From IMG/VR virus record IMGVR_UViG_3300002835_000308, positions 1 through 48,615 of that record: 48,615 bases of DNA. The stretch is one strand, 5' to 3'. Positions 1 through 48,615 of this stretch are shown one piece after another (position 1 is the first letter of the stretch; each line of letters begins with the position of its first letter). The stretch comes from a virus. Below the pieces are notes generated by a model. It was not told the origin of the DNA and ran no database searches. It saw only the letters and a list, made by a program, of their open reading frames with translations. The position numbers and the translations under genes are program-made.

Positions 1-2
1 AA

Positions 3-236
3 GCAACCTTCGTGCCAACCCTATGAAAGCAACCTTCGTGCCAACCCTATGCAAGCAACCCGTGTGCCAGGTAATAGCGTTAGAGCAACCCGTATGCCAA
101 CCCTATGAAAGCAACCTGTATGCCAGGTAATAGCGTTAGAGTAAAGACCAACCTGGAACCTACCCCGCAAGCAACCTTCGTGCCAAGTAACTCGAAGCAA
201 CCTTCGTGCCAAGTAACTCGAAGCAACCTTCGTGCC
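3..236. repeat. 26-bp iteron array
   Basis: Eight copies of a 14-bp core, GCAACCTTCGTGCC with small variations, begin at 3, 29, 55, 85, 111, 171, 197 and 223. The spacing is 26 bp except for one 30-bp and one 60-bp step. Between cores lie one of three fillers (AACCCTATG type, AGGTAATAGCGTTAGA type, AAGTAACTCG type). No convincing gene spans it. The even spacing, about two and a half helical turns, fits iterated protein-binding sites such as a replication-origin or partition iteron; the function is inferred. Confidence 0.85.
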
Positions 237-257
237 AACCCTATGCCCCACCACACC

Positions 258-310
258 GCGTGACCATACATTACACCGCGTGACCATACAATAAAGGGCG
301 TGACCATACA
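258..310. repeat. Three 13-bp direct repeats at 20-bp period
   Basis: GCGTGACCATACA occurs exactly at 258-270, 278-290 and 298-310, each 20 bp apart, directly after the 26-bp array. The motif is unrelated to the neighbouring 26-bp units, so this is a second iteron family. Two of the copies share extra upstream bases (ACACC). Probably a protein-binding array; function unknown. Confidence 0.85.
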
Positions 311-365
311 TGCACTGTCACTTTTGGGTCCCCTTGGTTGGGCTAAGAGGTACCCTGTTGCGTAT

Positions 366-452
366 TTTATAGTTTTTTAGAAAAGGAATACGATGGCAGT
401 CACGCACTTAGTTGTAGTTAGTTTATAGTTTTTTAGAAAAGGAATACGATGG
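366..452 (+). repeat. 31-bp direct repeat carrying a Shine-Dalgarno site and start codon
   Basis: A 31-bp sequence is present at 366-396 and again at 422-452. Each copy has a ribosome-binding site (AAAAGGA) a few bases before an ATG. From the first ATG (393) only an 11-codon peptide, MAVTHLVVVSL, is encoded, ending at 428 inside the second copy. From the second ATG (449) a 66-codon frame is open. A duplicated initiation region next to a tiny peptide could be a leader-peptide arrangement or the scar of a tandem duplication. Confidence 0.75.
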
Positions 453-649
453 TAGTTGGCGGGGTCACACATGTAACTGGTGTTTTCCCCGTGGACAAAG
501 TTCATTTTGTAAGGGTTTTTGAAGGTGTGAGGATTGCCGAAACTGCGCATATCTCAATTCTTCAGGAAAAACGAAGGTTAGGTGTTACCGTATCTTGTAT
601 GAAACTAGCTAGTGAAGTGTTTTCCCCGTGGACAAAGTTCATTTTGTAA
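449..649 (+). CDS. Small hypothetical protein (doubtful)
   Basis: A 66-codon frame that begins MVVGGVTHVTG after a good AAAAGGA site contained in the 31-bp repeat. It has no recognisable domain. It carries both copies of a 42-bp repeat in different reading frames, which argues that the repeat is conserved as DNA rather than as protein. It may be a real short early peptide or an accidental frame. Confidence 0.3.
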   Translation: MVVGGVTHVTGVFPVDKVHFVRVFEGVRIAETAHISILQEKRRLGVTVSCMKLASEVFSPWTKFIL

Positions 650-658
650 GGGTTTTTG
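480..658. repeat. 42-bp direct repeat pair
   Basis: An identical 42-bp sequence occurs at 480-521 and 617-658; its core is CCCCGTGGACAAAGTTC. The copies are 137 bp apart and fall in different frames of the only open frame in the region, so protein coding does not explain the conservation. It may be a regulatory element or a recombination product. Confidence 0.8.
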
Positions 659-1006
659 TTGTATCATACTTGAAAAAGGGGGTAGGTATCAGGGGGTGGG
701 TAGCTAGGCTGAGACGTGTTTTTGGGGATTGGGAAGAAATGTAATACAAGAAATTGAGAAAAAGGAAGGTTGATAGCTGTCAAGCATGGGGAGCTACTGG
801 GAACTTAGGTGCTGGCGAACTGCATGGGGTGGTATTGGATAGGGGAAATGTTTTTAGTGAGCACATTAAAGGTGTTTAATAAACGTAGCTTGTGTGATAC
901 GCGAAATGTTTTAGGTATCAGGTTAGATGGGTGTGAGGATTTCGTTGACTGGGTATGAGGAACTGCTAGGGTGGAGTAACACCTTCAGTTAATCAACGAG
1001 GTTTAT
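659..1006. other. Non-coding G/T-rich stretch
   Basis: About 350 bp without a convincing gene on either strand. The top strand is rich in G and T. It contains the decamer GAAATGTTTT at 845 and 903 (further copies at 1440, 1515 and 1583) and two copies of AGGTATCAGG. A TTGACT at 945 has no good -10 partner. A ribosome-binding site for the next gene (GAGG) lies at 999-1002. Confidence 0.5.
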
Positions 1007-1426
1007 ATGCGTATCTGGTTTAGGATCCCTTTCATTAGTTTGCCTGCTAAGTTTTGTGCTCGCATTCTGATGGCTGCGATTTGGGGTTTGGTGCTGTCTG
1101 AGGGCGATGTTGAGCTTCGGGTTGCCTTTGGCGCGGTTCTGGGCGGCTTGATGCTTGTGCTTTCGCCTGCGTTCTTTGGGTGGGATAGGGGGCGTGTAGA
1201 CGGCCCTAGGATGGCGCTGTACGGCCTTTACTTGGCGGGTGAGGTCCTGGCTATGGGTAGCTTGTGTCTTGCCTTTATGGGGACTTTGTGTGGGCGGGTG
1301 GAGGCGTATGCGATGATGATTTGTGGGTTTGGGGGAAGCTTTTTCACTGTGTATGCGACTCGGAATATTTATCTGAGTAATTTAGGTAATATTTCGGAAA
1401 ACAGGGGGGATATTAGTGAGAAGTAA
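1007..1426 (+). CDS. Hypothetical membrane protein
   Basis: 139 residues, very hydrophobic. Likely membrane segments are around residues 40-60, 72-94 and 100-118, and a shorter hydrophobic N-terminal stretch precedes them. It starts at an ATG preceded by GAGG. The C-terminal tail is polar (SENRGDISEK). I do not recognise a family. The codons are G/T-rich like the surrounding non-coding DNA and unlike the A/C-richer genes from 3 kb on. It could be a superinfection-exclusion or host-interaction membrane protein, but nothing shows this directly. Confidence 0.6.
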   Translation: MRIWFRIPFISLPAKFCARILMAAIWGLVLSEGDVELRVAFGAVLGGLMLVLSPAFFGWDRGRVDGPRMALYGLYLAGEVLAMGSLCLAFMGTLCGRVEAYAMMICGFGGSFFTVYATRNIYLSNLGNISENRGDISEK

Positions 1427-1611
1427 GTTTTAAAGTTTGGAAATGTTTTGCTTGTGTGGTTTCTGGATCAATTCTTTTGTGTGCAAAATTTGCGCTAAGA
1501 AATAGTTATGGGGAGAAATGTTTGATGCGAGTCATGAGGTATTATTGACCATATGGGTAGGTCGTATGTTGGCTGGTTCATCGTAAATGTTTTTGTTGAA
1601 AAGGAGTTAGT
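1427..1611. other. Intergenic region
   Basis: 185 bp with no gene. It contains three copies of the (G/T)AAATGTTT element (1440, 1515, 1583) and ends in a strong AAAAGGAG ribosome-binding site at 1598-1605 for the next gene. Confidence 0.5.
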
Positions 1612-2019
1612 ATGCAAACGTTTGTTCCGTACCCTGATTTTGCTCTTTCGGCTAAGGTTCTAGACCGTGCACGCTTGGGTAAGCAGCGGGTGGAGACTTG
1701 GCAGATTATCCAGTCTCTTACTGTCCAAGAATACGGATGGAAGAATCATCCTGCGACTAAGATGTGGCGAGGGCATGTAGCTGCGCTTGCGAGCTACGGG
1801 GTGGCTGTGTGCGACGAGTGGATTGCTAGGGGGTACAAGGATAGCTTGAGGCCTAGGTTCGAGGCTCTGGCGAACCCACAGGCGCCTTTACCGGCATGGT
1901 GGGGACGGCCTGACGTGCACGCATCACATCGCTCACGGCTTCTGGAGAAGGATGCTGGCTGGTATGGTCAGTTTGGCTGGTCTGACATCCCTGGAGGGTA
2001 TGTGTGGCCAGTAACATGA
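1612..2019 (+). CDS. MSMEG_6728-like protein (pyrimidine dimer DNA glycosylase superfamily)
   Basis: 135 residues. The N-terminus MQTFVPYPDFALSAKVLDR, the following RLGKQRVE, the central GWKNHPATKMWRGH and the SHRSRLLEKD near the C-terminus match, from memory, the actinobacterial MSMEG_6728 family, which belongs to the pyrimidine-dimer DNA glycosylase (endonuclease V-like) superfamily. Length is typical. The basic helices are compatible with DNA binding and repair of UV damage in phage DNA, but catalytic activity is not proven for this subfamily. Excellent AAAAGGAG site 7 bp before the ATG. It is followed by a 240-bp regulatory region. Confidence 0.8.
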   Translation: MQTFVPYPDFALSAKVLDRARLGKQRVETWQIIQSLTVQEYGWKNHPATKMWRGHVAALASYGVAVCDEWIARGYKDSLRPRFEALANPQAPLPAWWGRPDVHASHRSRLLEKDAGWYGQFGWSDIPGGYVWPVT

Positions 2020-2054
2020 ACTACACTAACGGTTAGTGTATCTCACATTATACC

Positions 2055-2082
2055 TTGACATGTAGTAATATCGGGCTATGAT
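2055..2082 (+). promoter_or_regulatory. Near-consensus sigma70-type promoter
   Basis: TTGACA (2055-2060), 16-bp spacer, TATGAT (2077-2082). Predicted start near 2089. The transcript would begin with the GATC-rich region and then enter the zinc-binding gene at 2284. It is the best promoter match in the left part of the window. Confidence 0.75.
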
Positions 2083-2204
2083 CTTACTGAGCTGAATATG
2101 GGGGGTTTTATTCAGGGGATCTGGATCAAGAAGAAAGATCTTCTCTTGATCTAGATATGATCTCTAGATATTGATCTTATTGATCCTTAAGATCTAGATT
2201 GATC
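2080..2204. promoter_or_regulatory. Cluster of ten GATC sites spaced near one helical turn
   Basis: GATC occurs at 2080, 2118, 2124, 2137, 2148, 2159, 2173, 2182, 2191 and 2201. From 2124 on the steps are 13, 11, 11, 14, 9, 9 and 10 bp. Several copies are flanked as AGATCT or CTAGATC. No gene is encoded. Candidate roles are a methylation-sensitive switch, an origin element, or an operator array in the leader of the promoter at 2055. Confidence 0.7.
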
Positions 2205-2283
2205 TAACCTTACTGACCTTACTGTGTGGGTACACCACAGGTAGTGGTGTGTCTAGTTGTCACCTTTGTTAGTGGAAGGATAC

Positions 2284-2490
2284 ATGAACATGGCTGAAAA
2301 TGTACCTATGGTTGCTATTGGGAATGATGAACTGGGGGATACACTACAGGTTGGGGATGTGGTTAAGTGTCCAAATTGTGGACATGACCATTTAGTTGCC
2401 GGGTCTACTCCTCCTATCCTGCTGTCTGTTAAGTGCGGGGATGCTTCGTACTTGGTTGGTATCAAAAATAGGAGAATTCGTACAACGTGA
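2284..2490 (+). CDS. Small zinc-binding protein
   Basis: 68 residues when started at the ATG at 2284, which has a GGAAGGA site at a good distance; an in-frame ATG at 2257 lacks one. The motif CPNCGHDH (about residues 29-36) followed by a further Cys about 20 residues on suggests a small zinc ribbon or knuckle. Function unknown. It is the first gene after the 2055 promoter and the GATC cluster, so its expression may be controlled by them. Confidence 0.65.
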   Translation: MNMAENVPMVAIGNDELGDTLQVGDVVKCPNCGHDHLVAGSTPPILLSVKCGDASYLVGIKNRRIRTT

Positions 2491-2585
2491 GTGTTGCACG
2501 TTCTGTGCAACCACAGGGTTTTGGACAACTGTTGCTCTAGTCCCTGCTGCTGCTATGGTAACACCATTCGCAACGAGGAGACGCT

Positions 2586-3113
2586 ATGCCCACAGTTTGC
2601 ATAATTGATATTGACACTACGTTGGCAAACAACGACCATCGTGCGCTTGTACTCAAGCGAGACCTTCAGGGTAAGGTGACTCAAGAGAGCTGGGATGCTT
2701 TTTTGCAAGCTGACCTGATGCTCTTGGACAAGCCTCAGGAACACGCAAAGTCGGTTGTGGACTACATGCGTAATCATGGGTACATGATTGTGTTCCTCAC
2801 AGGCAGAAACGAAAAGCATTTAGGTGTTACTCAGGCTTGGCTTCGTACACATATGGGGCGCACAGACGATGAGATTCTCTTGATGCGCTCTGCAGAGTAT
2901 TCTGGACAGCCTGCTTCTGTGTTCAAGGAGGAAAAGTTTCTTCAGTTTATTCAAGAGCACAATCTGCAGGATGCTTCTTTTCTCTTCTTTGAAGATGACA
3001 AGCATGTGCTGGCTATGTGGAGGAAGTACGGCTTAGTTTTCCAATGTCCTGAGGCTTGGCAGTGGCTGAACCCTGAGATTCCTGAGGCTGAAGAACTTGC
3101 TTGGTCTAGGTAA
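2586..3113 (+). CDS. HAD-superfamily phosphatase
   Basis: 175 residues. Motif I is DIDTT at residues 8-12 (Asp8 nucleophile, Asp10 acid/base), motif II is in VFLTGRNE around residue 64, and the acidic metal-binding motif is FFEDDKHV around residue 138. This is the HAD fold and resembles the 3'-phosphatase half of phage polynucleotide kinases, but there is no kinase domain. A role in trimming 3'-phosphates of nicked DNA or RNA, or in nucleotide turnover, is plausible. Strong GAGGAG site before the ATG. Confidence 0.75.
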   Translation: MPTVCIIDIDTTLANNDHRALVLKRDLQGKVTQESWDAFLQADLMLLDKPQEHAKSVVDYMRNHGYMIVFLTGRNEKHLGVTQAWLRTHMGRTDDEILLMRSAEYSGQPASVFKEEKFLQFIQEHNLQDASFLFFEDDKHVLAMWRKYGLVFQCPEAWQWLNPEIPEAEELAWSR

Positions 3114-3136
3114 CGTATTACTAAGAAAGGATGAAC

Positions 3137-3364
3137 ATGAATTACTCGTTCTGTCAGGAAACTATCGTAGACGAGGCAGTGGCTTCTTTGGTTGCTGTTG
3201 GCTTTGAAAAAGACAAAGCTTTGATTCTCTTGAAGGCGAATGCAGCGCAGCTGCGACTTGTGCTATCCAACCTTTCTGAGCAGGATGCGCTAAACCGAGA
3301 AGCTGTGGCTACTGTTGTTAGGTTTGCGACCAACGTTAATGCGAGCACTCAGGTGATGGGATGA
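3137..3364 (+). CDS. Hypothetical helical protein
   Basis: 75 residues from the ATG at 3137; the AGAAAGGA at 3124-3131 is correctly placed for this codon and too close to the ATG at 3131. The protein is alanine- and valine-rich, predicted helical, with a UBA-like pattern AVASLVAVGFEKDKALILL at the start. That resemblance is by eye only. No function assigned. Confidence 0.55.
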   Translation: MNYSFCQETIVDEAVASLVAVGFEKDKALILLKANAAQLRLVLSNLSEQDALNREAVATVVRFATNVNASTQVMG

Positions 3365-3370
3365 ATTGTC

Positions 3371-3673
3371 GTGGCGAAATTAGAGCTTGATTTCGTAGAC
3401 GATTCGGACACTCGATGGGCTCATATCATATTCAGGCAGGAAGGTATGCGTGGTTTCACGTTGCCATTATCCTGGTTACCTGAGTTCTTGCACGGTCTGG
3501 AATCCCGTAATAACGAAGCTTTTTGCATCTACAAGAACTACTTAGTGCACAGCACTCGTTCTTCGTGTAAACTGTTCGTTTCTACAATCGCAGATCCCCT
3601 ATTGCATCTTGACGATGGTCAGCGCACGAAGCTGATAGCGCATCTGAAAGAGCACTATAAATCCTGGATTTGA
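3371..3673 (+). CDS. Hypothetical protein
   Basis: 100 residues from a GTG start, 6 bp after the previous stop. Mixed alpha/beta, with several aromatic residues. It lies directly before the ribonucleotide reductase gene, 20 bp away, and is probably co-transcribed. No domain recognised. Confidence 0.55.
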   Translation: MAKLELDFVDDSDTRWAHIIFRQEGMRGFTLPLSWLPEFLHGLESRNNEAFCIYKNYLVHSTRSSCKLFVSTIADPLLHLDDGQRTKLIAHLKEHYKSWI

Positions 3674-3693
3674 ATATTAGGAGAGTTTAAAAC

Positions 3694-6600
3694 ATGACTG
3701 CTGCCGGTACTATTCGTCTTTTTTCTCTTTCTTCGTCCTTCCTTGATGAATACAGGGATAAGCAACCAGAATGGGGTTACGCTGGGCTTGGTTACGTAGT
3801 TTATAAGCGCTGTGTGCATGCCGACACTCCTGTGTTGTGCGCAGATTTGTCTTGGAAGCCTGCGGGAAGTCTGAGTGTAGGGGAGCAACTTCTTGCATTT
3901 GAAGAAGGCTCAATGTCCCGTTCTCGGGACACCGGTCGCCCGCGCCACATGCTTGTGTCTACCGTCACTGATAACTCTACTGAACTTGCAGAGTGTGTGA
4001 AGATCACACTTTCAAATGGGGATGTGCTCACGTGTACTCCTGACCATTCTTGGCTCGTAAGGACTGGCTACGGTCTGGAGTGGGTGGAAGCAAAAGACCT
4101 ATTGTCTCGCAAGAAGTGTGAGTTCGTTAAGTATGCAGACGTGTGGGCTGAGGACACTTCGTATGAGGCTGGTTATCTAGCTGGTGCTTTTGACGGCGAA
4201 GGTTCTCTAGATCGCAAGCGGTCTTTGCAGTTCGTGCAGACAGACAACGCTATGTTGTCAGCTGTACAAGAGTTCCTTCTTAGGAAAGGCTACAAGTTCT
4301 CCATTGCCCAAAAGCAGCAGAGCAAGTTGGGGAAAAAGCCTTGCTTTGCTCTTAGCTTGCATAGCAATGCCCAAGTCATGCGTTTTTTGGGTGAGGTGAG
4401 ACCTCATCGGCTGCTGGAGAAGTATATAACTACTGTAGATACTATGGCTATGCGTCGAAAATACACGCACGTAACCGTATCCACTGTAGTATCCGTGGAA
4501 CCTGTAGGTCCACAGCCAGTAGCTATACTGAGTACTACGTCTAAGACGCACATAACTGCTGGTTATCCAAGCCACAATACCTACGCGCGTACTAAGGAAG
4601 ATGGTTCCCTTGAGGAGTTTTGGGAGACTTGTCAGCGTGTCGTAGAAGGTACCTACAACGTACAGAAGCGTCACTGCCACCAGCTGAAGCTTCCCTGGGA
4701 CGACCGAAAGGCACAGCGCTCTGCACAGGAAATGTTTCGGCGCATGTGGGAGTTCAAGTGGCTTCCTCCGGGACGTGGCCTGTGGATGATGGGCACCCAG
4801 ATGGTGGATAAGATCGGTAGCGGCGCTCTGAACAATTGTTTCAGTGGTGATACTGAAGCTGTAGTTTTCGACGATGACCTAGGCTTGACCACAGTTCCTC
4901 TACGTGACCTTGTGGGGCGTGAGTTCAACACACCCTTGAACTCCGGTATCGCTCGGGCGACGGTTAAGTCCTTTGGAGAGCAAGAACTGAACCACGTAAC
5001 ATTCAAGGTTCCCGGTAAGTCAAAATACGTGTTGGAGTATGATGTCACCGCTGACCATCGTTGGATTCTGTCAGACGGAACATCCACCACTTCTCTGAAA
5101 GTTGGTGACCGCGTTACTGTCTCTCCACGAACTGTGCATTCAAGTTTTCTTGAAACTTCTACTGGTTACAAGCGTGGATATGCCCATGGTCTAATCTACG
5201 GCGACGGCACCAGACATACATATTATCCAGAGCGCCACTTCATTCGCCTTTGTGGTAACAAGGAACAAGCACATGTCTCTCTGCTTGAGAGCATGCCTGA
5301 GTTTCTCTCTACTACACGTCCCGCTTCTTTTAACGGAGATGCAGTAGTTACCCTAAAGCTGAACAAGGGTGAAAACTGGAAGCAGGTTCCGGACAACACC
5401 AAAGATGTTGCATACTGTCGTGGTTTCATCGACGGTTGGCTCGCGGCTGATGGTCACACTGAAGCAAATGGAAGAAAGCAACTTGACTCAATCAATCTGG
5501 ACGGAATTCAGTGGCTGACTAAGCTGGCGCCAACGTGTGGTTACGTTGTTACTGGTTGGAGCGTGGATAACGCAGACACTAACTTCGGTCCAAGGTCGCA
5601 GCCGTTGAATCGCGTGACTTTGAGCACGTCACCTGTAGACCTTCTTGTGCAGTCAATCAGCCCGATTGGTAAACAGGAAGTTTTCTGCGCGGTGGTGCCT
5701 GACGCCAACAAGTTTGTTTTGGCTGGTGGCTTGGAAACCGGTAATTGTGGGTACGTGTCAACCGCTGACATCCATGTGGACTTTGCAGAACCCTTCTGCT
5801 GGCTCATGGACATGCTGATGCTTGGCGTAGGTATCGGCTTCGATACAAAAGGAGCAGGAAAGGTCAAGATTCAGAAGCCGTCTACGGTTGAAGGTTCCTT
5901 TGTAGTGGAGGATAGCCGTGAGGGCTGGGTCTCGCTGCTACGTGTCGTGCTCAACTCTTTCGTCGGCAAGGGCTCGGTCCCTGCTACTATCGACTACTCG
6001 AAGGTCAGGCCAGCAGGGTCCCCGATTAAGGGCTTTGGTGGCGTTGCCTCAGGACCTGATCCACTGAAGGAACTGATCGATAGCGTTCATGACATCCTTA
6101 ACCCTCTTATTGGCGAGCAGATTACTGCTTCTGCAATCGTAGACATCAGTAACCTGGTGGGACGTTGTGTAGTTGCAGGTAACGTGCGTCGATGTTTGCC
6201 AGCAGGAACACGGGTTCACACCAAGAAAGGACTCAAGCCTATTGAGGAGGTAAGGGTAGGCGACTTGGTGTTTACTAGTAAGGGTTGGTCTGCGGTAACA
6301 AACACGTTTGATCAAGGAGTTCAGAACGTCGTTACTGTGCATACCCAGCTTGGCCCGTTAAAGGCCACCAAGAATCATCAAGTAAAGGTTTTTACCTCTC
6401 CAACTGAGTTTACTTTCAAAAAAGTAGAAGATTTGCTTCCTGGGGACAGGTTGGTTTTTAACGCCCGCGCCCAGGACTACGAGCAGGAAGTTTCTCTTCC
6501 GTCATGGTCTTACGAAAAGTCAAAGCACTCCACAACTTGTGCAGATATTAACATTCCTGCTCTCGACGCAGACACGGCTTGGTTCCTGGGACTTCTGGCC

Positions 6601-9600
6601 GGAGACGGTTATGTGTATCCAAATACTGCTAAGAACGGCTTCAATGCCTACGTAAGTGTTGCATGCAGTCCAGATTACCCGGAAATAACAGAAGACTGTC
6701 AGAAGGTCCTTAAGTCTTTTGGCGTCAACCTCTGCGACGTTCTTCCGTCTGAACGTGACGCTGCTCACAAAGTGAGAGCACAGTCCAAACAACTGGCTTG
6801 GTATCTGAGCCAGTTTAAGGTTGCAAAGCAACCTATGTCTGTTCCTGAGTGTATTTTGTCTGGTTCTCCAGAACTTCGCGCAGCCTACGTGGCGGGCCTG
6901 TTTGATGCAGACGGGTCTACAAAAACACAGCCAACACAGATCGCTACCAGTGTGTACCCAACCTACCTTCAAGAGGTTCAGGCGGTTTTGGCTACACTAG
7001 GCATTCCATCTAGGTTTAAGCTTTGCCGACAAGCCACGGAAACGGAACAGGCGTTGTATGCTCTGACCGTTGTTGGAGAGCGCGCAGTAGAGCGTTTTAC
7101 AAACACAGTAGGATCTTTCTCCCGCAAGTTTAACAGGACAGCTAAGACCTCCAGAAGTCAGAATGACTACGGTTTTCCTGGTTCTTGGATCTCCTTTAAC
7201 TACGGAAGAGAATGGTCTTCTGCAAACAAGCAGATGACTGTGGCAACCTACGAGCGGATTCGTAATTGCACCTTGTCCGAGTACCCGGTAGAGGTGAACT
7301 CGATTGATTTGGAAAATTCAGAGGCTGCGCACACCTACGACTTGGAAGTTTCTGGGGTGCATGAGTTCGTTGTAGAGAGCGGACTAATCGTTCACAACTC
7401 CGCCGAAATAGCTTTTGGAAATCCAGACGACGAGGAGTTCCTAAATCTAAAGAACCCAGACATCAACAAGGAAGCACTGTACCACCACCGCTGGTCTTCC
7501 AATAACTCGGTGTTCGCGTATGAGGGTATGGATTATACTCGGGTGGCCGAGCTTACTGCCAAGAACGGAGAGCCTGGGTACGAATGGCTGGATAACGCGC
7601 GCAAGTTCTCTCGAATGGGAAGAGAGCCCGATTATTCAGACATGCGAGTAGCAGGAGCAAATCCTTGCTTCTCTGGAGATACTCTCGTTGCGGTTGCTGA
7701 CGGTCGTCATGCCGTTCCGTTCAAGCAGCTGGCTGAAGAAGGAAAGGATGTTCCTGTTTACTCTCTTAGCCCGGAAGGCAAGGTAGAGATCAAGTGGGGT
7801 CGCAATCCTAGAAAGACTCGTGAGGGCGCAAAGCTAGTACGTATCCATATGGATACAGGCGACTATTTGGATGTTACTCCTGACCACAAGGTCATTTTGC
7901 GTGATGGAACTATCAAGCACGCCAAGGATCTGAATAAGGGAGACAGTCTTCCTATCGCCAAGAAGTACAAGGACAAAGTGGTGAAGGATGGAGGACAATA
8001 CTGGCGCGTTCAGACTGACCTATCTAAGCCAGAACGTGTTTTTGAGCACCGCCTAGTAGCTAAGTTCTTCCAACCTGAGAAGTGGGCTGAGTTGTACGAC
8101 GAAGCCAAGGCGAATGGATGGATTAAGGGCGGAGTGGTAGTTCATCACAAGGACTACAACCCACTGAACAACGCACCAGAAAACCTTGAAGTTATGACTT
8201 TCAAGGACCACGCTCAGCTTCATGGAGACTATGACCGTGTGGGCGAGAAGAATGGAATGTTCGGAAAGTCCCACAGTGTAGAGACCAAGGCTAAGATTGG
8301 TGCAAAGACTTCGGAACGGATGTCCGACCCAGAGTTCCTCATGCGCTTGAGTAACTCTCACACAAAGGAAGAGCGAGCACAGGCATCTGCACGTCTCAAA
8401 GAGTCCAAAGCAGAGTGGGACAAGGAGTACTACCTAGAGCAGGAGCGCACTACGGACCTTGAAACTGTTTGGGTTGGTGACCGCATGTTCGCTAAAAAGA
8501 CCTGCGAACACTGTGGCACTGGTTTCACAGTTCCCTGGGGTAAGCGCGATCGGCTTTACTGCTCTACGGCGTGTTTCAACGTCTACCTTCAGGGACTAGA
8601 AGCTCGTAAAAACGGACAGCGCACTGCGTTTACGCATCGTCAACAGGGGATTCTTCACGAACAGGTGATGGTCTACAAGGATCTTCAGTCTTCATTGTCT
8701 CGGGATCCTATGAAGAAGGAGTGGGAGTCTGCGTGCAAGACAAAGAACGTATCCTACCGATTCCGAAGCGGTGTGTCTTCCAGCAAGAATCCCTACGCGT
8801 TAACTTCGTTCGAAGACCTGAAGAAGCGTGCGGCGGAGTACAATCATAGGGTTGTGAGAGTTGAAGAACTAGAGGGTGAGCACGATGTGTACAACATCAC
8901 AGTAGAAACCCACCACACTGTGATGGTATCATTGACACGAGACCTAAACGCCTCCGCGTTCTACATGCAAGGGCTGTGCCAGTGTGTGGAGCAATCCCTC
9001 GAAGATCGAGAGTTGTGCTGTTTAGTAGAGACCTTCCCAGGAAGGCACGAATCTGTCGCAGACTTCCAGAAGACACTGAAATACGCGTACTTGTATGCTA
9101 AGACCGTGACTTTGATTCCTACTCATGACGCACGCACGAACACGGTTTTGATGAGAAACCGTAGAATTGGGTGCAGTATGAGCGGCATTACTCAGGCTAT
9201 CCAAAAGTTTGGTCGTAGGAACTTCTTGAACAAGTTCTGTGATGACGGGTACAAATATCTCAAGCAGCTAGACCAGCTTTATAGTGATTGGCTGTGTGTT
9301 CGTCCTTCGATTAAGATTACTTCCGTAAAGCCCTCGGGCTCCGTGAGTCTTCTTCCTGGCGTAACACCTGGTATTCACTTCCCCCACGCTGAATATTACG
9401 TTCGTCGCGTAAGACTTCAGGCTAACTCTCCTCTTGTAAACAAGCTGTACATCGCTGGCTATCCCATAGAAGATGATAAGTACAGCCCAAATACTAAGGT
9501 TGCTACCTTTCCTGTTAGGGAAGCTAACTATGACAGGTCTAAAGACCAGGTAACTATGTGGGAACAGCTGGAGCTTGCAGCCGCGCTACAGCAATACTGG

Positions 9601-9864
9601 GCGGATAATCAAGTATCCGTTACTGTTACGTTCAACGCTCAAGAGGCTAAGGACATCAAGTACGCCCTAGAATTGTACGAAACTAGGCTAAAGGGTGTTA
9701 GCTTCCTTCCTCTAAGCGACCACGGATACGAGCAGGCTCCTTACGAAACTATCACTAAGGAGCAGTATGAGGCTATGGTCAAGGACATAACACCTCTCTC
9801 CGCAGAGCTGTTGCAGCACGAGCAGACAACCAAGTTCTGCGACGGCGAATCCTGCACAATCTAA
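3694..9864 (+). CDS. Class II ribonucleoside-triphosphate reductase with four inteins
   Basis: 2056 codons, of which only 656 encode the enzyme: residues 1-39, 296-381, 685-833, 1236-1324 and 1764-2056. Removing four in-frame inteins gives an adenosylcobalamin-dependent RNR similar to the monomeric Lactobacillus leichmannii enzyme (739 residues, from memory). All five working cysteines can be placed: Cys685 (C119 equivalent, first residue after intein 2), Cys1764 (radical cysteine C408, first residue after intein 4), Cys1775 (C419, the same 11-residue spacing) and the C-terminal pair Cys2049/Cys2054 in CDGESC (C731/C736, the same 5-residue spacing). It makes deoxynucleotides for phage replication without oxygen or a second subunit. 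Strong AGGAG site before the ATG. No enzyme activity is expected before splicing. Confidence 0.95.
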   Translation: MTAAGTIRLFSLSSSFLDEYRDKQPEWGYAGLGYVVYKRCVHADTPVLCADLSWKPAGSLSVGEQLLAFEEGSMSRSRDTGRPRHMLVSTVTDNSTELAECVKITLSNGDVLTCTPDHSWLVRTGYGLEWVEAKDLLSRKKCEFVKYADVWAEDTSYEAGYLAGAFDGEGSLDRKRSLQFVQTDNAMLSAVQEFLLRKGYKFSIAQKQQSKLGKKPCFALSLHSNAQVMRFLGEVRPHRLLEKYITTVDTMAMRRKYTHVTVSTVVSVEPVGPQPVAILSTTSKTHITAGYPSHNTYARTKEDGSLEEFWETCQRVVEGTYNVQKRHCHQLKLPWDDRKAQRSAQEMFRRMWEFKWLPPGRGLWMMGTQMVDKIGSGALNNCFSGDTEAVVFDDDLGLTTVPLRDLVGREFNTPLNSGIARATVKSFGEQELNHVTFKVPGKSKYVLEYDVTADHRWILSDGTSTTSLKVGDRVTVSPRTVHSSFLETSTGYKRGYAHGLIYGDGTRHTYYPERHFIRLCGNKEQAHVSLLESMPEFLSTTRPASFNGDAVVTLKLNKGENWKQVPDNTKDVAYCRGFIDGWLAADGHTEANGRKQLDSINLDGIQWLTKLAPTCGYVVTGWSVDNADTNFGPRSQPLNRVTLSTSPVDLLVQSISPIGKQEVFCAVVPDANKFVLAGGLETGNCGYVSTADIHVDFAEPFCWLMDMLMLGVGIGFDTKGAGKVKIQKPSTVEGSFVVEDSREGWVSLLRVVLNSFVGKGSVPATIDYSKVRPAGSPIKGFGGVASGPDPLKELIDSVHDILNPLIGEQITASAIVDISNLVGRCVVAGNVRRCLPAGTRVHTKKGLKPIEEVRVGDLVFTSKGWSAVTNTFDQGVQNVVTVHTQLGPLKATKNHQVKVFTSPTEFTFKKVEDLLPGDRLVFNARAQDYEQEVSLPSWSYEKSKHSTTCADINIPALDADTAWFLGLLAGDGYVYPNTAKNGFNAYVSVACSPDYPEITEDCQKVLKSFGVNLCDVLPSERDAAHKVRAQSKQLAWYLSQFKVAKQPMSVPECILSGSPELRAAYVAGLFDADGSTKTQPTQIATSVYPTYLQEVQAVLATLGIPSRFKLCRQATETEQALYALTVVGERAVERFTNTVGSFSRKFNRTAKTSRSQNDYGFPGSWISFNYGREWSSANKQMTVATYERIRNCTLSEYPVEVNSIDLENSEAAHTYDLEVSGVHEFVVESGLIVHNSAEIAFGNPDDEEFLNLKNPDINKEALYHHRWSSNNSVFAYEGMDYTRVAELTAKNGEPGYEWLDNARKFSRMGREPDYSDMRVAGANPCFSGDTLVAVADGRHAVPFKQLAEEGKDVPVYSLSPEGKVEIKWGRNPRKTREGAKLVRIHMDTGDYLDVTPDHKVILRDGTIKHAKDLNKGDSLPIAKKYKDKVVKDGGQYWRVQTDLSKPERVFEHRLVAKFFQPEKWAELYDEAKANGWIKGGVVVHHKDYNPLNNAPENLEVMTFKDHAQLHGDYDRVGEKNGMFGKSHSVETKAKIGAKTSERMSDPEFLMRLSNSHTKEERAQASARLKESKAEWDKEYYLEQERTTDLETVWVGDRMFAKKTCEHCGTGFTVPWGKRDRLYCSTACFNVYLQGLEARKNGQRTAFTHRQQGILHEQVMVYKDLQSSLSRDPMKKEWESACKTKNVSYRFRSGVSSSKNPYALTSFEDLKKRAAEYNHRVVRVEELEGEHDVYNITVETHHTVMVSLTRDLNASAFYMQGLCQCVEQSLEDRELCCLVETFPGRHESVADFQKTLKYAYLYAKTVTLIPTHDARTNTVLMRNRRIGCSMSGITQAIQKFGRRNFLNKFCDDGYKYLKQLDQLYSDWLCVRPSIKITSVKPSGSVSLLPGVTPGIHFPHAEYYVRRVRLQANSPLVNKLYIAGYPIEDDKYSPNTKVATFPVREANYDRSKDQVTMWEQLELAAALQQYWADNQVSVTVTFNAQEAKDIKYALELYETRLKGVSFLPLSDHGYEQAPYETITKEQYEAMVKDITPLSAELLQHEQTTKFCDGESCTI
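3811..4578 (+). mobile_element. RNR intein 1 (LAGLIDADG-like)
   Basis: 256 residues, protein positions 40-295. It begins with Cys, has a block-B TPDH motif (about residue 112), and ends in SHN followed by Thr as the +1 nucleophile. A LAGLIDADG-like segment, YLAGAFDGEGSL, lies in the middle, so a DOD-type homing endonuclease is or was present; I see only one clear copy of that motif, so it may be degenerate or dimeric. The joined host sequence reads YKR-TYAR, a conserved RNR segment. Confidence 0.9.
4837..5745 (+). mobile_element. RNR intein 2 (LAGLIDADG endonuclease)
   Basis: 303 residues, protein positions 382-684. It begins CFSGDT, carries TADH in block B, and ends ETGN followed by Cys. 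The penultimate residue is Gly instead of the usual His. Two endonuclease motifs are visible: AHGLIYGDGT and FIDGWLAADG. The +1 residue, Cys685, is the equivalent of catalytic C119, so the insertion is exactly at an active-site cysteine. Confidence 0.92.
6193..7398 (+). mobile_element. RNR intein 3 (LAGLIDADG endonuclease)
   Basis: 402 residues, protein positions 834-1235. It begins CLPAGT, has TKNH in block B, and ends GLIVHN followed by Ser. Two clear endonuclease motifs: WFLGLLAGDGYV and YVAGLFDADGST. The joined host sequence reads NVRR-SAEIAFG. The canonical His-Asn end and both intact motifs suggest an active intein. Confidence 0.94.
7666..8982 (+). mobile_element. RNR intein 4 (HNH/NUMOD-like endonuclease, C-terminal Gln)
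   Basis: 439 residues, protein positions 1325-1763. It begins CFSGDT and has TPDH in block B. The insert is not LAGLIDADG but an HNH-type domain (VVHHKDYNPLNNAPENLEVM), followed by a NUMOD3-like segment (NGMFGKSHSVETKAKIG) and a zinc finger (CEHCG with CSTAC). The last residues are GLCQ followed by Cys1764, so the terminal residue is Gln rather than Asn and the penultimate is Cys rather than His. Cys1764 is the radical cysteine. Start and end are fixed by RNR homology: NP joined to CVEQSLEDRELC. Confidence 0.9.
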
Positions 9865-9868
9865 TGCA

Positions 9869-9914
9869 TTGACCTCGAATACTAGGTACGCTAGACTAAG
9901 CGTACCTAGTATTC
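9869..9914 (+). promoter_or_regulatory. Promoter with embedded 16-bp perfect palindrome
   Basis: TTGACC (9869-9874), 17-bp spacer, TAGACT (9892-9897). A perfect inverted repeat, GAATACTAGGTACGCT at 9877-9892 and its complement at 9899-9914 with a 6-base loop, covers the spacer, the -10 box and the start region. There is no U-tract, so an operator for a dimeric regulator is more likely than a terminator, although RNR transcripts reading through would form a very stable hairpin. Confidence 0.65.
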
Positions 9915-9926
9915 TGTGAGGTATGC

Positions 9927-10283
9927 ATGTTCGGACTATACAAAAACCTACTTCCAGTTGCGCCTTTAGTGGATGATGGCGTTGCAGGCAACAGAACACC
10001 GCAGCGCCTGGCTGGCACTGGAGCAACGGAAACGCGTACAAGCAGGAGGCTTACTGAGGGACATCTACACCTGCTTATGGTGGGAGCTGTTGGCGTGCGT
10101 GTGCGCTTTTCAAGCAACGCTTCGCTGACCGCAGGCACTGCAGTAAGCAACACAAGAGATGTGGTTTACGGTCCTTGGACAATCATACCTTTTGTGCCAG
10201 ATGTAAATAGCACCTTTGTTTACGCAGAAGCAGCAGACGGTGCAGCTACCTATGAGGCCTTTGTTGTAAGCCTTCAGGCTTGA
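9927..10283 (+). CDS. Hypothetical beta-rich protein
   Basis: 118 residues after the palindromic promoter, with GAGG before the ATG. The N-terminal half is rich in Arg, Thr and Gly; the C-terminal half (FVPDVNSTFVYAEAADG) looks like beta strands, as in small virion or host-surface proteins. No family recognised. Its stop overlaps the ribosome-binding region of the next gene. Confidence 0.6.
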   Translation: MFGLYKNLLPVAPLVDDGVAGNRTPQRLAGTGATETRTSRRLTEGHLHLLMVGAVGVRVRFSSNASLTAGTAVSNTRDVVYGPWTIIPFVPDVNSTFVYAEAADGAATYEAFVVSLQA

Positions 10284-10294
10284 TAGGAGCGCTT

Positions 10295-10720
10295 GTGGCT
10301 GAAGAGAAGAAGCGACCTCCACTTGGGTCAGACGGGGTTTGGTGGATTTTAGACCGAATCCAGAATGACTTAGACCGCTTGGACGAAAAGTGGGATGCTA
10401 ATATCGCTTCTATGGCAAAGGTTACAGAGAACCTAGCCACCGTTAGCGCAAAGGTACAAGAGCTGAACAGCCTGTTAGTGTCGAACGATCGTGGGTCAAC
10501 TTCGGTCGTGTCTCAGCTAAATGACGTCACTTCCGACGTTAAAGACATCAAAGTATTATTGTCTTCCCTTCGAGAAAGTCTGGACGCCGTGAAGTCTCAG
10601 GTAGGCGTGAAGACTCCGAAAGAAGTACAAATAGAACGGCTTAAGACGCTTGGCAGCGCTATGGGAATGTTGGCGTTAGTCATTCCTGGTATCTTGTCGT
10701 TCCTCAGGGACTATTTGTGA
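10295..10720 (+). CDS. Coiled-coil protein with C-terminal membrane anchor
   Basis: 141 residues from the GTG at 10295, chosen because AGGAG lies 5 bp upstream; an upstream TTG at 10280 has no site. Residues 15-110 form long helices with coiled-coil character (VSAKVQELNSLLV, LNDVTSDVKDIKVLL), and the C-terminus has a single membrane segment (GMLALVIPGILSFL). The layout resembles XhlA-type hemolysin/holin accessory proteins, so a lysis or membrane role is possible but not shown. Confidence 0.6.
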   Translation: MAEEKKRPPLGSDGVWWILDRIQNDLDRLDEKWDANIASMAKVTENLATVSAKVQELNSLLVSNDRGSTSVVSQLNDVTSDVKDIKVLLSSLRESLDAVKSQVGVKTPKEVQIERLKTLGSAMGMLALVIPGILSFLRDYL

Positions 10721-10727
10721 CTCTCGC

Positions 10728-10756
10728 TTGACATCTAATCTGGCACGGCTCATACT
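10728..10756 (+). promoter_or_regulatory. Candidate promoter
   Basis: TTGACA (10728-10733), 17-bp spacer, CATACT (10751-10756), just after the stop of the coiled-coil gene and 20 bp before the next start. The -10 box is imperfect. Confidence 0.5.
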
Positions 10757-10776
10757 CATACCGAGCAGAGGCCAGC

Positions 10777-11025
10777 ATGAAAAAAGCTTGCAAAGCATGC
10801 GAAACTGTATTTCTCACATTTGATTCGCGCAGAAAGTTTTGCAGCAAAGAATGTGGGTATTTAGGTCGCGGCAAGAGCGCAAGTCCTGGTGACTTGCAAT
10901 GCAGCTCTGTAGCTAAGCTAAGCTTGCCCCCACCGGAAGAATTGCCAGCCCCCTACGCAAAGCGCGTACATGACATGTGGGCTACTCTTGTTGGCAATTC
11001 TGACTCTGCTACGAGGATTGCATGA
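10777..11025 (+). CDS. Small zinc-finger protein
   Basis: 82 residues. Two Cys pairs, CKAC (residues 5-8) and CSKEC (about 22-26), make a treble-clef-like zinc site; the rest is Pro-rich and then helical. ATGA overlap with the metallophosphoesterase gene suggests translational coupling. Function unknown. Confidence 0.65.
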   Translation: MKKACKACETVFLTFDSRRKFCSKECGYLGRGKSASPGDLQCSSVAKLSLPPPEELPAPYAKRVHDMWATLVGNSDSATRIA

Positions 11026-11825
11026 AGAAGAAAACCGCTGCAAAAAGTGCTGTTTCTACGAAGTCAGATGTGGTCGCTATTGTCTCTGACATTCATTTTG
11101 ACCTTCATCACGGTCCAACCTGGCGTGCTTTCAGAAAGTGGCACAAGGACGTAAAGCCTTCTAAGACAATCATTTTAGGGGATTTCGTAGACCTGGGAAT
11201 GATGAGTCGCTATGTGCAAGAGGCACATGCCCCAATTCATGCAATTCCTCAGATAAAAATGTTTGTTGCCGAGGCTAATGCACTTGCTGCTGAGGCCGGT
11301 GAGCTTGTCGTTGTTGAAGGAAACCATGACGAGCGGTGGTCTAAGGTTATTTTCGGTGGTGCTCCACAGGCGCTTAAAGACGCGCTGGGACTGACACTGT
11401 ACGAACAATGCAAAGCTCAAGGCCTGTCATCTGATGTGCGCTGGGTGCGTGAGGACACTATCACCAAGGGTGTTCGTTGTGGCCCGTTCATTCTGCGTCA
11501 TGGACACAATCAAGCTTCTAGGTTTGGTGCAGGAAAGCATCTAGCAGCAAACAGGCTAGGAAAGACTATGGGAGTGTCCGAAGTTTTTGGACATCATCAC
11601 AGAGCCCAGGTTTTTTGCCAGACCTCCTTGGGGCGCACTGCAGTTGCCGTGGCAAATCCTTGCATGACTGGAGATCATGAGTACAGCAAGGATCCTGATT
11701 GGCAAAGAGGCTTTACTATATTGGAGCTTTATGGCCCGGATAAGTGCTATGCTAGCCCATTCTTAGTCATAATGAACAATGGTCACTTTGCTTATAACGG
11801 TAAAGTATACGATGGTAATATATGA
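11022..11825 (+). CDS. Calcineurin-like metallophosphoesterase
   Basis: 267 residues. The metal-binding motifs are in order: SDIHFD (about residue 22), GDFVD (about 54), GNHDE (about 102) and GHHH (about 192). This is the binuclear-metal phosphoesterase fold, acting on phosphodiesters or phosphomonoesters of nucleic acids or nucleotides; the substrate cannot be read from the sequence. The N-terminus is Lys-rich. It overlaps both neighbours by ATGA, forming one translational unit with the zinc-finger protein and the Ntn hydrolase. Confidence 0.85.
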   Translation: MKKKTAAKSAVSTKSDVVAIVSDIHFDLHHGPTWRAFRKWHKDVKPSKTIILGDFVDLGMMSRYVQEAHAPIHAIPQIKMFVAEANALAAEAGELVVVEGNHDERWSKVIFGGAPQALKDALGLTLYEQCKAQGLSSDVRWVREDTITKGVRCGPFILRHGHNQASRFGAGKHLAANRLGKTMGVSEVFGHHHRAQVFCQTSLGRTAVAVANPCMTGDHEYSKDPDWQRGFTILELYGPDKCYASPFLVIMNNGHFAYNGKVYDGNI

Positions 11826-12376
11826 CCTGTATCGTAGCAATAGAACACGAGGGAGTCGTTCATCTAGGCAGTGACTCTTTTTTGGGTGGCGCGTTTACGC
11901 GCGATCATCTGGCCCGTCCGAAGTTTTTCACTAAGGGGCCTCGTTTTTCTATTGCTTTCGCGGGCGGTCTTCGTGGTGCTCAAATAGTTGAGCATGATCT
12001 TGTCTTCAGAAAGAAGAAACGAACTGAGGACGAGGAGTCCTACTTGGTTCTTGAGGTAGCAAAGAAGCTCCACACGGGCTTTAAACGTGTGGGAGCAAAC
12101 ATAGTAGACGAAGGCAAGGTCGAGTCTCACGATTCCAACTTTTTGGTCTGCATAAACGGAAAAGTATTCGTCATACAGGACGATTACTCAGTTATCCGGT
12201 CTAGCCACGGCTTCGCCGCCATAGGGGCAGGCCAAGATTTTGCGTTAGGTGCGTTGTCTTGCTTGTTTAGTCACGTACCAGACATGCCGCCAAAGGAAAA
12301 AGTAAGGACTGCCTTAGAGGTAGCGGCAGAGTTCAGTCCACAAGTTTGTGGGCCGTTTCATATTATAGAGGTGTAA
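11822..12376 (+). CDS. Proteasome-beta/HslV-like Ntn hydrolase
   Basis: 184 residues. After removal of Met1 the N-terminus is Thr (TCIVAIEHEG). Numbering from that Thr, Asp17 lies in LGSD and Lys33 in RPKFF, the same positions as the catalytic Thr1, Asp17 and Lys33 of proteasome beta subunits and HslV. A conserved-looking AIGAGQDFALGAL segment follows near residue 137, as in that family. Length matches HslV. No HslU-like ATPase is in the window, so it may act alone, use a host unfoldase, or hydrolyse another amide. The family call is strong; the role is unknown. Confidence 0.85.
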   Translation: MTCIVAIEHEGVVHLGSDSFLGGAFTRDHLARPKFFTKGPRFSIAFAGGLRGAQIVEHDLVFRKKKRTEDEESYLVLEVAKKLHTGFKRVGANIVDEGKVESHDSNFLVCINGKVFVIQDDYSVIRSSHGFAAIGAGQDFALGALSCLFSHVPDMPPKEKVRTALEVAAEFSPQVCGPFHIIEV

Positions 12377-12378
12377 CT

Positions 12379-12549
12379 ATGAGTACTAGTGAAGACGCAA
12401 ACCAGAATAAGAAGGACTACAAAGTTCGTACGTCAATTACCATAGACCCAGAGGTGCTTGATGCTGTGCGAAAAGTATGTATCGATGAAGCAAGAAGCGT
12501 ATCAAGCTTCATCGAAGAGGCGCTTAAGAAGAAGTTGAGTCCGCTGTGA
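12379..12549 (+). CDS. Ribbon-helix-helix DNA-binding protein
   Basis: 56 residues from the ATG at 12379 with AGAGGTG upstream. The segment KVRTSITIDPEVLDAVRKV, then a turn and SVSSFIEEALKK, is a typical CopG/Arc-like beta-alpha-alpha fold: an N-terminal strand for base contacts and two dimerising helices. It probably binds an operator as a dimer; the palindromes at 9877-9914 and 36604-36650 are candidate targets. It overlaps the next gene by GTGA. Confidence 0.75.
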   Translation: MSTSEDANQNKKDYKVRTSITIDPEVLDAVRKVCIDEARSVSSFIEEALKKKLSPL

Positions 12550-12923
12550 CAAACGAGCAAGCAATTGACGAGCTTAGTTCGGCAAAACCATCAGCAGAAG
12601 CAGCTGAAATGGGTGCAGACGCTCTGGCTTTTGTGCAGAGCTTGCACTCCATGTTCAGAGACAATCGAATGACTACTAGCGAACAGCCTGACCTCAATGA
12701 GCTAGAGAACTTGATCGATGCTCTTCATGGAGAGTTGGCAGCTGCTTGCATATTCCTGTCTGAGCCTAGTTTTGCCCGAGTTCCAGACATGCTTAGAGTT
12801 GTGGCCAAGCAACTGGATAAGTCACAGGATGTGCCTGTTGTGGTCTCGAAAGGCTATGAGCGTCTAGCTAAACGCATAGAAGCCACAAGGCTGAACATGC
12901 AAACCTTGGCGCTAAAAACTTGA
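12546..12923 (+). CDS. Hypothetical helical protein
   Basis: 125 residues from a GTG that overlaps the stop of the ribbon-helix-helix gene. It is helical and acidic in its first half, with no recognised domain. The overlap suggests it works with, or is at least co-translated with, the ribbon-helix-helix protein. The operon ends here at a terminator. Confidence 0.6.
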   Translation: MTNEQAIDELSSAKPSAEAAEMGADALAFVQSLHSMFRDNRMTTSEQPDLNELENLIDALHGELAAACIFLSEPSFARVPDMLRVVAKQLDKSQDVPVVVSKGYERLAKRIEATRLNMQTLALKT

Positions 12924-12948
12924 ACTTTTCTATGTTGTTTCTAGCGAT

Positions 12949-12984
12949 TGAGCCACTTGCATTCCAAGTGGCTCGTCGTTTTTG
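12949..12984 (+). terminator. Intrinsic terminator
   Basis: Stem GAGCCACTTG (12949-12958) pairs with CAAGTGGCTC (12965-12974), loop of 6, then GTCGTTTTT. It ends the 10.7-12.9 kb operon before the tRNA region. Confidence 0.85.
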
Positions 12985-12987
12985 TGC

Positions 12988-13015
12988 TTGACGCTTCGAC
13001 GTTACTAGGTACAGT
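12988..13015 (+). promoter_or_regulatory. Promoter of the tRNA cluster
   Basis: TTGACG (12988-12993), 16-bp spacer, TACAGT (13010-13015), immediately after the terminator and about 45 bp before the first tRNA. Confidence 0.6.
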
Positions 13016-13061
13016 AACACCTGTAGCTGCCCTCTGAAAACTGAAGATTGGTTATTCTTGA

Positions 13062-13137
13062 TGGCAGGAACGCACTGTCGGCTCGTGCGGAACGACTGTT
13101 AATCGTTTGTGCGGAGGTTCGACTCCTCCCCTGCCAG
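13062..13137 (+). tRNA. tRNA-Asn(GTT)
   Basis: Acceptor TGGCAGG/CCTGCCA, D stem CGCA/TGCG, anticodon stem AACGA/TCGTT with loop CTGTTAA, T stem GGAGG/CCTCC. Discriminator G; no encoded CCA. The only tRNA of the set without T at position 34. Confidence 0.93.
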
Positions 13138-13144
13138 TTTTCTC

Positions 13145-13173
13145 TTGACAGACCAGATTGGATCCTGTAGAAG
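13145..13173 (+). promoter_or_regulatory. Candidate internal tRNA promoter
   Basis: TTGACA (13145-13150), 17-bp spacer, TAGAAG (13168-13173), between tRNA-Asn and tRNA-Pro. The -35 is perfect and the -10 matches 4 of 6. Confidence 0.5.
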
Positions 13174-13188
13174 TGAGTTAAGAGACCA

Positions 13189-13260
13189 CGGGGTGTCGCC
13201 TAACGGTGGGGCACTTGTTTTGGGTACAAGGTAGAGTAGGTTCGACTCCTATCACCCCGA
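13189..13260 (+). tRNA. tRNA-Pro(TGG)
   Basis: Acceptor CGGGGTG/CACCCCG, anticodon stem CTTGT/ACAAG with loop TTTGGGT, T arm GTAGG/CCTAT. G at position 37 as usual for proline tRNAs. No encoded CCA. Confidence 0.9.
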
Positions 13261-13262
13261 TT

Positions 13263-13336
13263 GCCGTCGTCGCCTAGAGGCTTGGCACCTGACTTTTAAT
13301 CAGACTTAAACATGGGTTCGAATCCCATCGACGGCA
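13263..13336 (+). tRNA. tRNA-Lys(TTT)
   Basis: Acceptor GCCGTCG/CGACGGC, D stem GCC/GGC, anticodon loop CTTTTAA; the first anticodon-stem pair is a mismatch. T stem ATGGG/CCCAT. Confidence 0.9.
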
Positions 13337-13348
13337 TGTGTTAATTAT

Positions 13349-13423
13349 GGGCGTGTAGCTCAGTTGGGAGAGCGCCTGCCTTGCACGCAGGAGGTTTCGT
13401 GAGTTCGATCCTCACCACGTCCA
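13349..13423 (+). tRNA. tRNA-Ala(TGC)
   Basis: Acceptor GGGCGTG/CACGTCC with one G-T pair, D arm AGCTCAGTTGGGAGAGC, anticodon stem CCTGC/GCAGG with loop CTTGCAC. Very canonical. Confidence 0.93.
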
Positions 13424-13427
13424 CTTC

Positions 13428-13499
13428 GCCCTTGTAGCCTAATGGAAAGGCGGCGGTCTTCTAAGCCGCTATATGTAGGTTCGATTCCTACCAAGGGTG
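13428..13499 (+). tRNA. tRNA-Arg(TCT)
   Basis: Acceptor GCCCTTG/CAAGGGT, anticodon stem GCGGT/GCCGC with loop CTTCTAA, T stem GTAGG/CCTAC. Reads AGA, typically rare in GC-rich hosts. Confidence 0.92.
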
Positions 13500-13503
13500 T
13501 TTC

Positions 13504-13575
13504 GCACGCGAAGCCAATTGGCCAGGCAGCAGCTTTACACGCTGTTTTTGGTAGGTTCGATTCCTACCGCGTGCA
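13504..13575 (+). tRNA. tRNA-Val(TAC)
   Basis: Acceptor GCACGCG/CGCGTGC, D stem GCC/GGC, anticodon stem GCAGC/GCTGT with loop TTTACAC, T stem GTAGG/CCTAC. Confidence 0.92.
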
Positions 13576-13579
13576 TTAC

Positions 13580-13662
13580 GCGAAAGTGGCGAAACGGCAG
13601 ACGCACCTGATTTAGGTTCAGGCGTTAGAAATAACGTGTGGGTTCAAGTCCCACCTTTCGCA
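13580..13662 (+). tRNA. tRNA-Leu(TAG)
   Basis: Acceptor GCGAAAG/CTTTCGC, anticodon stem CCTGA/TCAGG with loop TTTAGGT, long variable arm GCGTTAGAAATAACGT, T stem GTGGG/CCCAC. A class II tRNA. Confidence 0.93.
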
Positions 13663-13708
13663 AGCTAAGTAAACAACGACGAGGGCGAAAGTATGCTACA
13701 CTGAGTAC

Positions 13709-13906
13709 GTGGCTGATTCAGCAGTAAAAAGCACTGTAACACTGTGCTACCACCAATCTCCAACAGGAGAAAGCTGCAAAGAAAAGGTTCAGTGGCAGTT
13801 AAAAGGTTCCCGGACGTTCAGAGTGTGTGACAAGCACCTAGCCTGGGGATTGCGCTTTTCTGGATTACCGGCTAGGGTAGATGAGTACCCAGTCAAAGAT
13901 AAGTAG
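13709..13906 (+). CDS. Small Cys/His protein, possibly leaderless
   Basis: 65 residues from a GTG at 13709. Cys13, Cys23, Cys40 and His residues (CYHQ, GESC, CDKH) suggest a zinc site; no family recognised. A TACACT box at 13697-13702 puts transcription start at or next to the GTG, and there is no ribosome-binding site, so the message may be leaderless. It sits between tRNA-Leu and the next tRNA. Confidence 0.6.
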   Translation: MADSAVKSTVTLCYHQSPTGESCKEKVQWQLKGSRTFRVCDKHLAWGLRFSGLPARVDEYPVKDK

Positions 13907-13911
13907 AATTA

Positions 13912-13984
13912 CCGGTATGAGTTCCTGGTCGGACTACCGAGTCTTATAAACTTAGTGCGCTGGGTTCAATTCCCAGATACCGGA
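13912..13984 (+). tRNA. tRNA-Ile(TAT), slightly degenerate
   Basis: Acceptor CCGGTAT/ATACCGG and T stem CTGGG/CCCAG are perfect. The anticodon loop is read as CTTATAA (anticodon TAT) on a weak stem GAGT/ACTT. The D arm is irregular. Reads AUA, the rarest isoleucine codon in GC-rich bacteria. Identity is less certain than for the others. Confidence 0.65.
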
Positions 13985-13995
13985 TGCACTTAAAG

Positions 13996-14541
13996 ATGGC
14001 CAAAGAGCATCGAACATTACTGTTGAACTCTACTTACGAGCCTTTGAGAGTAATTTCATGGCAAAGGGCTGTAATTTTGTGGTTTGAAGGCAAGGTTGAA
14101 GTTGTAGAAGAATACTCTGACTTCAATTTAACGTCTATGACCTTCAACATAAAGTGCCCCGCTGTTGTTCGTCTCTTGGCCTACGTGAACGGCAACCGTA
14201 ACAAGGTGAAGTTCTCACGGGTTAACGTATTCTCACGCGATAAATATTCGTGCCAATATTGCAACGCTCAGCCAGGATCTGCTAGCCTTACCTACGACCA
14301 TGTAATTCCGAGGTCAAAAGGTGGAAAGACCGTGTGGGAGAACATCGTAACTTGCTGTGTTTCTTGTAACTCTAAGAAAGCAGACAGAACCCCTGCAGAG
14401 GCCAGGATGACGCTGAGAAACAAGCCTGTTAAACCAGACTGGAACCCTAGAACAAAGCTGATAATCTGTTTACCCGCAACACCTGACCAGTGGCGTGACT
14501 ATCTGTACTGGAACTCGGAGTTAGAGAATGACAACATCTAA
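13996..14541 (+). CDS. HNH endonuclease
   Basis: 181 residues from the ATG at 13996 (an in-frame ATG at 13984 is the tRNA discriminator base itself). The N-terminal LLLNSTYEPLRVISWQRAV is typical of phage and actinobacterial HNH proteins. The core is CQYC, then DHVIPRSKGG, then WENIVTCCVSCNSKK: two Cys pairs coordinating structural zinc and the catalytic His-Asn-His. It may be a free-standing homing endonuclease that colonised the tRNA cluster, or act in packaging or DNA processing. No clear ribosome-binding site; see the note on tRNA-processed messages. Confidence 0.88.
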   Translation: MAKEHRTLLLNSTYEPLRVISWQRAVILWFEGKVEVVEEYSDFNLTSMTFNIKCPAVVRLLAYVNGNRNKVKFSRVNVFSRDKYSCQYCNAQPGSASLTYDHVIPRSKGGKTVWENIVTCCVSCNSKKADRTPAEARMTLRNKPVKPDWNPRTKLIICLPATPDQWRDYLYWNSELENDNI

Positions 14542-14764
14542 GCTCTGCGTGCAGTACAATAAGAGCACAGACAAAGCAGAGCCCAGTATACAAATAAGCC
14601 TTTATACGTCAACTTACACTTACTTTAAACTTTTTCTTTACAGCCTAATAGGAAGACCTATATTACTATGGCATGTACTTACAGATACAGAAACAGAAGC
14701 ACTATCTAGGCTTACTTTTCGTTGGAGAATAGTTAAGAAACTTAAAGAGTCTAGGAAGGTTTAG
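14528..14764 (+). CDS. Small hypothetical basic protein
   Basis: 78 residues overlapping the end of the HNH gene by 14 bp, with GGAG 6 bp before its ATG. Rich in Tyr, Thr and Leu in the middle (TYTYFKLFLYSLIG, perhaps membrane-associated) and basic at the end. Its stop codon lies inside tRNA-Ser. No function assigned. Confidence 0.5.
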   Translation: MTTSKLCVQYNKSTDKAEPSIQISLYTSTYTYFKLFLYSLIGRPILLWHVLTDTETEALSRLTFRWRIVKKLKESRKV

Positions 14765-14837
14765 CCGATTGGCAACGGCACCTGTCTTGAAAACAGGCGA
14801 GCGATGAGCCTTGCGAGTTCGACTCCCGCACCTTCCG
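14754..14837 (+). tRNA. tRNA-Ser(TGA)
   Basis: Acceptor GGAAGGT/ACCTTCC, anticodon stem CCTGT/ACAGG with loop CTTGAAA, long variable arm, T arm GCGAG/CCCGC with one mismatch. Its first bases overlap the upstream gene's stop. Confidence 0.9.
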
Positions 14838-14841
14838 TAAC

Positions 14842-14913
14842 GGCCCCTTCGTCTAAAGGCAAGGATAGGAGATTTTCACTCTCTTGATCAGGGTTCGATT
14901 CCCTGAGGGGTCA
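14842..14913 (+). tRNA. tRNA-Glu(TTC)
   Basis: Acceptor GGCCCCT/AGGGGTC, anticodon stem GGAGA/TCTCT with loop TTTTCAC, T stem CAGGG/CCCTG. Confidence 0.92.
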
Positions 14914-14917
14914 ATCT

Positions 14918-14988
14918 GCGGCTGTAGTATAGAGGTAATATAACTGGCTTCCACCCAGTAGTCGTGGGTTCGATTCCCGCTAGCCGCT
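14918..14988 (+). tRNA. tRNA-Gly(TCC)
   Basis: Acceptor GCGGCTG/TAGCCGC, anticodon stem ACTGG/CCAGT with loop CTTCCAC, T stem GTGGG/CCCGC. The next coding ATG starts 2 bases after its end. Confidence 0.92.
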
Positions 14989-14990
14989 TG

Positions 14991-15209
14991 ATGATTCAGC
15001 TAGACCCACCAATTCCCGTAACAACACCACGAGGTAAAGGCTACGCGCACATACTTCTCGACTACGGTATGGAGCACGACCTTTGCTGGGTCGTCTTTCT
15101 TGACGACACAGGAGAGTGCTGGACCTACAGGAATTCAGAAATACGTGCACAAAAGAACGTAACGTTCGGTAGAACATTAGAGACTTCGCCACCAAAGCAT
15201 AAAAGGTGA
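14991..15209 (+). CDS. Small hypothetical protein wedged between tRNAs
   Basis: 72 residues from the ATG at 14991, two bases after the 3' end of tRNA-Gly. The sequence (PVTTPRGKGYAHILLDYG, then WVVFLDDTGECWTYRN) looks like a small beta-barrel such as a KOW/SH3-type fold; this is by eye. Its last seven codons overlap the 5' end of tRNA-Thr. No ribosome-binding site outside the tRNA. Confidence 0.6.
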   Translation: MIQLDPPIPVTTPRGKGYAHILLDYGMEHDLCWVVFLDDTGECWTYRNSEIRAQKNVTFGRTLETSPPKHKR

Positions 15210-15259
15210 TGCACCGGATTTGTACCTCGGTGAACTCAGTTCAATTCTGAGTGGTGGCT
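15188..15259 (+). tRNA. tRNA-Thr(TGT)
   Basis: Acceptor GCCACCA/TGGTGGC, D stem GCAT/ATGC, anticodon loop TTTGTAC on a 4-pair stem with one mismatch, T stem CTCAG/CTGAG. The 5' 22 bases overlap the coding sequence ending at 15209. Confidence 0.88.
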
Positions 15260-15330
15260 TTCCGGGTCGGCTAAAGGTAGGCCGCTTGACTTTGGATCAA
15301 GCTGTGTAGGTTCGAATCCTGCCCTGGAAA
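15260..15330 (+). tRNA. tRNA-Gln(TTG)
   Basis: Acceptor TTCCGGG/CCTGGAA with one G-T pair, D stem GGC/GCC, anticodon stem CTTGA/TCAAG with loop CTTTGGA. It abuts tRNA-Thr with no spacer. Confidence 0.9.
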
Positions 15331-15337
15331 TAGCATA

Positions 15338-15372
15338 AGCTCGGAACTACATACCAGTTCCGGGCTTTTTTC
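15338..15372 (+). terminator. Intrinsic terminator of the tRNA cluster
   Basis: Stem AGCTCGGAACT (15338-15348) pairs with AGTTCCGGGCT (15356-15366), one G-T-type imperfection, followed by a run of T. Confidence 0.85.
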
Positions 15373-15380
15373 TTTTCTGC

Positions 15381-15393
15381 TATAATCAGGGTA
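15381..15393 (+). promoter_or_regulatory. Perfect -10 box placed for a leaderless transcript
   Basis: TATAAT at 15381-15386 lies 6 bases before the ATG at 15393, so transcription should start on or beside the start codon. No matching -35 is seen, since the terminator occupies that region. No ribosome-binding site precedes the gene. Confidence 0.6.
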
Positions 15394-15716
15394 TGATCAA
15401 TGTTGCATGGCCTAGTGCGGTATCTCCACAGGCTGAAATCTGGAGAATACTAGACTTGAGCGGACTTACTTCCTCCGTCCGTGAAAGCAAAAACTATCTC
15501 AAAGCAGGGTTTGTCTACGTTAACGGTCAGCGTATCTTCACTATGAAGGAAACTGTTGCTATAGGTTCCTCGTTCAGGCTTGAACTAAGGTTCCCAAATG
15601 GAGAAGTGCAACACAAAGACATCTTCTTGTCTAGAAAAGTGAACTACAAGCCAAGGTCCAATCAACCTACAACAGAGAATCGAACTGCCAGTAATGGCAC
15701 TAGACGGAGTAAGTGA
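15393..15716 (+). CDS. S4-like RNA-binding domain protein
   Basis: 107 residues. The segment SSVRESKNYLKAGFVYVNGQRI followed by a turn and a strand (GSSFRLELRF) matches the S4 fold seen in ribosomal protein S4, tyrosyl-tRNA synthetase tails and Hsp15-type proteins, which bind structured RNA. Here the domain stands alone with a basic C-terminal tail. Its place right after the tRNA cluster hints at tRNA or rRNA binding; this is inference. Probably translated from a leaderless message. Confidence 0.7.
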   Translation: MINVAWPSAVSPQAEIWRILDLSGLTSSVRESKNYLKAGFVYVNGQRIFTMKETVAIGSSFRLELRFPNGEVQHKDIFLSRKVNYKPRSNQPTTENRTASNGTRRSK

Positions 15717-15973
15717 TGAGCAACTTGCCCGCGTTCAAATGCCAGTATTGCGCTAAAGAAACCAAGCCACAGATTGATTTTAGCGGCGAAGTACCCACAG
15801 GAATGCTACAGCTTTGTGATTGTTCACAGGCCAGGGCGTCTTGGGAGGCTGAGCACAGGGCTAGAATTGAGAGACAAAAGACGCTTAGACGTAGCACGGT
15901 TCATGCTCGGTCTCTTGTGCACACAGGCAGGTCTCCTACGACAACCGTTAAACCCAGACAAAGAAGTAGGTGA
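15716..15973 (+). CDS. Small zinc-finger protein
   Basis: 85 residues from the ATG at 15716, which overlaps the preceding stop as TGATG. CQYC near the N-terminus and CDC about 25 residues later form a likely zinc site; the second half is strongly basic (many Arg). Possibly nucleic-acid binding. No family recognised. Confidence 0.6.
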   Translation: MSNLPAFKCQYCAKETKPQIDFSGEVPTGMLQLCDCSQARASWEAEHRARIERQKTLRRSTVHARSLVHTGRSPTTTVKPRQRSR

Positions 15974-15976
15974 AGT

Positions 15977-16561
15977 ATGCGAAACACGCAAACACATGAT
16001 GAGCTGTACGAAGAGCTGATGCAGGTAGCCACCCAAGAATACGGGGTTGTGATCGAGAATAAGGTAGATAAATGGTATTGGAGAGCTATTGGGAAGCTGC
16101 TTCATGTGATCACATTCGGTAATGTGGACTTCATGAACTCCTTCTTCACCACTTTTGGAAATAGGATTGGCACAGCAGTGCCCTGGGACGCACTGTCAAG
16201 TGCGGAGAAGTATGAAGTACTGTTGCATGAGCTAGAGCACATAAAGCAGTACAGATCAGCAGGCTTTGGAAATGTCTGGGTCGGTTTTGTGCTTGTAAGC
16301 TTTGCTTACCTATTCTTGCCACTTCCAATAGGGCTGGCTTGGTGTAGAGCGAAAATAGAAATGGCAGGGTACGCACAGACAATCAGGGCACTAGTCCGAT
16401 TGTACGGTGCGAGAGTTGCCATTTCAGAGAAAGCAAGAATAGTAGAGCAGTTTACATCTGCAAACTATCTGTTTATGTGGCCATTTAAGAGCTACATGGA
16501 TAAGTGGTATGATTCTACCTTACGTAAGATTCTTGAGGAGGAAGGGGAGGTGTTTCCATGA
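15977..16561 (+). CDS. Membrane protein with HExxH-type zincin motif
   Basis: 194 residues. HELEH in the context YEVLLHELEHIKQY (about residues 80-93) is a metalloprotease-like HExxH motif, and a downstream Glu could be the third ligand. It is followed by a strongly hydrophobic segment (WVGFVLVSFAYLFLPLPIGL). It resembles prophage and plasmid zincin-like proteins more than a known protease family. A membrane-attached peptidase is the best reading; the catalytic competence is not shown. ATGA overlap with the next gene. Confidence 0.65.
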   Translation: MRNTQTHDELYEELMQVATQEYGVVIENKVDKWYWRAIGKLLHVITFGNVDFMNSFFTTFGNRIGTAVPWDALSSAEKYEVLLHELEHIKQYRSAGFGNVWVGFVLVSFAYLFLPLPIGLAWCRAKIEMAGYAQTIRALVRLYGARVAISEKARIVEQFTSANYLFMWPFKSYMDKWYDSTLRKILEEEGEVFP

Positions 16562-16887
16562 ACAAGAACCCACAGGTCGTGGAAGACTCTATCTCAAATC
16601 TATTCAAAAACTTACCACCCGAAGTAGCTGAGAGAGTTAGGGCTAAATACGAAGCAGACCGAGAGGAGTTCCTGGAGTATGTAAGAAGTAACACTCCTTC
16701 CAATTCTCCTGGCTTTTGGGCTTCACGCAGTTGTACAAAGTGCTACGGACGTGGTATCATTGGGGAATTGACTAGACCAGGCGGACAAAAAGCGCCTCTT
16801 GTGTGCCACTGCGTTTCTAAAAACTACCAAATCTGGCTAACAGACCAGCGTAAGGTATTTAACGAGAAGAAGAAGGAGACTATATGA
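16558..16887 (+). CDS. Zinc-ribbon protein
   Basis: 109 residues. CTKCYGRG and, about 22 residues on, CHC form a DnaJ-like or ribbon-type zinc site. The N-terminal half is helical and acidic. ATGA overlaps on both sides place it in one translational unit with the zincin-like and cupin proteins. Confidence 0.6.
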   Translation: MNKNPQVVEDSISNLFKNLPPEVAERVRAKYEADREEFLEYVRSNTPSNSPGFWASRSCTKCYGRGIIGELTRPGGQKAPLVCHCVSKNYQIWLTDQRKVFNEKKKETI

Positions 16888-17585
16888 ATCGCTTGGAACG
16901 CAAGAGGCCACAAATAGATCCTACTAAGATTCGCAAGCACTCTCAGATTGTTGCTGAAAAGCAGGATCCATTCTTGGTTGTTGGTGACCGCACGCAGACA
17001 GACTATGGCTTCTTCGTGACTGGTGTTACTCAGAAAACATTCGAAACACTACACATGGTGTTGATGCCTAACACGATAACACCTACGTGGACTCACCAGA
17101 AGAAGGTAAGAATCTACAGAGTTGTTTCCGGATCTGGGTATTATCAACAAGTAAATGATGACGGCTCCCTGCTTACCCGACCTTTAGCTCCTGGCGATGA
17201 GGTGTTGGTGGCAGCAGGACACGCACATAGGCTTTCTTCAGGAGTATTACGTATGGAGCTATACGTGACTCAGGATGCCAAGTATTCTGCACATCTAGAG
17301 GAAGTGGCACCAGCAGAGACCGTGGCAACTGTTGACCCTTCCGACCTACGTTCAATCACCGCTGCTGAGAAGCACAGCATCGTCGGTTCCCCTGTTGGTG
17401 TTTCCAGAAGGGCAAAGAGCCGTAGAGCCGCTGAGCAGATAGCCGCTCTTCGAGGAGATCGAAGCAACAGCACAGGTGGTTTGGCTAGAAGCGCAGAAGC
17501 TGCTGACAACTTCTTGCGTGGCACCGCTTCTGTTGGAGTTAATGCAAAGCCAGTATTTGACTTTTCGGAGGAAGGCGCAGGATGA
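16884..17585 (+). CDS. Cupin-domain protein
   Basis: 233 residues. The segment VRIYRVVSGSGYYQQVNDDG followed by LAPGDEVLVAAGHAHRLSSG (about residues 74-118) is a cupin (RmlC-like) double-strand barrel, although most metal-binding His residues of motif 1 are missing, so an enzyme role is doubtful. A basic, helical tail of about 100 residues follows. At the head of the head-gene operon it may be a virion or assembly protein. Confidence 0.65.
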   Translation: MNRLERKRPQIDPTKIRKHSQIVAEKQDPFLVVGDRTQTDYGFFVTGVTQKTFETLHMVLMPNTITPTWTHQKKVRIYRVVSGSGYYQQVNDDGSLLTRPLAPGDEVLVAAGHAHRLSSGVLRMELYVTQDAKYSAHLEEVAPAETVATVDPSDLRSITAAEKHSIVGSPVGVSRRAKSRRAAEQIAALRGDRSNSTGGLARSAEAADNFLRGTASVGVNAKPVFDFSEEGAG

Positions 17586-19912
17586 ATCTGTTCCTGCACG
17601 ACATGAACAAGTCTTTTGGTGACTTGTACAAGGCTGTCAAGATTAACTTGGCGCCTAAGACTTCGGGGGCACCAGCAGACGCTGGTGCTCCTAAAGCTCC
17701 TGGCGCTGCTGGTGCTCCTAAAGCTCCTGGCGCTGCTGGTGGTGCTCCTAAAGCTCCTGGCTCTTCTAAGGCTCCTGGCGCTGCTGGTGGAAATCTAAAG
17801 TTTACAGATTGTCCGTTTGGCGGTGGTTCTGAGTGCCAAAAGCATGGCGGAAATGGTGCGCCTAGGCACAAAGTTGGCGGCAAAGAAATGCAGCTCCACC
17901 AAGAAGCCATGGCAAGCAAGACCGCTGCGAAAGAACCAAAAGCAGAAAAGCCAGAAGCCGAAGGTATTGGAGGCGTGGGAGAAGGTTCCTCATTGAGGAA
18001 TAAGCAGCTGAGCGCGATTAGTTCTCGGGCCAAGAAGAAAGCTACTGGGCCAAAAGAAGAAGATATAGGCACTGCCGATACGCAGGAGATGCCTGCTACA
18101 GAGGGCAAACCCTCCTTGTTGGCTCCGTCTAGCTCTTTGCCCAAGACTCTGAATCTAGACGAGGATGACGAACCCAAAAAAGAAGACATAGGCACTGCTG
18201 ACACGCAGGAGATGCCTGCTGTAGCTAGAACTGCTCCTGATCCCGCACGACGCAGGCAGGACACACCAAATCCCCTCTCGGCTGAAAATGCACCTGCAGA
18301 TAGTAAGCCTATGGACCACTACAGGCTTGCTCAGGTGGCCAAAGAACTTGGTGACACAGAAGAGTCTGACAAGCATGAAAACCTGGCAATAAAGCGTACG
18401 GATGGTTGGACCTCCGAGCAGCACAAGGAACTAGCAGACCAATTAAAAGCTGAAGGCATGTCAGACTTGGCAGGTCGCCACTACTCTATCCACGAAAAGG
18501 TCAATGCTCCACCTGCCGAAGAACCGGCAAAACCTGCAGAAGAAGTATCTTCCGCGTCTACACCCTCCTCTGAGGCCAAAGAAAAGAACGCAGAGACTGG
18601 GGATAAAGCTAAGAAGCTAGCAGAGAAGCTGAAGCAAAAGAAGCAGAAACCTCAAAAGGAACCAGAAACCGAAGCAGAAAAGCTTAGGCACGAAACGCAT
18701 ACTGACAGAGCGAAGGACTTAGCAGAAGCTATTAAGTCCCACTTGGATAACAACACCGAGCTATCAGACAAGGACAGGAAAAGAGCTGAACGTGCCCATG
18801 CTATCAGCATGTTTCACTCCGACCTGAAGCACGTACCAACCGCTGCACATAAAGCGGAGCTTTCCGAGGCAGAGAAAGCAGCCAAAGAACTTGGCGTGCA
18901 TGAATCATATCGAACTCCTGGTATAGCTGAACTGGACGACCTAGTTGAGAAGAAGAAACAAAAGGAAGCCAAGGCTGAGGCTAAGAAGCAAGCTGGAGAA
19001 GCCAAGGCTGAGGCTAAGAAGCAAGCTGGAGAAGCCAAAGCTGAGGCTAAGAAGCAAGCTGGAGAAGCCAAGGCTGAGGCTAAGGAGCAAGCTGGAGAAG
19101 CCAAGGCTGAGGCTAAGGAGCAAGCTGGAGAAGCCAAGGCTGAGGCTAAGGAGCAAGCTGGAGAAGCCAAGGCTGAGGCTAAGGAGCAAGCTGGAGAAGC
19201 CAAGGCTGAGGCTAAGGAGCAAGCTGCTCAACCCAATGAGCCTGAGTCCGAACTAGACCACGCTAAAATGCACGACCACAAGGGCCGCGCTGAAACGTTG
19301 AGGGACAGCGTACAGTCTCATTTGGACAACAATCCTAACCTCTCTGATTCTGAAAAAGAAAAAGCAAGAAGAATGCTAGGTGCTCTTGAAGAGCATACAA
19401 ACACGGATAAGGTGCCCAGCGCTGCGCAATCTAAAGCTTTGAAAGAGCTAGAGAAGATGGCTGGTGACATGAAAAAGCCTTACTCAGAGTCTGAGGAAGA
19501 TGGTGGGGATGCAGGCGGTGGAGGTGGCGAGCCGCCCAACAGAACAGCAAGCAGTTCGTTGTTCCGTGACCTGCTGGATGCTGCGTCTTCGGGCTACGCA
19601 GGATCCGCAGGAATGGCACAAGCCGCAGTATCTGAGCGCGGGGCTGGCCAACTGGGTCAACAAACAGTAAACTATGGGATTACTGGTGCTATAGCTTCAG
19701 GGCATTCGTTATTGCACGGCGTAGGTAATATAGAACCAAGATACAAATCTCCATCCGTACCAAATGTCGGAGATATGGATGAACAAGCTGCTGAATCTGA
19801 GGAAGAGGCAATTGACGCACAGTCAGACGACGAGGACGAACCAGCGGATGAGCCTACAAAAGAAGTAAGTAAATCGCAAAAGCAGGCAGGTCAACGCATT
19901 TTCCTTAGATAG
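17582..19912 (+). CDS. Large repeat-rich helical protein of the head operon
   Basis: 776 residues, low complexity, highly charged. In order: a short N-terminus with NKSF; a Pro/Ala/Gly collagen-like stretch (about 34-70); a Cys/His module with GGGSECQKHGGNG (about 81-93) also found in the MuF protein; two copies of IGTADTQEMPA; two homologous helical units (HLDNNTELSD and HLDNNPNLSD) flanking eight copies of an 11-residue repeat EAKAEAKKQAG (462-549); and a glycine-rich then acidic tail. It overlaps the cupin gene by ATGA and precedes the portal. A virion-internal or scaffolding role is inferred from position. No enzyme domain. Confidence 0.7.
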   Translation: MNLFLHDMNKSFGDLYKAVKINLAPKTSGAPADAGAPKAPGAAGAPKAPGAAGGAPKAPGSSKAPGAAGGNLKFTDCPFGGGSECQKHGGNGAPRHKVGGKEMQLHQEAMASKTAAKEPKAEKPEAEGIGGVGEGSSLRNKQLSAISSRAKKKATGPKEEDIGTADTQEMPATEGKPSLLAPSSSLPKTLNLDEDDEPKKEDIGTADTQEMPAVARTAPDPARRRQDTPNPLSAENAPADSKPMDHYRLAQVAKELGDTEESDKHENLAIKRTDGWTSEQHKELADQLKAEGMSDLAGRHYSIHEKVNAPPAEEPAKPAEEVSSASTPSSEAKEKNAETGDKAKKLAEKLKQKKQKPQKEPETEAEKLRHETHTDRAKDLAEAIKSHLDNNTELSDKDRKRAERAHAISMFHSDLKHVPTAAHKAELSEAEKAAKELGVHESYRTPGIAELDDLVEKKKQKEAKAEAKKQAGEAKAEAKKQAGEAKAEAKKQAGEAKAEAKEQAGEAKAEAKEQAGEAKAEAKEQAGEAKAEAKEQAGEAKAEAKEQAAQPNEPESELDHAKMHDHKGRAETLRDSVQSHLDNNPNLSDSEKEKARRMLGALEEHTNTDKVPSAAQSKALKELEKMAGDMKKPYSESEEDGGDAGGGGGEPPNRTASSSLFRDLLDAASSGYAGSAGMAQAAVSERGAGQLGQQTVNYGITGAIASGHSLLHGVGNIEPRYKSPSVPNVGDMDEQAAESEEEAIDAQSDDEDEPADEPTKEVSKSQKQAGQRIFLR
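17681..17789 (+). repeat. 27-bp Ala/Pro/Gly-coding tandem repeat
   Basis: Three and a half copies of a roughly 27-bp unit coding for GAPKAPGAA, inside the 776-residue protein. Confidence 0.7.
17815..17859 (+). repeat. 45-bp segment duplicated in the MuF gene (copy 1)
   Basis: Differs at one base from 27144-27188. It codes for FGGGSECQKHGGNGA. The near identity at DNA level, including synonymous positions, implies a recent copy or gene conversion. Confidence 0.85.
18965..19228 (+). repeat. Eight 33-bp tandem repeats
   Basis: Unit length is exactly 33 bp from 18965 to 19228. The first three copies have AAGAAGCAA where the rest have AAGGAGCAA. Codes for a long single helix. Copy number is likely to vary among relatives. 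Confidence 0.92.
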
Positions 19913-19929
19913 GTGGCAGGAGTCGCTGC

Positions 19930-20451
19930 ATGAATCTGTATCTAGATTTGAACAAAGCTGTACAAATACCTTCTACAGGTACTGACTCTGTTACAGGAGC
20001 CAGAGCAGCGCGTTCTTACGAAGAGTCGTTCACCAGGCACAGTTCTGGTGCTCTGGGTGGTGACGCGTCTCCGGATGACCCGGATGTTGGACGCAAATGG
20101 CGCAAGGCAGAGCAAGGAGATCCAGAGTCACTAGATGCCGAGTTAGAGAAGGACCGAGAGAAAGACTCACAGATTGCACAGGAACGTGGAATAGTAGTTA
20201 GAAAAGAAGAAGTTAAAGACACTAACAAGGCACTGGAGATACTGAAATCTCTTTCAGGTGATTTACACGAACAGCTAGCCTACTATATGCCAAATGAACG
20301 GGAGGTTGAGTACCTGACTGTGGTTAAAGGCAATTCTGTGGAAGATGTGATGAAGGGTTATGTCAGAATTTCTGGCTACGAACGTGCCAGGTTTAACGAA
20401 TGGCTGCATACTAGGCTCATGTCTTCGATACACAAATTGGTGGTTAAATGA
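19930..20451 (+). CDS. Hypothetical head-operon protein
   Basis: 173 residues; the N-terminus MNLYLDLNKAV resembles that of the preceding 776-residue protein (MNLFLHDMNKSF). A charged middle is followed by EILKSLSGDLHEQ and a helical C-terminus. No domain recognised. ATGA overlap with the portal gene suggests stoichiometric or ordered synthesis. Confidence 0.6.
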   Translation: MNLYLDLNKAVQIPSTGTDSVTGARAARSYEESFTRHSSGALGGDASPDDPDVGRKWRKAEQGDPESLDAELEKDREKDSQIAQERGIVVRKEEVKDTNKALEILKSLSGDLHEQLAYYMPNEREVEYLTVVKGNSVEDVMKGYVRISGYERARFNEWLHTRLMSSIHKLVVK

Positions 20452-22694
20452 CTTCGCTTCCTGACTACACGCAATGGGTAGAGAAGGTGTCTGAGTGGAG
20501 AGACGCCACCAGCATGATACCTGCTGTGGTTCACGATGAGATAGTGAAATCTAAGCTTGACCCAGCAAAAGCTAAGCAAGGTCCTCGTTCGCTTGTATTC
20601 GACCCACTGTCCGTCCAGTTCGCGATGGGTTACAAGGATCGTAGGTATTCACTTACCTACGAAACGTTAAAGCGTATACCCACGCAGCTTTCTTTGATTG
20701 CTGCAATCATACAGACTAGGTGTAATCAAGTAGCCTCTTTCGCTGTTCCGTTTAGGATGACTAAGTCTCTTGGCTTCGCCATCAAGCACAAGAATCCTGC
20801 GCGCCTAACCACGAAGGGTGAACGCGAGTTCATACAGAGCTTGGAATCCTTCATCTATCAGTGCGGGGCACCTGATCCGAATCCGCACAGTGCAATCATA
20901 AGAGATGATTTCGAAACATTTTTAAAGAAGCTGGTCAGAGACTCTCTCATGTTTGACCAGGCTTGCCACGTAGCTGGTACGCAAGTAACACTTGCTGACG
21001 GTACGACCAAGTCCATTGAGGACATAGAGGTAGGAGACATCGTAATCTCGCACGACGGAAATCCCCACAAGGTATTACACCCTACACAGCGATTGTTTAC
21101 TGGAAATCTGTGTACAATCAAATCTAGGGGCGTTGCTGTCACTGCCACAAGTAACCATCCTTTGTTGGTGCTAACCAACAAGCAGGCACACTTAGCGCAA
21201 CAGCACGTTGACCATAAGCCTGAGTGGATTCCTGCAGGTGACGTAACAGTTGATATGTACCTAACCTACCCCAAGGTTAAACTTCCTACTACTTGCCATT
21301 CTTCATTTAGCCCATTTACGCACGATCTGTTTGATGATTCTTATTTTTACATAAGAGTTGACGACGTCACAACGGAAGCGGTCGAGAGTCACCCAGTCTA
21401 CAACATGGAAGTAGAGGACACGCACAGCTATATAGCTAATGGTTACGTGTCTCACAATTGTTTCGAAATTGTACCAGATCGCAAAGGGCAGCCTTACGAA
21501 TTCCTAGCTATTGACGCGTCTACTATTCGGCTGGCAGCCAACAACTTAGACATGTCTTTTTCCACGGCAAATAGGCTGAACAACAACCTATACACAGGAA
21601 TTAGTCCAGCCGCTAATCAAGCGTCACCGTACAAGACCCTTCAGGTTAGAAATCCAGAAACCCAAGACGTACCTTCATATGTGCAAATCATAAACGGACA
21701 AATACGTAACACATATACGTACAACGAACTAGCTTGGGGTGTAAGAAACCCAAGAAGCGATATCTACATTCAGGGTTACGGCTACGGAGAGCTTGAGCAG
21801 CTAGTAACTACGATTACTGCTCATTTGTATGCAGAGGAATACAATCGAAGGTTCTTCATGCAAGGGTCTGCACCTAAGGGCATACTTAACTTCAAGGGAG
21901 ACAACTTAACTCCTGACCAGCTTGAGGCTTTCCGACGTCAATGGAGAGCCAATCTTGAAGGCACAGAAAATTCTTGGCGCACACCAATTCTGCAGACGGA
22001 ACAAGGAGTGGATTGGATCAACCTACATCCTTCGAATCAAGAAATGGAGTACGGTCAGTGGATGGAGTATCTACTTAAGCTGACTTGCGCTGTTTTCCTA
22101 ATAGACCCAGCAGAGCTAAACTTCGACATGCATGGAGGAGTTCAGCAAACACCTCTATTTGAGTCTTCACAAGAATGGAAGTTAAAGGCCAGTCGTGATC
22201 GTGGCCTAAAGCCCATGCTTCGCTTCATAGCAAAGCTAATCAACAATCATGTAGTTTCGAAGATCGACGACCATTTCATGTTCGACTTCATGGGGCTAGA
22301 TGAACTTACGGAGCAGGAGAAGCACGAGCTTCGCAAGGAACAAGTAAGCACGTATATGACCCTGAACGAAATCAGAAGGGCTGAAGACCTTCCTGATGTT
22401 CCTGACGGTGACATAATTCTTAACCCAACGTATACTACTGCACAGCAACAACGAAAGCAGTTGCTAATGCAGCAGCAACAGCTGGCTGCGTCCAGCGCAG
22501 CGCCTGCTGCACCTCCCCCAACTGAAGAAGAAGCGCCACAAGCGCAGAGCGGCAATGAGCCTTCTCCCGAAAAGCAACAAAACAATCAAGGTCCCCAGTA
22601 TGCTGACAGCTTCACAAAGTCTCTTAAGGTACTTGAGATAAACCTCGAAGACGAATCAGAGTCTTGGATAGACATCTACCGGGGCTCAAAATGA
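20448..22694 (+). CDS. Portal protein with mini-intein
   Basis: 748 codons; 583 remain after splicing out residues 173-337. The mature sequence has the features of a phage portal: LSLIAAIIQTRCNQVASFA near the start, the wing and stem region (LLKLTCAVFLIDPAELNF, GGVQQTPLFESSQEWK), and a Gln-rich, acidic C-terminal tail. The portal forms the dodecameric DNA channel at one capsid vertex. Splicing joins DQA to CFEIVPD. The tail contains FTKSLKVLEINLE, one of the recurrent KSL motifs. It overlaps both neighbours by 4 bp. Confidence 0.88.
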   Translation: MTSLPDYTQWVEKVSEWRDATSMIPAVVHDEIVKSKLDPAKAKQGPRSLVFDPLSVQFAMGYKDRRYSLTYETLKRIPTQLSLIAAIIQTRCNQVASFAVPFRMTKSLGFAIKHKNPARLTTKGEREFIQSLESFIYQCGAPDPNPHSAIIRDDFETFLKKLVRDSLMFDQACHVAGTQVTLADGTTKSIEDIEVGDIVISHDGNPHKVLHPTQRLFTGNLCTIKSRGVAVTATSNHPLLVLTNKQAHLAQQHVDHKPEWIPAGDVTVDMYLTYPKVKLPTTCHSSFSPFTHDLFDDSYFYIRVDDVTTEAVESHPVYNMEVEDTHSYIANGYVSHNCFEIVPDRKGQPYEFLAIDASTIRLAANNLDMSFSTANRLNNNLYTGISPAANQASPYKTLQVRNPETQDVPSYVQIINGQIRNTYTYNELAWGVRNPRSDIYIQGYGYGELEQLVTTITAHLYAEEYNRRFFMQGSAPKGILNFKGDNLTPDQLEAFRRQWRANLEGTENSWRTPILQTEQGVDWINLHPSNQEMEYGQWMEYLLKLTCAVFLIDPAELNFDMHGGVQQTPLFESSQEWKLKASRDRGLKPMLRFIAKLINNHVVSKIDDHFMFDFMGLDELTEQEKHELRKEQVSTYMTLNEIRRAEDLPDVPDGDIILNPTYTTAQQQRKQLLMQQQQLAASSAAPAAPPPTEEEAPQAQSGNEPSPEKQQNNQGPQYADSFTKSLKVLEINLEDESESWIDIYRGSK
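20964..21458 (+). mobile_element. Portal mini-intein, no endonuclease
   Basis: 165 residues (173-337 of the protein). It starts CHVAGT, has GDIV in block A, TSNH in block B, VYNMEVEDTHSY in block F, and ends VSHN followed by Cys. There is no LAGLIDADG or HNH motif and the length is that of a minimal intein, so it can splice but not home by itself. Confidence 0.93.
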
Positions 22695-23665
22695 CATATT
22701 TGTACCTTGAGAAGTCCAGCAGAGAGCTTCAGGACCGCATCGACTTTCAAGGTCTGTCCATAGCTATAGAAAACAGAAAAGGAACCGTTCGACACTGGTA
22801 CGACCCAGCTTCTGGAGAGCACGGAACTACAAAGATGAAGTATCCATATGGGTACGTTCAAGGAACTCTTGGCTTGGATAATGATGCGGTTGATGTGTTT
22901 GTCGGGGAGAATAAAACGTCCACAAAAGTGTTTGTGATTACACAAATGACTAGACCTGAGTTCAGAAAGATAGATGAACAAAAGGTAATGCTGGGATTTG
23001 ACAACGCCAAATCTGCAAAAGCTGCATATTTACAGCACTTTAACGACCCCAGGTTCTTTGGTGATATGCAAGAGCTGACCTTGGATCAATTCAAGGAGAA
23101 GCTAAAGACCCATAGGGGAGAATTAATCAAACACTTGTATCTACGTGATGTATCTGCTACTATTCAGCGTATGCCTTTTGCTAGTGAGAAGCAGCGGCGC
23201 TGGATGTGGGCTAATGAGCCCGAAATGGCGAGAGAGTGGGAGACCCACAAGTCTTCCTGCAGCCATACTTCTGATGAAGTCTGTAAGAATTGCGGAGGAA
23301 CCTCTGTGTCAAAATCGGCTGAAACTATTGAGATTTTGAAGAGCTTGACGAGCAGGATGTTGACAGCATTTGCTCCAAGACAAAAGAACACTTCTTTGCC
23401 TGTGGATTCAGGCGAGGAGGTCACGGAAGTCACACTATTTGGTCCGCAGGTAGCTCAGGCACTGCACAGAAACAGGCCGTTTGAAGAGCCTATTGCACCA
23501 ACCGTACGAGTCGCCGCACCTTTCCAGTCCGCTTCTCCTACTTCTCCAGATTTCATGACGTCTTGTAACTCTTGCGGCTATACACACAAAAGCCTGAGTG
23601 ATTGCCCTCGTTGTGATGCTATCCGGAGTCAGAACCGAGAAGCAACACCAATCTGGAGAAGGTGA
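22691..23665 (+). CDS. Polyvalent-type protein with inorganic-pyrophosphatase-like domain
   Basis: 324 residues from the ATG overlapping the portal stop. Residues about 38-135 (YPYGYVQGTLGLDNDAVDVF, then DEQKVMLGFDNAKSAKAAYL) match, from memory, the phage InPase-like domain found in polyvalent proteins. A second motif, PFASEKQRRWMWANEPEMA, is common in phage structural proteins. The C-terminal part has two zinc knuckles (CKNCG; CNSCG with CPRC). Such proteins are thought to be packaged and delivered with DNA, which fits the position beside the portal. Enzymatic activity is unproven. Confidence 0.7.
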   Translation: MTYLYLEKSSRELQDRIDFQGLSIAIENRKGTVRHWYDPASGEHGTTKMKYPYGYVQGTLGLDNDAVDVFVGENKTSTKVFVITQMTRPEFRKIDEQKVMLGFDNAKSAKAAYLQHFNDPRFFGDMQELTLDQFKEKLKTHRGELIKHLYLRDVSATIQRMPFASEKQRRWMWANEPEMAREWETHKSSCSHTSDEVCKNCGGTSVSKSAETIEILKSLTSRMLTAFAPRQKNTSLPVDSGEEVTEVTLFGPQVAQALHRNRPFEEPIAPTVRVAAPFQSASPTSPDFMTSCNSCGYTHKSLSDCPRCDAIRSQNREATPIWRR

Positions 23666-23668
23666 TTC

Positions 23669-24049
23669 ATGTTATATTTGCGCGCAGAGTTGCTTTCTAA
23701 GTCAGAGGAGGACGGAAAGCCTAGCAGCGGAGCTGACTCGGGAAAACCCGTGTCGGCTAAAGGTCGCTTCGAGCATCGAGGAGGCAAATATGCTGCGCGA
23801 GTACAGATTGGTTACGAAAAAGACGGGTCTCCTATGTACCGTTACTTCGCTACCGAGGAAGACTATCAAACTTACCTAAGCCGTAAGGGAAGGTCTAAAG
23901 AAGCTAAAAAGCTGGAGCGTAAAGTTAAGAAGGAGCACAAGGAAAGCTCGGAAAAGCAAGGAAGACTGGTTGTGGACCAGCCTGCATCCAAAGAACCTGG
24001 TCTCCTAGCTACTACTAAGAAAAGCTTTGCATTGTATGTGAGGATTTGA
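23669..24049 (+). CDS. Hypothetical basic protein
   Basis: 126 residues. A compact beta-like segment (FEHRGGKYAARVQIGYEK) is followed by a very basic helix and ends in KKSFALYVRI. No family recognised. Three bases separate it from the previous stop. Confidence 0.6.
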   Translation: MLYLRAELLSKSEEDGKPSSGADSGKPVSAKGRFEHRGGKYAARVQIGYEKDGSPMYRYFATEEDYQTYLSRKGRSKEAKKLERKVKKEHKESSEKQGRLVVDQPASKEPGLLATTKKSFALYVRI

Positions 24050-24051
24050 AC

Positions 24052-24561
24052 ATGTCGCATTTTCCAAGGTATCCAGTACGCTTTTTAGAGGGCAATTCCG
24101 AGCTACTTAAGAGTATGGGTGAAGTTTTATCGGGAGGACGACCCGGAGAAGGCACAGACTACGTGCCAACAGAAACTGCGGTCGAGGCGTCTACGATCGA
24201 ACAGCAATACCGGGCACCTATGGGTCGCGTCAACGGTAACGAAGTATTCCGTAGATACCCAAATGGCGACTTGGATTTAGACAATGCCAAGCACGTGGTA
24301 GTGGATATAATTCACAAGGTAAAGGACAAAGGGGACTTAACTGAACTTGAAAAGCTCATACTCGGATGTTTGTTCCCCCTGATGTTTCCCTTCGTGGATT
24401 CGCGACTGGCCGCTTCCCTTACCTCTGTTCAGCTGCGGTTGGTACCTTGGGAGTGTGCGCTCGTTCATCAGCTAGTAGCTGACCACCTGACGGCAGAGAT
24501 GAGCTACAATGCTGGCATTGGCGGTGGCGGTGATCCCGGCAGAGCCCAGACGAGGTCTTGA
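24052..24561 (+). CDS. Hypothetical head-operon protein
   Basis: 169 residues from the ATG at 24052, which has AGGA seven bases upstream; an in-frame TTG at 24046 is less likely. Contains LLKSMGEVLSGG near the N-terminus and a hydrophobic helical C-terminal half (LIPGCLFPLMFPF-like). No domain recognised. Confidence 0.6.
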   Translation: MSHFPRYPVRFLEGNSELLKSMGEVLSGGRPGEGTDYVPTETAVEASTIEQQYRAPMGRVNGNEVFRRYPNGDLDLDNAKHVVVDIIHKVKDKGDLTELEKLILGCLFPLMFPFVDSRLAASLTSVQLRLVPWECALVHQLVADHLTAEMSYNAGIGGGGDPGRAQTRS

Positions 24562-24767
24562 TGAAGATTCGTACGAATCTAAATCCTAGTCAGCTTAAGA
24601 GTGTTGGCCTAGGGTTGCAGAAGTTGGCGGAAGCTCAAACTAGCGAAATCGTTGCAGAAAACCCTGCGGAGCAAGAAATATTTCGGCAAATAGATGCTAT
24701 GTTCGATGTCATGGCTAACAGCCTACAAGATGAAGTGTCTAGAATCTTGTTAGATAAGGAAGACTGA
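24561..24767 (+). CDS. Small hypothetical protein
   Basis: 68 residues, ATG overlapping the previous stop as TGATG. Entirely helical, with SQLKSVGLGLQKL at the start and an acidic end. No domain recognised. Confidence 0.55.
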   Translation: MKIRTNLNPSQLKSVGLGLQKLAEAQTSEIVAENPAEQEIFRQIDAMFDVMANSLQDEVSRILLDKED

Positions 24768-24768
24768 T

Positions 24769-25995
24769 ATGAGCAACTGGTCACCAAAGCCTCTACGCCC
24801 TGCGGCTGTTAACCCTCTTTTTGTAATGGTGGAACATGAGACCGTAGTAAAGGGGCTATCCCCCATGCAACGGCAGCGCCTGGAGGACGGTACGCCCCCT
24901 ACGCGAACAGGCCACACCGCTTTAAGGCCAGCAGACCCTGCGTTGACCCTTCGCGCAGATTTGGCTAAAGGGTCGTACGCAGAGAGTCTAGAGCGTAAGA
25001 ATCCAAAGCACGGTACTCCAAGACAGGATCCACAAGAGCCTCTTGGTGTAATCAAGTCGTATCTAGAGAAGGCTAAGGTCGAAGTAGCGGAAGATGAAGA
25101 CGATGAAGACGATGAAGACGACGAAGACGACGAAGACGAAGATACGCAAAAAAGCAATAACACGTACACAAAGCCAGAGCTTCGCGAAAAGATAAAGCGA
25201 CAAGTAATGGCCGGATCAGATGGTGGCAAGCCCGGACAGTGGTCTGCTCGTAAAGCACAGCTGCTAGCACAGAAGTACGAAGCTGCAGGTGGCGGGTACA
25301 AGGGTCCGCGTACGAAAAAGCAAAGATCACTGTCTAAGTGGACAGATGAGAAATGGACCACTTCAGACGGTAAGCCTGCGGAGAGGTCCGATGGGTCTAT
25401 GCGTAGGTATCTTCCAGAGAAGGCTTGGAAAGAACTTTCCGCTAAAGAAAAAGAAGCAACAAACAAGAAAAAGCTTGAGGGCTCAAAAAAGGGCAATCAG
25501 TTTGTTGAAAACACGGAAGCAGCAAAAGACGCAAGAAGAGAGCACACCCAAAAGAGCCTGAATCTATTTCACGATGCAATAGGACGCCTGCAAGAGACGT
25601 TACAGAAGTCAGCCGCCAAGTACGGGCACATAAACTTCAAGCCACCTGAGTCTGTTGCCGCCGCAGCAGCAAGGGGGCTTGAGTACAGGAAGAAGGCAAG
25701 CCCTTCAAACCGTGGAGGGTTAACACCCGAGCAGGCTAGCAAAGAGGGCATAGGTTCGGGCGTGCAGCGTGCGGTCAACTTGAAGAACAGAGATGCAGTA
25801 ACGCCAGAGACCATATCGAAAATGGTTGCGTTTTTCTCAAGACATGCGAAGAATAAGAGCGTTTCACCTGAAAACAAGAGTGAGCCATGGAATGACAAGG
25901 GATTTGTCGCATGGCTGCTCTGGGGTGGCGACCCAGGAAAAGCCTGGGCAGAAAAGATAAAAGCTCAGATGGATCGAGCTGACGAGAGCGAATGA
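24769..25995 (+). CDS. Multi-domain polyvalent-type protein (DUF5872-like)
   Basis: 408 residues. An acidic Asp/Glu run (about 104-124) separates the N-terminus from three modules: REKIKRQVMAGSDGGKPGQW with its WSARKAQLL continuation; a DUF5872-like region (SKWTDEKWTTSDGKPAERS, RYLPEKAWKELSAKEKEA); and a C-terminal module (GGLTPEQASKEGIGSGVQRA, FVAWLLWGGDPGKAWAEK). These modules recur, from memory, in phage polyvalent proteins and in small DNA-associated proteins. Function unknown; internal virion location is inferred. Start at the ATG just after the previous stop. Confidence 0.7.
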   Translation: MSNWSPKPLRPAAVNPLFVMVEHETVVKGLSPMQRQRLEDGTPPTRTGHTALRPADPALTLRADLAKGSYAESLERKNPKHGTPRQDPQEPLGVIKSYLEKAKVEVAEDEDDEDDEDDEDDEDEDTQKSNNTYTKPELREKIKRQVMAGSDGGKPGQWSARKAQLLAQKYEAAGGGYKGPRTKKQRSLSKWTDEKWTTSDGKPAERSDGSMRRYLPEKAWKELSAKEKEATNKKKLEGSKKGNQFVENTEAAKDARREHTQKSLNLFHDAIGRLQETLQKSAAKYGHINFKPPESVAAAAARGLEYRKKASPSNRGGLTPEQASKEGIGSGVQRAVNLKNRDAVTPETISKMVAFFSRHAKNKSVSPENKSEPWNDKGFVAWLLWGGDPGKAWAEKIKAQMDRADESE

Positions 25996-26010
25996 TCCAC
26001 GAAATAGCAT

Positions 26011-28788
26011 ATGGCAATTCCCAAGAAGATAAGGGAGCTTAGTAGAGTTGTTAAGCTTCATTCAAACTGGCTTGTCTACGCCACTCTGGGAGAGTCTGCG
26101 CTAACCAAGGAAGAAATAAAGGAGCTTGAACAGTATGGTCGGCTCCCTATGGGTAAATCCTTGGATTTGGTTAATCGTTCTTACGTTCTTGGCAGAATGA
26201 AAGCACTGCTAAAGCGTGCCGAATACAAACAAGTTTCCTACGAAGCCGCAGTAAATGAGACAGAGCGCTTGACACTGTCTCCTCTGGAAGAGCTAGTAAT
26301 TGAACAAGCTAGATTGAAGGCTGGCTCATACCTCAAGAATCTAGCTACCGAGATAGGCAACGGCGTATTCGATTCTCTAGCGGCTTCTCTCGGCACAGTT
26401 ATTACTGAAGCTACTGTTCGGGACATTGTTGCCAACGAGATAGAACTGGGGCTGCTCCAGAAGAAGACTTCACAAGAGGTCGCATCTTCGCTAGCAGCAA
26501 AGCTTCAAACTGGTCCAAAGAAGAATTGGAAGAGAGTAGCCCAAACAGAGCTACACAGGGCCAAGATCGCAGGTCACGCGCAGGCCATAGTCAACAAGAT
26601 AGATGTTTACCAGCACAGTGCTGGAGCTGACTCTCTTGTAAGCGTAGTTCCTGCTCCACAATGTTGTGCAGACTGTACTGACCACTATCTAGACTCCAGT
26701 GGAAGTCCTAAGGTTTTCAAGCTTGCTGACTTATTGGCAGCTGGTAGCAATGACACTGCTTCTCACACCAAAAAAGCAGGCAAACATCTTCATTGGAAGA
26801 CCACACTTCCTCCGCTTCATCCGTCATGTGGATGCCAGCTAGTCTACATCCCGCCTGGATATGGATGGTCTGCAGGCAAGCTTTCTCTGCTGCAAAAGTC
26901 TTTGTTTGAAGACTATATCCAAAAAGCACGCAGCGGCGTAAGCGGCGGAATTTCGTCTACGGTTAAGCCTAAGGGCGCACCTTCGCAGCGGGTCGAACGT
27001 GGGATCCCGTCCCAGCCTGGAGCAGCAGCTCCTGGCAACGTGGCAGGTCCTGGAAGGCCTTCTAGCAACCCTGCCACGCCGCCAAAGCCGCCTGCACCAC
27101 CTGGTGGCGGTGGCGGTGGAAACATAAAGTATTCAGAATGCCAGTTTGGTGGTGGTTCTGAGTGCCAAAAGCATGGCGGAAATGGTGCAACACAACACAA
27201 GACTGGAGGAACTATTTTCCGGAAGCATCAAGAGGCTATTGCACGAGGAGCGAAGCCACGTACCGAGGCGGTACAAGAAGAACAAAAGCAGCAGCAAAAA
27301 GCACAAGCCACTGCTTACGACAAACAAGTACACCCTAAGGACGTGCTACTGACTCACCTGTCGGAGGGAGAATTTTCCACAGTAAAAGAACTTGGAAAAG
27401 AAGAAAAAGGTGCGAATATTTCGTACAAGGCAACTATTGTAGGTAACGGCAGTGGTTGTATGAAACCACCTCCGTCTTTTCCAGAAGACGCGTACCGTCC
27501 TAGCGCTGCAGGTATACCAGACGGCATATCCACTACACCTAAAAATCGCGGACAACACAGTGAAGTCGCGGCTCATCACCTAGCAGAAAGCCTTGGATTA
27601 ACTGAACACGTACCTCCAACAACTTTGCGTCACGAAGTTGGGATGGGGGAGGGAATGAGCATACAGCACTGGCAGGAAGGTAAAAAGACAATCGAAAAAC
27701 TGCGCGAAGACAACGCAGAGCTTAATGCTCGCATAGACGCGGCTTCGAAGGGTTACGGCGACGTTACCGCGATTATATCTTGTGTTCCTGAGGAACACAG
27801 AGATAAGGTGGAGACAAAGCTGCGTGAAATTGCTGTGCTTGACATCGTTCAAAACAATAATGATAGGCACTATGGTAACCTGGTCTTCTCAGAAGACTTG
27901 TCAGACGTGCGAGCCATAGACCACGGATTGTGTTTCGGCGCAGGAATGCAAGGGCACAAGAACACCTTAGCAAACGGATTTCAAAAGTACCATAAAGATG
28001 GACTGACCGTACCGGACCACTTGCTTACGCAGTTTAAGGCTCACAGCCTCGCAGATACTGAACGTCACCTGGAAAGCAAAGGAATATCAGACTGGCAGAT
28101 AGCACAGACACACCTCAGAAAGAAATTCATAGCGCATCTTCAGGACACGCACGGACAAATTCCTATGCAGGCAACTAGGTCGGTTGTCTACGGCGCCGCT
28201 CTTTCCGATTCTGCTTCTCCAACATCGGATGCCAGGCATGGTGCTTTTGGTTGGTCAAAGGAAAATAGGATAAAAGAGTTTCTTGACACCGACGCAGAGG
28301 GACAACTGCCAGATCAAGTTTTTTCTAGCTTTGCTAAGCACTACATAACTACCGGAGCCTCCGATCCTTCGCATCCGGAGCATGAGGACTGCAAGCGCAT
28401 GTTGGCTATGAAACCCCTGGTTGCTCCTGGACATGGTTGGCACGCAGGCGCTGTTAATTCTGAGTCTAGTAGAAACTACTGGGATAGCGTGCCCGCATAC
28501 GCGGGATTACGCACTGCAGCTAGAGCAGAGCAGTCGGAGGCCTCTCCAATGCGTAATGTCCCATCAATCGGTACGGAAAAGACCGTCAACCCAACAGGTG
28601 CAACTGAACTTGCAAACTATTCGGATGACAAAAAGACAGTTAATCAAACAGGTGCAACTGAGCGTGCATCAGTTGTGGAGGAAGTAAAGACCTTCAAACC
28701 AGGACGTAGAAAGTCCGAAGAACTAACAAAGTCACTATGGTTGTCGTCTAGTGCGGCTTTTCCTCGACACCTGTTGGAGTTGGAGTAA
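26011..28788 (+). CDS. MuF-type head protein fused to an atypical kinase domain
   Basis: 925 residues. Residues 1-290 are a phage Mu gpF-like minor head protein: WKRVAQTELHRAKIAGHAQA, then CCADCTDHYLD and HLHWKTTLPPLHPSCGCQL. A Pro/Gly linker and the Cys/His module GGGSECQKHGGNG follow (about 379-392). Residues about 430-720 resemble PI3/4-kinase-like or HipA-related kinases: SYKATIVGNGSGCMKP with candidate ATP-binding Lys485, LAESLGLTEHVPPTTLRHEV, the catalytic-loop motif NNNDRHYGN (Asp618) and IDHGLCFG (Asp637). MuF proteins with C-terminal toxin domains are known; a kinase cargo would be injected or act in the virion. The tail carries two KTVNxTGATE repeats and TKSLW. Confidence 0.82.
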   Translation: MAIPKKIRELSRVVKLHSNWLVYATLGESALTKEEIKELEQYGRLPMGKSLDLVNRSYVLGRMKALLKRAEYKQVSYEAAVNETERLTLSPLEELVIEQARLKAGSYLKNLATEIGNGVFDSLAASLGTVITEATVRDIVANEIELGLLQKKTSQEVASSLAAKLQTGPKKNWKRVAQTELHRAKIAGHAQAIVNKIDVYQHSAGADSLVSVVPAPQCCADCTDHYLDSSGSPKVFKLADLLAAGSNDTASHTKKAGKHLHWKTTLPPLHPSCGCQLVYIPPGYGWSAGKLSLLQKSLFEDYIQKARSGVSGGISSTVKPKGAPSQRVERGIPSQPGAAAPGNVAGPGRPSSNPATPPKPPAPPGGGGGGNIKYSECQFGGGSECQKHGGNGATQHKTGGTIFRKHQEAIARGAKPRTEAVQEEQKQQQKAQATAYDKQVHPKDVLLTHLSEGEFSTVKELGKEEKGANISYKATIVGNGSGCMKPPPSFPEDAYRPSAAGIPDGISTTPKNRGQHSEVAAHHLAESLGLTEHVPPTTLRHEVGMGEGMSIQHWQEGKKTIEKLREDNAELNARIDAASKGYGDVTAIISCVPEEHRDKVETKLREIAVLDIVQNNNDRHYGNLVFSEDLSDVRAIDHGLCFGAGMQGHKNTLANGFQKYHKDGLTVPDHLLTQFKAHSLADTERHLESKGISDWQIAQTHLRKKFIAHLQDTHGQIPMQATRSVVYGAALSDSASPTSDARHGAFGWSKENRIKEFLDTDAEGQLPDQVFSSFAKHYITTGASDPSHPEHEDCKRMLAMKPLVAPGHGWHAGAVNSESSRNYWDSVPAYAGLRTAARAEQSEASPMRNVPSIGTEKTVNPTGATELANYSDDKKTVNQTGATERASVVEEVKTFKPGRRKSEELTKSLWLSSSAAFPRHLLELE
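27144..27188 (+). repeat. 45-bp segment duplicated in the 776-residue gene (copy 2)
   Basis: Matches 17815-17859 with a single mismatch; see that entry. It marks the linker between the MuF and kinase parts. Confidence 0.85.
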
Positions 28789-28798
28789 TACTAAGCAT

Positions 28799-29047
28799 AT
28801 GAAGACCTTCGATGCTTTCCGAATCGTCAGTGCAGACAATCATTCAACCCTGGCATTCGTTTGGTGGGATGGTGCGCGAATTCGTTCTACCAGTAAAACA
28901 GTGCTAGAAGAGTTGAAGAACACGTTCATTGGAAGTCTGTCTTACGAGGATGGCGAGAGTTTCTTCAACGTCATTCCTAGGCGGTATTCCAGCGGGTACA
29001 TGTACACTCGTAAGGCAAGGGTAGACCGAGAAGGGAATGAGGTATGA
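28799..29047 (+). CDS. Small hypothetical protein
   Basis: 82 residues from the ATG at 28799 (an upstream in-frame ATG lies inside the MuF gene). Mixed strands and helix, aromatic-rich (FVWWDGARIRSTS). No family recognised. ATGA overlap with the next gene. Confidence 0.55.
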   Translation: MKTFDAFRIVSADNHSTLAFVWWDGARIRSTSKTVLEELKNTFIGSLSYEDGESFFNVIPRRYSSGYMYTRKARVDREGNEV

Positions 29048-29469
29048 GCATCGAGTTCTCAGATTTAGAAGAATCTTTCGATAATGAAAAAGCTGAAGAA
29101 ATTCTTAGCTTATCCTTGGATAAGGTTACGCACACAGCCGAGCTTTTGAGAAAGTCTTTATACGACTTTGACCTCGATACGCCAGAGGGCATAGAGAAGC
29201 TCATGAACCTGCTTCCCATAATGGACCCCGCTATACTAGAAGACATTGTATCTGAGATTTGGCCTGGGTACGTACCTGGTGCAGACGCCAAGCGGTACAG
29301 GTTGGAAATTCGGGGCTATCTTAAGGACTACTTGGAGTCTTATGACGAACAAGAAGCTAACCAAAGAAATAGCCAAGAGGCTACCAGCGGTGGACAAAGC
29401 GATCCTACGGCAGTTGAAGGCACAGGGACCAAAGAGCAAGCTTCAGTTGCTAAAGATGCTGGGGCCTGA
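29044..29469 (+). CDS. Hypothetical head-operon protein
   Basis: 141 residues. Helical, acidic body with LLRKSLYDFDLD, and a low-complexity tail rich in Gln, Ser, Thr and Gly. The tail region is overlapped by another gene in a different frame, which may explain its simple composition. No domain recognised. Confidence 0.6.
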   Translation: MSIEFSDLEESFDNEKAEEILSLSLDKVTHTAELLRKSLYDFDLDTPEGIEKLMNLLPIMDPAILEDIVSEIWPGYVPGADAKRYRLEIRGYLKDYLESYDEQEANQRNSQEATSGGQSDPTAVEGTGTKEQASVAKDAGA

Positions 29470-29572
29470 TATATTCAACAGATTACTAATTTTCGCTGCG
29501 TTTGAGGAAGTTGAAAACCCCCTTGTTAGCAGTATTACTCTGTATAAGGTAAAGGATGAACTCTGCAGCTAA
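29342..29572 (+). CDS. Overlapping winged-helix-like small protein
   Basis: 76 residues from an ATG with GGAG four bases upstream. It overlaps the preceding gene by 128 bp and the next by 17 bp, filling what would otherwise be an 86-bp gap. The sequence (DKAILRQLKAQGPKSKLQLL, then FAAFEEVENPLVSSITLYKV) looks like a winged helix-turn-helix domain. I judge it real because it is well-formed protein while the overlapped frame is low complexity. Confidence 0.6.
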   Translation: MTNKKLTKEIAKRLPAVDKAILRQLKAQGPKSKLQLLKMLGPDIFNRLLIFAAFEEVENPLVSSITLYKVKDELCS

Positions 29573-30824
29573 CATCAAGAAGGCATTCGGCATGCCCTCT
29601 GCAGCGGATAGTGCACACCAGTACATATTCAAGTCTGGTGAGTACGGCACACTGTACCAATACTGGTGGCGAGATCGATTGGGTAACTATTATAGGTACT
29701 CAAACGCCCCACAGGAATCAGCGGACTTTGACCCTTTTCTCGGTGCTCCTCTTCTAGACGCAGACCAGCCCCTGGTCGAGAAGAACCCAGAGTTCTTCAC
29801 TCAGGAAGGGTACAAGCGCCATATGGCTCCACCGCAGGGCGCTAAGTTGTCTAGAAATTCTGACTACAACCAGAATTCTAGTCAAAACATTTGGTTTGAA
29901 GTCTTTGACAACAAAGGTACAAAATACATCTACCTTGATGCTGACGTCAAAGAGAACCTTGATTTGTACGTACAAAACCAACTACGTATAGTTGATGCCG
30001 CGTTACCCAAGTTCAGAGAACATGCAGTAACCCTGTTTAACTCGAAGTATCAAAAAGACAGGATTACCGGAGCTATTCTGATTTTGTGTGACCAGGGATA
30101 CTATGAACCTGAAGAGCTTATCGCTGCTACCGTTGGAGATGTAGAGTTCGTAGACCAAGCAGTGATTCTTCTTGGTCGTAAGTTTGTGTGCGACCTTACT
30201 TTCCTAGACTTCATTACAAGTCTAGTTGCGCATAGAGCGCCCACTGAGCCGCTTTTCCAGTACAATACTATCCACGGCATTAGGCCTGTGGGCATAAACT
30301 ACATAAGCTCAGTATTTTACGCAACTAGGGTTAGTCCTAAGTTCTTGCTCAACTGGAACGCCTCCCATTTGTTCAGTCGCATAGTAAATCGCATGGCGTT
30401 TCAGATGATTCCAGCTGATGAAGTTGAAGTTTCTGCGTTCGACGAACTGTCTAAGGTCCTATCGACCAGAGATGACGTTCACCATTTAGTAGACTTCAAG
30501 GTCAGGGTTGCGCTGCTTCGTAACTACAGAGAACAAGTAGCAGACCCATCGGTAACAAAAAGCTTAACTAGATTACTGGTCGATGACTTTGGTGTTGCAA
30601 TTATTCGCTGTGATTTGAATTCTCTTAGACAAGATGAGAAGGAGTTTTCGGATTGGCTTCAATCCACCCCGATGCACGACACCTCTCCAGCTATTGAGGC
30701 ACAGGTAGAACAGGAGCTACAGCCTCAAGAAGAAGAAGAGAACGAACAGCCGGAGCAACCACCGCCTAGTCCAGAGGATGCGGAAGAGCCGCCTCCTACG
30801 CCGGATACCGAGGTGCCTGAATGA
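29556..30824 (+). CDS. Conserved phage protein of unknown function
   Basis: 422 residues with a globular body and an acidic, Pro/Gln/Glu-rich tail of about 55 residues. Segments YIYLDADVKENLDLYVQNQL, DRITGAILILCDQGYYEPEE and VILLGRKFVCDLTFLDFI are well-structured and look familiar from other large phages, always near head genes. A vague likeness to type IB topoisomerases was considered and not accepted. One KSL motif (VTKSLTRLL). Confidence 0.6.
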   Translation: MNSAANIKKAFGMPSAADSAHQYIFKSGEYGTLYQYWWRDRLGNYYRYSNAPQESADFDPFLGAPLLDADQPLVEKNPEFFTQEGYKRHMAPPQGAKLSRNSDYNQNSSQNIWFEVFDNKGTKYIYLDADVKENLDLYVQNQLRIVDAALPKFREHAVTLFNSKYQKDRITGAILILCDQGYYEPEELIAATVGDVEFVDQAVILLGRKFVCDLTFLDFITSLVAHRAPTEPLFQYNTIHGIRPVGINYISSVFYATRVSPKFLLNWNASHLFSRIVNRMAFQMIPADEVEVSAFDELSKVLSTRDDVHHLVDFKVRVALLRNYREQVADPSVTKSLTRLLVDDFGVAIIRCDLNSLRQDEKEFSDWLQSTPMHDTSPAIEAQVEQELQPQEEEENEQPEQPPPSPEDAEEPPPTPDTEVPE

Positions 30825-31936
30825 CTTCCCTGTTTACATATTTTGATGCTTGGGAACCTTTGCTTAAGGCCAGAAAAGCAAAAGGTTTGGACAAGTGGGA
30901 CAGACTACGAGAGCTAAGTCACAAGCTTCAAGGAAAAGAAGTCAGTGCCATATCCTTTACCTGCGCGCATCCTTCTCACGCTGGGGAACCAGTAAGGCAC
31001 TTACTGGGATCTGTAGAGGGCAACTTACACTTCTTGCTTGGGTATGGTAACCCCCGATTCCACATAGCTCCTTACCATTGGCAAATAATTGACCCAAATC
31101 TTACAGAGGAAGAGGCTGTCGAACTAAGCAAGCGAATTGCACACCCAGCTAATCCAAAACTGTGGGAAAAAGCAGGGATTGAAGCAGAAGACGAAGGAGA
31201 CCAGGACGACGGCGAAGCGCATAAGCACCGACCTTCTACAAAGCGAGAAACCAAAAGGACAGGAATACCTGTGAGGTCCGCTGCTGGAACGTATGTTTGC
31301 TATCCAGAGGATGGGTTAGTATACGGTGTGCATAACGGACATTACTATCGCTGGGATTCTGTAAAAGATTCTTTCTTCGCTGCGCAACATCCAGATGTGG
31401 CTGAGGCCATGGAAAACGCTAGCGTGCGTAAAAGCTTAGGTAAGATACACTTTGGCGTAACACCAAGCCCTGCACTCAGGACTTACACGGCACAGTACAG
31501 TAACTCTTCTTACGACGAAAATGTTTGGAGTTTGGTAAAGAGCGTGATGCCTAAGCCTGGTAAAATCTTAAGACTAGAAGATAAGCGAGGCGAAACCATC
31601 TTTGGCGTCACAACTACTAATTCAGTAGAGTTTTATGACCGTGCCGCTAACCGCATCTCCGTCAGGCTTTTCGACAGGGAGCATGACCATTTTGACCTTA
31701 CTCGTGACGGAAACATGTCACCAGCAGCTTTGCTTAGCTTTCTAACCAAGCACCTGAAGATCAGCACTCAACTACTCTCTGACGTTACTGGCCCAGGAGA
31801 ATCTCTGATAAAAGCCGCGCAAATCTGTGTTGCAGGAGAGGCATCCGAAGGATGGGATGACGTACCAGCGGAAGCCACTAGCCTTGAAAAGTCTGTGGTG
31901 TATGACAACGGCACGATGAAAGTGGTGCACGTATGA
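30821..31936 (+). CDS. Hypothetical head-operon protein
   Basis: 371 residues. Mixed alpha/beta N-terminal third (ISFTCAHPSHAGEPVRHLLG), an acidic/basic hinge around residue 125-145, then a beta-rich C-terminal part. Carries RKSLGKIHFG, VKSVMP and EKSVVYD. No domain recognised. ATGA overlaps on both sides. Confidence 0.6.
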   Translation: MTSLFTYFDAWEPLLKARKAKGLDKWDRLRELSHKLQGKEVSAISFTCAHPSHAGEPVRHLLGSVEGNLHFLLGYGNPRFHIAPYHWQIIDPNLTEEEAVELSKRIAHPANPKLWEKAGIEAEDEGDQDDGEAHKHRPSTKRETKRTGIPVRSAAGTYVCYPEDGLVYGVHNGHYYRWDSVKDSFFAAQHPDVAEAMENASVRKSLGKIHFGVTPSPALRTYTAQYSNSSYDENVWSLVKSVMPKPGKILRLEDKRGETIFGVTTTNSVEFYDRAANRISVRLFDREHDHFDLTRDGNMSPAALLSFLTKHLKISTQLLSDVTGPGESLIKAAQICVAGEASEGWDDVPAEATSLEKSVVYDNGTMKVVHV

Positions 31937-32190
31937 ACCACATCATTCACTGCCCTTGTGGTGAGGTAATCGTAAAATCATTGGGTTCGGACACCAAGAT
32001 ACGCGCTAAGATAGTAGTGTTCCGAGATTCTACAGCTTTTGCTGTTTGCAAGAGCTGTGCTTCTGAGGTACAAGTTCCTCTTCAGCTAAACGAAGACATG
32101 ATGAAATCTCTAGCGTCTCAACCGGTGGAGAAGAACAAGCATGTTCCGCTGTATATCCGTACGCCTAAGAAAGAAATAAAAAGTTCTTGA
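31933..32190 (+). CDS. Zinc-ribbon protein
   Basis: 85 residues. CPCG (residues 7-10) and CKSC (about 39-42) form a four-cysteine zinc ribbon, similar in size and layout to the Mu Com-type regulators; that similarity is only in pattern. Two KSL motifs (VKSLGSD and MKSLASQ). Its stop codon overlaps the promoter at 32187. Confidence 0.65.
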   Translation: MNHIIHCPCGEVIVKSLGSDTKIRAKIVVFRDSTAFAVCKSCASEVQVPLQLNEDMMKSLASQPVEKNKHVPLYIRTPKKEIKSS

Positions 32191-32215
32191 CAGCGCAAAT
32201 AGCTAAAGCTAAGAT
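32187..32215 (+). promoter_or_regulatory. Consensus-like promoter upstream of the capsid genes
   Basis: TTGACA (32187-32192), 17-bp spacer, TAAGAT (32210-32215). Start expected near 32222. It overlaps the stop of the zinc-ribbon gene and faces a terminator-like hairpin 20 bp downstream. Confidence 0.75.
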
Positions 32216-32241
32216 TAACAGACAAACGATTCTCCACAAAG

Positions 32242-32277
32242 GGAGCAACCAGTAATTTTACTGGTTACTCCTTTTTT
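32242..32277 (+). terminator. Terminator or attenuator before the prohead protease gene
   Basis: Stem GGAGCAACCAGTAA pairs with TTACTGGTTACTCC (one mismatch, two-base loop), followed by six T. It ends 14 bases before the protease ATG and only about 20 bases after the predicted start of the 32187 promoter, so it would yield a transcript of about 55 nt unless read through. Confidence 0.85.
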
Positions 32278-32290
32278 GTTTTAGGGTTGT

Positions 32291-33070
32291 ATGGACAAAG
32301 GTTGGATTGACGAAGAAACGTTTTCTTGCTTTGTTCCCGCTCAGATGGTCGTCGTAAAAGGCGGCGAAAAGGGCGCGGACAAGACCGGTAAGCGTTGGAT
32401 TCAAGGCATAGCCTCTACGGATAGTAGAGACCTACAAGGAGAGATCATAGACCAAGCTGGTATTGATTTCTCTTATTTTCTAAAGCACGGGTATTTCAAC
32501 GACGATCATAAACCAGGTCCTGAGTTTAAGGTCGGACAGCCTACAGAGGCTAAGCTAACAAAAAACGGTCTTTGGGTTAAAGGATTTCTTTTCAAGAATC
32601 CTAATCCCAAGGAAGAGAGTCGCGCAGACTATTACTGGGACTTGATGAACCAACTGAGTGCATCGGGTTCTGACCGCAAAGTAGGCTTTTCTATTCAAGG
32701 AAAAGTTTTACGAAGAAACGGTAGCAAAATTGAGAAGTGCTGGATACAGGACGTCGCCATCACCACTCAACCAGTAAATACCACAACTTGGGCTGAAATA
32801 GCAAAATCTCTTTCAGCACAGAAGTGGGATTTAGTAAAAGAATCTGACGAAGATAAGAAGAAGGAAGAGGCTGAAAAAGCTCTGGCTGTAGGTATGGGGA
32901 ACCCTGTGGTTCCACAGAGCTTGGAAGGCAGCAAAAAGGACGTCGTTACAGCGAAGAGCATGCTGTCCTATGATGAAGCATGCGTTCTAATCAAAAGTGA
33001 GACTGGCCTCGATACAGAGGCCGTTAAGGCCATCGTCAATATCGCGTTTGGTCTATTTGGACAGGAGTGA
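32291..33070 (+). CDS. Prohead (head maturation) protease
   Basis: 259 residues. Features of the assemblin-fold phage proteases: WIQGIASTDSRDLQGEIID at the start, GYFNDDHK with the candidate catalytic His (about residue 75), and KVGFSIQGKVLRR with the candidate catalytic Ser (about residue 137), then CWIQDVAITTQPVN. It cleaves scaffold and capsid proteins during head maturation. Its own tail has AKSLSAQK and AKSMLSYD, possible self-cleavage sites. No good ribosome-binding site; the upstream hairpin may control it. It is directly followed by scaffold and capsid genes. Confidence 0.88.
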   Translation: MDKGWIDEETFSCFVPAQMVVVKGGEKGADKTGKRWIQGIASTDSRDLQGEIIDQAGIDFSYFLKHGYFNDDHKPGPEFKVGQPTEAKLTKNGLWVKGFLFKNPNPKEESRADYYWDLMNQLSASGSDRKVGFSIQGKVLRRNGSKIEKCWIQDVAITTQPVNTTTWAEIAKSLSAQKWDLVKESDEDKKKEEAEKALAVGMGNPVVPQSLEGSKKDVVTAKSMLSYDEACVLIKSETGLDTEAVKAIVNIAFGLFGQE

Positions 33071-33075
33071 AGAAC

Positions 33076-34092
33076 ATGACGGAGAAGAAGATCGAAACTG
33101 GTGATCTCCAGAAGGCACTGCAGTCCCTACAGGACCTAGCCAAGGGTCACAATTCTCGTGGCACGGCTACTACTGAGGTTGTTGGCATGGTTGCAGAGTC
33201 TGGAGCAACGCAGGTGTTCCACACACCTAGCAACTCTAGCCCCGCATCGTGGGCAGGTACCTCGGCTTCTAGCGAGGACTGGAGCGACTCTATTGGCCCT
33301 GACGGCACGGACTACAAGGTAGCCGGTGCAAAGATGCGCAAGAGCGTGCTTAGCAAGATTGCTAAGGGCGAGGCTCTTACGCAGGGCGAAAAGAACTTCG
33401 TCGCAAAGGGTGGCCTTGATAAGTTCAAGGACATGGAAAAGGCCAAGGAGGCCAAGGGAGACATGGCAGAGAAGGCCATGGCACCTCGTTCCATGATGGC
33501 GAAGGCCAAGGACGAAGACGAGGATGAGGAAGAAGACGAGGTCTCGAAGGCTGAAGAGCACAGCGACGAGGCTGAGGACCGCAAGCTTATCCGTGAGATG
33601 ATGAGCAAGGAAAAGAAGAAGGACGTGAGCAAGTCCTTCGCTGACCACGCAGCTGAAAACCCGGCTGTTAAGGGTGGCTTCGAGGTATCGGAGTTCCTGG
33701 CAGGTTTCGCACAGGTGATGCACAAGTCGCTTTCGTCGATGGAAGCACGTATCACTGACCGCGTACTAACCGGTCTAGCAAAGTCGGACATCGAACAGGG
33801 CGAAGTGCAGAAGTCGATGGCGGAAGCACTTGCACGTCTTGGAGAGGTACTAGCGGCACAGGCACAGCGCATTGACCAGGTGGAGTCGGGACCGGCTCGC
33901 GCTGCAAAGAGCACGCTGTCTAAGTCGGGTGTGGCTCCAGAGGCTGCGCAGGAGCTTAACAAGTCTCAGGTAACGGGAGCATTGGTGGACCTGGTTCAGA
34001 AGGGTCTAGCCACGGCAACGGATGTTCTCAAGTATGATGCGACGGGCGAGCTTTCGCCTGAGCTTCGTCAAAAGGTAGTCGGTCGTCGCTGA
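33076..34092 (+). CDS. Capsid scaffold-like protein
   Basis: 338 residues from the ATG at 33076 (GGAG nine bases upstream; an in-frame GTG at 33067 is less likely). Charged, helical, with an acidic run (about 150-160) and coiled-coil C-terminal half, typical of scaffolds between protease and major capsid genes. It contains four to six KS motifs (RKSV, SKSF, HKSL, QKSM, AKST), as expected if the protease chops it. Codons are more GC-ending than in neighbours, like the capsid gene, which suggests high expression. Confidence 0.8.
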   Translation: MTEKKIETGDLQKALQSLQDLAKGHNSRGTATTEVVGMVAESGATQVFHTPSNSSPASWAGTSASSEDWSDSIGPDGTDYKVAGAKMRKSVLSKIAKGEALTQGEKNFVAKGGLDKFKDMEKAKEAKGDMAEKAMAPRSMMAKAKDEDEDEEEDEVSKAEEHSDEAEDRKLIREMMSKEKKKDVSKSFADHAAENPAVKGGFEVSEFLAGFAQVMHKSLSSMEARITDRVLTGLAKSDIEQGEVQKSMAEALARLGEVLAAQAQRIDQVESGPARAAKSTLSKSGVAPEAAQELNKSQVTGALVDLVQKGLATATDVLKYDATGELSPELRQKVVGRR

Positions 34093-34122
34093 ATCGACGT
34101 TTAAAGTAAGGAGTAGAAGACA

Positions 34123-35574
34123 ATGACTGTAGGACTAAGAGCATTCCAGGCAGGTACTGTCGGCTCTGGATTCGGCGCTGGCAGCGAGGCTGACATCGCG
34201 GAACTGAGCAAGGCACTTGAAGCCGGTTATCAGATCGGCGCGGGCAGAACGGGTGGTAGCGCACTTCGCGTAGAGTCCCTTGAGGCGAGCCTCAAGGTTC
34301 TTACGTACACTTCTTCGCACGTGAAGCTGTGGAAGAAGATGCCAAAGAGCCCCGCGTACAGCACGGTTGAAGAGTACAACCAGCTGACTGATTACGGCGG
34401 AGAGGCTTCTCCGTTCGTTCAGGAAGGCGAACTTCCGCAGGCGACTGACGCCAGCTACGTACGTCGTACGCAGTTAGTCAAGTTCCTCGGCACGACCCGC
34501 GAGATCACGCACCAGGCAACGCTTGTGCACCCCGCACACGGTGACCTCATCGCCCTTGAGAACCAGAATGGTATTCTCTGGCTGCTCTCGCAGGTAGAAC
34601 GTTCGCTGTTCAGTGGCGACTCGTCGCTCGCGTTCGATGGTGAGTCGGAGCAGTGGGACGGTCTAGACGCCCTCATTGACGCAGCTAACGTCATCGACCT
34701 AGAGGGTAACACACTGCAGGAAGCGGACATTGAAGAGGCAGCAAACCTCATCATCGAGAACTTCGGTTTCCCGACCGACATGTTCCTCGGTACGCGCACC
34801 ATGAGCGACCTGGTCAAGACGTTCTATCCTCGTGAGCGCATCCAGCTCCCGGCACCGATGAACGGACAGGTTGGTAACACCATCCAGACGATGGCAACGC
34901 AGGCGGGCGTGATTGAGTTCAACCCAGACATCTTCATTCGCCGCACGCCTACGCCGCCTGCTGCTGCACTTTCGCCCTCGGCACCGGCAACCCCGGCTTC
35001 GATCGCGGCTGGTGCACCTGCTGGCGCAACGGGCGACCACAACAAGGGCGCTCCTGCGGGCACCTCGAACTTCGCTTACGTTGTTACGGCGTGCAACCGC
35101 TTCGGTGAGTCGGCGCCTACGGCATTCGCTGGCGCGGTTACCGCCCTCACGCAGGTACAGAAGGATGCAAGTAACGCGCTTCCGCTTACCATCACCAACC
35201 CGGCAGTTATCGGAGCATTCCCTCCAGAATTCTTCCGTATCTACCGTTCGGCAGCGTCGTCCTCTTCGACTGTGCCCTCTTCGCTGGCCAGCTACGCTCT
35301 AATCGCGCAGGTTCCTGCGTCGAGCCAGGCTGCCTCGGGTACGACCTCGTTCTCGGACGTCAACCTGATTCTTCCGTTCACGTCGTCGGCATACCTTGGT
35401 GAGTTGACGCCAAACGTCGTCACCTTCCGTCAGCTGATGCCTCTGATGAAGATGGACCTCGCGGTCCTCTCGCCCGCATACCGCTGGATGATTCTTCTCT
35501 ACGGTACGCCAGTCCTCTTCGCCCCCAAGAAGTGGATGCGCTTCATCAACGTTGGCCAGCTGAGCCTCCGCTGA
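34123..35574 (+). CDS. Major capsid protein with inserted Ig/FN3-like domain
   Basis: 483 residues. The N-arm and capsid core are recognisable by position and by segments such as YTSSHVKLWKKMPKSPAYS, REITHQATLVHPAHGD and NQNGILWLLSQVERSLFSGD with GESEQWDGLDALID. After IRRTPTPP (about residue 275) a domain rich in Ala, Ser, Pro and Thr with NFAYVVTACNRFGESAP and ITNPAVIGAFPPEFFRIYRS looks like an Ig/FN3 insertion, ending near 425 before the core resumes (VTFRQLMPLMKMDL). Strong AAGGAG site, GC-ending codons, and a terminator just after the stop all fit very high expression. Confidence 0.88.
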   Translation: MTVGLRAFQAGTVGSGFGAGSEADIAELSKALEAGYQIGAGRTGGSALRVESLEASLKVLTYTSSHVKLWKKMPKSPAYSTVEEYNQLTDYGGEASPFVQEGELPQATDASYVRRTQLVKFLGTTREITHQATLVHPAHGDLIALENQNGILWLLSQVERSLFSGDSSLAFDGESEQWDGLDALIDAANVIDLEGNTLQEADIEEAANLIIENFGFPTDMFLGTRTMSDLVKTFYPRERIQLPAPMNGQVGNTIQTMATQAGVIEFNPDIFIRRTPTPPAAALSPSAPATPASIAAGAPAGATGDHNKGAPAGTSNFAYVVTACNRFGESAPTAFAGAVTALTQVQKDASNALPLTITNPAVIGAFPPEFFRIYRSAASSSSTVPSSLASYALIAQVPASSQAASGTTSFSDVNLILPFTSSAYLGELTPNVVTFRQLMPLMKMDLAVLSPAYRWMILLYGTPVLFAPKKWMRFINVGQLSLR

Positions 35575-35583
35575 TAGTTGAGT

Positions 35584-35612
35584 AAAGAGGGGCGGTGACT
35601 CCGCCCCTCTTT
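35584..35612. terminator. Strong intrinsic terminator after the capsid gene
   Basis: Perfect 12-bp stem AAAGAGGGGCGG/CCGCCCCTCTTT with a 5-base loop; A- and T-rich ends make it usable in both directions. Confidence 0.92.
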
Positions 35613-35620
35613 AACAACCC

Positions 35621-36166
35621 ATGCAGTGCGCCATTTGCGAAAAGCAAATATATGGACATAAGGCACCTACAAAAGGTAAGCCCGTTGTCTGTGGTTCTTG
35701 TACCCTTACCAAAGTAGACTCAGCTGTAACTAAGACAGGTAAGAGCCTGTATCAAATCAGAGCTGATATAGCAAAGATTACAGCTGATCCAACGCGGCAT
35801 GAAGATTACACTATGAGTTTTGTTGCAGTACGCAGTAACTACGCTAGGGAGAAAACGATACTGCTCGGAGGTAAGCATCCTCTGTCGTTCGATTCAAGAG
35901 GGGTGGCACTTTGCCCCGCACATCTGTGTGAACTCTTGGAGCACGAGATGAGTGCTAGACCCGGCAGGTACTGGTATGAAGAGTCGTCGGAGTCATCCCC
36001 AATCTCTACTTCGGTTCTTGTAGAAAAAGCGGTTGCTGTACCTGCGGTAGTCGTGGCTCCTGAAGAGGAGAGTGCTTCTGAAGAAGTCACGCCACCTGTA
36101 GAGATTTCTGTTTCCTTCGACGACGAACCTAAAAAAGCATCCAGCAAGACTAAGCAGAAGAAGTGA
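35621..36166 (+). CDS. Zinc-finger protein with acidic tail
   Basis: 181 residues. CAIC and CGSC near the N-terminus, with CPAHLC later, form zinc sites. The last 60 residues are acidic then Lys-rich, low complexity. It begins 9 bp after the capsid terminator with no clear ribosome-binding site. Role unknown; head-completion region by position. Confidence 0.6.
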   Translation: MQCAICEKQIYGHKAPTKGKPVVCGSCTLTKVDSAVTKTGKSLYQIRADIAKITADPTRHEDYTMSFVAVRSNYAREKTILLGGKHPLSFDSRGVALCPAHLCELLEHEMSARPGRYWYEESSESSPISTSVLVEKAVAVPAVVVAPEEESASEEVTPPVEISVSFDDEPKKASSKTKQKK

Positions 36167-36178
36167 CGGAGGATTAAA

Positions 36179-36499
36179 ATGGCTAAGGCACGTGTAGTGG
36201 TTGGAGATACCAATAGCGCAGAGATTGACGCCCTAAAGCGTTCATTCAACTCTTTGCTCGTAGTTCTTGAGCGTGTTTGCAACGAAGTTGAAGCGACCAC
36301 GCTTACCCCTCTGCAGGGTTTCGTGGCGCTCAACGCTGCGTTACGCACTGGACGAGACGCAAGCGCACCTTCGGGAGCAGCTGCTCACGTTGGTACGAAC
36401 AGGCTCATCCCTGGCGTTAAGTCTACCCCGCAGATTCCGCCTCGCTCGGAGGAGTCGGCTGCGGCTCTCGTTGAAATGGCAGTTGCCGATAAGTATTGA
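36179..36499 (+). CDS. Hypothetical small protein
   Basis: 106 residues after a GGAGG site. N-terminal helix (IDALKRSFNSLLVVLERVCNE), C-terminal disordered region. No family recognised. Followed by a terminator, so it ends this short unit. Confidence 0.6.
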   Translation: MAKARVVVGDTNSAEIDALKRSFNSLLVVLERVCNEVEATTLTPLQGFVALNAALRTGRDASAPSGAAAHVGTNRLIPGVKSTPQIPPRSEESAAALVEMAVADKY

Positions 36500-36544
36500 C
36501 AGTACAAACAATACCTATGCTCCCTTTGCTTCGGCAGTGGGATT

Positions 36545-36575
36545 GAAGCCGCCGCAAGGCGGCTTCTGCTTTAGC
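36545..36575 (+). terminator. Intrinsic terminator
   Basis: Perfect 9-bp stem GAAGCCGCC/GGCGGCTTC with loop GCAA, followed by TGCTTT. Confidence 0.82.
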
Positions 36576-36603
36576 ATAGTACTGGTCGTGTAGTCTGTTA
36601 AAT

Positions 36604-36654
36604 TAAAGGCAGTGTAGCCTCATTCTTACGCGTATGCTACACTGCCTTTATACT
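36604..36654 (+). promoter_or_regulatory. 15-bp perfect inverted repeat abutting a -10 box
   Basis: TAAAGGCAGTGTAGC (36604-36618) and its complement (36636-36650), 17-base loop, directly followed by TATACT (36649-36654), 12 bases before the next ATG. The -35 (TTACGC at 36626) is weak. Likely an operator/promoter unit; a second terminator is possible. The right arm shares the 13-mer GTATGCTACACTG with the region before the gene at 13709. Confidence 0.6.
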
Positions 36655-36665
36655 TTGGGGTTTTC

Positions 36666-37283
36666 ATGACAACGCCTTTACTTTTACAGAGCACTCCGTC
36701 AAGTGTCGTAGTGTACTTGGAACTTAGTACTGGCCTACCAGCGACGTCTTTGACTTTTTCGGATGTTACTGTTGGCCTAAAGAAAGAGGGAGGATCTTTT
36801 CTTCCTTTTCCAATTACTGCACTTACCTGGACAAACCTAGGTAATGGGTTCTACCAAGTTGCAGTTACTGCAAGTGATACCAATACGCTTGGAAGTCTGT
36901 ACTTCAGCTTCACAGGTGCGACTATTAAAGCTGCCTTAATAGTTGCTCGCGTTGCTGTGGCTGTTGCCGCTCCGCCCACACCGCCTTCTCCGTTCACGCC
37001 AACAACCACCACAATTTTTGGGTACATCTACGACCAGGTAGGCGCACCGAAAGAAGCCGTATCAATATCTGTTCGCACTATTACCATGCCCACCATAATA
37101 CGCCCTGCTTCTGACGGCGTGCTGATTTCTGAGGGTTTTGTAACTGCGCGCACGGACTCCACTGGCTTCTTTAGCCTGGATCTACTTACTGGTACTCAAG
37201 TAGAATTCGTAATTCCAGATGCAAACTATCGAAGAGTAATTACAGTTCCTAGCAACGCATCTAATCTTTTTGATATTCCGTGA
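36666..37283 (+). CDS. Virion protein with carboxypeptidase-regulatory-like beta domain
   Basis: 205 residues, beta-rich. An N-terminal Ig-like part (TFSDVTVGLKKEGGSF, NGFYQVAVTA) is joined by a Pro-rich linker to a second domain with IFGYIYDQVGAPKEAVSISV and the later GFFSLDLLTGT, the pattern of a CarboxypepD_reg-like sandwich. Probably a neck or capsid-surface protein. No ribosome-binding site is obvious. Confidence 0.6.
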   Translation: MTTPLLLQSTPSSVVVYLELSTGLPATSLTFSDVTVGLKKEGGSFLPFPITALTWTNLGNGFYQVAVTASDTNTLGSLYFSFTGATIKAALIVARVAVAVAAPPTPPSPFTPTTTTIFGYIYDQVGAPKEAVSISVRTITMPTIIRPASDGVLISEGFVTARTDSTGFFSLDLLTGTQVEFVIPDANYRRVITVPSNASNLFDIP

Positions 37284-37289
37284 GGATAC

Positions 37290-39437
37290 ATGCCCCAGCC
37301 TTCTGGTATATCAGTTGTAACAGACAACTCTGAGTACTCTCGTTACGAAACTGGGCGAGACACAGTGCACGCCACTGTGTCCGTTAACGGAGGCGTTCCG
37401 TACACAAATGAATCTGTTGTTGTTGAGTTAGTTAAGGCGCGACGCAGCCGTGACGCTGTTGTCGCGTCGTCTAGCCTGCTGTTCAATGGCACATCAGGTC
37501 CACAAATAGCCACTGCTTCGTTCAGATTGCAGGATATTGTTGACCAAGACATGATTAGCTTGGTTCGGCACGGTCAGTACTACGTAAGAGCACGAAGTCC
37601 TGCTACTGCAGCGTCTCGTGTGATTGGAACTTCCTCTGCTGCTCCCGTAGCACTACAAGCTCTAGACACGGGAACTGACTCAAATATTTGGACTGTTGAG
37701 GTTGTTGTTCCAGTTGGAAATTCTCCGCTGTCAGTTGTTGTTGTGGGCACTGATGTAACAATCAACTTGGCTGTATCCGGTGGTGTTGCAATCGCGGCTT
37801 CGAATACAAGAGAAGCCATAGTTGCACAGATACAAGCAAACTATGCAAACTTATTAAGTGCCACATTTACTGGCGCATCAAATCTATCGTTATCTATTGC
37901 GGAGCCTCTTGCGTCTTTTTCGGGCGGAAGAGATGAGATAGTTGGTAATTCCTCTGACTTCGCTATCCGTGTAGTCACAGTTGAAAGACTAAAGACTGAT
38001 TACCTTTTTGGTCTGCCGCTGTATGCGGGCGACTTCCGCTACGTAAAGTATCAGCCTACCAACATAACGGGTGTCACAGTTAGTGAGGTATCTAGGACAC
38101 ACCCACTAGGGCTATACCCGCTAACGTATACATACTCGATAGACCCCCTCACTAACGCCACAGCTGCGATCGGGTCAGGTGTGGACGGTACCGTCACAAT
38201 AACAGCAGATAACGCACTTACTGGTGCGGAAGGAAATAACTGGACGGTGCAAGTACTTGTGCCAGGTGGTACTTCCGCACTTTCAGCTACTGTGGCTGGA
38301 ACGACGCTTCAAGTATCGCTTGCAGTAGTTGCAGGTGTTCCAAACCCAGCAGCAAACACTGCGGCGCTAGTTGCCTCTGCAATAAGCTCGTTGTCTAATT
38401 TTTCTGCTGTTGCTTCAGGTACTGGAGCTACTGTATTGAGCACAGCTTCCGGTCCTACATCGTTCACAGGCGGCACACAGAACATTATACGGCAGCTATC
38501 TTGGAGCGGTGGTCCGGTTGTAAACGTAAGTGCACCAGGCGTGTACATCCTTCGCAGGGGAGGCAGTGGTTCTGGTGCGGGTTGCGCGCCAAAGATGCTC
38601 GCTAGCGTAATGGGGCAAGACTATATTATAGTCCGCGTAGCAGGTCCTACGTTCCTTCCAATAGCAAATCAGTTAGATGAGCTACTCATACAGAACAGAC
38701 AGTTGGACGATGAGACTCTAGGAAGGTTCCTTTGCTCTGCAGAAGACTGGCTAGAAAACGTAGCTTTGGCGATACATGTGGAGCCTACCAACGTAGTAAC
38801 AGATCGAGATCCTACTACTATTCAGTTTGCCGCAGGCATAAATGCACCCAATCCGATATTCACGGACCCTGATTACGACTTCATTGTAGGTCCTCTGACA
38901 TATTTCGTTCCCAGGTCAGGTGAGGAATGGATTAGTATTCAAACTCCATTTCCTCAGATCCTTCGAGTAGACAGCCTGTTCGGGTCCATAGCTAACACAA
39001 GAGTGATAGACATTGACCTGGATTGGATACAGCATTACTCGCAGGGTGGATTACTACAACTTGTTCCCTTCAACCAAACGATAGCATTCGATTTCATTGG
39101 TTTAATTTGGGTCAACGCCATTCGTGGAGCTGCTGCCATTCCTAACTTCTGGCACTTCAATTTTATTGTGGGCTTGAGAGATTGTCCGTGCGACTTACAG
39201 GAACTCATCGCGAAGAAAGCAGCCATGGATGCGCTAATTATGTTGGGTGCGGCATTGCGACCTGGCGTAGGCTCTGTATCCATGGGAAGAGATGGCGTTA
39301 GCCAATCAGTGTCGTACAATACGCAGCAGCAGTACGGCGCCTACACTGGTGCTATAACTGCGTTCAAAGAATGGATTGACCAAAATCTGCAGAAATTCAA
39401 GGGTAAATACAGAGGTGCCACAATGGTTGTGGTGTAA
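37290..39437 (+). CDS. Large virion structural protein with duplicated beta domain
   Basis: 715 residues. Two homologous beta domains, one around residues 128-212 (NIWTVEVVVPVGNSPLSVVV) and one around 302-390 (NNWTVQVLVPGGTSALSATV), flank a spacer. The C-terminal third (DWLENVALAIHVEPTNVV, then FNFIVGLRDCPCDLQELIAK and MVVV at the end) is a conserved globular part seen, from memory, in virion proteins of other large phages. Probably a neck or baseplate-proximal protein. GAGG before the ATG. Confidence 0.65.
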   Translation: MPQPSGISVVTDNSEYSRYETGRDTVHATVSVNGGVPYTNESVVVELVKARRSRDAVVASSSLLFNGTSGPQIATASFRLQDIVDQDMISLVRHGQYYVRARSPATAASRVIGTSSAAPVALQALDTGTDSNIWTVEVVVPVGNSPLSVVVVGTDVTINLAVSGGVAIAASNTREAIVAQIQANYANLLSATFTGASNLSLSIAEPLASFSGGRDEIVGNSSDFAIRVVTVERLKTDYLFGLPLYAGDFRYVKYQPTNITGVTVSEVSRTHPLGLYPLTYTYSIDPLTNATAAIGSGVDGTVTITADNALTGAEGNNWTVQVLVPGGTSALSATVAGTTLQVSLAVVAGVPNPAANTAALVASAISSLSNFSAVASGTGATVLSTASGPTSFTGGTQNIIRQLSWSGGPVVNVSAPGVYILRRGGSGSGAGCAPKMLASVMGQDYIIVRVAGPTFLPIANQLDELLIQNRQLDDETLGRFLCSAEDWLENVALAIHVEPTNVVTDRDPTTIQFAAGINAPNPIFTDPDYDFIVGPLTYFVPRSGEEWISIQTPFPQILRVDSLFGSIANTRVIDIDLDWIQHYSQGGLLQLVPFNQTIAFDFIGLIWVNAIRGAAAIPNFWHFNFIVGLRDCPCDLQELIAKKAAMDALIMLGAALRPGVGSVSMGRDGVSQSVSYNTQQQYGAYTGAITAFKEWIDQNLQKFKGKYRGATMVVV

Positions 39438-39506
39438 AAACTACGCTTTGCGTACAAACAGTTTCGGTGGTAGACTATGAGTCTGCTATTGACGAGGTGA
39501 TGAAAC

Positions 39507-39923
39507 ATGGCCGTTTTTAATAAGTTCAACAGTTTCGTAGAAGCGCTAGCTGAGAAAGTACATAACCTTGGGGCCGACACCCTTAAGGTGATGTTAACGA
39601 ACTCTGCACCGTTAGCGACGAATACCCAGTTCAGCAACCTCACAGAGATCGCTGCAGGTAACGGCTACACCGCAGGTGGTACGACAGCGACCATTACGTC
39701 AAGCTCGCAAACCAGCGGTACGTACAGATTAGTATTAGCAGACGTTGTATTCACTGCCACTGGTTCGGTTGGCCCATTTAGGTATGCCGTACTCTACAAC
39801 GACACTGCCACAAACAAAGAGCTGATTGGTTGGTGGGATTACGGCAGCTCTATCACGCTAGCCACTGGCGAAACGTTTACTGTTGACTTCGACCCTGGTA
39901 CTGGCGTGCTTACTCTTGCTTGA
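39507..39923 (+). CDS. Small virion (decoration or tail) protein
   Basis: 138 residues. N-terminal MAVFNKFNSFVEALAEKVHN, the middle LKVMLTNSAPLATNT and GNGYTAGG, and the C-terminal TFTVDFDPGTGVLTLA match a widespread small phage structural protein family whose exact role is not fixed. Beta-rich. GAGG before the start; a TAGACT box (39471) upstream might be a promoter. Confidence 0.7.
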   Translation: MAVFNKFNSFVEALAEKVHNLGADTLKVMLTNSAPLATNTQFSNLTEIAAGNGYTAGGTTATITSSSQTSGTYRLVLADVVFTATGSVGPFRYAVLYNDTATNKELIGWWDYGSSITLATGETFTVDFDPGTGVLTLA

Positions 39924-39935
39924 TAGGAGTATCAC

Positions 39936-40367
39936 ATGCCTGATAACGTTGGATATACACCAGGGTCTGGTGCAACCGTTGCCGCCGATGAAGTAAACGG
40001 CGTACTATACCAACGTGTCAAACCCGTACACGGAGTAGATGGCACTGTTGTAGATGTCAGTACTGACGCACCTCTGCCTGTACAGCCTGACAGGTTAGAA
40101 AACCTTGCGGTAATGTTGAGCCGCACGGTAAAAATACTTGAGTCTAACGCTGTTGTTGACCAACAACAGAGGCAAAGAATAACACTAGACTCGATATCGC
40201 CTAGCTTGACCCTAGGTACAGTTACCACAGTTACCACTGTTACCACTGTTGCCACTGTTACCACTGTCACCGGTTTAACAAATATCGACAGTCGTAACGG
40301 CTCAATGTTAATCAACCAAACCAACCTATCGGCGTGGGCCGATTGCGTCCGAGCGCGGATCACCTGA
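39936..40367 (+). CDS. Virion protein with Thr/Val repeat
   Basis: 143 residues. AADEVNGVLYQRVKPVHGVDG is a motif common in phage structural proteins. Near residue 95 a TVTTVTTVATVTTVT run (DNA repeat at 40219-40270) probably forms a beta prism or fibre. It lies one base before the GC-rich gene and ends TGACATGG, so the two are translationally close. Confidence 0.65.
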   Translation: MPDNVGYTPGSGATVAADEVNGVLYQRVKPVHGVDGTVVDVSTDAPLPVQPDRLENLAVMLSRTVKILESNAVVDQQQRQRITLDSISPSLTLGTVTTVTTVTTVATVTTVTGLTNIDSRNGSMLINQTNLSAWADCVRARIT

Positions 40368-40368
40368 C

Positions 40369-41988
40369 ATGGCGAACACTTTCAAGAAAGTCATTGACCG
40401 TATGATGTGGGCGCAGGTTGCCCCATCGCCCAACACGCATGCAGCGGGCATGTCCATGGCCTGCGACATGCGGAACGACTCGACGCGCAACCCGTTCGTG
40501 TACTCGTTGCACAGCAACGCGGTGCTCAATCGATTCAACATCGTGACCAAGGCGTGGCAGCTCGCGATCGCCAACCCGCTCACGGCGGGCACGTTCGCAA
40601 CGGGCAGCACCAGCGCCTTCGTTCCGAGCTTCGGAGCGGTTGGCACGCTGTCGGCGACTCTCGCAACGACCACTGCCTTCACGCTTTCGACGGCGCTCCC
40701 GACAGCGGTCGGCGTCAACATGTTGGCGAACCGGGGCGGCAGCGGCGAGTTGGGATTCAGGATTCGTCTGATCGATACTGTGTCCGGTAAGACCGAAGAG
40801 CGGTGGATCGTGGCGAACACCGCTGGAACCACGCCGAGGATTGTAGTGGACACAGCTCTGACGTTCACGCCGGGGGTCACTACCCGGTACGAACTTCTGT
40901 GCGGTCGCTTGTTCATGCTGGGTGCGGGCACCACGGCGGCAGGCATCTATCGCAGCTTCGAGCCCGCATCGAACACGTTGGCGAACAGGGGCACGACCAA
41001 CCTTCCAGCGACCATCGCTACCGACAGCGCCATGCTGGTGCTCGACGAGCAGTACGTTCCCTTCGACAACAAGCCCGGTGAGGGCATGGTCAAGGGCGCG
41101 TTCGACACAGACACTGCGGGCGGCATCCGCATGGCGCTCTCGGCCACCGCGACTGGAGCGAGCAGCATTACGGGTCAGGCTGCGGCTGGTGACGCGGTGG
41201 TTGTAGCCGATGAGTACCGCAACTTCCAGATTCGCATCGTGGCCGATGCAGTGACCCCAGGGTCTGTCGGCCAGCGCCGAATCATCTCGACACACACCGC
41301 AGGTCCGAGTCCTGTGTACACGCTCGGAACGGCGTGGACGACGCAGCCGAGCACGTCTGCGAAGTACGTCATCGAGCTGCCCAACCTCTTGGTGCTCCGC
41401 ACCACTGGCGTGGTGACGACCTATACCTACAACTTCACCGACGCGACGGTGAACAACGGGACGAACTCCATCGCTGCCGACGCGTGGAGCACCACCTACT
41501 TCGCGGCAGGACCGGCTGTGAACGCTGTGGGCAACCTGTGGGCTCCTGGGTGGGGAATCCAGCCAGACGCCGCACGCAACGCGCGGCACAGCTTCCAGTA
41601 CTTCTTCCGAGGCGGCGCGGTCACGTTGGATCTGTTCGACATCGCGGGATCGATCACTGGAACGTGGACTGGCGCGATCACCTACGACGGCAACGTCAAC
41701 AGCTTCGGCGCAGGCACCACGGGAGCCTACAGCCCGTTCGGCCAAGAGGGCCGCTACACATACATCAACGTGTATGTGGCTTCGGCCATCAACCAAATCT
41801 ACAGGTTCGACGCCAAGAACCGGGTTTTTAGTCCCTACACGCCGACTGATTTCATTCAGGTGGGCACTGCGGCGCAGGGCGGACGCATGGCGGCGTATGT
41901 CGCGATCGACGGCACGGACAAGTACGACGCGGTGCTTCTCCAGTCCCACCTCGCCACGATCAGCCAAGAGCTGATTCCGCTCGTTTGA
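40369..41988 (+). CDS. GC-rich virion protein
   Basis: 539 residues. Visibly richer in G and C than all neighbours, especially in third positions (GCG, CTG, GTG, GGC, CAG), with sharp edges at both ends of the gene. The protein is rich in Ala, Thr and Gly. It has a single copy of the GxxGQRRII...AWTTQPSTSAKYVI module that is repeated in the next gene. N-terminal part: RMMWAQVAPSPNTHAAGMSM. Likely an abundant tail or capsid surface protein. High expression or recent acquisition can explain the composition. Confidence 0.7.
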   Translation: MANTFKKVIDRMMWAQVAPSPNTHAAGMSMACDMRNDSTRNPFVYSLHSNAVLNRFNIVTKAWQLAIANPLTAGTFATGSTSAFVPSFGAVGTLSATLATTTAFTLSTALPTAVGVNMLANRGGSGELGFRIRLIDTVSGKTEERWIVANTAGTTPRIVVDTALTFTPGVTTRYELLCGRLFMLGAGTTAAGIYRSFEPASNTLANRGTTNLPATIATDSAMLVLDEQYVPFDNKPGEGMVKGAFDTDTAGGIRMALSATATGASSITGQAAAGDAVVVADEYRNFQIRIVADAVTPGSVGQRRIISTHTAGPSPVYTLGTAWTTQPSTSAKYVIELPNLLVLRTTGVVTTYTYNFTDATVNNGTNSIAADAWSTTYFAAGPAVNAVGNLWAPGWGIQPDAARNARHSFQYFFRGGAVTLDLFDIAGSITGTWTGAITYDGNVNSFGAGTTGAYSPFGQEGRYTYINVYVASAINQIYRFDAKNRVFSPYTPTDFIQVGTAAQGGRMAAYVAIDGTDKYDAVLLQSHLATISQELIPLV

Positions 41989-42046
41989 GATACAAGACAC
42001 ATACAGGTCCACATACGTACTAAGCTTGTTTGTTTGAAGGTAAAAC

Positions 42047-44680
42047 ATGCCCGCGTTAAACAAAAATACTTTGACACAGGGTGTTGACCTCCCTACGTGG
42101 GAGTGGACTAGATTTGCTCCTGCAGTGTCCTCTGCGATTTCGTCTTCGTGTTCCGCAGACAATGGTAATTTTTTACCTTCAGAACATGGCAGATACATAT
42201 ACTACCTGATTTCAGCTACAGTATTTGCTCGTTATGATACATGGACTGACATGTATCAGCAGCTTCAGGCGCCTGCTATTGCTCCCGCAACGTTCTCGGC
42301 CATGAAGTTCGCTGGTGCTCTAGGGCCAGAGACCACAGTCATCTCAGCTACGTCCACTACCCTCCAAATTGCTGCCTTAACACAGAATAGCCTGGTTGGT
42401 TATGATGTGGTTATCGTTTCGGGCACTGGCGCGGGTCAGCGGAGAACGATCGTAGCGGCAGCGGACCCAGTAATACATGATAGCGGCATAGCGACAGCTG
42501 TGAGCAACACTGCAGGTACTATATCGCTGACTGACAGCACAAAAGCGTGGACCGGCAACCAGTACGCCGGATACACGATGCGCGTAGCCAACACACCAGC
42601 TGGTTCGTCAGGTCAGATTCGTCGAATTCTTAGCAATGCCAGCACTGTACTTACGGTGGGTGATTCGACGCAGGTCAACAAGGTTTGGAACAACCCGGCA
42701 ATATTCTCACCTGCAATTTCTGCAACTGCAGGCAGCCAGACCTTCTATACAATTGAGTCTCAGGTCGTAACGCTGGATTCAGCATGGGCAACTACTCCTG
42801 ACTCTACGTCGGTGTTCCGAATTGCAAGCGGAATGGTTTTGTGCGCGTCCGGAGCTGCAGCTGCGCCGTTTTATACTATGCAGGCGTACTGCATCTTGAC
42901 TGATACTTGGTTCATTCTACCTGCATACACCAACTTGTTCGCGGCGGCACTTACGGACTTCTCAATTGAACGCACAACAGAGAACGCTACAACCTGGGAA
43001 CGTGGAATAGCTACCAGTGGTACGACTACGACCTTAGTTGATGGTACTCACGGCGTGGACGTAGCTGCGTGGCAAGCGAATCAGTGGGCTGGGTATTGGT
43101 TATTCATTTACTCGGGCACGGCTGCTGGCCAGATTCGTCAGATTGCGAGCAACACTGGAAATACCCTAACGTGGGCAACAGTGGGTACAGCTCCAGATTC
43201 CACTAGCCGCTACCTCATTCTCGGTTTCGACGCTGGTACCGCTACGGCAGGAACATCCACTACTCTATCGGATTCTACAAAATCGTGGGCTACGAATCGC
43301 TGGACTAACTATGCAGTCCGCATTCTGCACGGCACAGGACGCGGTCAAGTACGTGTGATTTCCAGCAACACAAGCACCGCGCTTACGGTTCAGAACGCTT
43401 GGGACGTCACTCCAGATACTACAAGCGTGTACGCTATCTTCGGAGATATTGATAAGCTGTACATGATTAGCGGCGGCAATGCCGCAGTGCTGCTTCACAA
43501 CATGGAGAGCGCAGTCGCCACTTGGGGTCGTCAAGTGGATTTCGGAGCAGCTAGAAACGCTGCTGCTACAGTCGGCGGGCATCTACCTATCGCGATTTCT
43601 ACTCTCGCAAACGTAACAACTACGGCAACAGTCACGACAGCTCATCCGCATCAGTTCCGGGTGGGCGGCTTAGTAACGGTTCGTGGAGCTACGGACGCCA
43701 ACTTTAACGTCACAAACGTGGCAATTGCGACGGTTCCTAGCGCTACAACGTTCACTTACACAATGGCAGGTACGCCTGCAGCAACTACTATCGTAGGCGC
43801 GCAGTCTACTACGACATTAACTGACTTCACAAAGAACTGGACGGTAAACGAACACGCAGGTCGTCTAGTGTACTTGAATACTGCCGCTGTCACGGCTGCC
43901 TCGGGCCTAGCAGCTGGTCAGGTGGTCCGCATTACAAGCAATACTGCCACAACGCTCACTTTTGCAGCGGCTGCTACAGCACCTACCAATGGCGTTAGCC
44001 GCTACTCGATTGCAAGAGGCGATACCATTGGTACGCTAGATTTTGGTGTTGCTACAGGCACTCAGTCAACCACAACTATCCAGGATACGTCGAAAAGCTG
44101 GGCAGTTAACATCTACGCTGGTAGACGCGTGCGCATATTGTCATCAACTGGTTCGCCAATTGAAGTCATCATAGCCAGCAATACGTCCAACACGCTTACG
44201 GTGTCCACTATCACCGCACCCACAGCTGGCGCCACGCAGTATGCGATCTTGGAAGGTAACGCTAAGGGAACTGGAACTAACGCAAACTGGGCTTTTGGTA
44301 CCACTAACGCTAACTACCGTGGACGTTACATGTTCGTATCCCGTGGTGGTGGTGCATACGGTTTTGAGCGAATTGACTTAACCACTGACAGAATCTCAGC
44401 GATCAACACTGCGCCTTTAACGGAAACTCTAACTACAGGGTCTATGACCGCTTACGATGGTCAAGACCGTATATACTTCCACAAAGATGCTACGCAGCGT
44501 GTGATGTACCTGGACGTGGTCACAGGTAAAGTAAACGGAGGTTCTATGTATCCGTACGCTGCTCCCACCGCGATTATTGGTAATCGTATGGAAATTATCC
44601 AGACTAGAGACGGATTGCGCTATCTGTGGCTCAATCGAGCTTCGTTTGCAGAATGCTACCGCTGCTTGTTGTTCTGGTGA
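42047..44680 (+). CDS. Large repeat-containing virion protein
   Basis: 877 residues. N-terminal domain (THEWTRFAP-like, SEHGRYIYYLISATVFARYD) followed by about six degenerate copies of a repeat of roughly 60-70 residues: TTTLxDxTKxW, xxAGxxVRI, GTGxGQxRxIxSNT, TLTV, PDxTSxYxI. The repeat is widespread in phage virion proteins and probably builds tandem beta domains. A C-terminal propeller-like part ends in FAECYRCLLFW. Likely a tail or surface adhesin-type protein. Composition returns to that of the rest of the window. Confidence 0.7.
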   Translation: MPALNKNTLTQGVDLPTWEWTRFAPAVSSAISSSCSADNGNFLPSEHGRYIYYLISATVFARYDTWTDMYQQLQAPAIAPATFSAMKFAGALGPETTVISATSTTLQIAALTQNSLVGYDVVIVSGTGAGQRRTIVAAADPVIHDSGIATAVSNTAGTISLTDSTKAWTGNQYAGYTMRVANTPAGSSGQIRRILSNASTVLTVGDSTQVNKVWNNPAIFSPAISATAGSQTFYTIESQVVTLDSAWATTPDSTSVFRIASGMVLCASGAAAAPFYTMQAYCILTDTWFILPAYTNLFAAALTDFSIERTTENATTWERGIATSGTTTTLVDGTHGVDVAAWQANQWAGYWLFIYSGTAAGQIRQIASNTGNTLTWATVGTAPDSTSRYLILGFDAGTATAGTSTTLSDSTKSWATNRWTNYAVRILHGTGRGQVRVISSNTSTALTVQNAWDVTPDTTSVYAIFGDIDKLYMISGGNAAVLLHNMESAVATWGRQVDFGAARNAAATVGGHLPIAISTLANVTTTATVTTAHPHQFRVGGLVTVRGATDANFNVTNVAIATVPSATTFTYTMAGTPAATTIVGAQSTTTLTDFTKNWTVNEHAGRLVYLNTAAVTAASGLAAGQVVRITSNTATTLTFAAAATAPTNGVSRYSIARGDTIGTLDFGVATGTQSTTTIQDTSKSWAVNIYAGRRVRILSSTGSPIEVIIASNTSNTLTVSTITAPTAGATQYAILEGNAKGTGTNANWAFGTTNANYRGRYMFVSRGGGAYGFERIDLTTDRISAINTAPLTETLTTGSMTAYDGQDRIYFHKDATQRVMYLDVVTGKVNGGSMYPYAAPTAIIGNRMEIIQTRDGLRYLWLNRASFAECYRCLLFW

Positions 44681-44702
44681 CTTATTCTTAAAGGGCTATC
44701 CC

Positions 44703-44870
44703 ATGACTATCAAAGATTTGCTAGCACTAGCAGAAGCTAGACTATTACATTTATCCATTCAGCGTGAAAACGCTGTGCGGACAGGTGACGTGCAGCAGCT
44801 GATAGTCATAGATAGCAGCATACTGGAGACAGAAACCACTATCTTTAAACTTCGTTTACTGCTTGAGTAA
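44703..44870 (+). CDS. Small hypothetical helical protein
   Basis: 55 residues from the ATG at 44703 with AAAGGG upstream. A helix pair (LLALAEARLLHLSIQRENAV, SILETETTIFKLRLLLE) suggests a coiled-coil hairpin. No family recognised. Confidence 0.55.
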   Translation: MTIKDLLALAEARLLHLSIQRENAVRTGDVQQLIVIDSSILETETTIFKLRLLLE

Positions 44871-44873
44871 TCC

Positions 44874-46565
44874 ATGCTGTTGCTGCTTTTACAGTCAGCA
44901 GCATCGGGTACCTACACGCTGGCTGCAAATGTAGGTGCTTTCACACTTACTGGGCAAGATGCGAACCCTGAATACGGGCGCAGGCTTAGTGGGGATTTAG
45001 GCGCGTTCACTTTAAGCGGACAAGACGCTACCCTATCTAAGGGAAGGCGACTAACCGCTGACGTAGGCACGTTCACACTTTCCGGACAAGCTGCAAACCT
45101 AGAATATGGACGTAGGCTTGGAAGTGACGTAGGCACTTTCACACTTTCCGGGCAAGCAGCTAACCTTAGAAGTACAAGAAGAGTAGTCAGTGCTGTAGGC
45201 ACCTTCACGTTCACAGGTCAGCCTGCGACACTTACGTACACTCCAGCAGGTGGCTATACTGTAGTTGCTTCCGTAGGAACTTTCGCCCTCTCTGGGCAAG
45301 CAGCAAGCCTAGAATACGGACGTAGGCTTGGAAGTGACGTAGGCACTTTCACCCTCTCTGGACAAGCTGCTAACCTTAGAAGTACAAGAAGAGTAGTCAG
45401 TGCTGTAGGCACCTTCACGTTCACAGGTCAGCCTGCGACACTCGCACGAGGACGAAGAGTAGTCAGCAATCTAGGCACGTTTACACTCACAGGACAAGCT
45501 GCTGGGTTACGTCGCTCGCGCTTACTTGGTGGTAATGTAGGCGTGTTTACCCTGTCAGGGTCTCCAGCAGGTCTACTTCGCTTCAGGTTTGTACTCGGGG
45601 GTGTAGGCGTATTCACTTTTGCAGGACAGCCTGCTGACCTACGTGCAGGAACGACCTATAGCCTACTCAGCTCAGTTGGCACTTTCTTGTTCGTAGGACA
45701 AGGGGCAGGGCTAGCTCCTACCCGCCGACCACTTAACCTAGTTGGCGGATACGGAGCTTGGCCAGCAGCAAATCAATTTGGAGCAGACTGGGATTTCCCA
45801 CTCATGGACCAGTTTGTACAAGACCGAGGGGACCAAGTTATTTTGGAGGCTGCAATAGCTTGTCCTTTCTGCAGGAAGGGAGACGCTACAGCTTCTTTCA
45901 ACGAAAAGAACTCTACAGAGGCAACTAACCTTCGTTCTCTTAACTGCAATTCCTGTCACGGTGACGGGTTTATCTACCGTAACGCACAGCTTATTACAGG
46001 CTTGCTAACTCAGGTTAATGCCGGAAACCGCCAACTGTTGGACGTGGGTTTGGCCTTCCCAGGAGACTGTGTGTTCTCCCCAGCATTCGGTGCTCCAGAC
46101 TTACACGACATGGACAAGGTTACACTGTGTCTCACAGATGTGCTCAATGAAGGACAAGTCATACAGAGAAACGCTGCATACTTGAGCAACGCAAAGGTGC
46201 GACCGACAAGCCTGTCTCCACAAGAAGACCGTTTGTGGTACCCCAGTGATGGCTGTGCAGTGTGGTGTGAGGACGAAAACAACGTAGTATATGACGCGGA
46301 TGTAGACTTTAGACTAGTAGACAACAAAATCATTTGGATTGGAAAAAAGCCTAAAGATGGAGTATTCTACGTACTAAAGTACCACTATTACCCAGAGTGG
46401 ATTGTGTACGCTAGCCCGCTACAGCGAGTAGACCGTGGACGGGACCTAAAGCAACGTGTGGTACTTCGCAAAAAGCACGTGGCGTTCATGAATTCTACGG
46501 ACAAAGCAACCCCAACAATGCGCCAGGCTGAGCAACTAGCGCTAACTGGAAGAGTAAAGATATGA
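44874..46565 (+). CDS. Virion protein with 22-residue beta repeats
   Basis: 563 residues. Residues about 15-280 are some 13 copies of a 20-25-residue unit with the core VGTFTLSGQAANL and a following GRRL or RRVV. The remainder is globular: GGYGAWPAANQFGADWDFPL, a zinc site (CPFC and CNSCHGDGF), and WIQ-free beta segments typical of head-tail or baseplate proteins. The repeat is known from many prophage virion proteins. Probably a neck or tail-tip component that has gained a repetitive decoration domain at its N-terminus. Confidence 0.7.
   Translation: MLLLLLQSAASGTYTLAANVGAFTLTGQDANPEYGRRLSGDLGAFTLSGQDATLSKGRRLTADVGTFTLSGQAANLEYGRRLGSDVGTFTLSGQAANLRSTRRVVSAVGTFTFTGQPATLTYTPAGGYTVVASVGTFALSGQAASLEYGRRLGSDVGTFTLSGQAANLRSTRRVVSAVGTFTFTGQPATLARGRRVVSNLGTFTLTGQAAGLRRSRLLGGNVGVFTLSGSPAGLLRFRFVLGGVGVFTFAGQPADLRAGTTYSLLSSVGTFLFVGQGAGLAPTRRPLNLVGGYGAWPAANQFGADWDFPLMDQFVQDRGDQVILEAAIACPFCRKGDATASFNEKNSTEATNLRSLNCNSCHGDGFIYRNAQLITGLLTQVNAGNRQLLDVGLAFPGDCVFSPAFGAPDLHDMDKVTLCLTDVLNEGQVIQRNAAYLSNAKVRPTSLSPQEDRLWYPSDGCAVWCEDENNVVYDADVDFRLVDNKIIWIGKKPKDGVFYVLKYHYYPEWIVYASPLQRVDRGRDLKQRVVLRKKHVAFMNSTDKATPTMRQAEQLALTGRVKI
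44921..45720 (+). repeat. Tandem 60-70-bp repeats, including a long near-identical duplication
   Basis: Repeats coding for VGTFTLSGQAANL units. A stretch of about 130 bp beginning near 45103 (AATATGGACGTAGGCTTGGA) recurs near 45313 (AATACGGACGTAGGCTTGGA) with very few differences, so part of the array was duplicated recently. Confidence 0.85.
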
Positions 46566-47191
46566 CCGAAGTAGCTCTATATGCTTCGCGATCGACAGTG
46601 GCCATCACTGTTGAACTTCCTCTAAAGCTATTGGACGCCCCAAAGAACCTTAGGAAAAAGCTTCCTGCTACCTTGCGTCGAATCGCAATGGAAGGCAAGT
46701 CTTTTTGGAAAGCAGAGGCTGGAAGGCGACTAAAGTCTTCCAGGCAAAAGTATCAAGAAGCCATAAGCGTACAGCTGGTGGACGATATGTCGTTTTTCTT
46801 GGCGCTTACAGGTCCTTTTGCTTACGGGATAGAGGAAGGACGTCCTGCTTTCGACATGAAACCTGGACTAATGAGGAACGCATTACCCTGGCCTCCTAAG
46901 AAGAGGAAGTTTCCTCGTGCAATAGCGGCGACATTGCGCCCCAAATCACCAATCACGCAGTATCGTATCGTTCCTCTGAATGTTCATGGCTATGTAAACT
47001 TAACTAAGCCTAGGGTCTTTCGCACCATTCATGACCAGACAACTATTGCGCTGTCAGGTCCCAATGCAGGAAAGCCTGCATGGCAGCATCCTGGAAATGT
47101 AGGGATTAAATTAGCGGATGAAGTTGTTCGCGAATTGACGGACAACATCATTCCCAAACACATGAGCAAGCTGCTTACAGAGGTGCTCTGA
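46562..47191 (+). CDS. HK97 gp10-like neck/tail-completion protein
   Basis: 209 residues. EGKSFWKAEAGRRLKSSRQK, then FFLALTGPFAYGIEEGRPAF and FRTIHDQT, follow the pattern of HK97 gp10-family tail-completion proteins, which form the ring that joins tail to head. ATGA overlap upstream and one-base overlap with the next gene. Confidence 0.65.
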   Translation: MTEVALYASRSTVAITVELPLKLLDAPKNLRKKLPATLRRIAMEGKSFWKAEAGRRLKSSRQKYQEAISVQLVDDMSFFLALTGPFAYGIEEGRPAFDMKPGLMRNALPWPPKKRKFPRAIAATLRPKSPITQYRIVPLNVHGYVNLTKPRVFRTIHDQTTIALSGPNAGKPAWQHPGNVGIKLADEVVRELTDNIIPKHMSKLLTEVL

Positions 47192-48261
47192 TGTCTACAC
47201 TACCCGAAGTAATCTTACAGCGAGCGATAATTAATGGGTTTTCTGCTTTACGCAAGGACCCACGGATTATCAACATGCTGTTCAAGAACTTGCCGCTAGC
47301 ACAGCAAGATAAGATAAAGACTTTCTTTCTGGAGAAGACAATTGACTTCTCCATCAACTATCCACGCAACGAAATCAAAGTACCTGCAGTTGTAATGTTA
47401 ATGAAGACTGAGGCCGAGTCTCAGGAGTTCTTATTCGATATAGTAGGAGTTCCTCCTCACTACGATATGCCAGATCAGTCCATGACCGTGGACACTTTGG
47501 GTGGAGGCACAGCTACCACGACCAGCGGAATGTCAGGTCTTCCTAAACTGGTTTTAGGTGGTTTAAGAGTAGCGTCTCAGATACCTGCGGACGTTACCAT
47601 TCCTGGTGGACCTACGAACTCAGCGCTTACTTTTGTACCCGATGACCAAGACCTGATTAACGAAGTGTTTTCTGTTAGGTCTAGTTGGCCCTGCCTAAAG
47701 TTACACGTTGTAAGTGGTGCAGGCGCAGGCCAAGTGAAGATGATCAATTTAATTTCATCTGATCAACTTGACATAATAGGTACTTTTGATGTAAACTGTA
47801 ACAATACAAGCGTAGTGGACATCCGCTACGGAGATGCATTAGAGGCTCCCTACGGACAACCCGTAAGGTCTTACGCTGCGAATGGTCTGGGACAAATTCG
47901 TCTCGGAGCTAACTATGACGGACAGTATCAGCTGGAAATTTTAGCTGGTAACCAAGAAGAGGTAATATACCTCTACACTGTGCTAAAGGCGATACTGTTT
48001 GCCCAAAGGAAGTTCCTTGAGGCAGAAGGAATCATGGCCCTAAAGATATCAGGTACTGACTTAGCTCCTAGGTCAGAGCTGCTGCCTGATGAAATCTTTA
48101 CCAGGACCATGACTCTACAGTTCACCTACCCCTTCAACTTCATTGTAGAGAATGAAGTGTTCAAGGCAATTCAGGTTGTTCTTACAAACGTTAATCCTGA
48201 TACTGCTACCCCTACTCCCAGTGGTTCCATCTTAGTGGCTGAGATTGATTTGGAGCCGTGA
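47191..48261 (+). CDS. Probable tail terminator or neck protein
   Basis: 356 residues. N-terminal helices (LPEVILQRAIINGFSALRKD) and a beta core (IDFSINYPRNEIKVPAVVML) resemble tail-terminator proteins; an inserted domain around residues 95-225 contains VSGAGAGQVKMINLI, a single copy of the surface repeat of the 42047 gene. The C-terminal LQFTYPFNFIVENEVFKAIQ restores the core. Position before the sheath gene supports a tail-completion role. Confidence 0.6.
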   Translation: MSTLPEVILQRAIINGFSALRKDPRIINMLFKNLPLAQQDKIKTFFLEKTIDFSINYPRNEIKVPAVVMLMKTEAESQEFLFDIVGVPPHYDMPDQSMTVDTLGGGTATTTSGMSGLPKLVLGGLRVASQIPADVTIPGGPTNSALTFVPDDQDLINEVFSVRSSWPCLKLHVVSGAGAGQVKMINLISSDQLDIIGTFDVNCNNTSVVDIRYGDALEAPYGQPVRSYAANGLGQIRLGANYDGQYQLEILAGNQEEVIYLYTVLKAILFAQRKFLEAEGIMALKISGTDLAPRSELLPDEIFTRTMTLQFTYPFNFIVENEVFKAIQVVLTNVNPDTATPTPSGSILVAEIDLEP

Positions 48262-48276
48262 TTTGTGAGGAAGTAA

Positions 48277-48501
48277 ATGGCAAAGAATGACAAACAGGAA
48301 AGTGTTCCAGAAGCTTCAGTTGGCCCTTCACCTCAGATAATGGTTCGCGCGCCACAAATAAAAACATATGCGTTTGAACAGTGGGCTAAGCTAAAGAATT
48401 TGCCAGCTAGACATCTAAGCGGTATGCGAGCGTGGTTAGGCGCTGAAGCTAACTTTAAGCACCCACTAGATAAGTGGGACGAACTTTTCAAGTCGTACTG
48501 A
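48277..48501 (+). CDS. Small hypothetical protein
   Basis: 74 residues after GAGGAAGT. Disordered N-terminus, then YAFEQWAKLKNLPARHLSGM and a helical end. Phages with contractile tails often have such a protein right before the sheath gene. No family assigned. Confidence 0.55.
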   Translation: MAKNDKQESVPEASVGPSPQIMVRAPQIKTYAFEQWAKLKNLPARHLSGMRAWLGAEANFKHPLDKWDELFKSY

Positions 48502-48514
48502 ACAGGAGTGACAC

Positions 48515-48615
48515 ATGGCCAGGTCAGTAACATATAATGGTATCACTCGGTTTCGTCCAGGTGGAATCACCAAAATAAATGCGGAAGCACTGAATCAAGT
48601 CGGTGTTACGGCTGG
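48515..48615 (+). CDS. Tail sheath protein, N-terminus only
   Basis: The frame is open from the ATG at 48515 (AGGAG upstream) to the end of the window. The 33 visible residues start MARSVTYNGITRFRPGGITK, which I recognise as the N-terminus of a phage contractile tail sheath. The rest lies outside the window. Confidence 0.7.
   Translation, partial: MARSVTYNGITRFRPGGITKINAEALNQVGVTA

Follow-up and report, generated by a model that had tools for sequence, protein, structure and literature searches.

Inteins have been described in or near the catalytic regions of several ribonucleotide reductases (RNRs). The split intein NrdJ-1 of a class II RNR (PDB 8ubs, PMC13123727) has its exteins, NPC/SEI (here and below a slash marks the point of insertion), in the radical-cysteine loop, as has the fourth of the inteins considered in this work; NrdJ-1, however, is split and inserted at NPC/S with Ser at position +1, whereas our intein 4 is contiguous, carries an HNH domain and lies at NP/C with Cys at +1. 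The intein of Aquifex aeolicus NrdB also lies within the active site of an RNR, where metal ligands flank it, and the spliced product is active (PMC8772380), but the protein is a class I small subunit with one intein, in contrast to the four in the class II enzyme predicted here. The RNR intein of Chilo iridescent virus, which is viral, ends in Gln like intein 4 and splices (PMC4031507), comes from an insect virus. Finally, the HNH-containing intein in the dCTP deaminase of Aphanizomenon phage CL131, 27% identical to intein 4, self-excises in E. coli (PMC6293099); it sits in a different host protein and ends in Lys-Asn, unlike intein 4, which ends in Cys-Gln. We compare with these systems an RNR gene of the window, by which we mean the whole 48,615-base virus record that was analysed, a record that encodes a portal protein, a major capsid protein and a head maturation protease and has 13 tRNA genes. 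We consider it very probable, judging from the comparisons below, that four mobile inteins invaded this phage class II RNR gene separately and that their presumed excision after translation would yield a 656-aa enzyme.

The ORF (Table 1) is uninterrupted from its ATG to its stop, 2056 aa in all, and the four inteins, of 256, 303, 402 and 439 aa, take up 68.1% of it; an earlier note on this DNA had proposed four inteins of these sizes and borders filling about 68% of the frame, and our computation agrees. The unspliced, intein-split ORF matches TIGR02505 with E 6e-84 and 282 bits, which is below the cut-off of 340. The L. leichmannii enzyme (1L1L), whose matches on the unspliced ORF are broken up by the inserts, aligns with the computed spliced product (656 aa, 74.2 kDa) with E 3.8e-102, giving the full-length homology expected of an NrdJm protein. 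Both matches bear out the earlier assignment to a phage class II RNR. We read the ORF as encoding a predicted phage monomeric adenosylcobalamin-dependent class II RNR (NrdJm), for which cofactor-dependent NTP reduction is assigned from homology.

Table 1. Positions, in the window, of the RNR gene, its inteins and catalytic cysteine codons, and of two further features of the virus record
Feature	Position	Strand	Description	Basis
RNR gene	3694..9864	+	monomeric class II, NrdJm, four inteins	TIGR02505 and 1L1L matches
Intein 1	3811..4578	+	256 aa, aa 40-295, LAGLIDADG, VYKR/C...SHN/TYAR, +1 Thr	
Intein 2	4837..5745	+	303 aa, aa 382-684, LAGLIDADG fold, LNN/C...TGN/CGYV, +1 Cys	
Cys685 codon	5746..5748	+	C119 equivalent, redox cysteine	1L1L alignment
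Intein 3	6193..7398	+	402 aa, aa 834-1235, LAGLIDADG, NVRR/C...VHN/SAEI, +1 Ser	
Intein 4	7666..8982	+	439 aa, aa 1325-1763, HNH and NUMOD3, ANP/C...GLCQ/CVEQ, +1 Cys	
Cys1764 codon	8983..8985	+	C408 equivalent, radical cysteine	1L1L alignment
Cys1775 codon	9016..9018	+	C419 equivalent	11 residues past C408 equivalent
HNH endonuclease gene	13984-14541		free-standing, within the 13-tRNA gene cluster	
Fifth intein	20964-21458		165-aa mini-intein in portal gene 20448-22694, FDQA/C...SHN/CFEIV	

Two phage contigs recovered by an IMG/VR scan (L007 and L008; L numbers are our handles for loci) carry an intein-free RNR of 656 aa. The spliced window RNR aligns with that of L007 over 656/656 residues with zero gaps, at 77.1% amino acid and 68.5% nucleotide identity, and an L007-type intein-free RNR is, by this alignment, its closest relative. 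The flanks of the junctions are the same or near-identical in L007 (YKR/TYAR, LNN/CG, VRR/SAEI and ANP/CVEQ), and computed excision of the inserts leaves a gap-free host protein; the earlier note had suggested checking such an alignment for junctions with gaps or repeated residues, and there are none. We note that intein-free NrdJm relatives, at 53-63%, also occur in L106-L185, metagenome-assembled contigs labelled Hydrogenedentota, Lokiarchaeota and Woesearchaeota. Because the gene is known from one contig of a single metagenome-derived virus record, one might suspect that the four-intein arrangement is an assembly artefact in which fragments of several alleles became joined. This strikes us as exceedingly improbable, considering that the gene is one open frame with gap-free junctions and phage-like codon usage, and that independent contigs carry related inteins at the same sites.

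The alignment with 1L1L places spliced residue C126 (ORF C685) at C119 and spliced C364 (ORF C1764) at C408. Intein 2 has the former at its +1 position and intein 4 the latter, just as had been claimed from the sequence. Spliced C375 is the equivalent of C419, the 11-residue spacing from C364 being the same as that between C408 and C419, while C649 and C654 are equated with C731 and C736 by position and spacing and not by the 1L1L alignment. The preservation of both spacings after intein removal, a further point of the earlier note, holds, and C126, C364, C375, C649 and C654 are all invariant in a 15-sequence alignment, so that the catalytic cysteine set of an NrdJm enzyme is complete.

All four inserts begin with Cys, contain the TxxH motif of block B, end in Asn (Gln in intein 4) and are followed by an acceptable +1 residue. 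The penultimate His, which is common but not required, is found in inteins 1 and 3; its place is taken by Gly in intein 2 (Gly-Asn) and by Cys in intein 4 (Cys-Gln). Splicing has been documented for inteins without it (PMC4031507), so its absence is no bar to counting inteins 2 and 4 among the class 1 inteins. Among Pfam families, LAGLIDADG_3 is matched in inteins 1 and 3, and Intein_splicing, HNH_3 and NUMOD3 in intein 4; Intein_splicing also scores above its cut-off for intein 3 and below it for intein 1, and intein 2 has no Pfam match. The AF2 model of intein 2 (pLDDT 90) matches PI-SceI, PI-PfuI and TliVMA/archaeal VMA inteins, and that of intein 4 (pLDDT 88) matches Hint/intein structures, NrdJ-1 among them. 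A Hint fold is thereby indicated for inteins 2 and 4 by the models and for inteins 3 and 4 by Pfam, and a homing endonuclease domain is recognizable in every intein, by Pfam in inteins 1, 3 and 4 and by fold in intein 2. The Pfam and NCBIfam intein matches, the folds that inteins 2 and 4 have in common with solved inteins and the same-site homologues in other viruses together exclude chance resemblance. The codon usage of the inteins does not stand out from that of the phage, giving no compositional sign of recent or foreign arrival.

The endings of inteins 2 and 4 raise the question of whether at least one of the inteins no longer splices, in which case the gene would be that of a decaying or inactive RNR. 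The penultimate Gly of intein 2, and the penultimate Cys and terminal Gln of intein 4, might be taken for damage, and either ending could slow the third step of splicing; moreover, some intein-bearing phage RNRs, those of Campylobacter phages, seem to be degenerating (PMC3653736). However, there is neither a stop nor a frameshift across the 6.2 kb of the ORF, and every catalytic cysteine is intact. In addition, GN endings are general within the intein 2 family, and among the 61 intein 4 family members whose C-terminal residue could be resolved 25 end in Gln and 36 in Asn, so that these endings look like family traits rather than damage. We therefore hold decay to be very unlikely. A pseudogene was likewise judged unlikely. 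Excision of all four inteins, the reading we prefer, receives indirect support from the intact family traits and, by analogy, from the self-excising relative of intein 4 in phage CL131 (PMC6293099).

All four insertion sites are recurrent, each with same-site relatives in other phage RNRs, which we obtained by tblastn on phages and by family-alignment scans. Scans of IMG/VR with the single sequences of inteins 1, 2 and 3 found nothing, as such patterns require close identity. Intein 1 has a same-site homologue in L033 and relatives in Gordonia and Mycobacterium phages. For intein 2, an intein 43% identical to it occupies the same site in L204, and further same-site relatives were found in L222, L272, L279, L282, L284, L285, L287-L289 and phage P318. 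A mixed class II/III alignment of this family was too divergent for scanning; a two-sequence alignment of intein 2 with the L204 intein was used instead and yielded 13 loci, eight at the RNR C119 site and five in other genes. Same-site relatives of intein 3 are present in L237 (44%), L253 (34%) and L024, the last a 136-aa form without the endonuclease.

The family-alignment scan for intein 4 was richer, returning 80 loci, among them 67 distinct viral contigs with the motif of this intein. The intein is preceded by NP in 64 of these 67 contigs, by NL in one and by NPC in two, so the radical cysteine is at +1 in 65/67, and in 2/67 the insertion lies one codon later. In these shifted relatives (L198 and L222, with NPC/C and NPC/S) C408 becomes the -1 extein residue instead of the nucleophile, an arrangement that agrees with the native NPC/SEI junction of NrdJ-1 (PMC13123727). 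When the nucleotides of site 4 are compared among intein carriers and intein-free RNRs, they are constrained mainly at positions where the amino acids are constrained, and no DNA target is therefore defined beyond the coding constraint. Other insertion points in NrdJm genes were also noticed: in the stretch that separates the C419 equivalent from the following Cys in L020, where the intein ends in Gln, and at KPSG/S or KPSG/T in L203, L245 and L287.

The two inteins at catalytic cysteines have relatives in other RNR classes as well. For intein 2, the relatives in the phage collection are NrdD inteins together with the same-site intein in the class II RNR of Thermobifida phage P318. Cys79 of T4 NrdD is the established counterpart of class II C119. 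The NrdD inteins of Morganella phage MP1, Klebsiella phage FBKp34 and Vibrio phage V6Aob, which are 28-31% relatives of intein 2, lie directly before the equivalent of this Cys79, with the difference that their host enzyme is class III and that of the window class II. The MP1 intein starts at aa 79, where the MP1 extein is gap-free against T4 NrdD (1h78), so that its +1 residue is Cys79. For intein 4, the NrdA inteins of Dickeya phage Coodle and Synechococcus phage S-CBWM1 have the N-terminal splicing block in common with it; they are inserted at NL/C of a class Ia NrdA and end in His-Asn, in contrast to the class II setting and Cys-Gln ending of intein 4. The NL/C site of class Ia NrdA is the position of the E. 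coli radical cysteine C439.

Judged by sequence and in a few phages, the intein 2 family is thus found at the redox cysteine of both class II (C119) and class III (C79) enzymes, and the intein 4 family at the radical cysteine of both class II (C408) and class Ia (C439) enzymes. Perhaps these two families spread between RNR classes by way of equivalent catalytic cysteines, the window gene being a site at which such inteins have piled up; we regard this as a reasonable but tentative proposal, to which we would give slightly less than even weight. The intein 2 family is also present in non-RNR genes, mostly at N/C sites, which makes a local sequence preference (Asn-Cys) a live alternative to active-site targeting. 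What the survey does suggest is that inteins have landed repeatedly, in different enzyme classes, on equivalent active-site cysteines of RNRs.

Returning to the separate invasion of the window gene, we envisage that four different inteins arrived on four separate occasions at conserved catalytic or near-catalytic stretches. Each Hint domain would excise itself after translation and join its flanks, giving the 656-aa, 74-kDa enzyme. Before the removal of inteins 2 and 4, the equivalents of C119 and C408 would be held apart from their neighbours and engaged as splicing nucleophiles, and the precursor should then be inactive, as we would expect from this geometry. The homing endonuclease domains, LAGLIDADG in inteins 1-3 and HNH in intein 4, could copy the inteins into L007-type alleles. 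Splicing, homing and the inactivity of the precursor are all features that we infer. The fact that two catalytic cysteines would double as splicing nucleophiles also invites the thought that the inserts are kept for regulation, excision at these redox and radical residues serving the infecting phage as a switch gated by redox state or by time. The activity of Aquifex R2 is doubled when the protein is produced from the gene that includes the intein (PMC8772380), and DnaB inteins have been proposed to be stress sensors (PMC6195587). Yet the nearest relative has no intein, these sites are occupied only sporadically and the homing endonuclease domains have been kept, a combination that favours selfish persistence, and we consider a regulatory role unlikely, if a shade less so than decay.

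The RNR gene is not the only intein-bearing gene of this virus. Removal of the fifth intein, in the portal gene (Table 1), leaves a gap-free junction against the portal of Bacillus phage SPO1 (FDQLSFEIV). Elsewhere, L195 (uncultured phage LR756508, 484 kb) has a portal-like gene with apparently three inteins, one of them related to intein 4, and in L024, whose RNR has two inteins, a nearby RecA-like gene (L024:9876-11441) has an apparent intein in its ATP-binding region (GPESC...VHN/SGKTT).

How unusual, then, is the window gene? Most of the inteinated RNR genes examined have one or two inteins; L287 has three (at the C119, C408 and KPSG/T sites) and L266 probably three, and among the loci of this non-exhaustive survey no other viral RNR has four. 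The full-length RNR scans rank intein-free loci first, so that intein counts drawn from them are biased low. The earlier note had called four inteins with this geometry in one phage enzyme uncommon. As to number this stands, the window RNR having the highest intein load that we found in a viral RNR. As to geometry it needs revision, since both catalytic sites are recurrent: the C119 and C408 sites are both occupied in L204, L279 and L287, and L222 shows the same pairing except that its second intein lies one codon further on, so that at least four contigs besides the window have such a pair.

Together with its 77% identical intein-free relative, the window RNR offers a clean natural system for studying the splicing of multiple inteins from one enzyme, for asking if active-site cysteines can act harmlessly as splicing nucleophiles and for following the competition for homing between neighbouring inteins. 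The Gln-ended, HNH-type inteins at the radical cysteine are in addition candidates for splicing tools. Compared with what has been described before, the rarity of the arrangement is tempered by a bacterial RNR with four inteins, that of Trichodesmium, published in 2003 (cited in PMC1635734); that gene also has introns, whereas the window gene is a phage gene whose ORF is without introns. Other genes with four intein sites have been described too, haloarchaeal MCM for example (PMC10643990). The window RNR is, in this company, a new and extreme case among selfish genetic elements of a kind already known.
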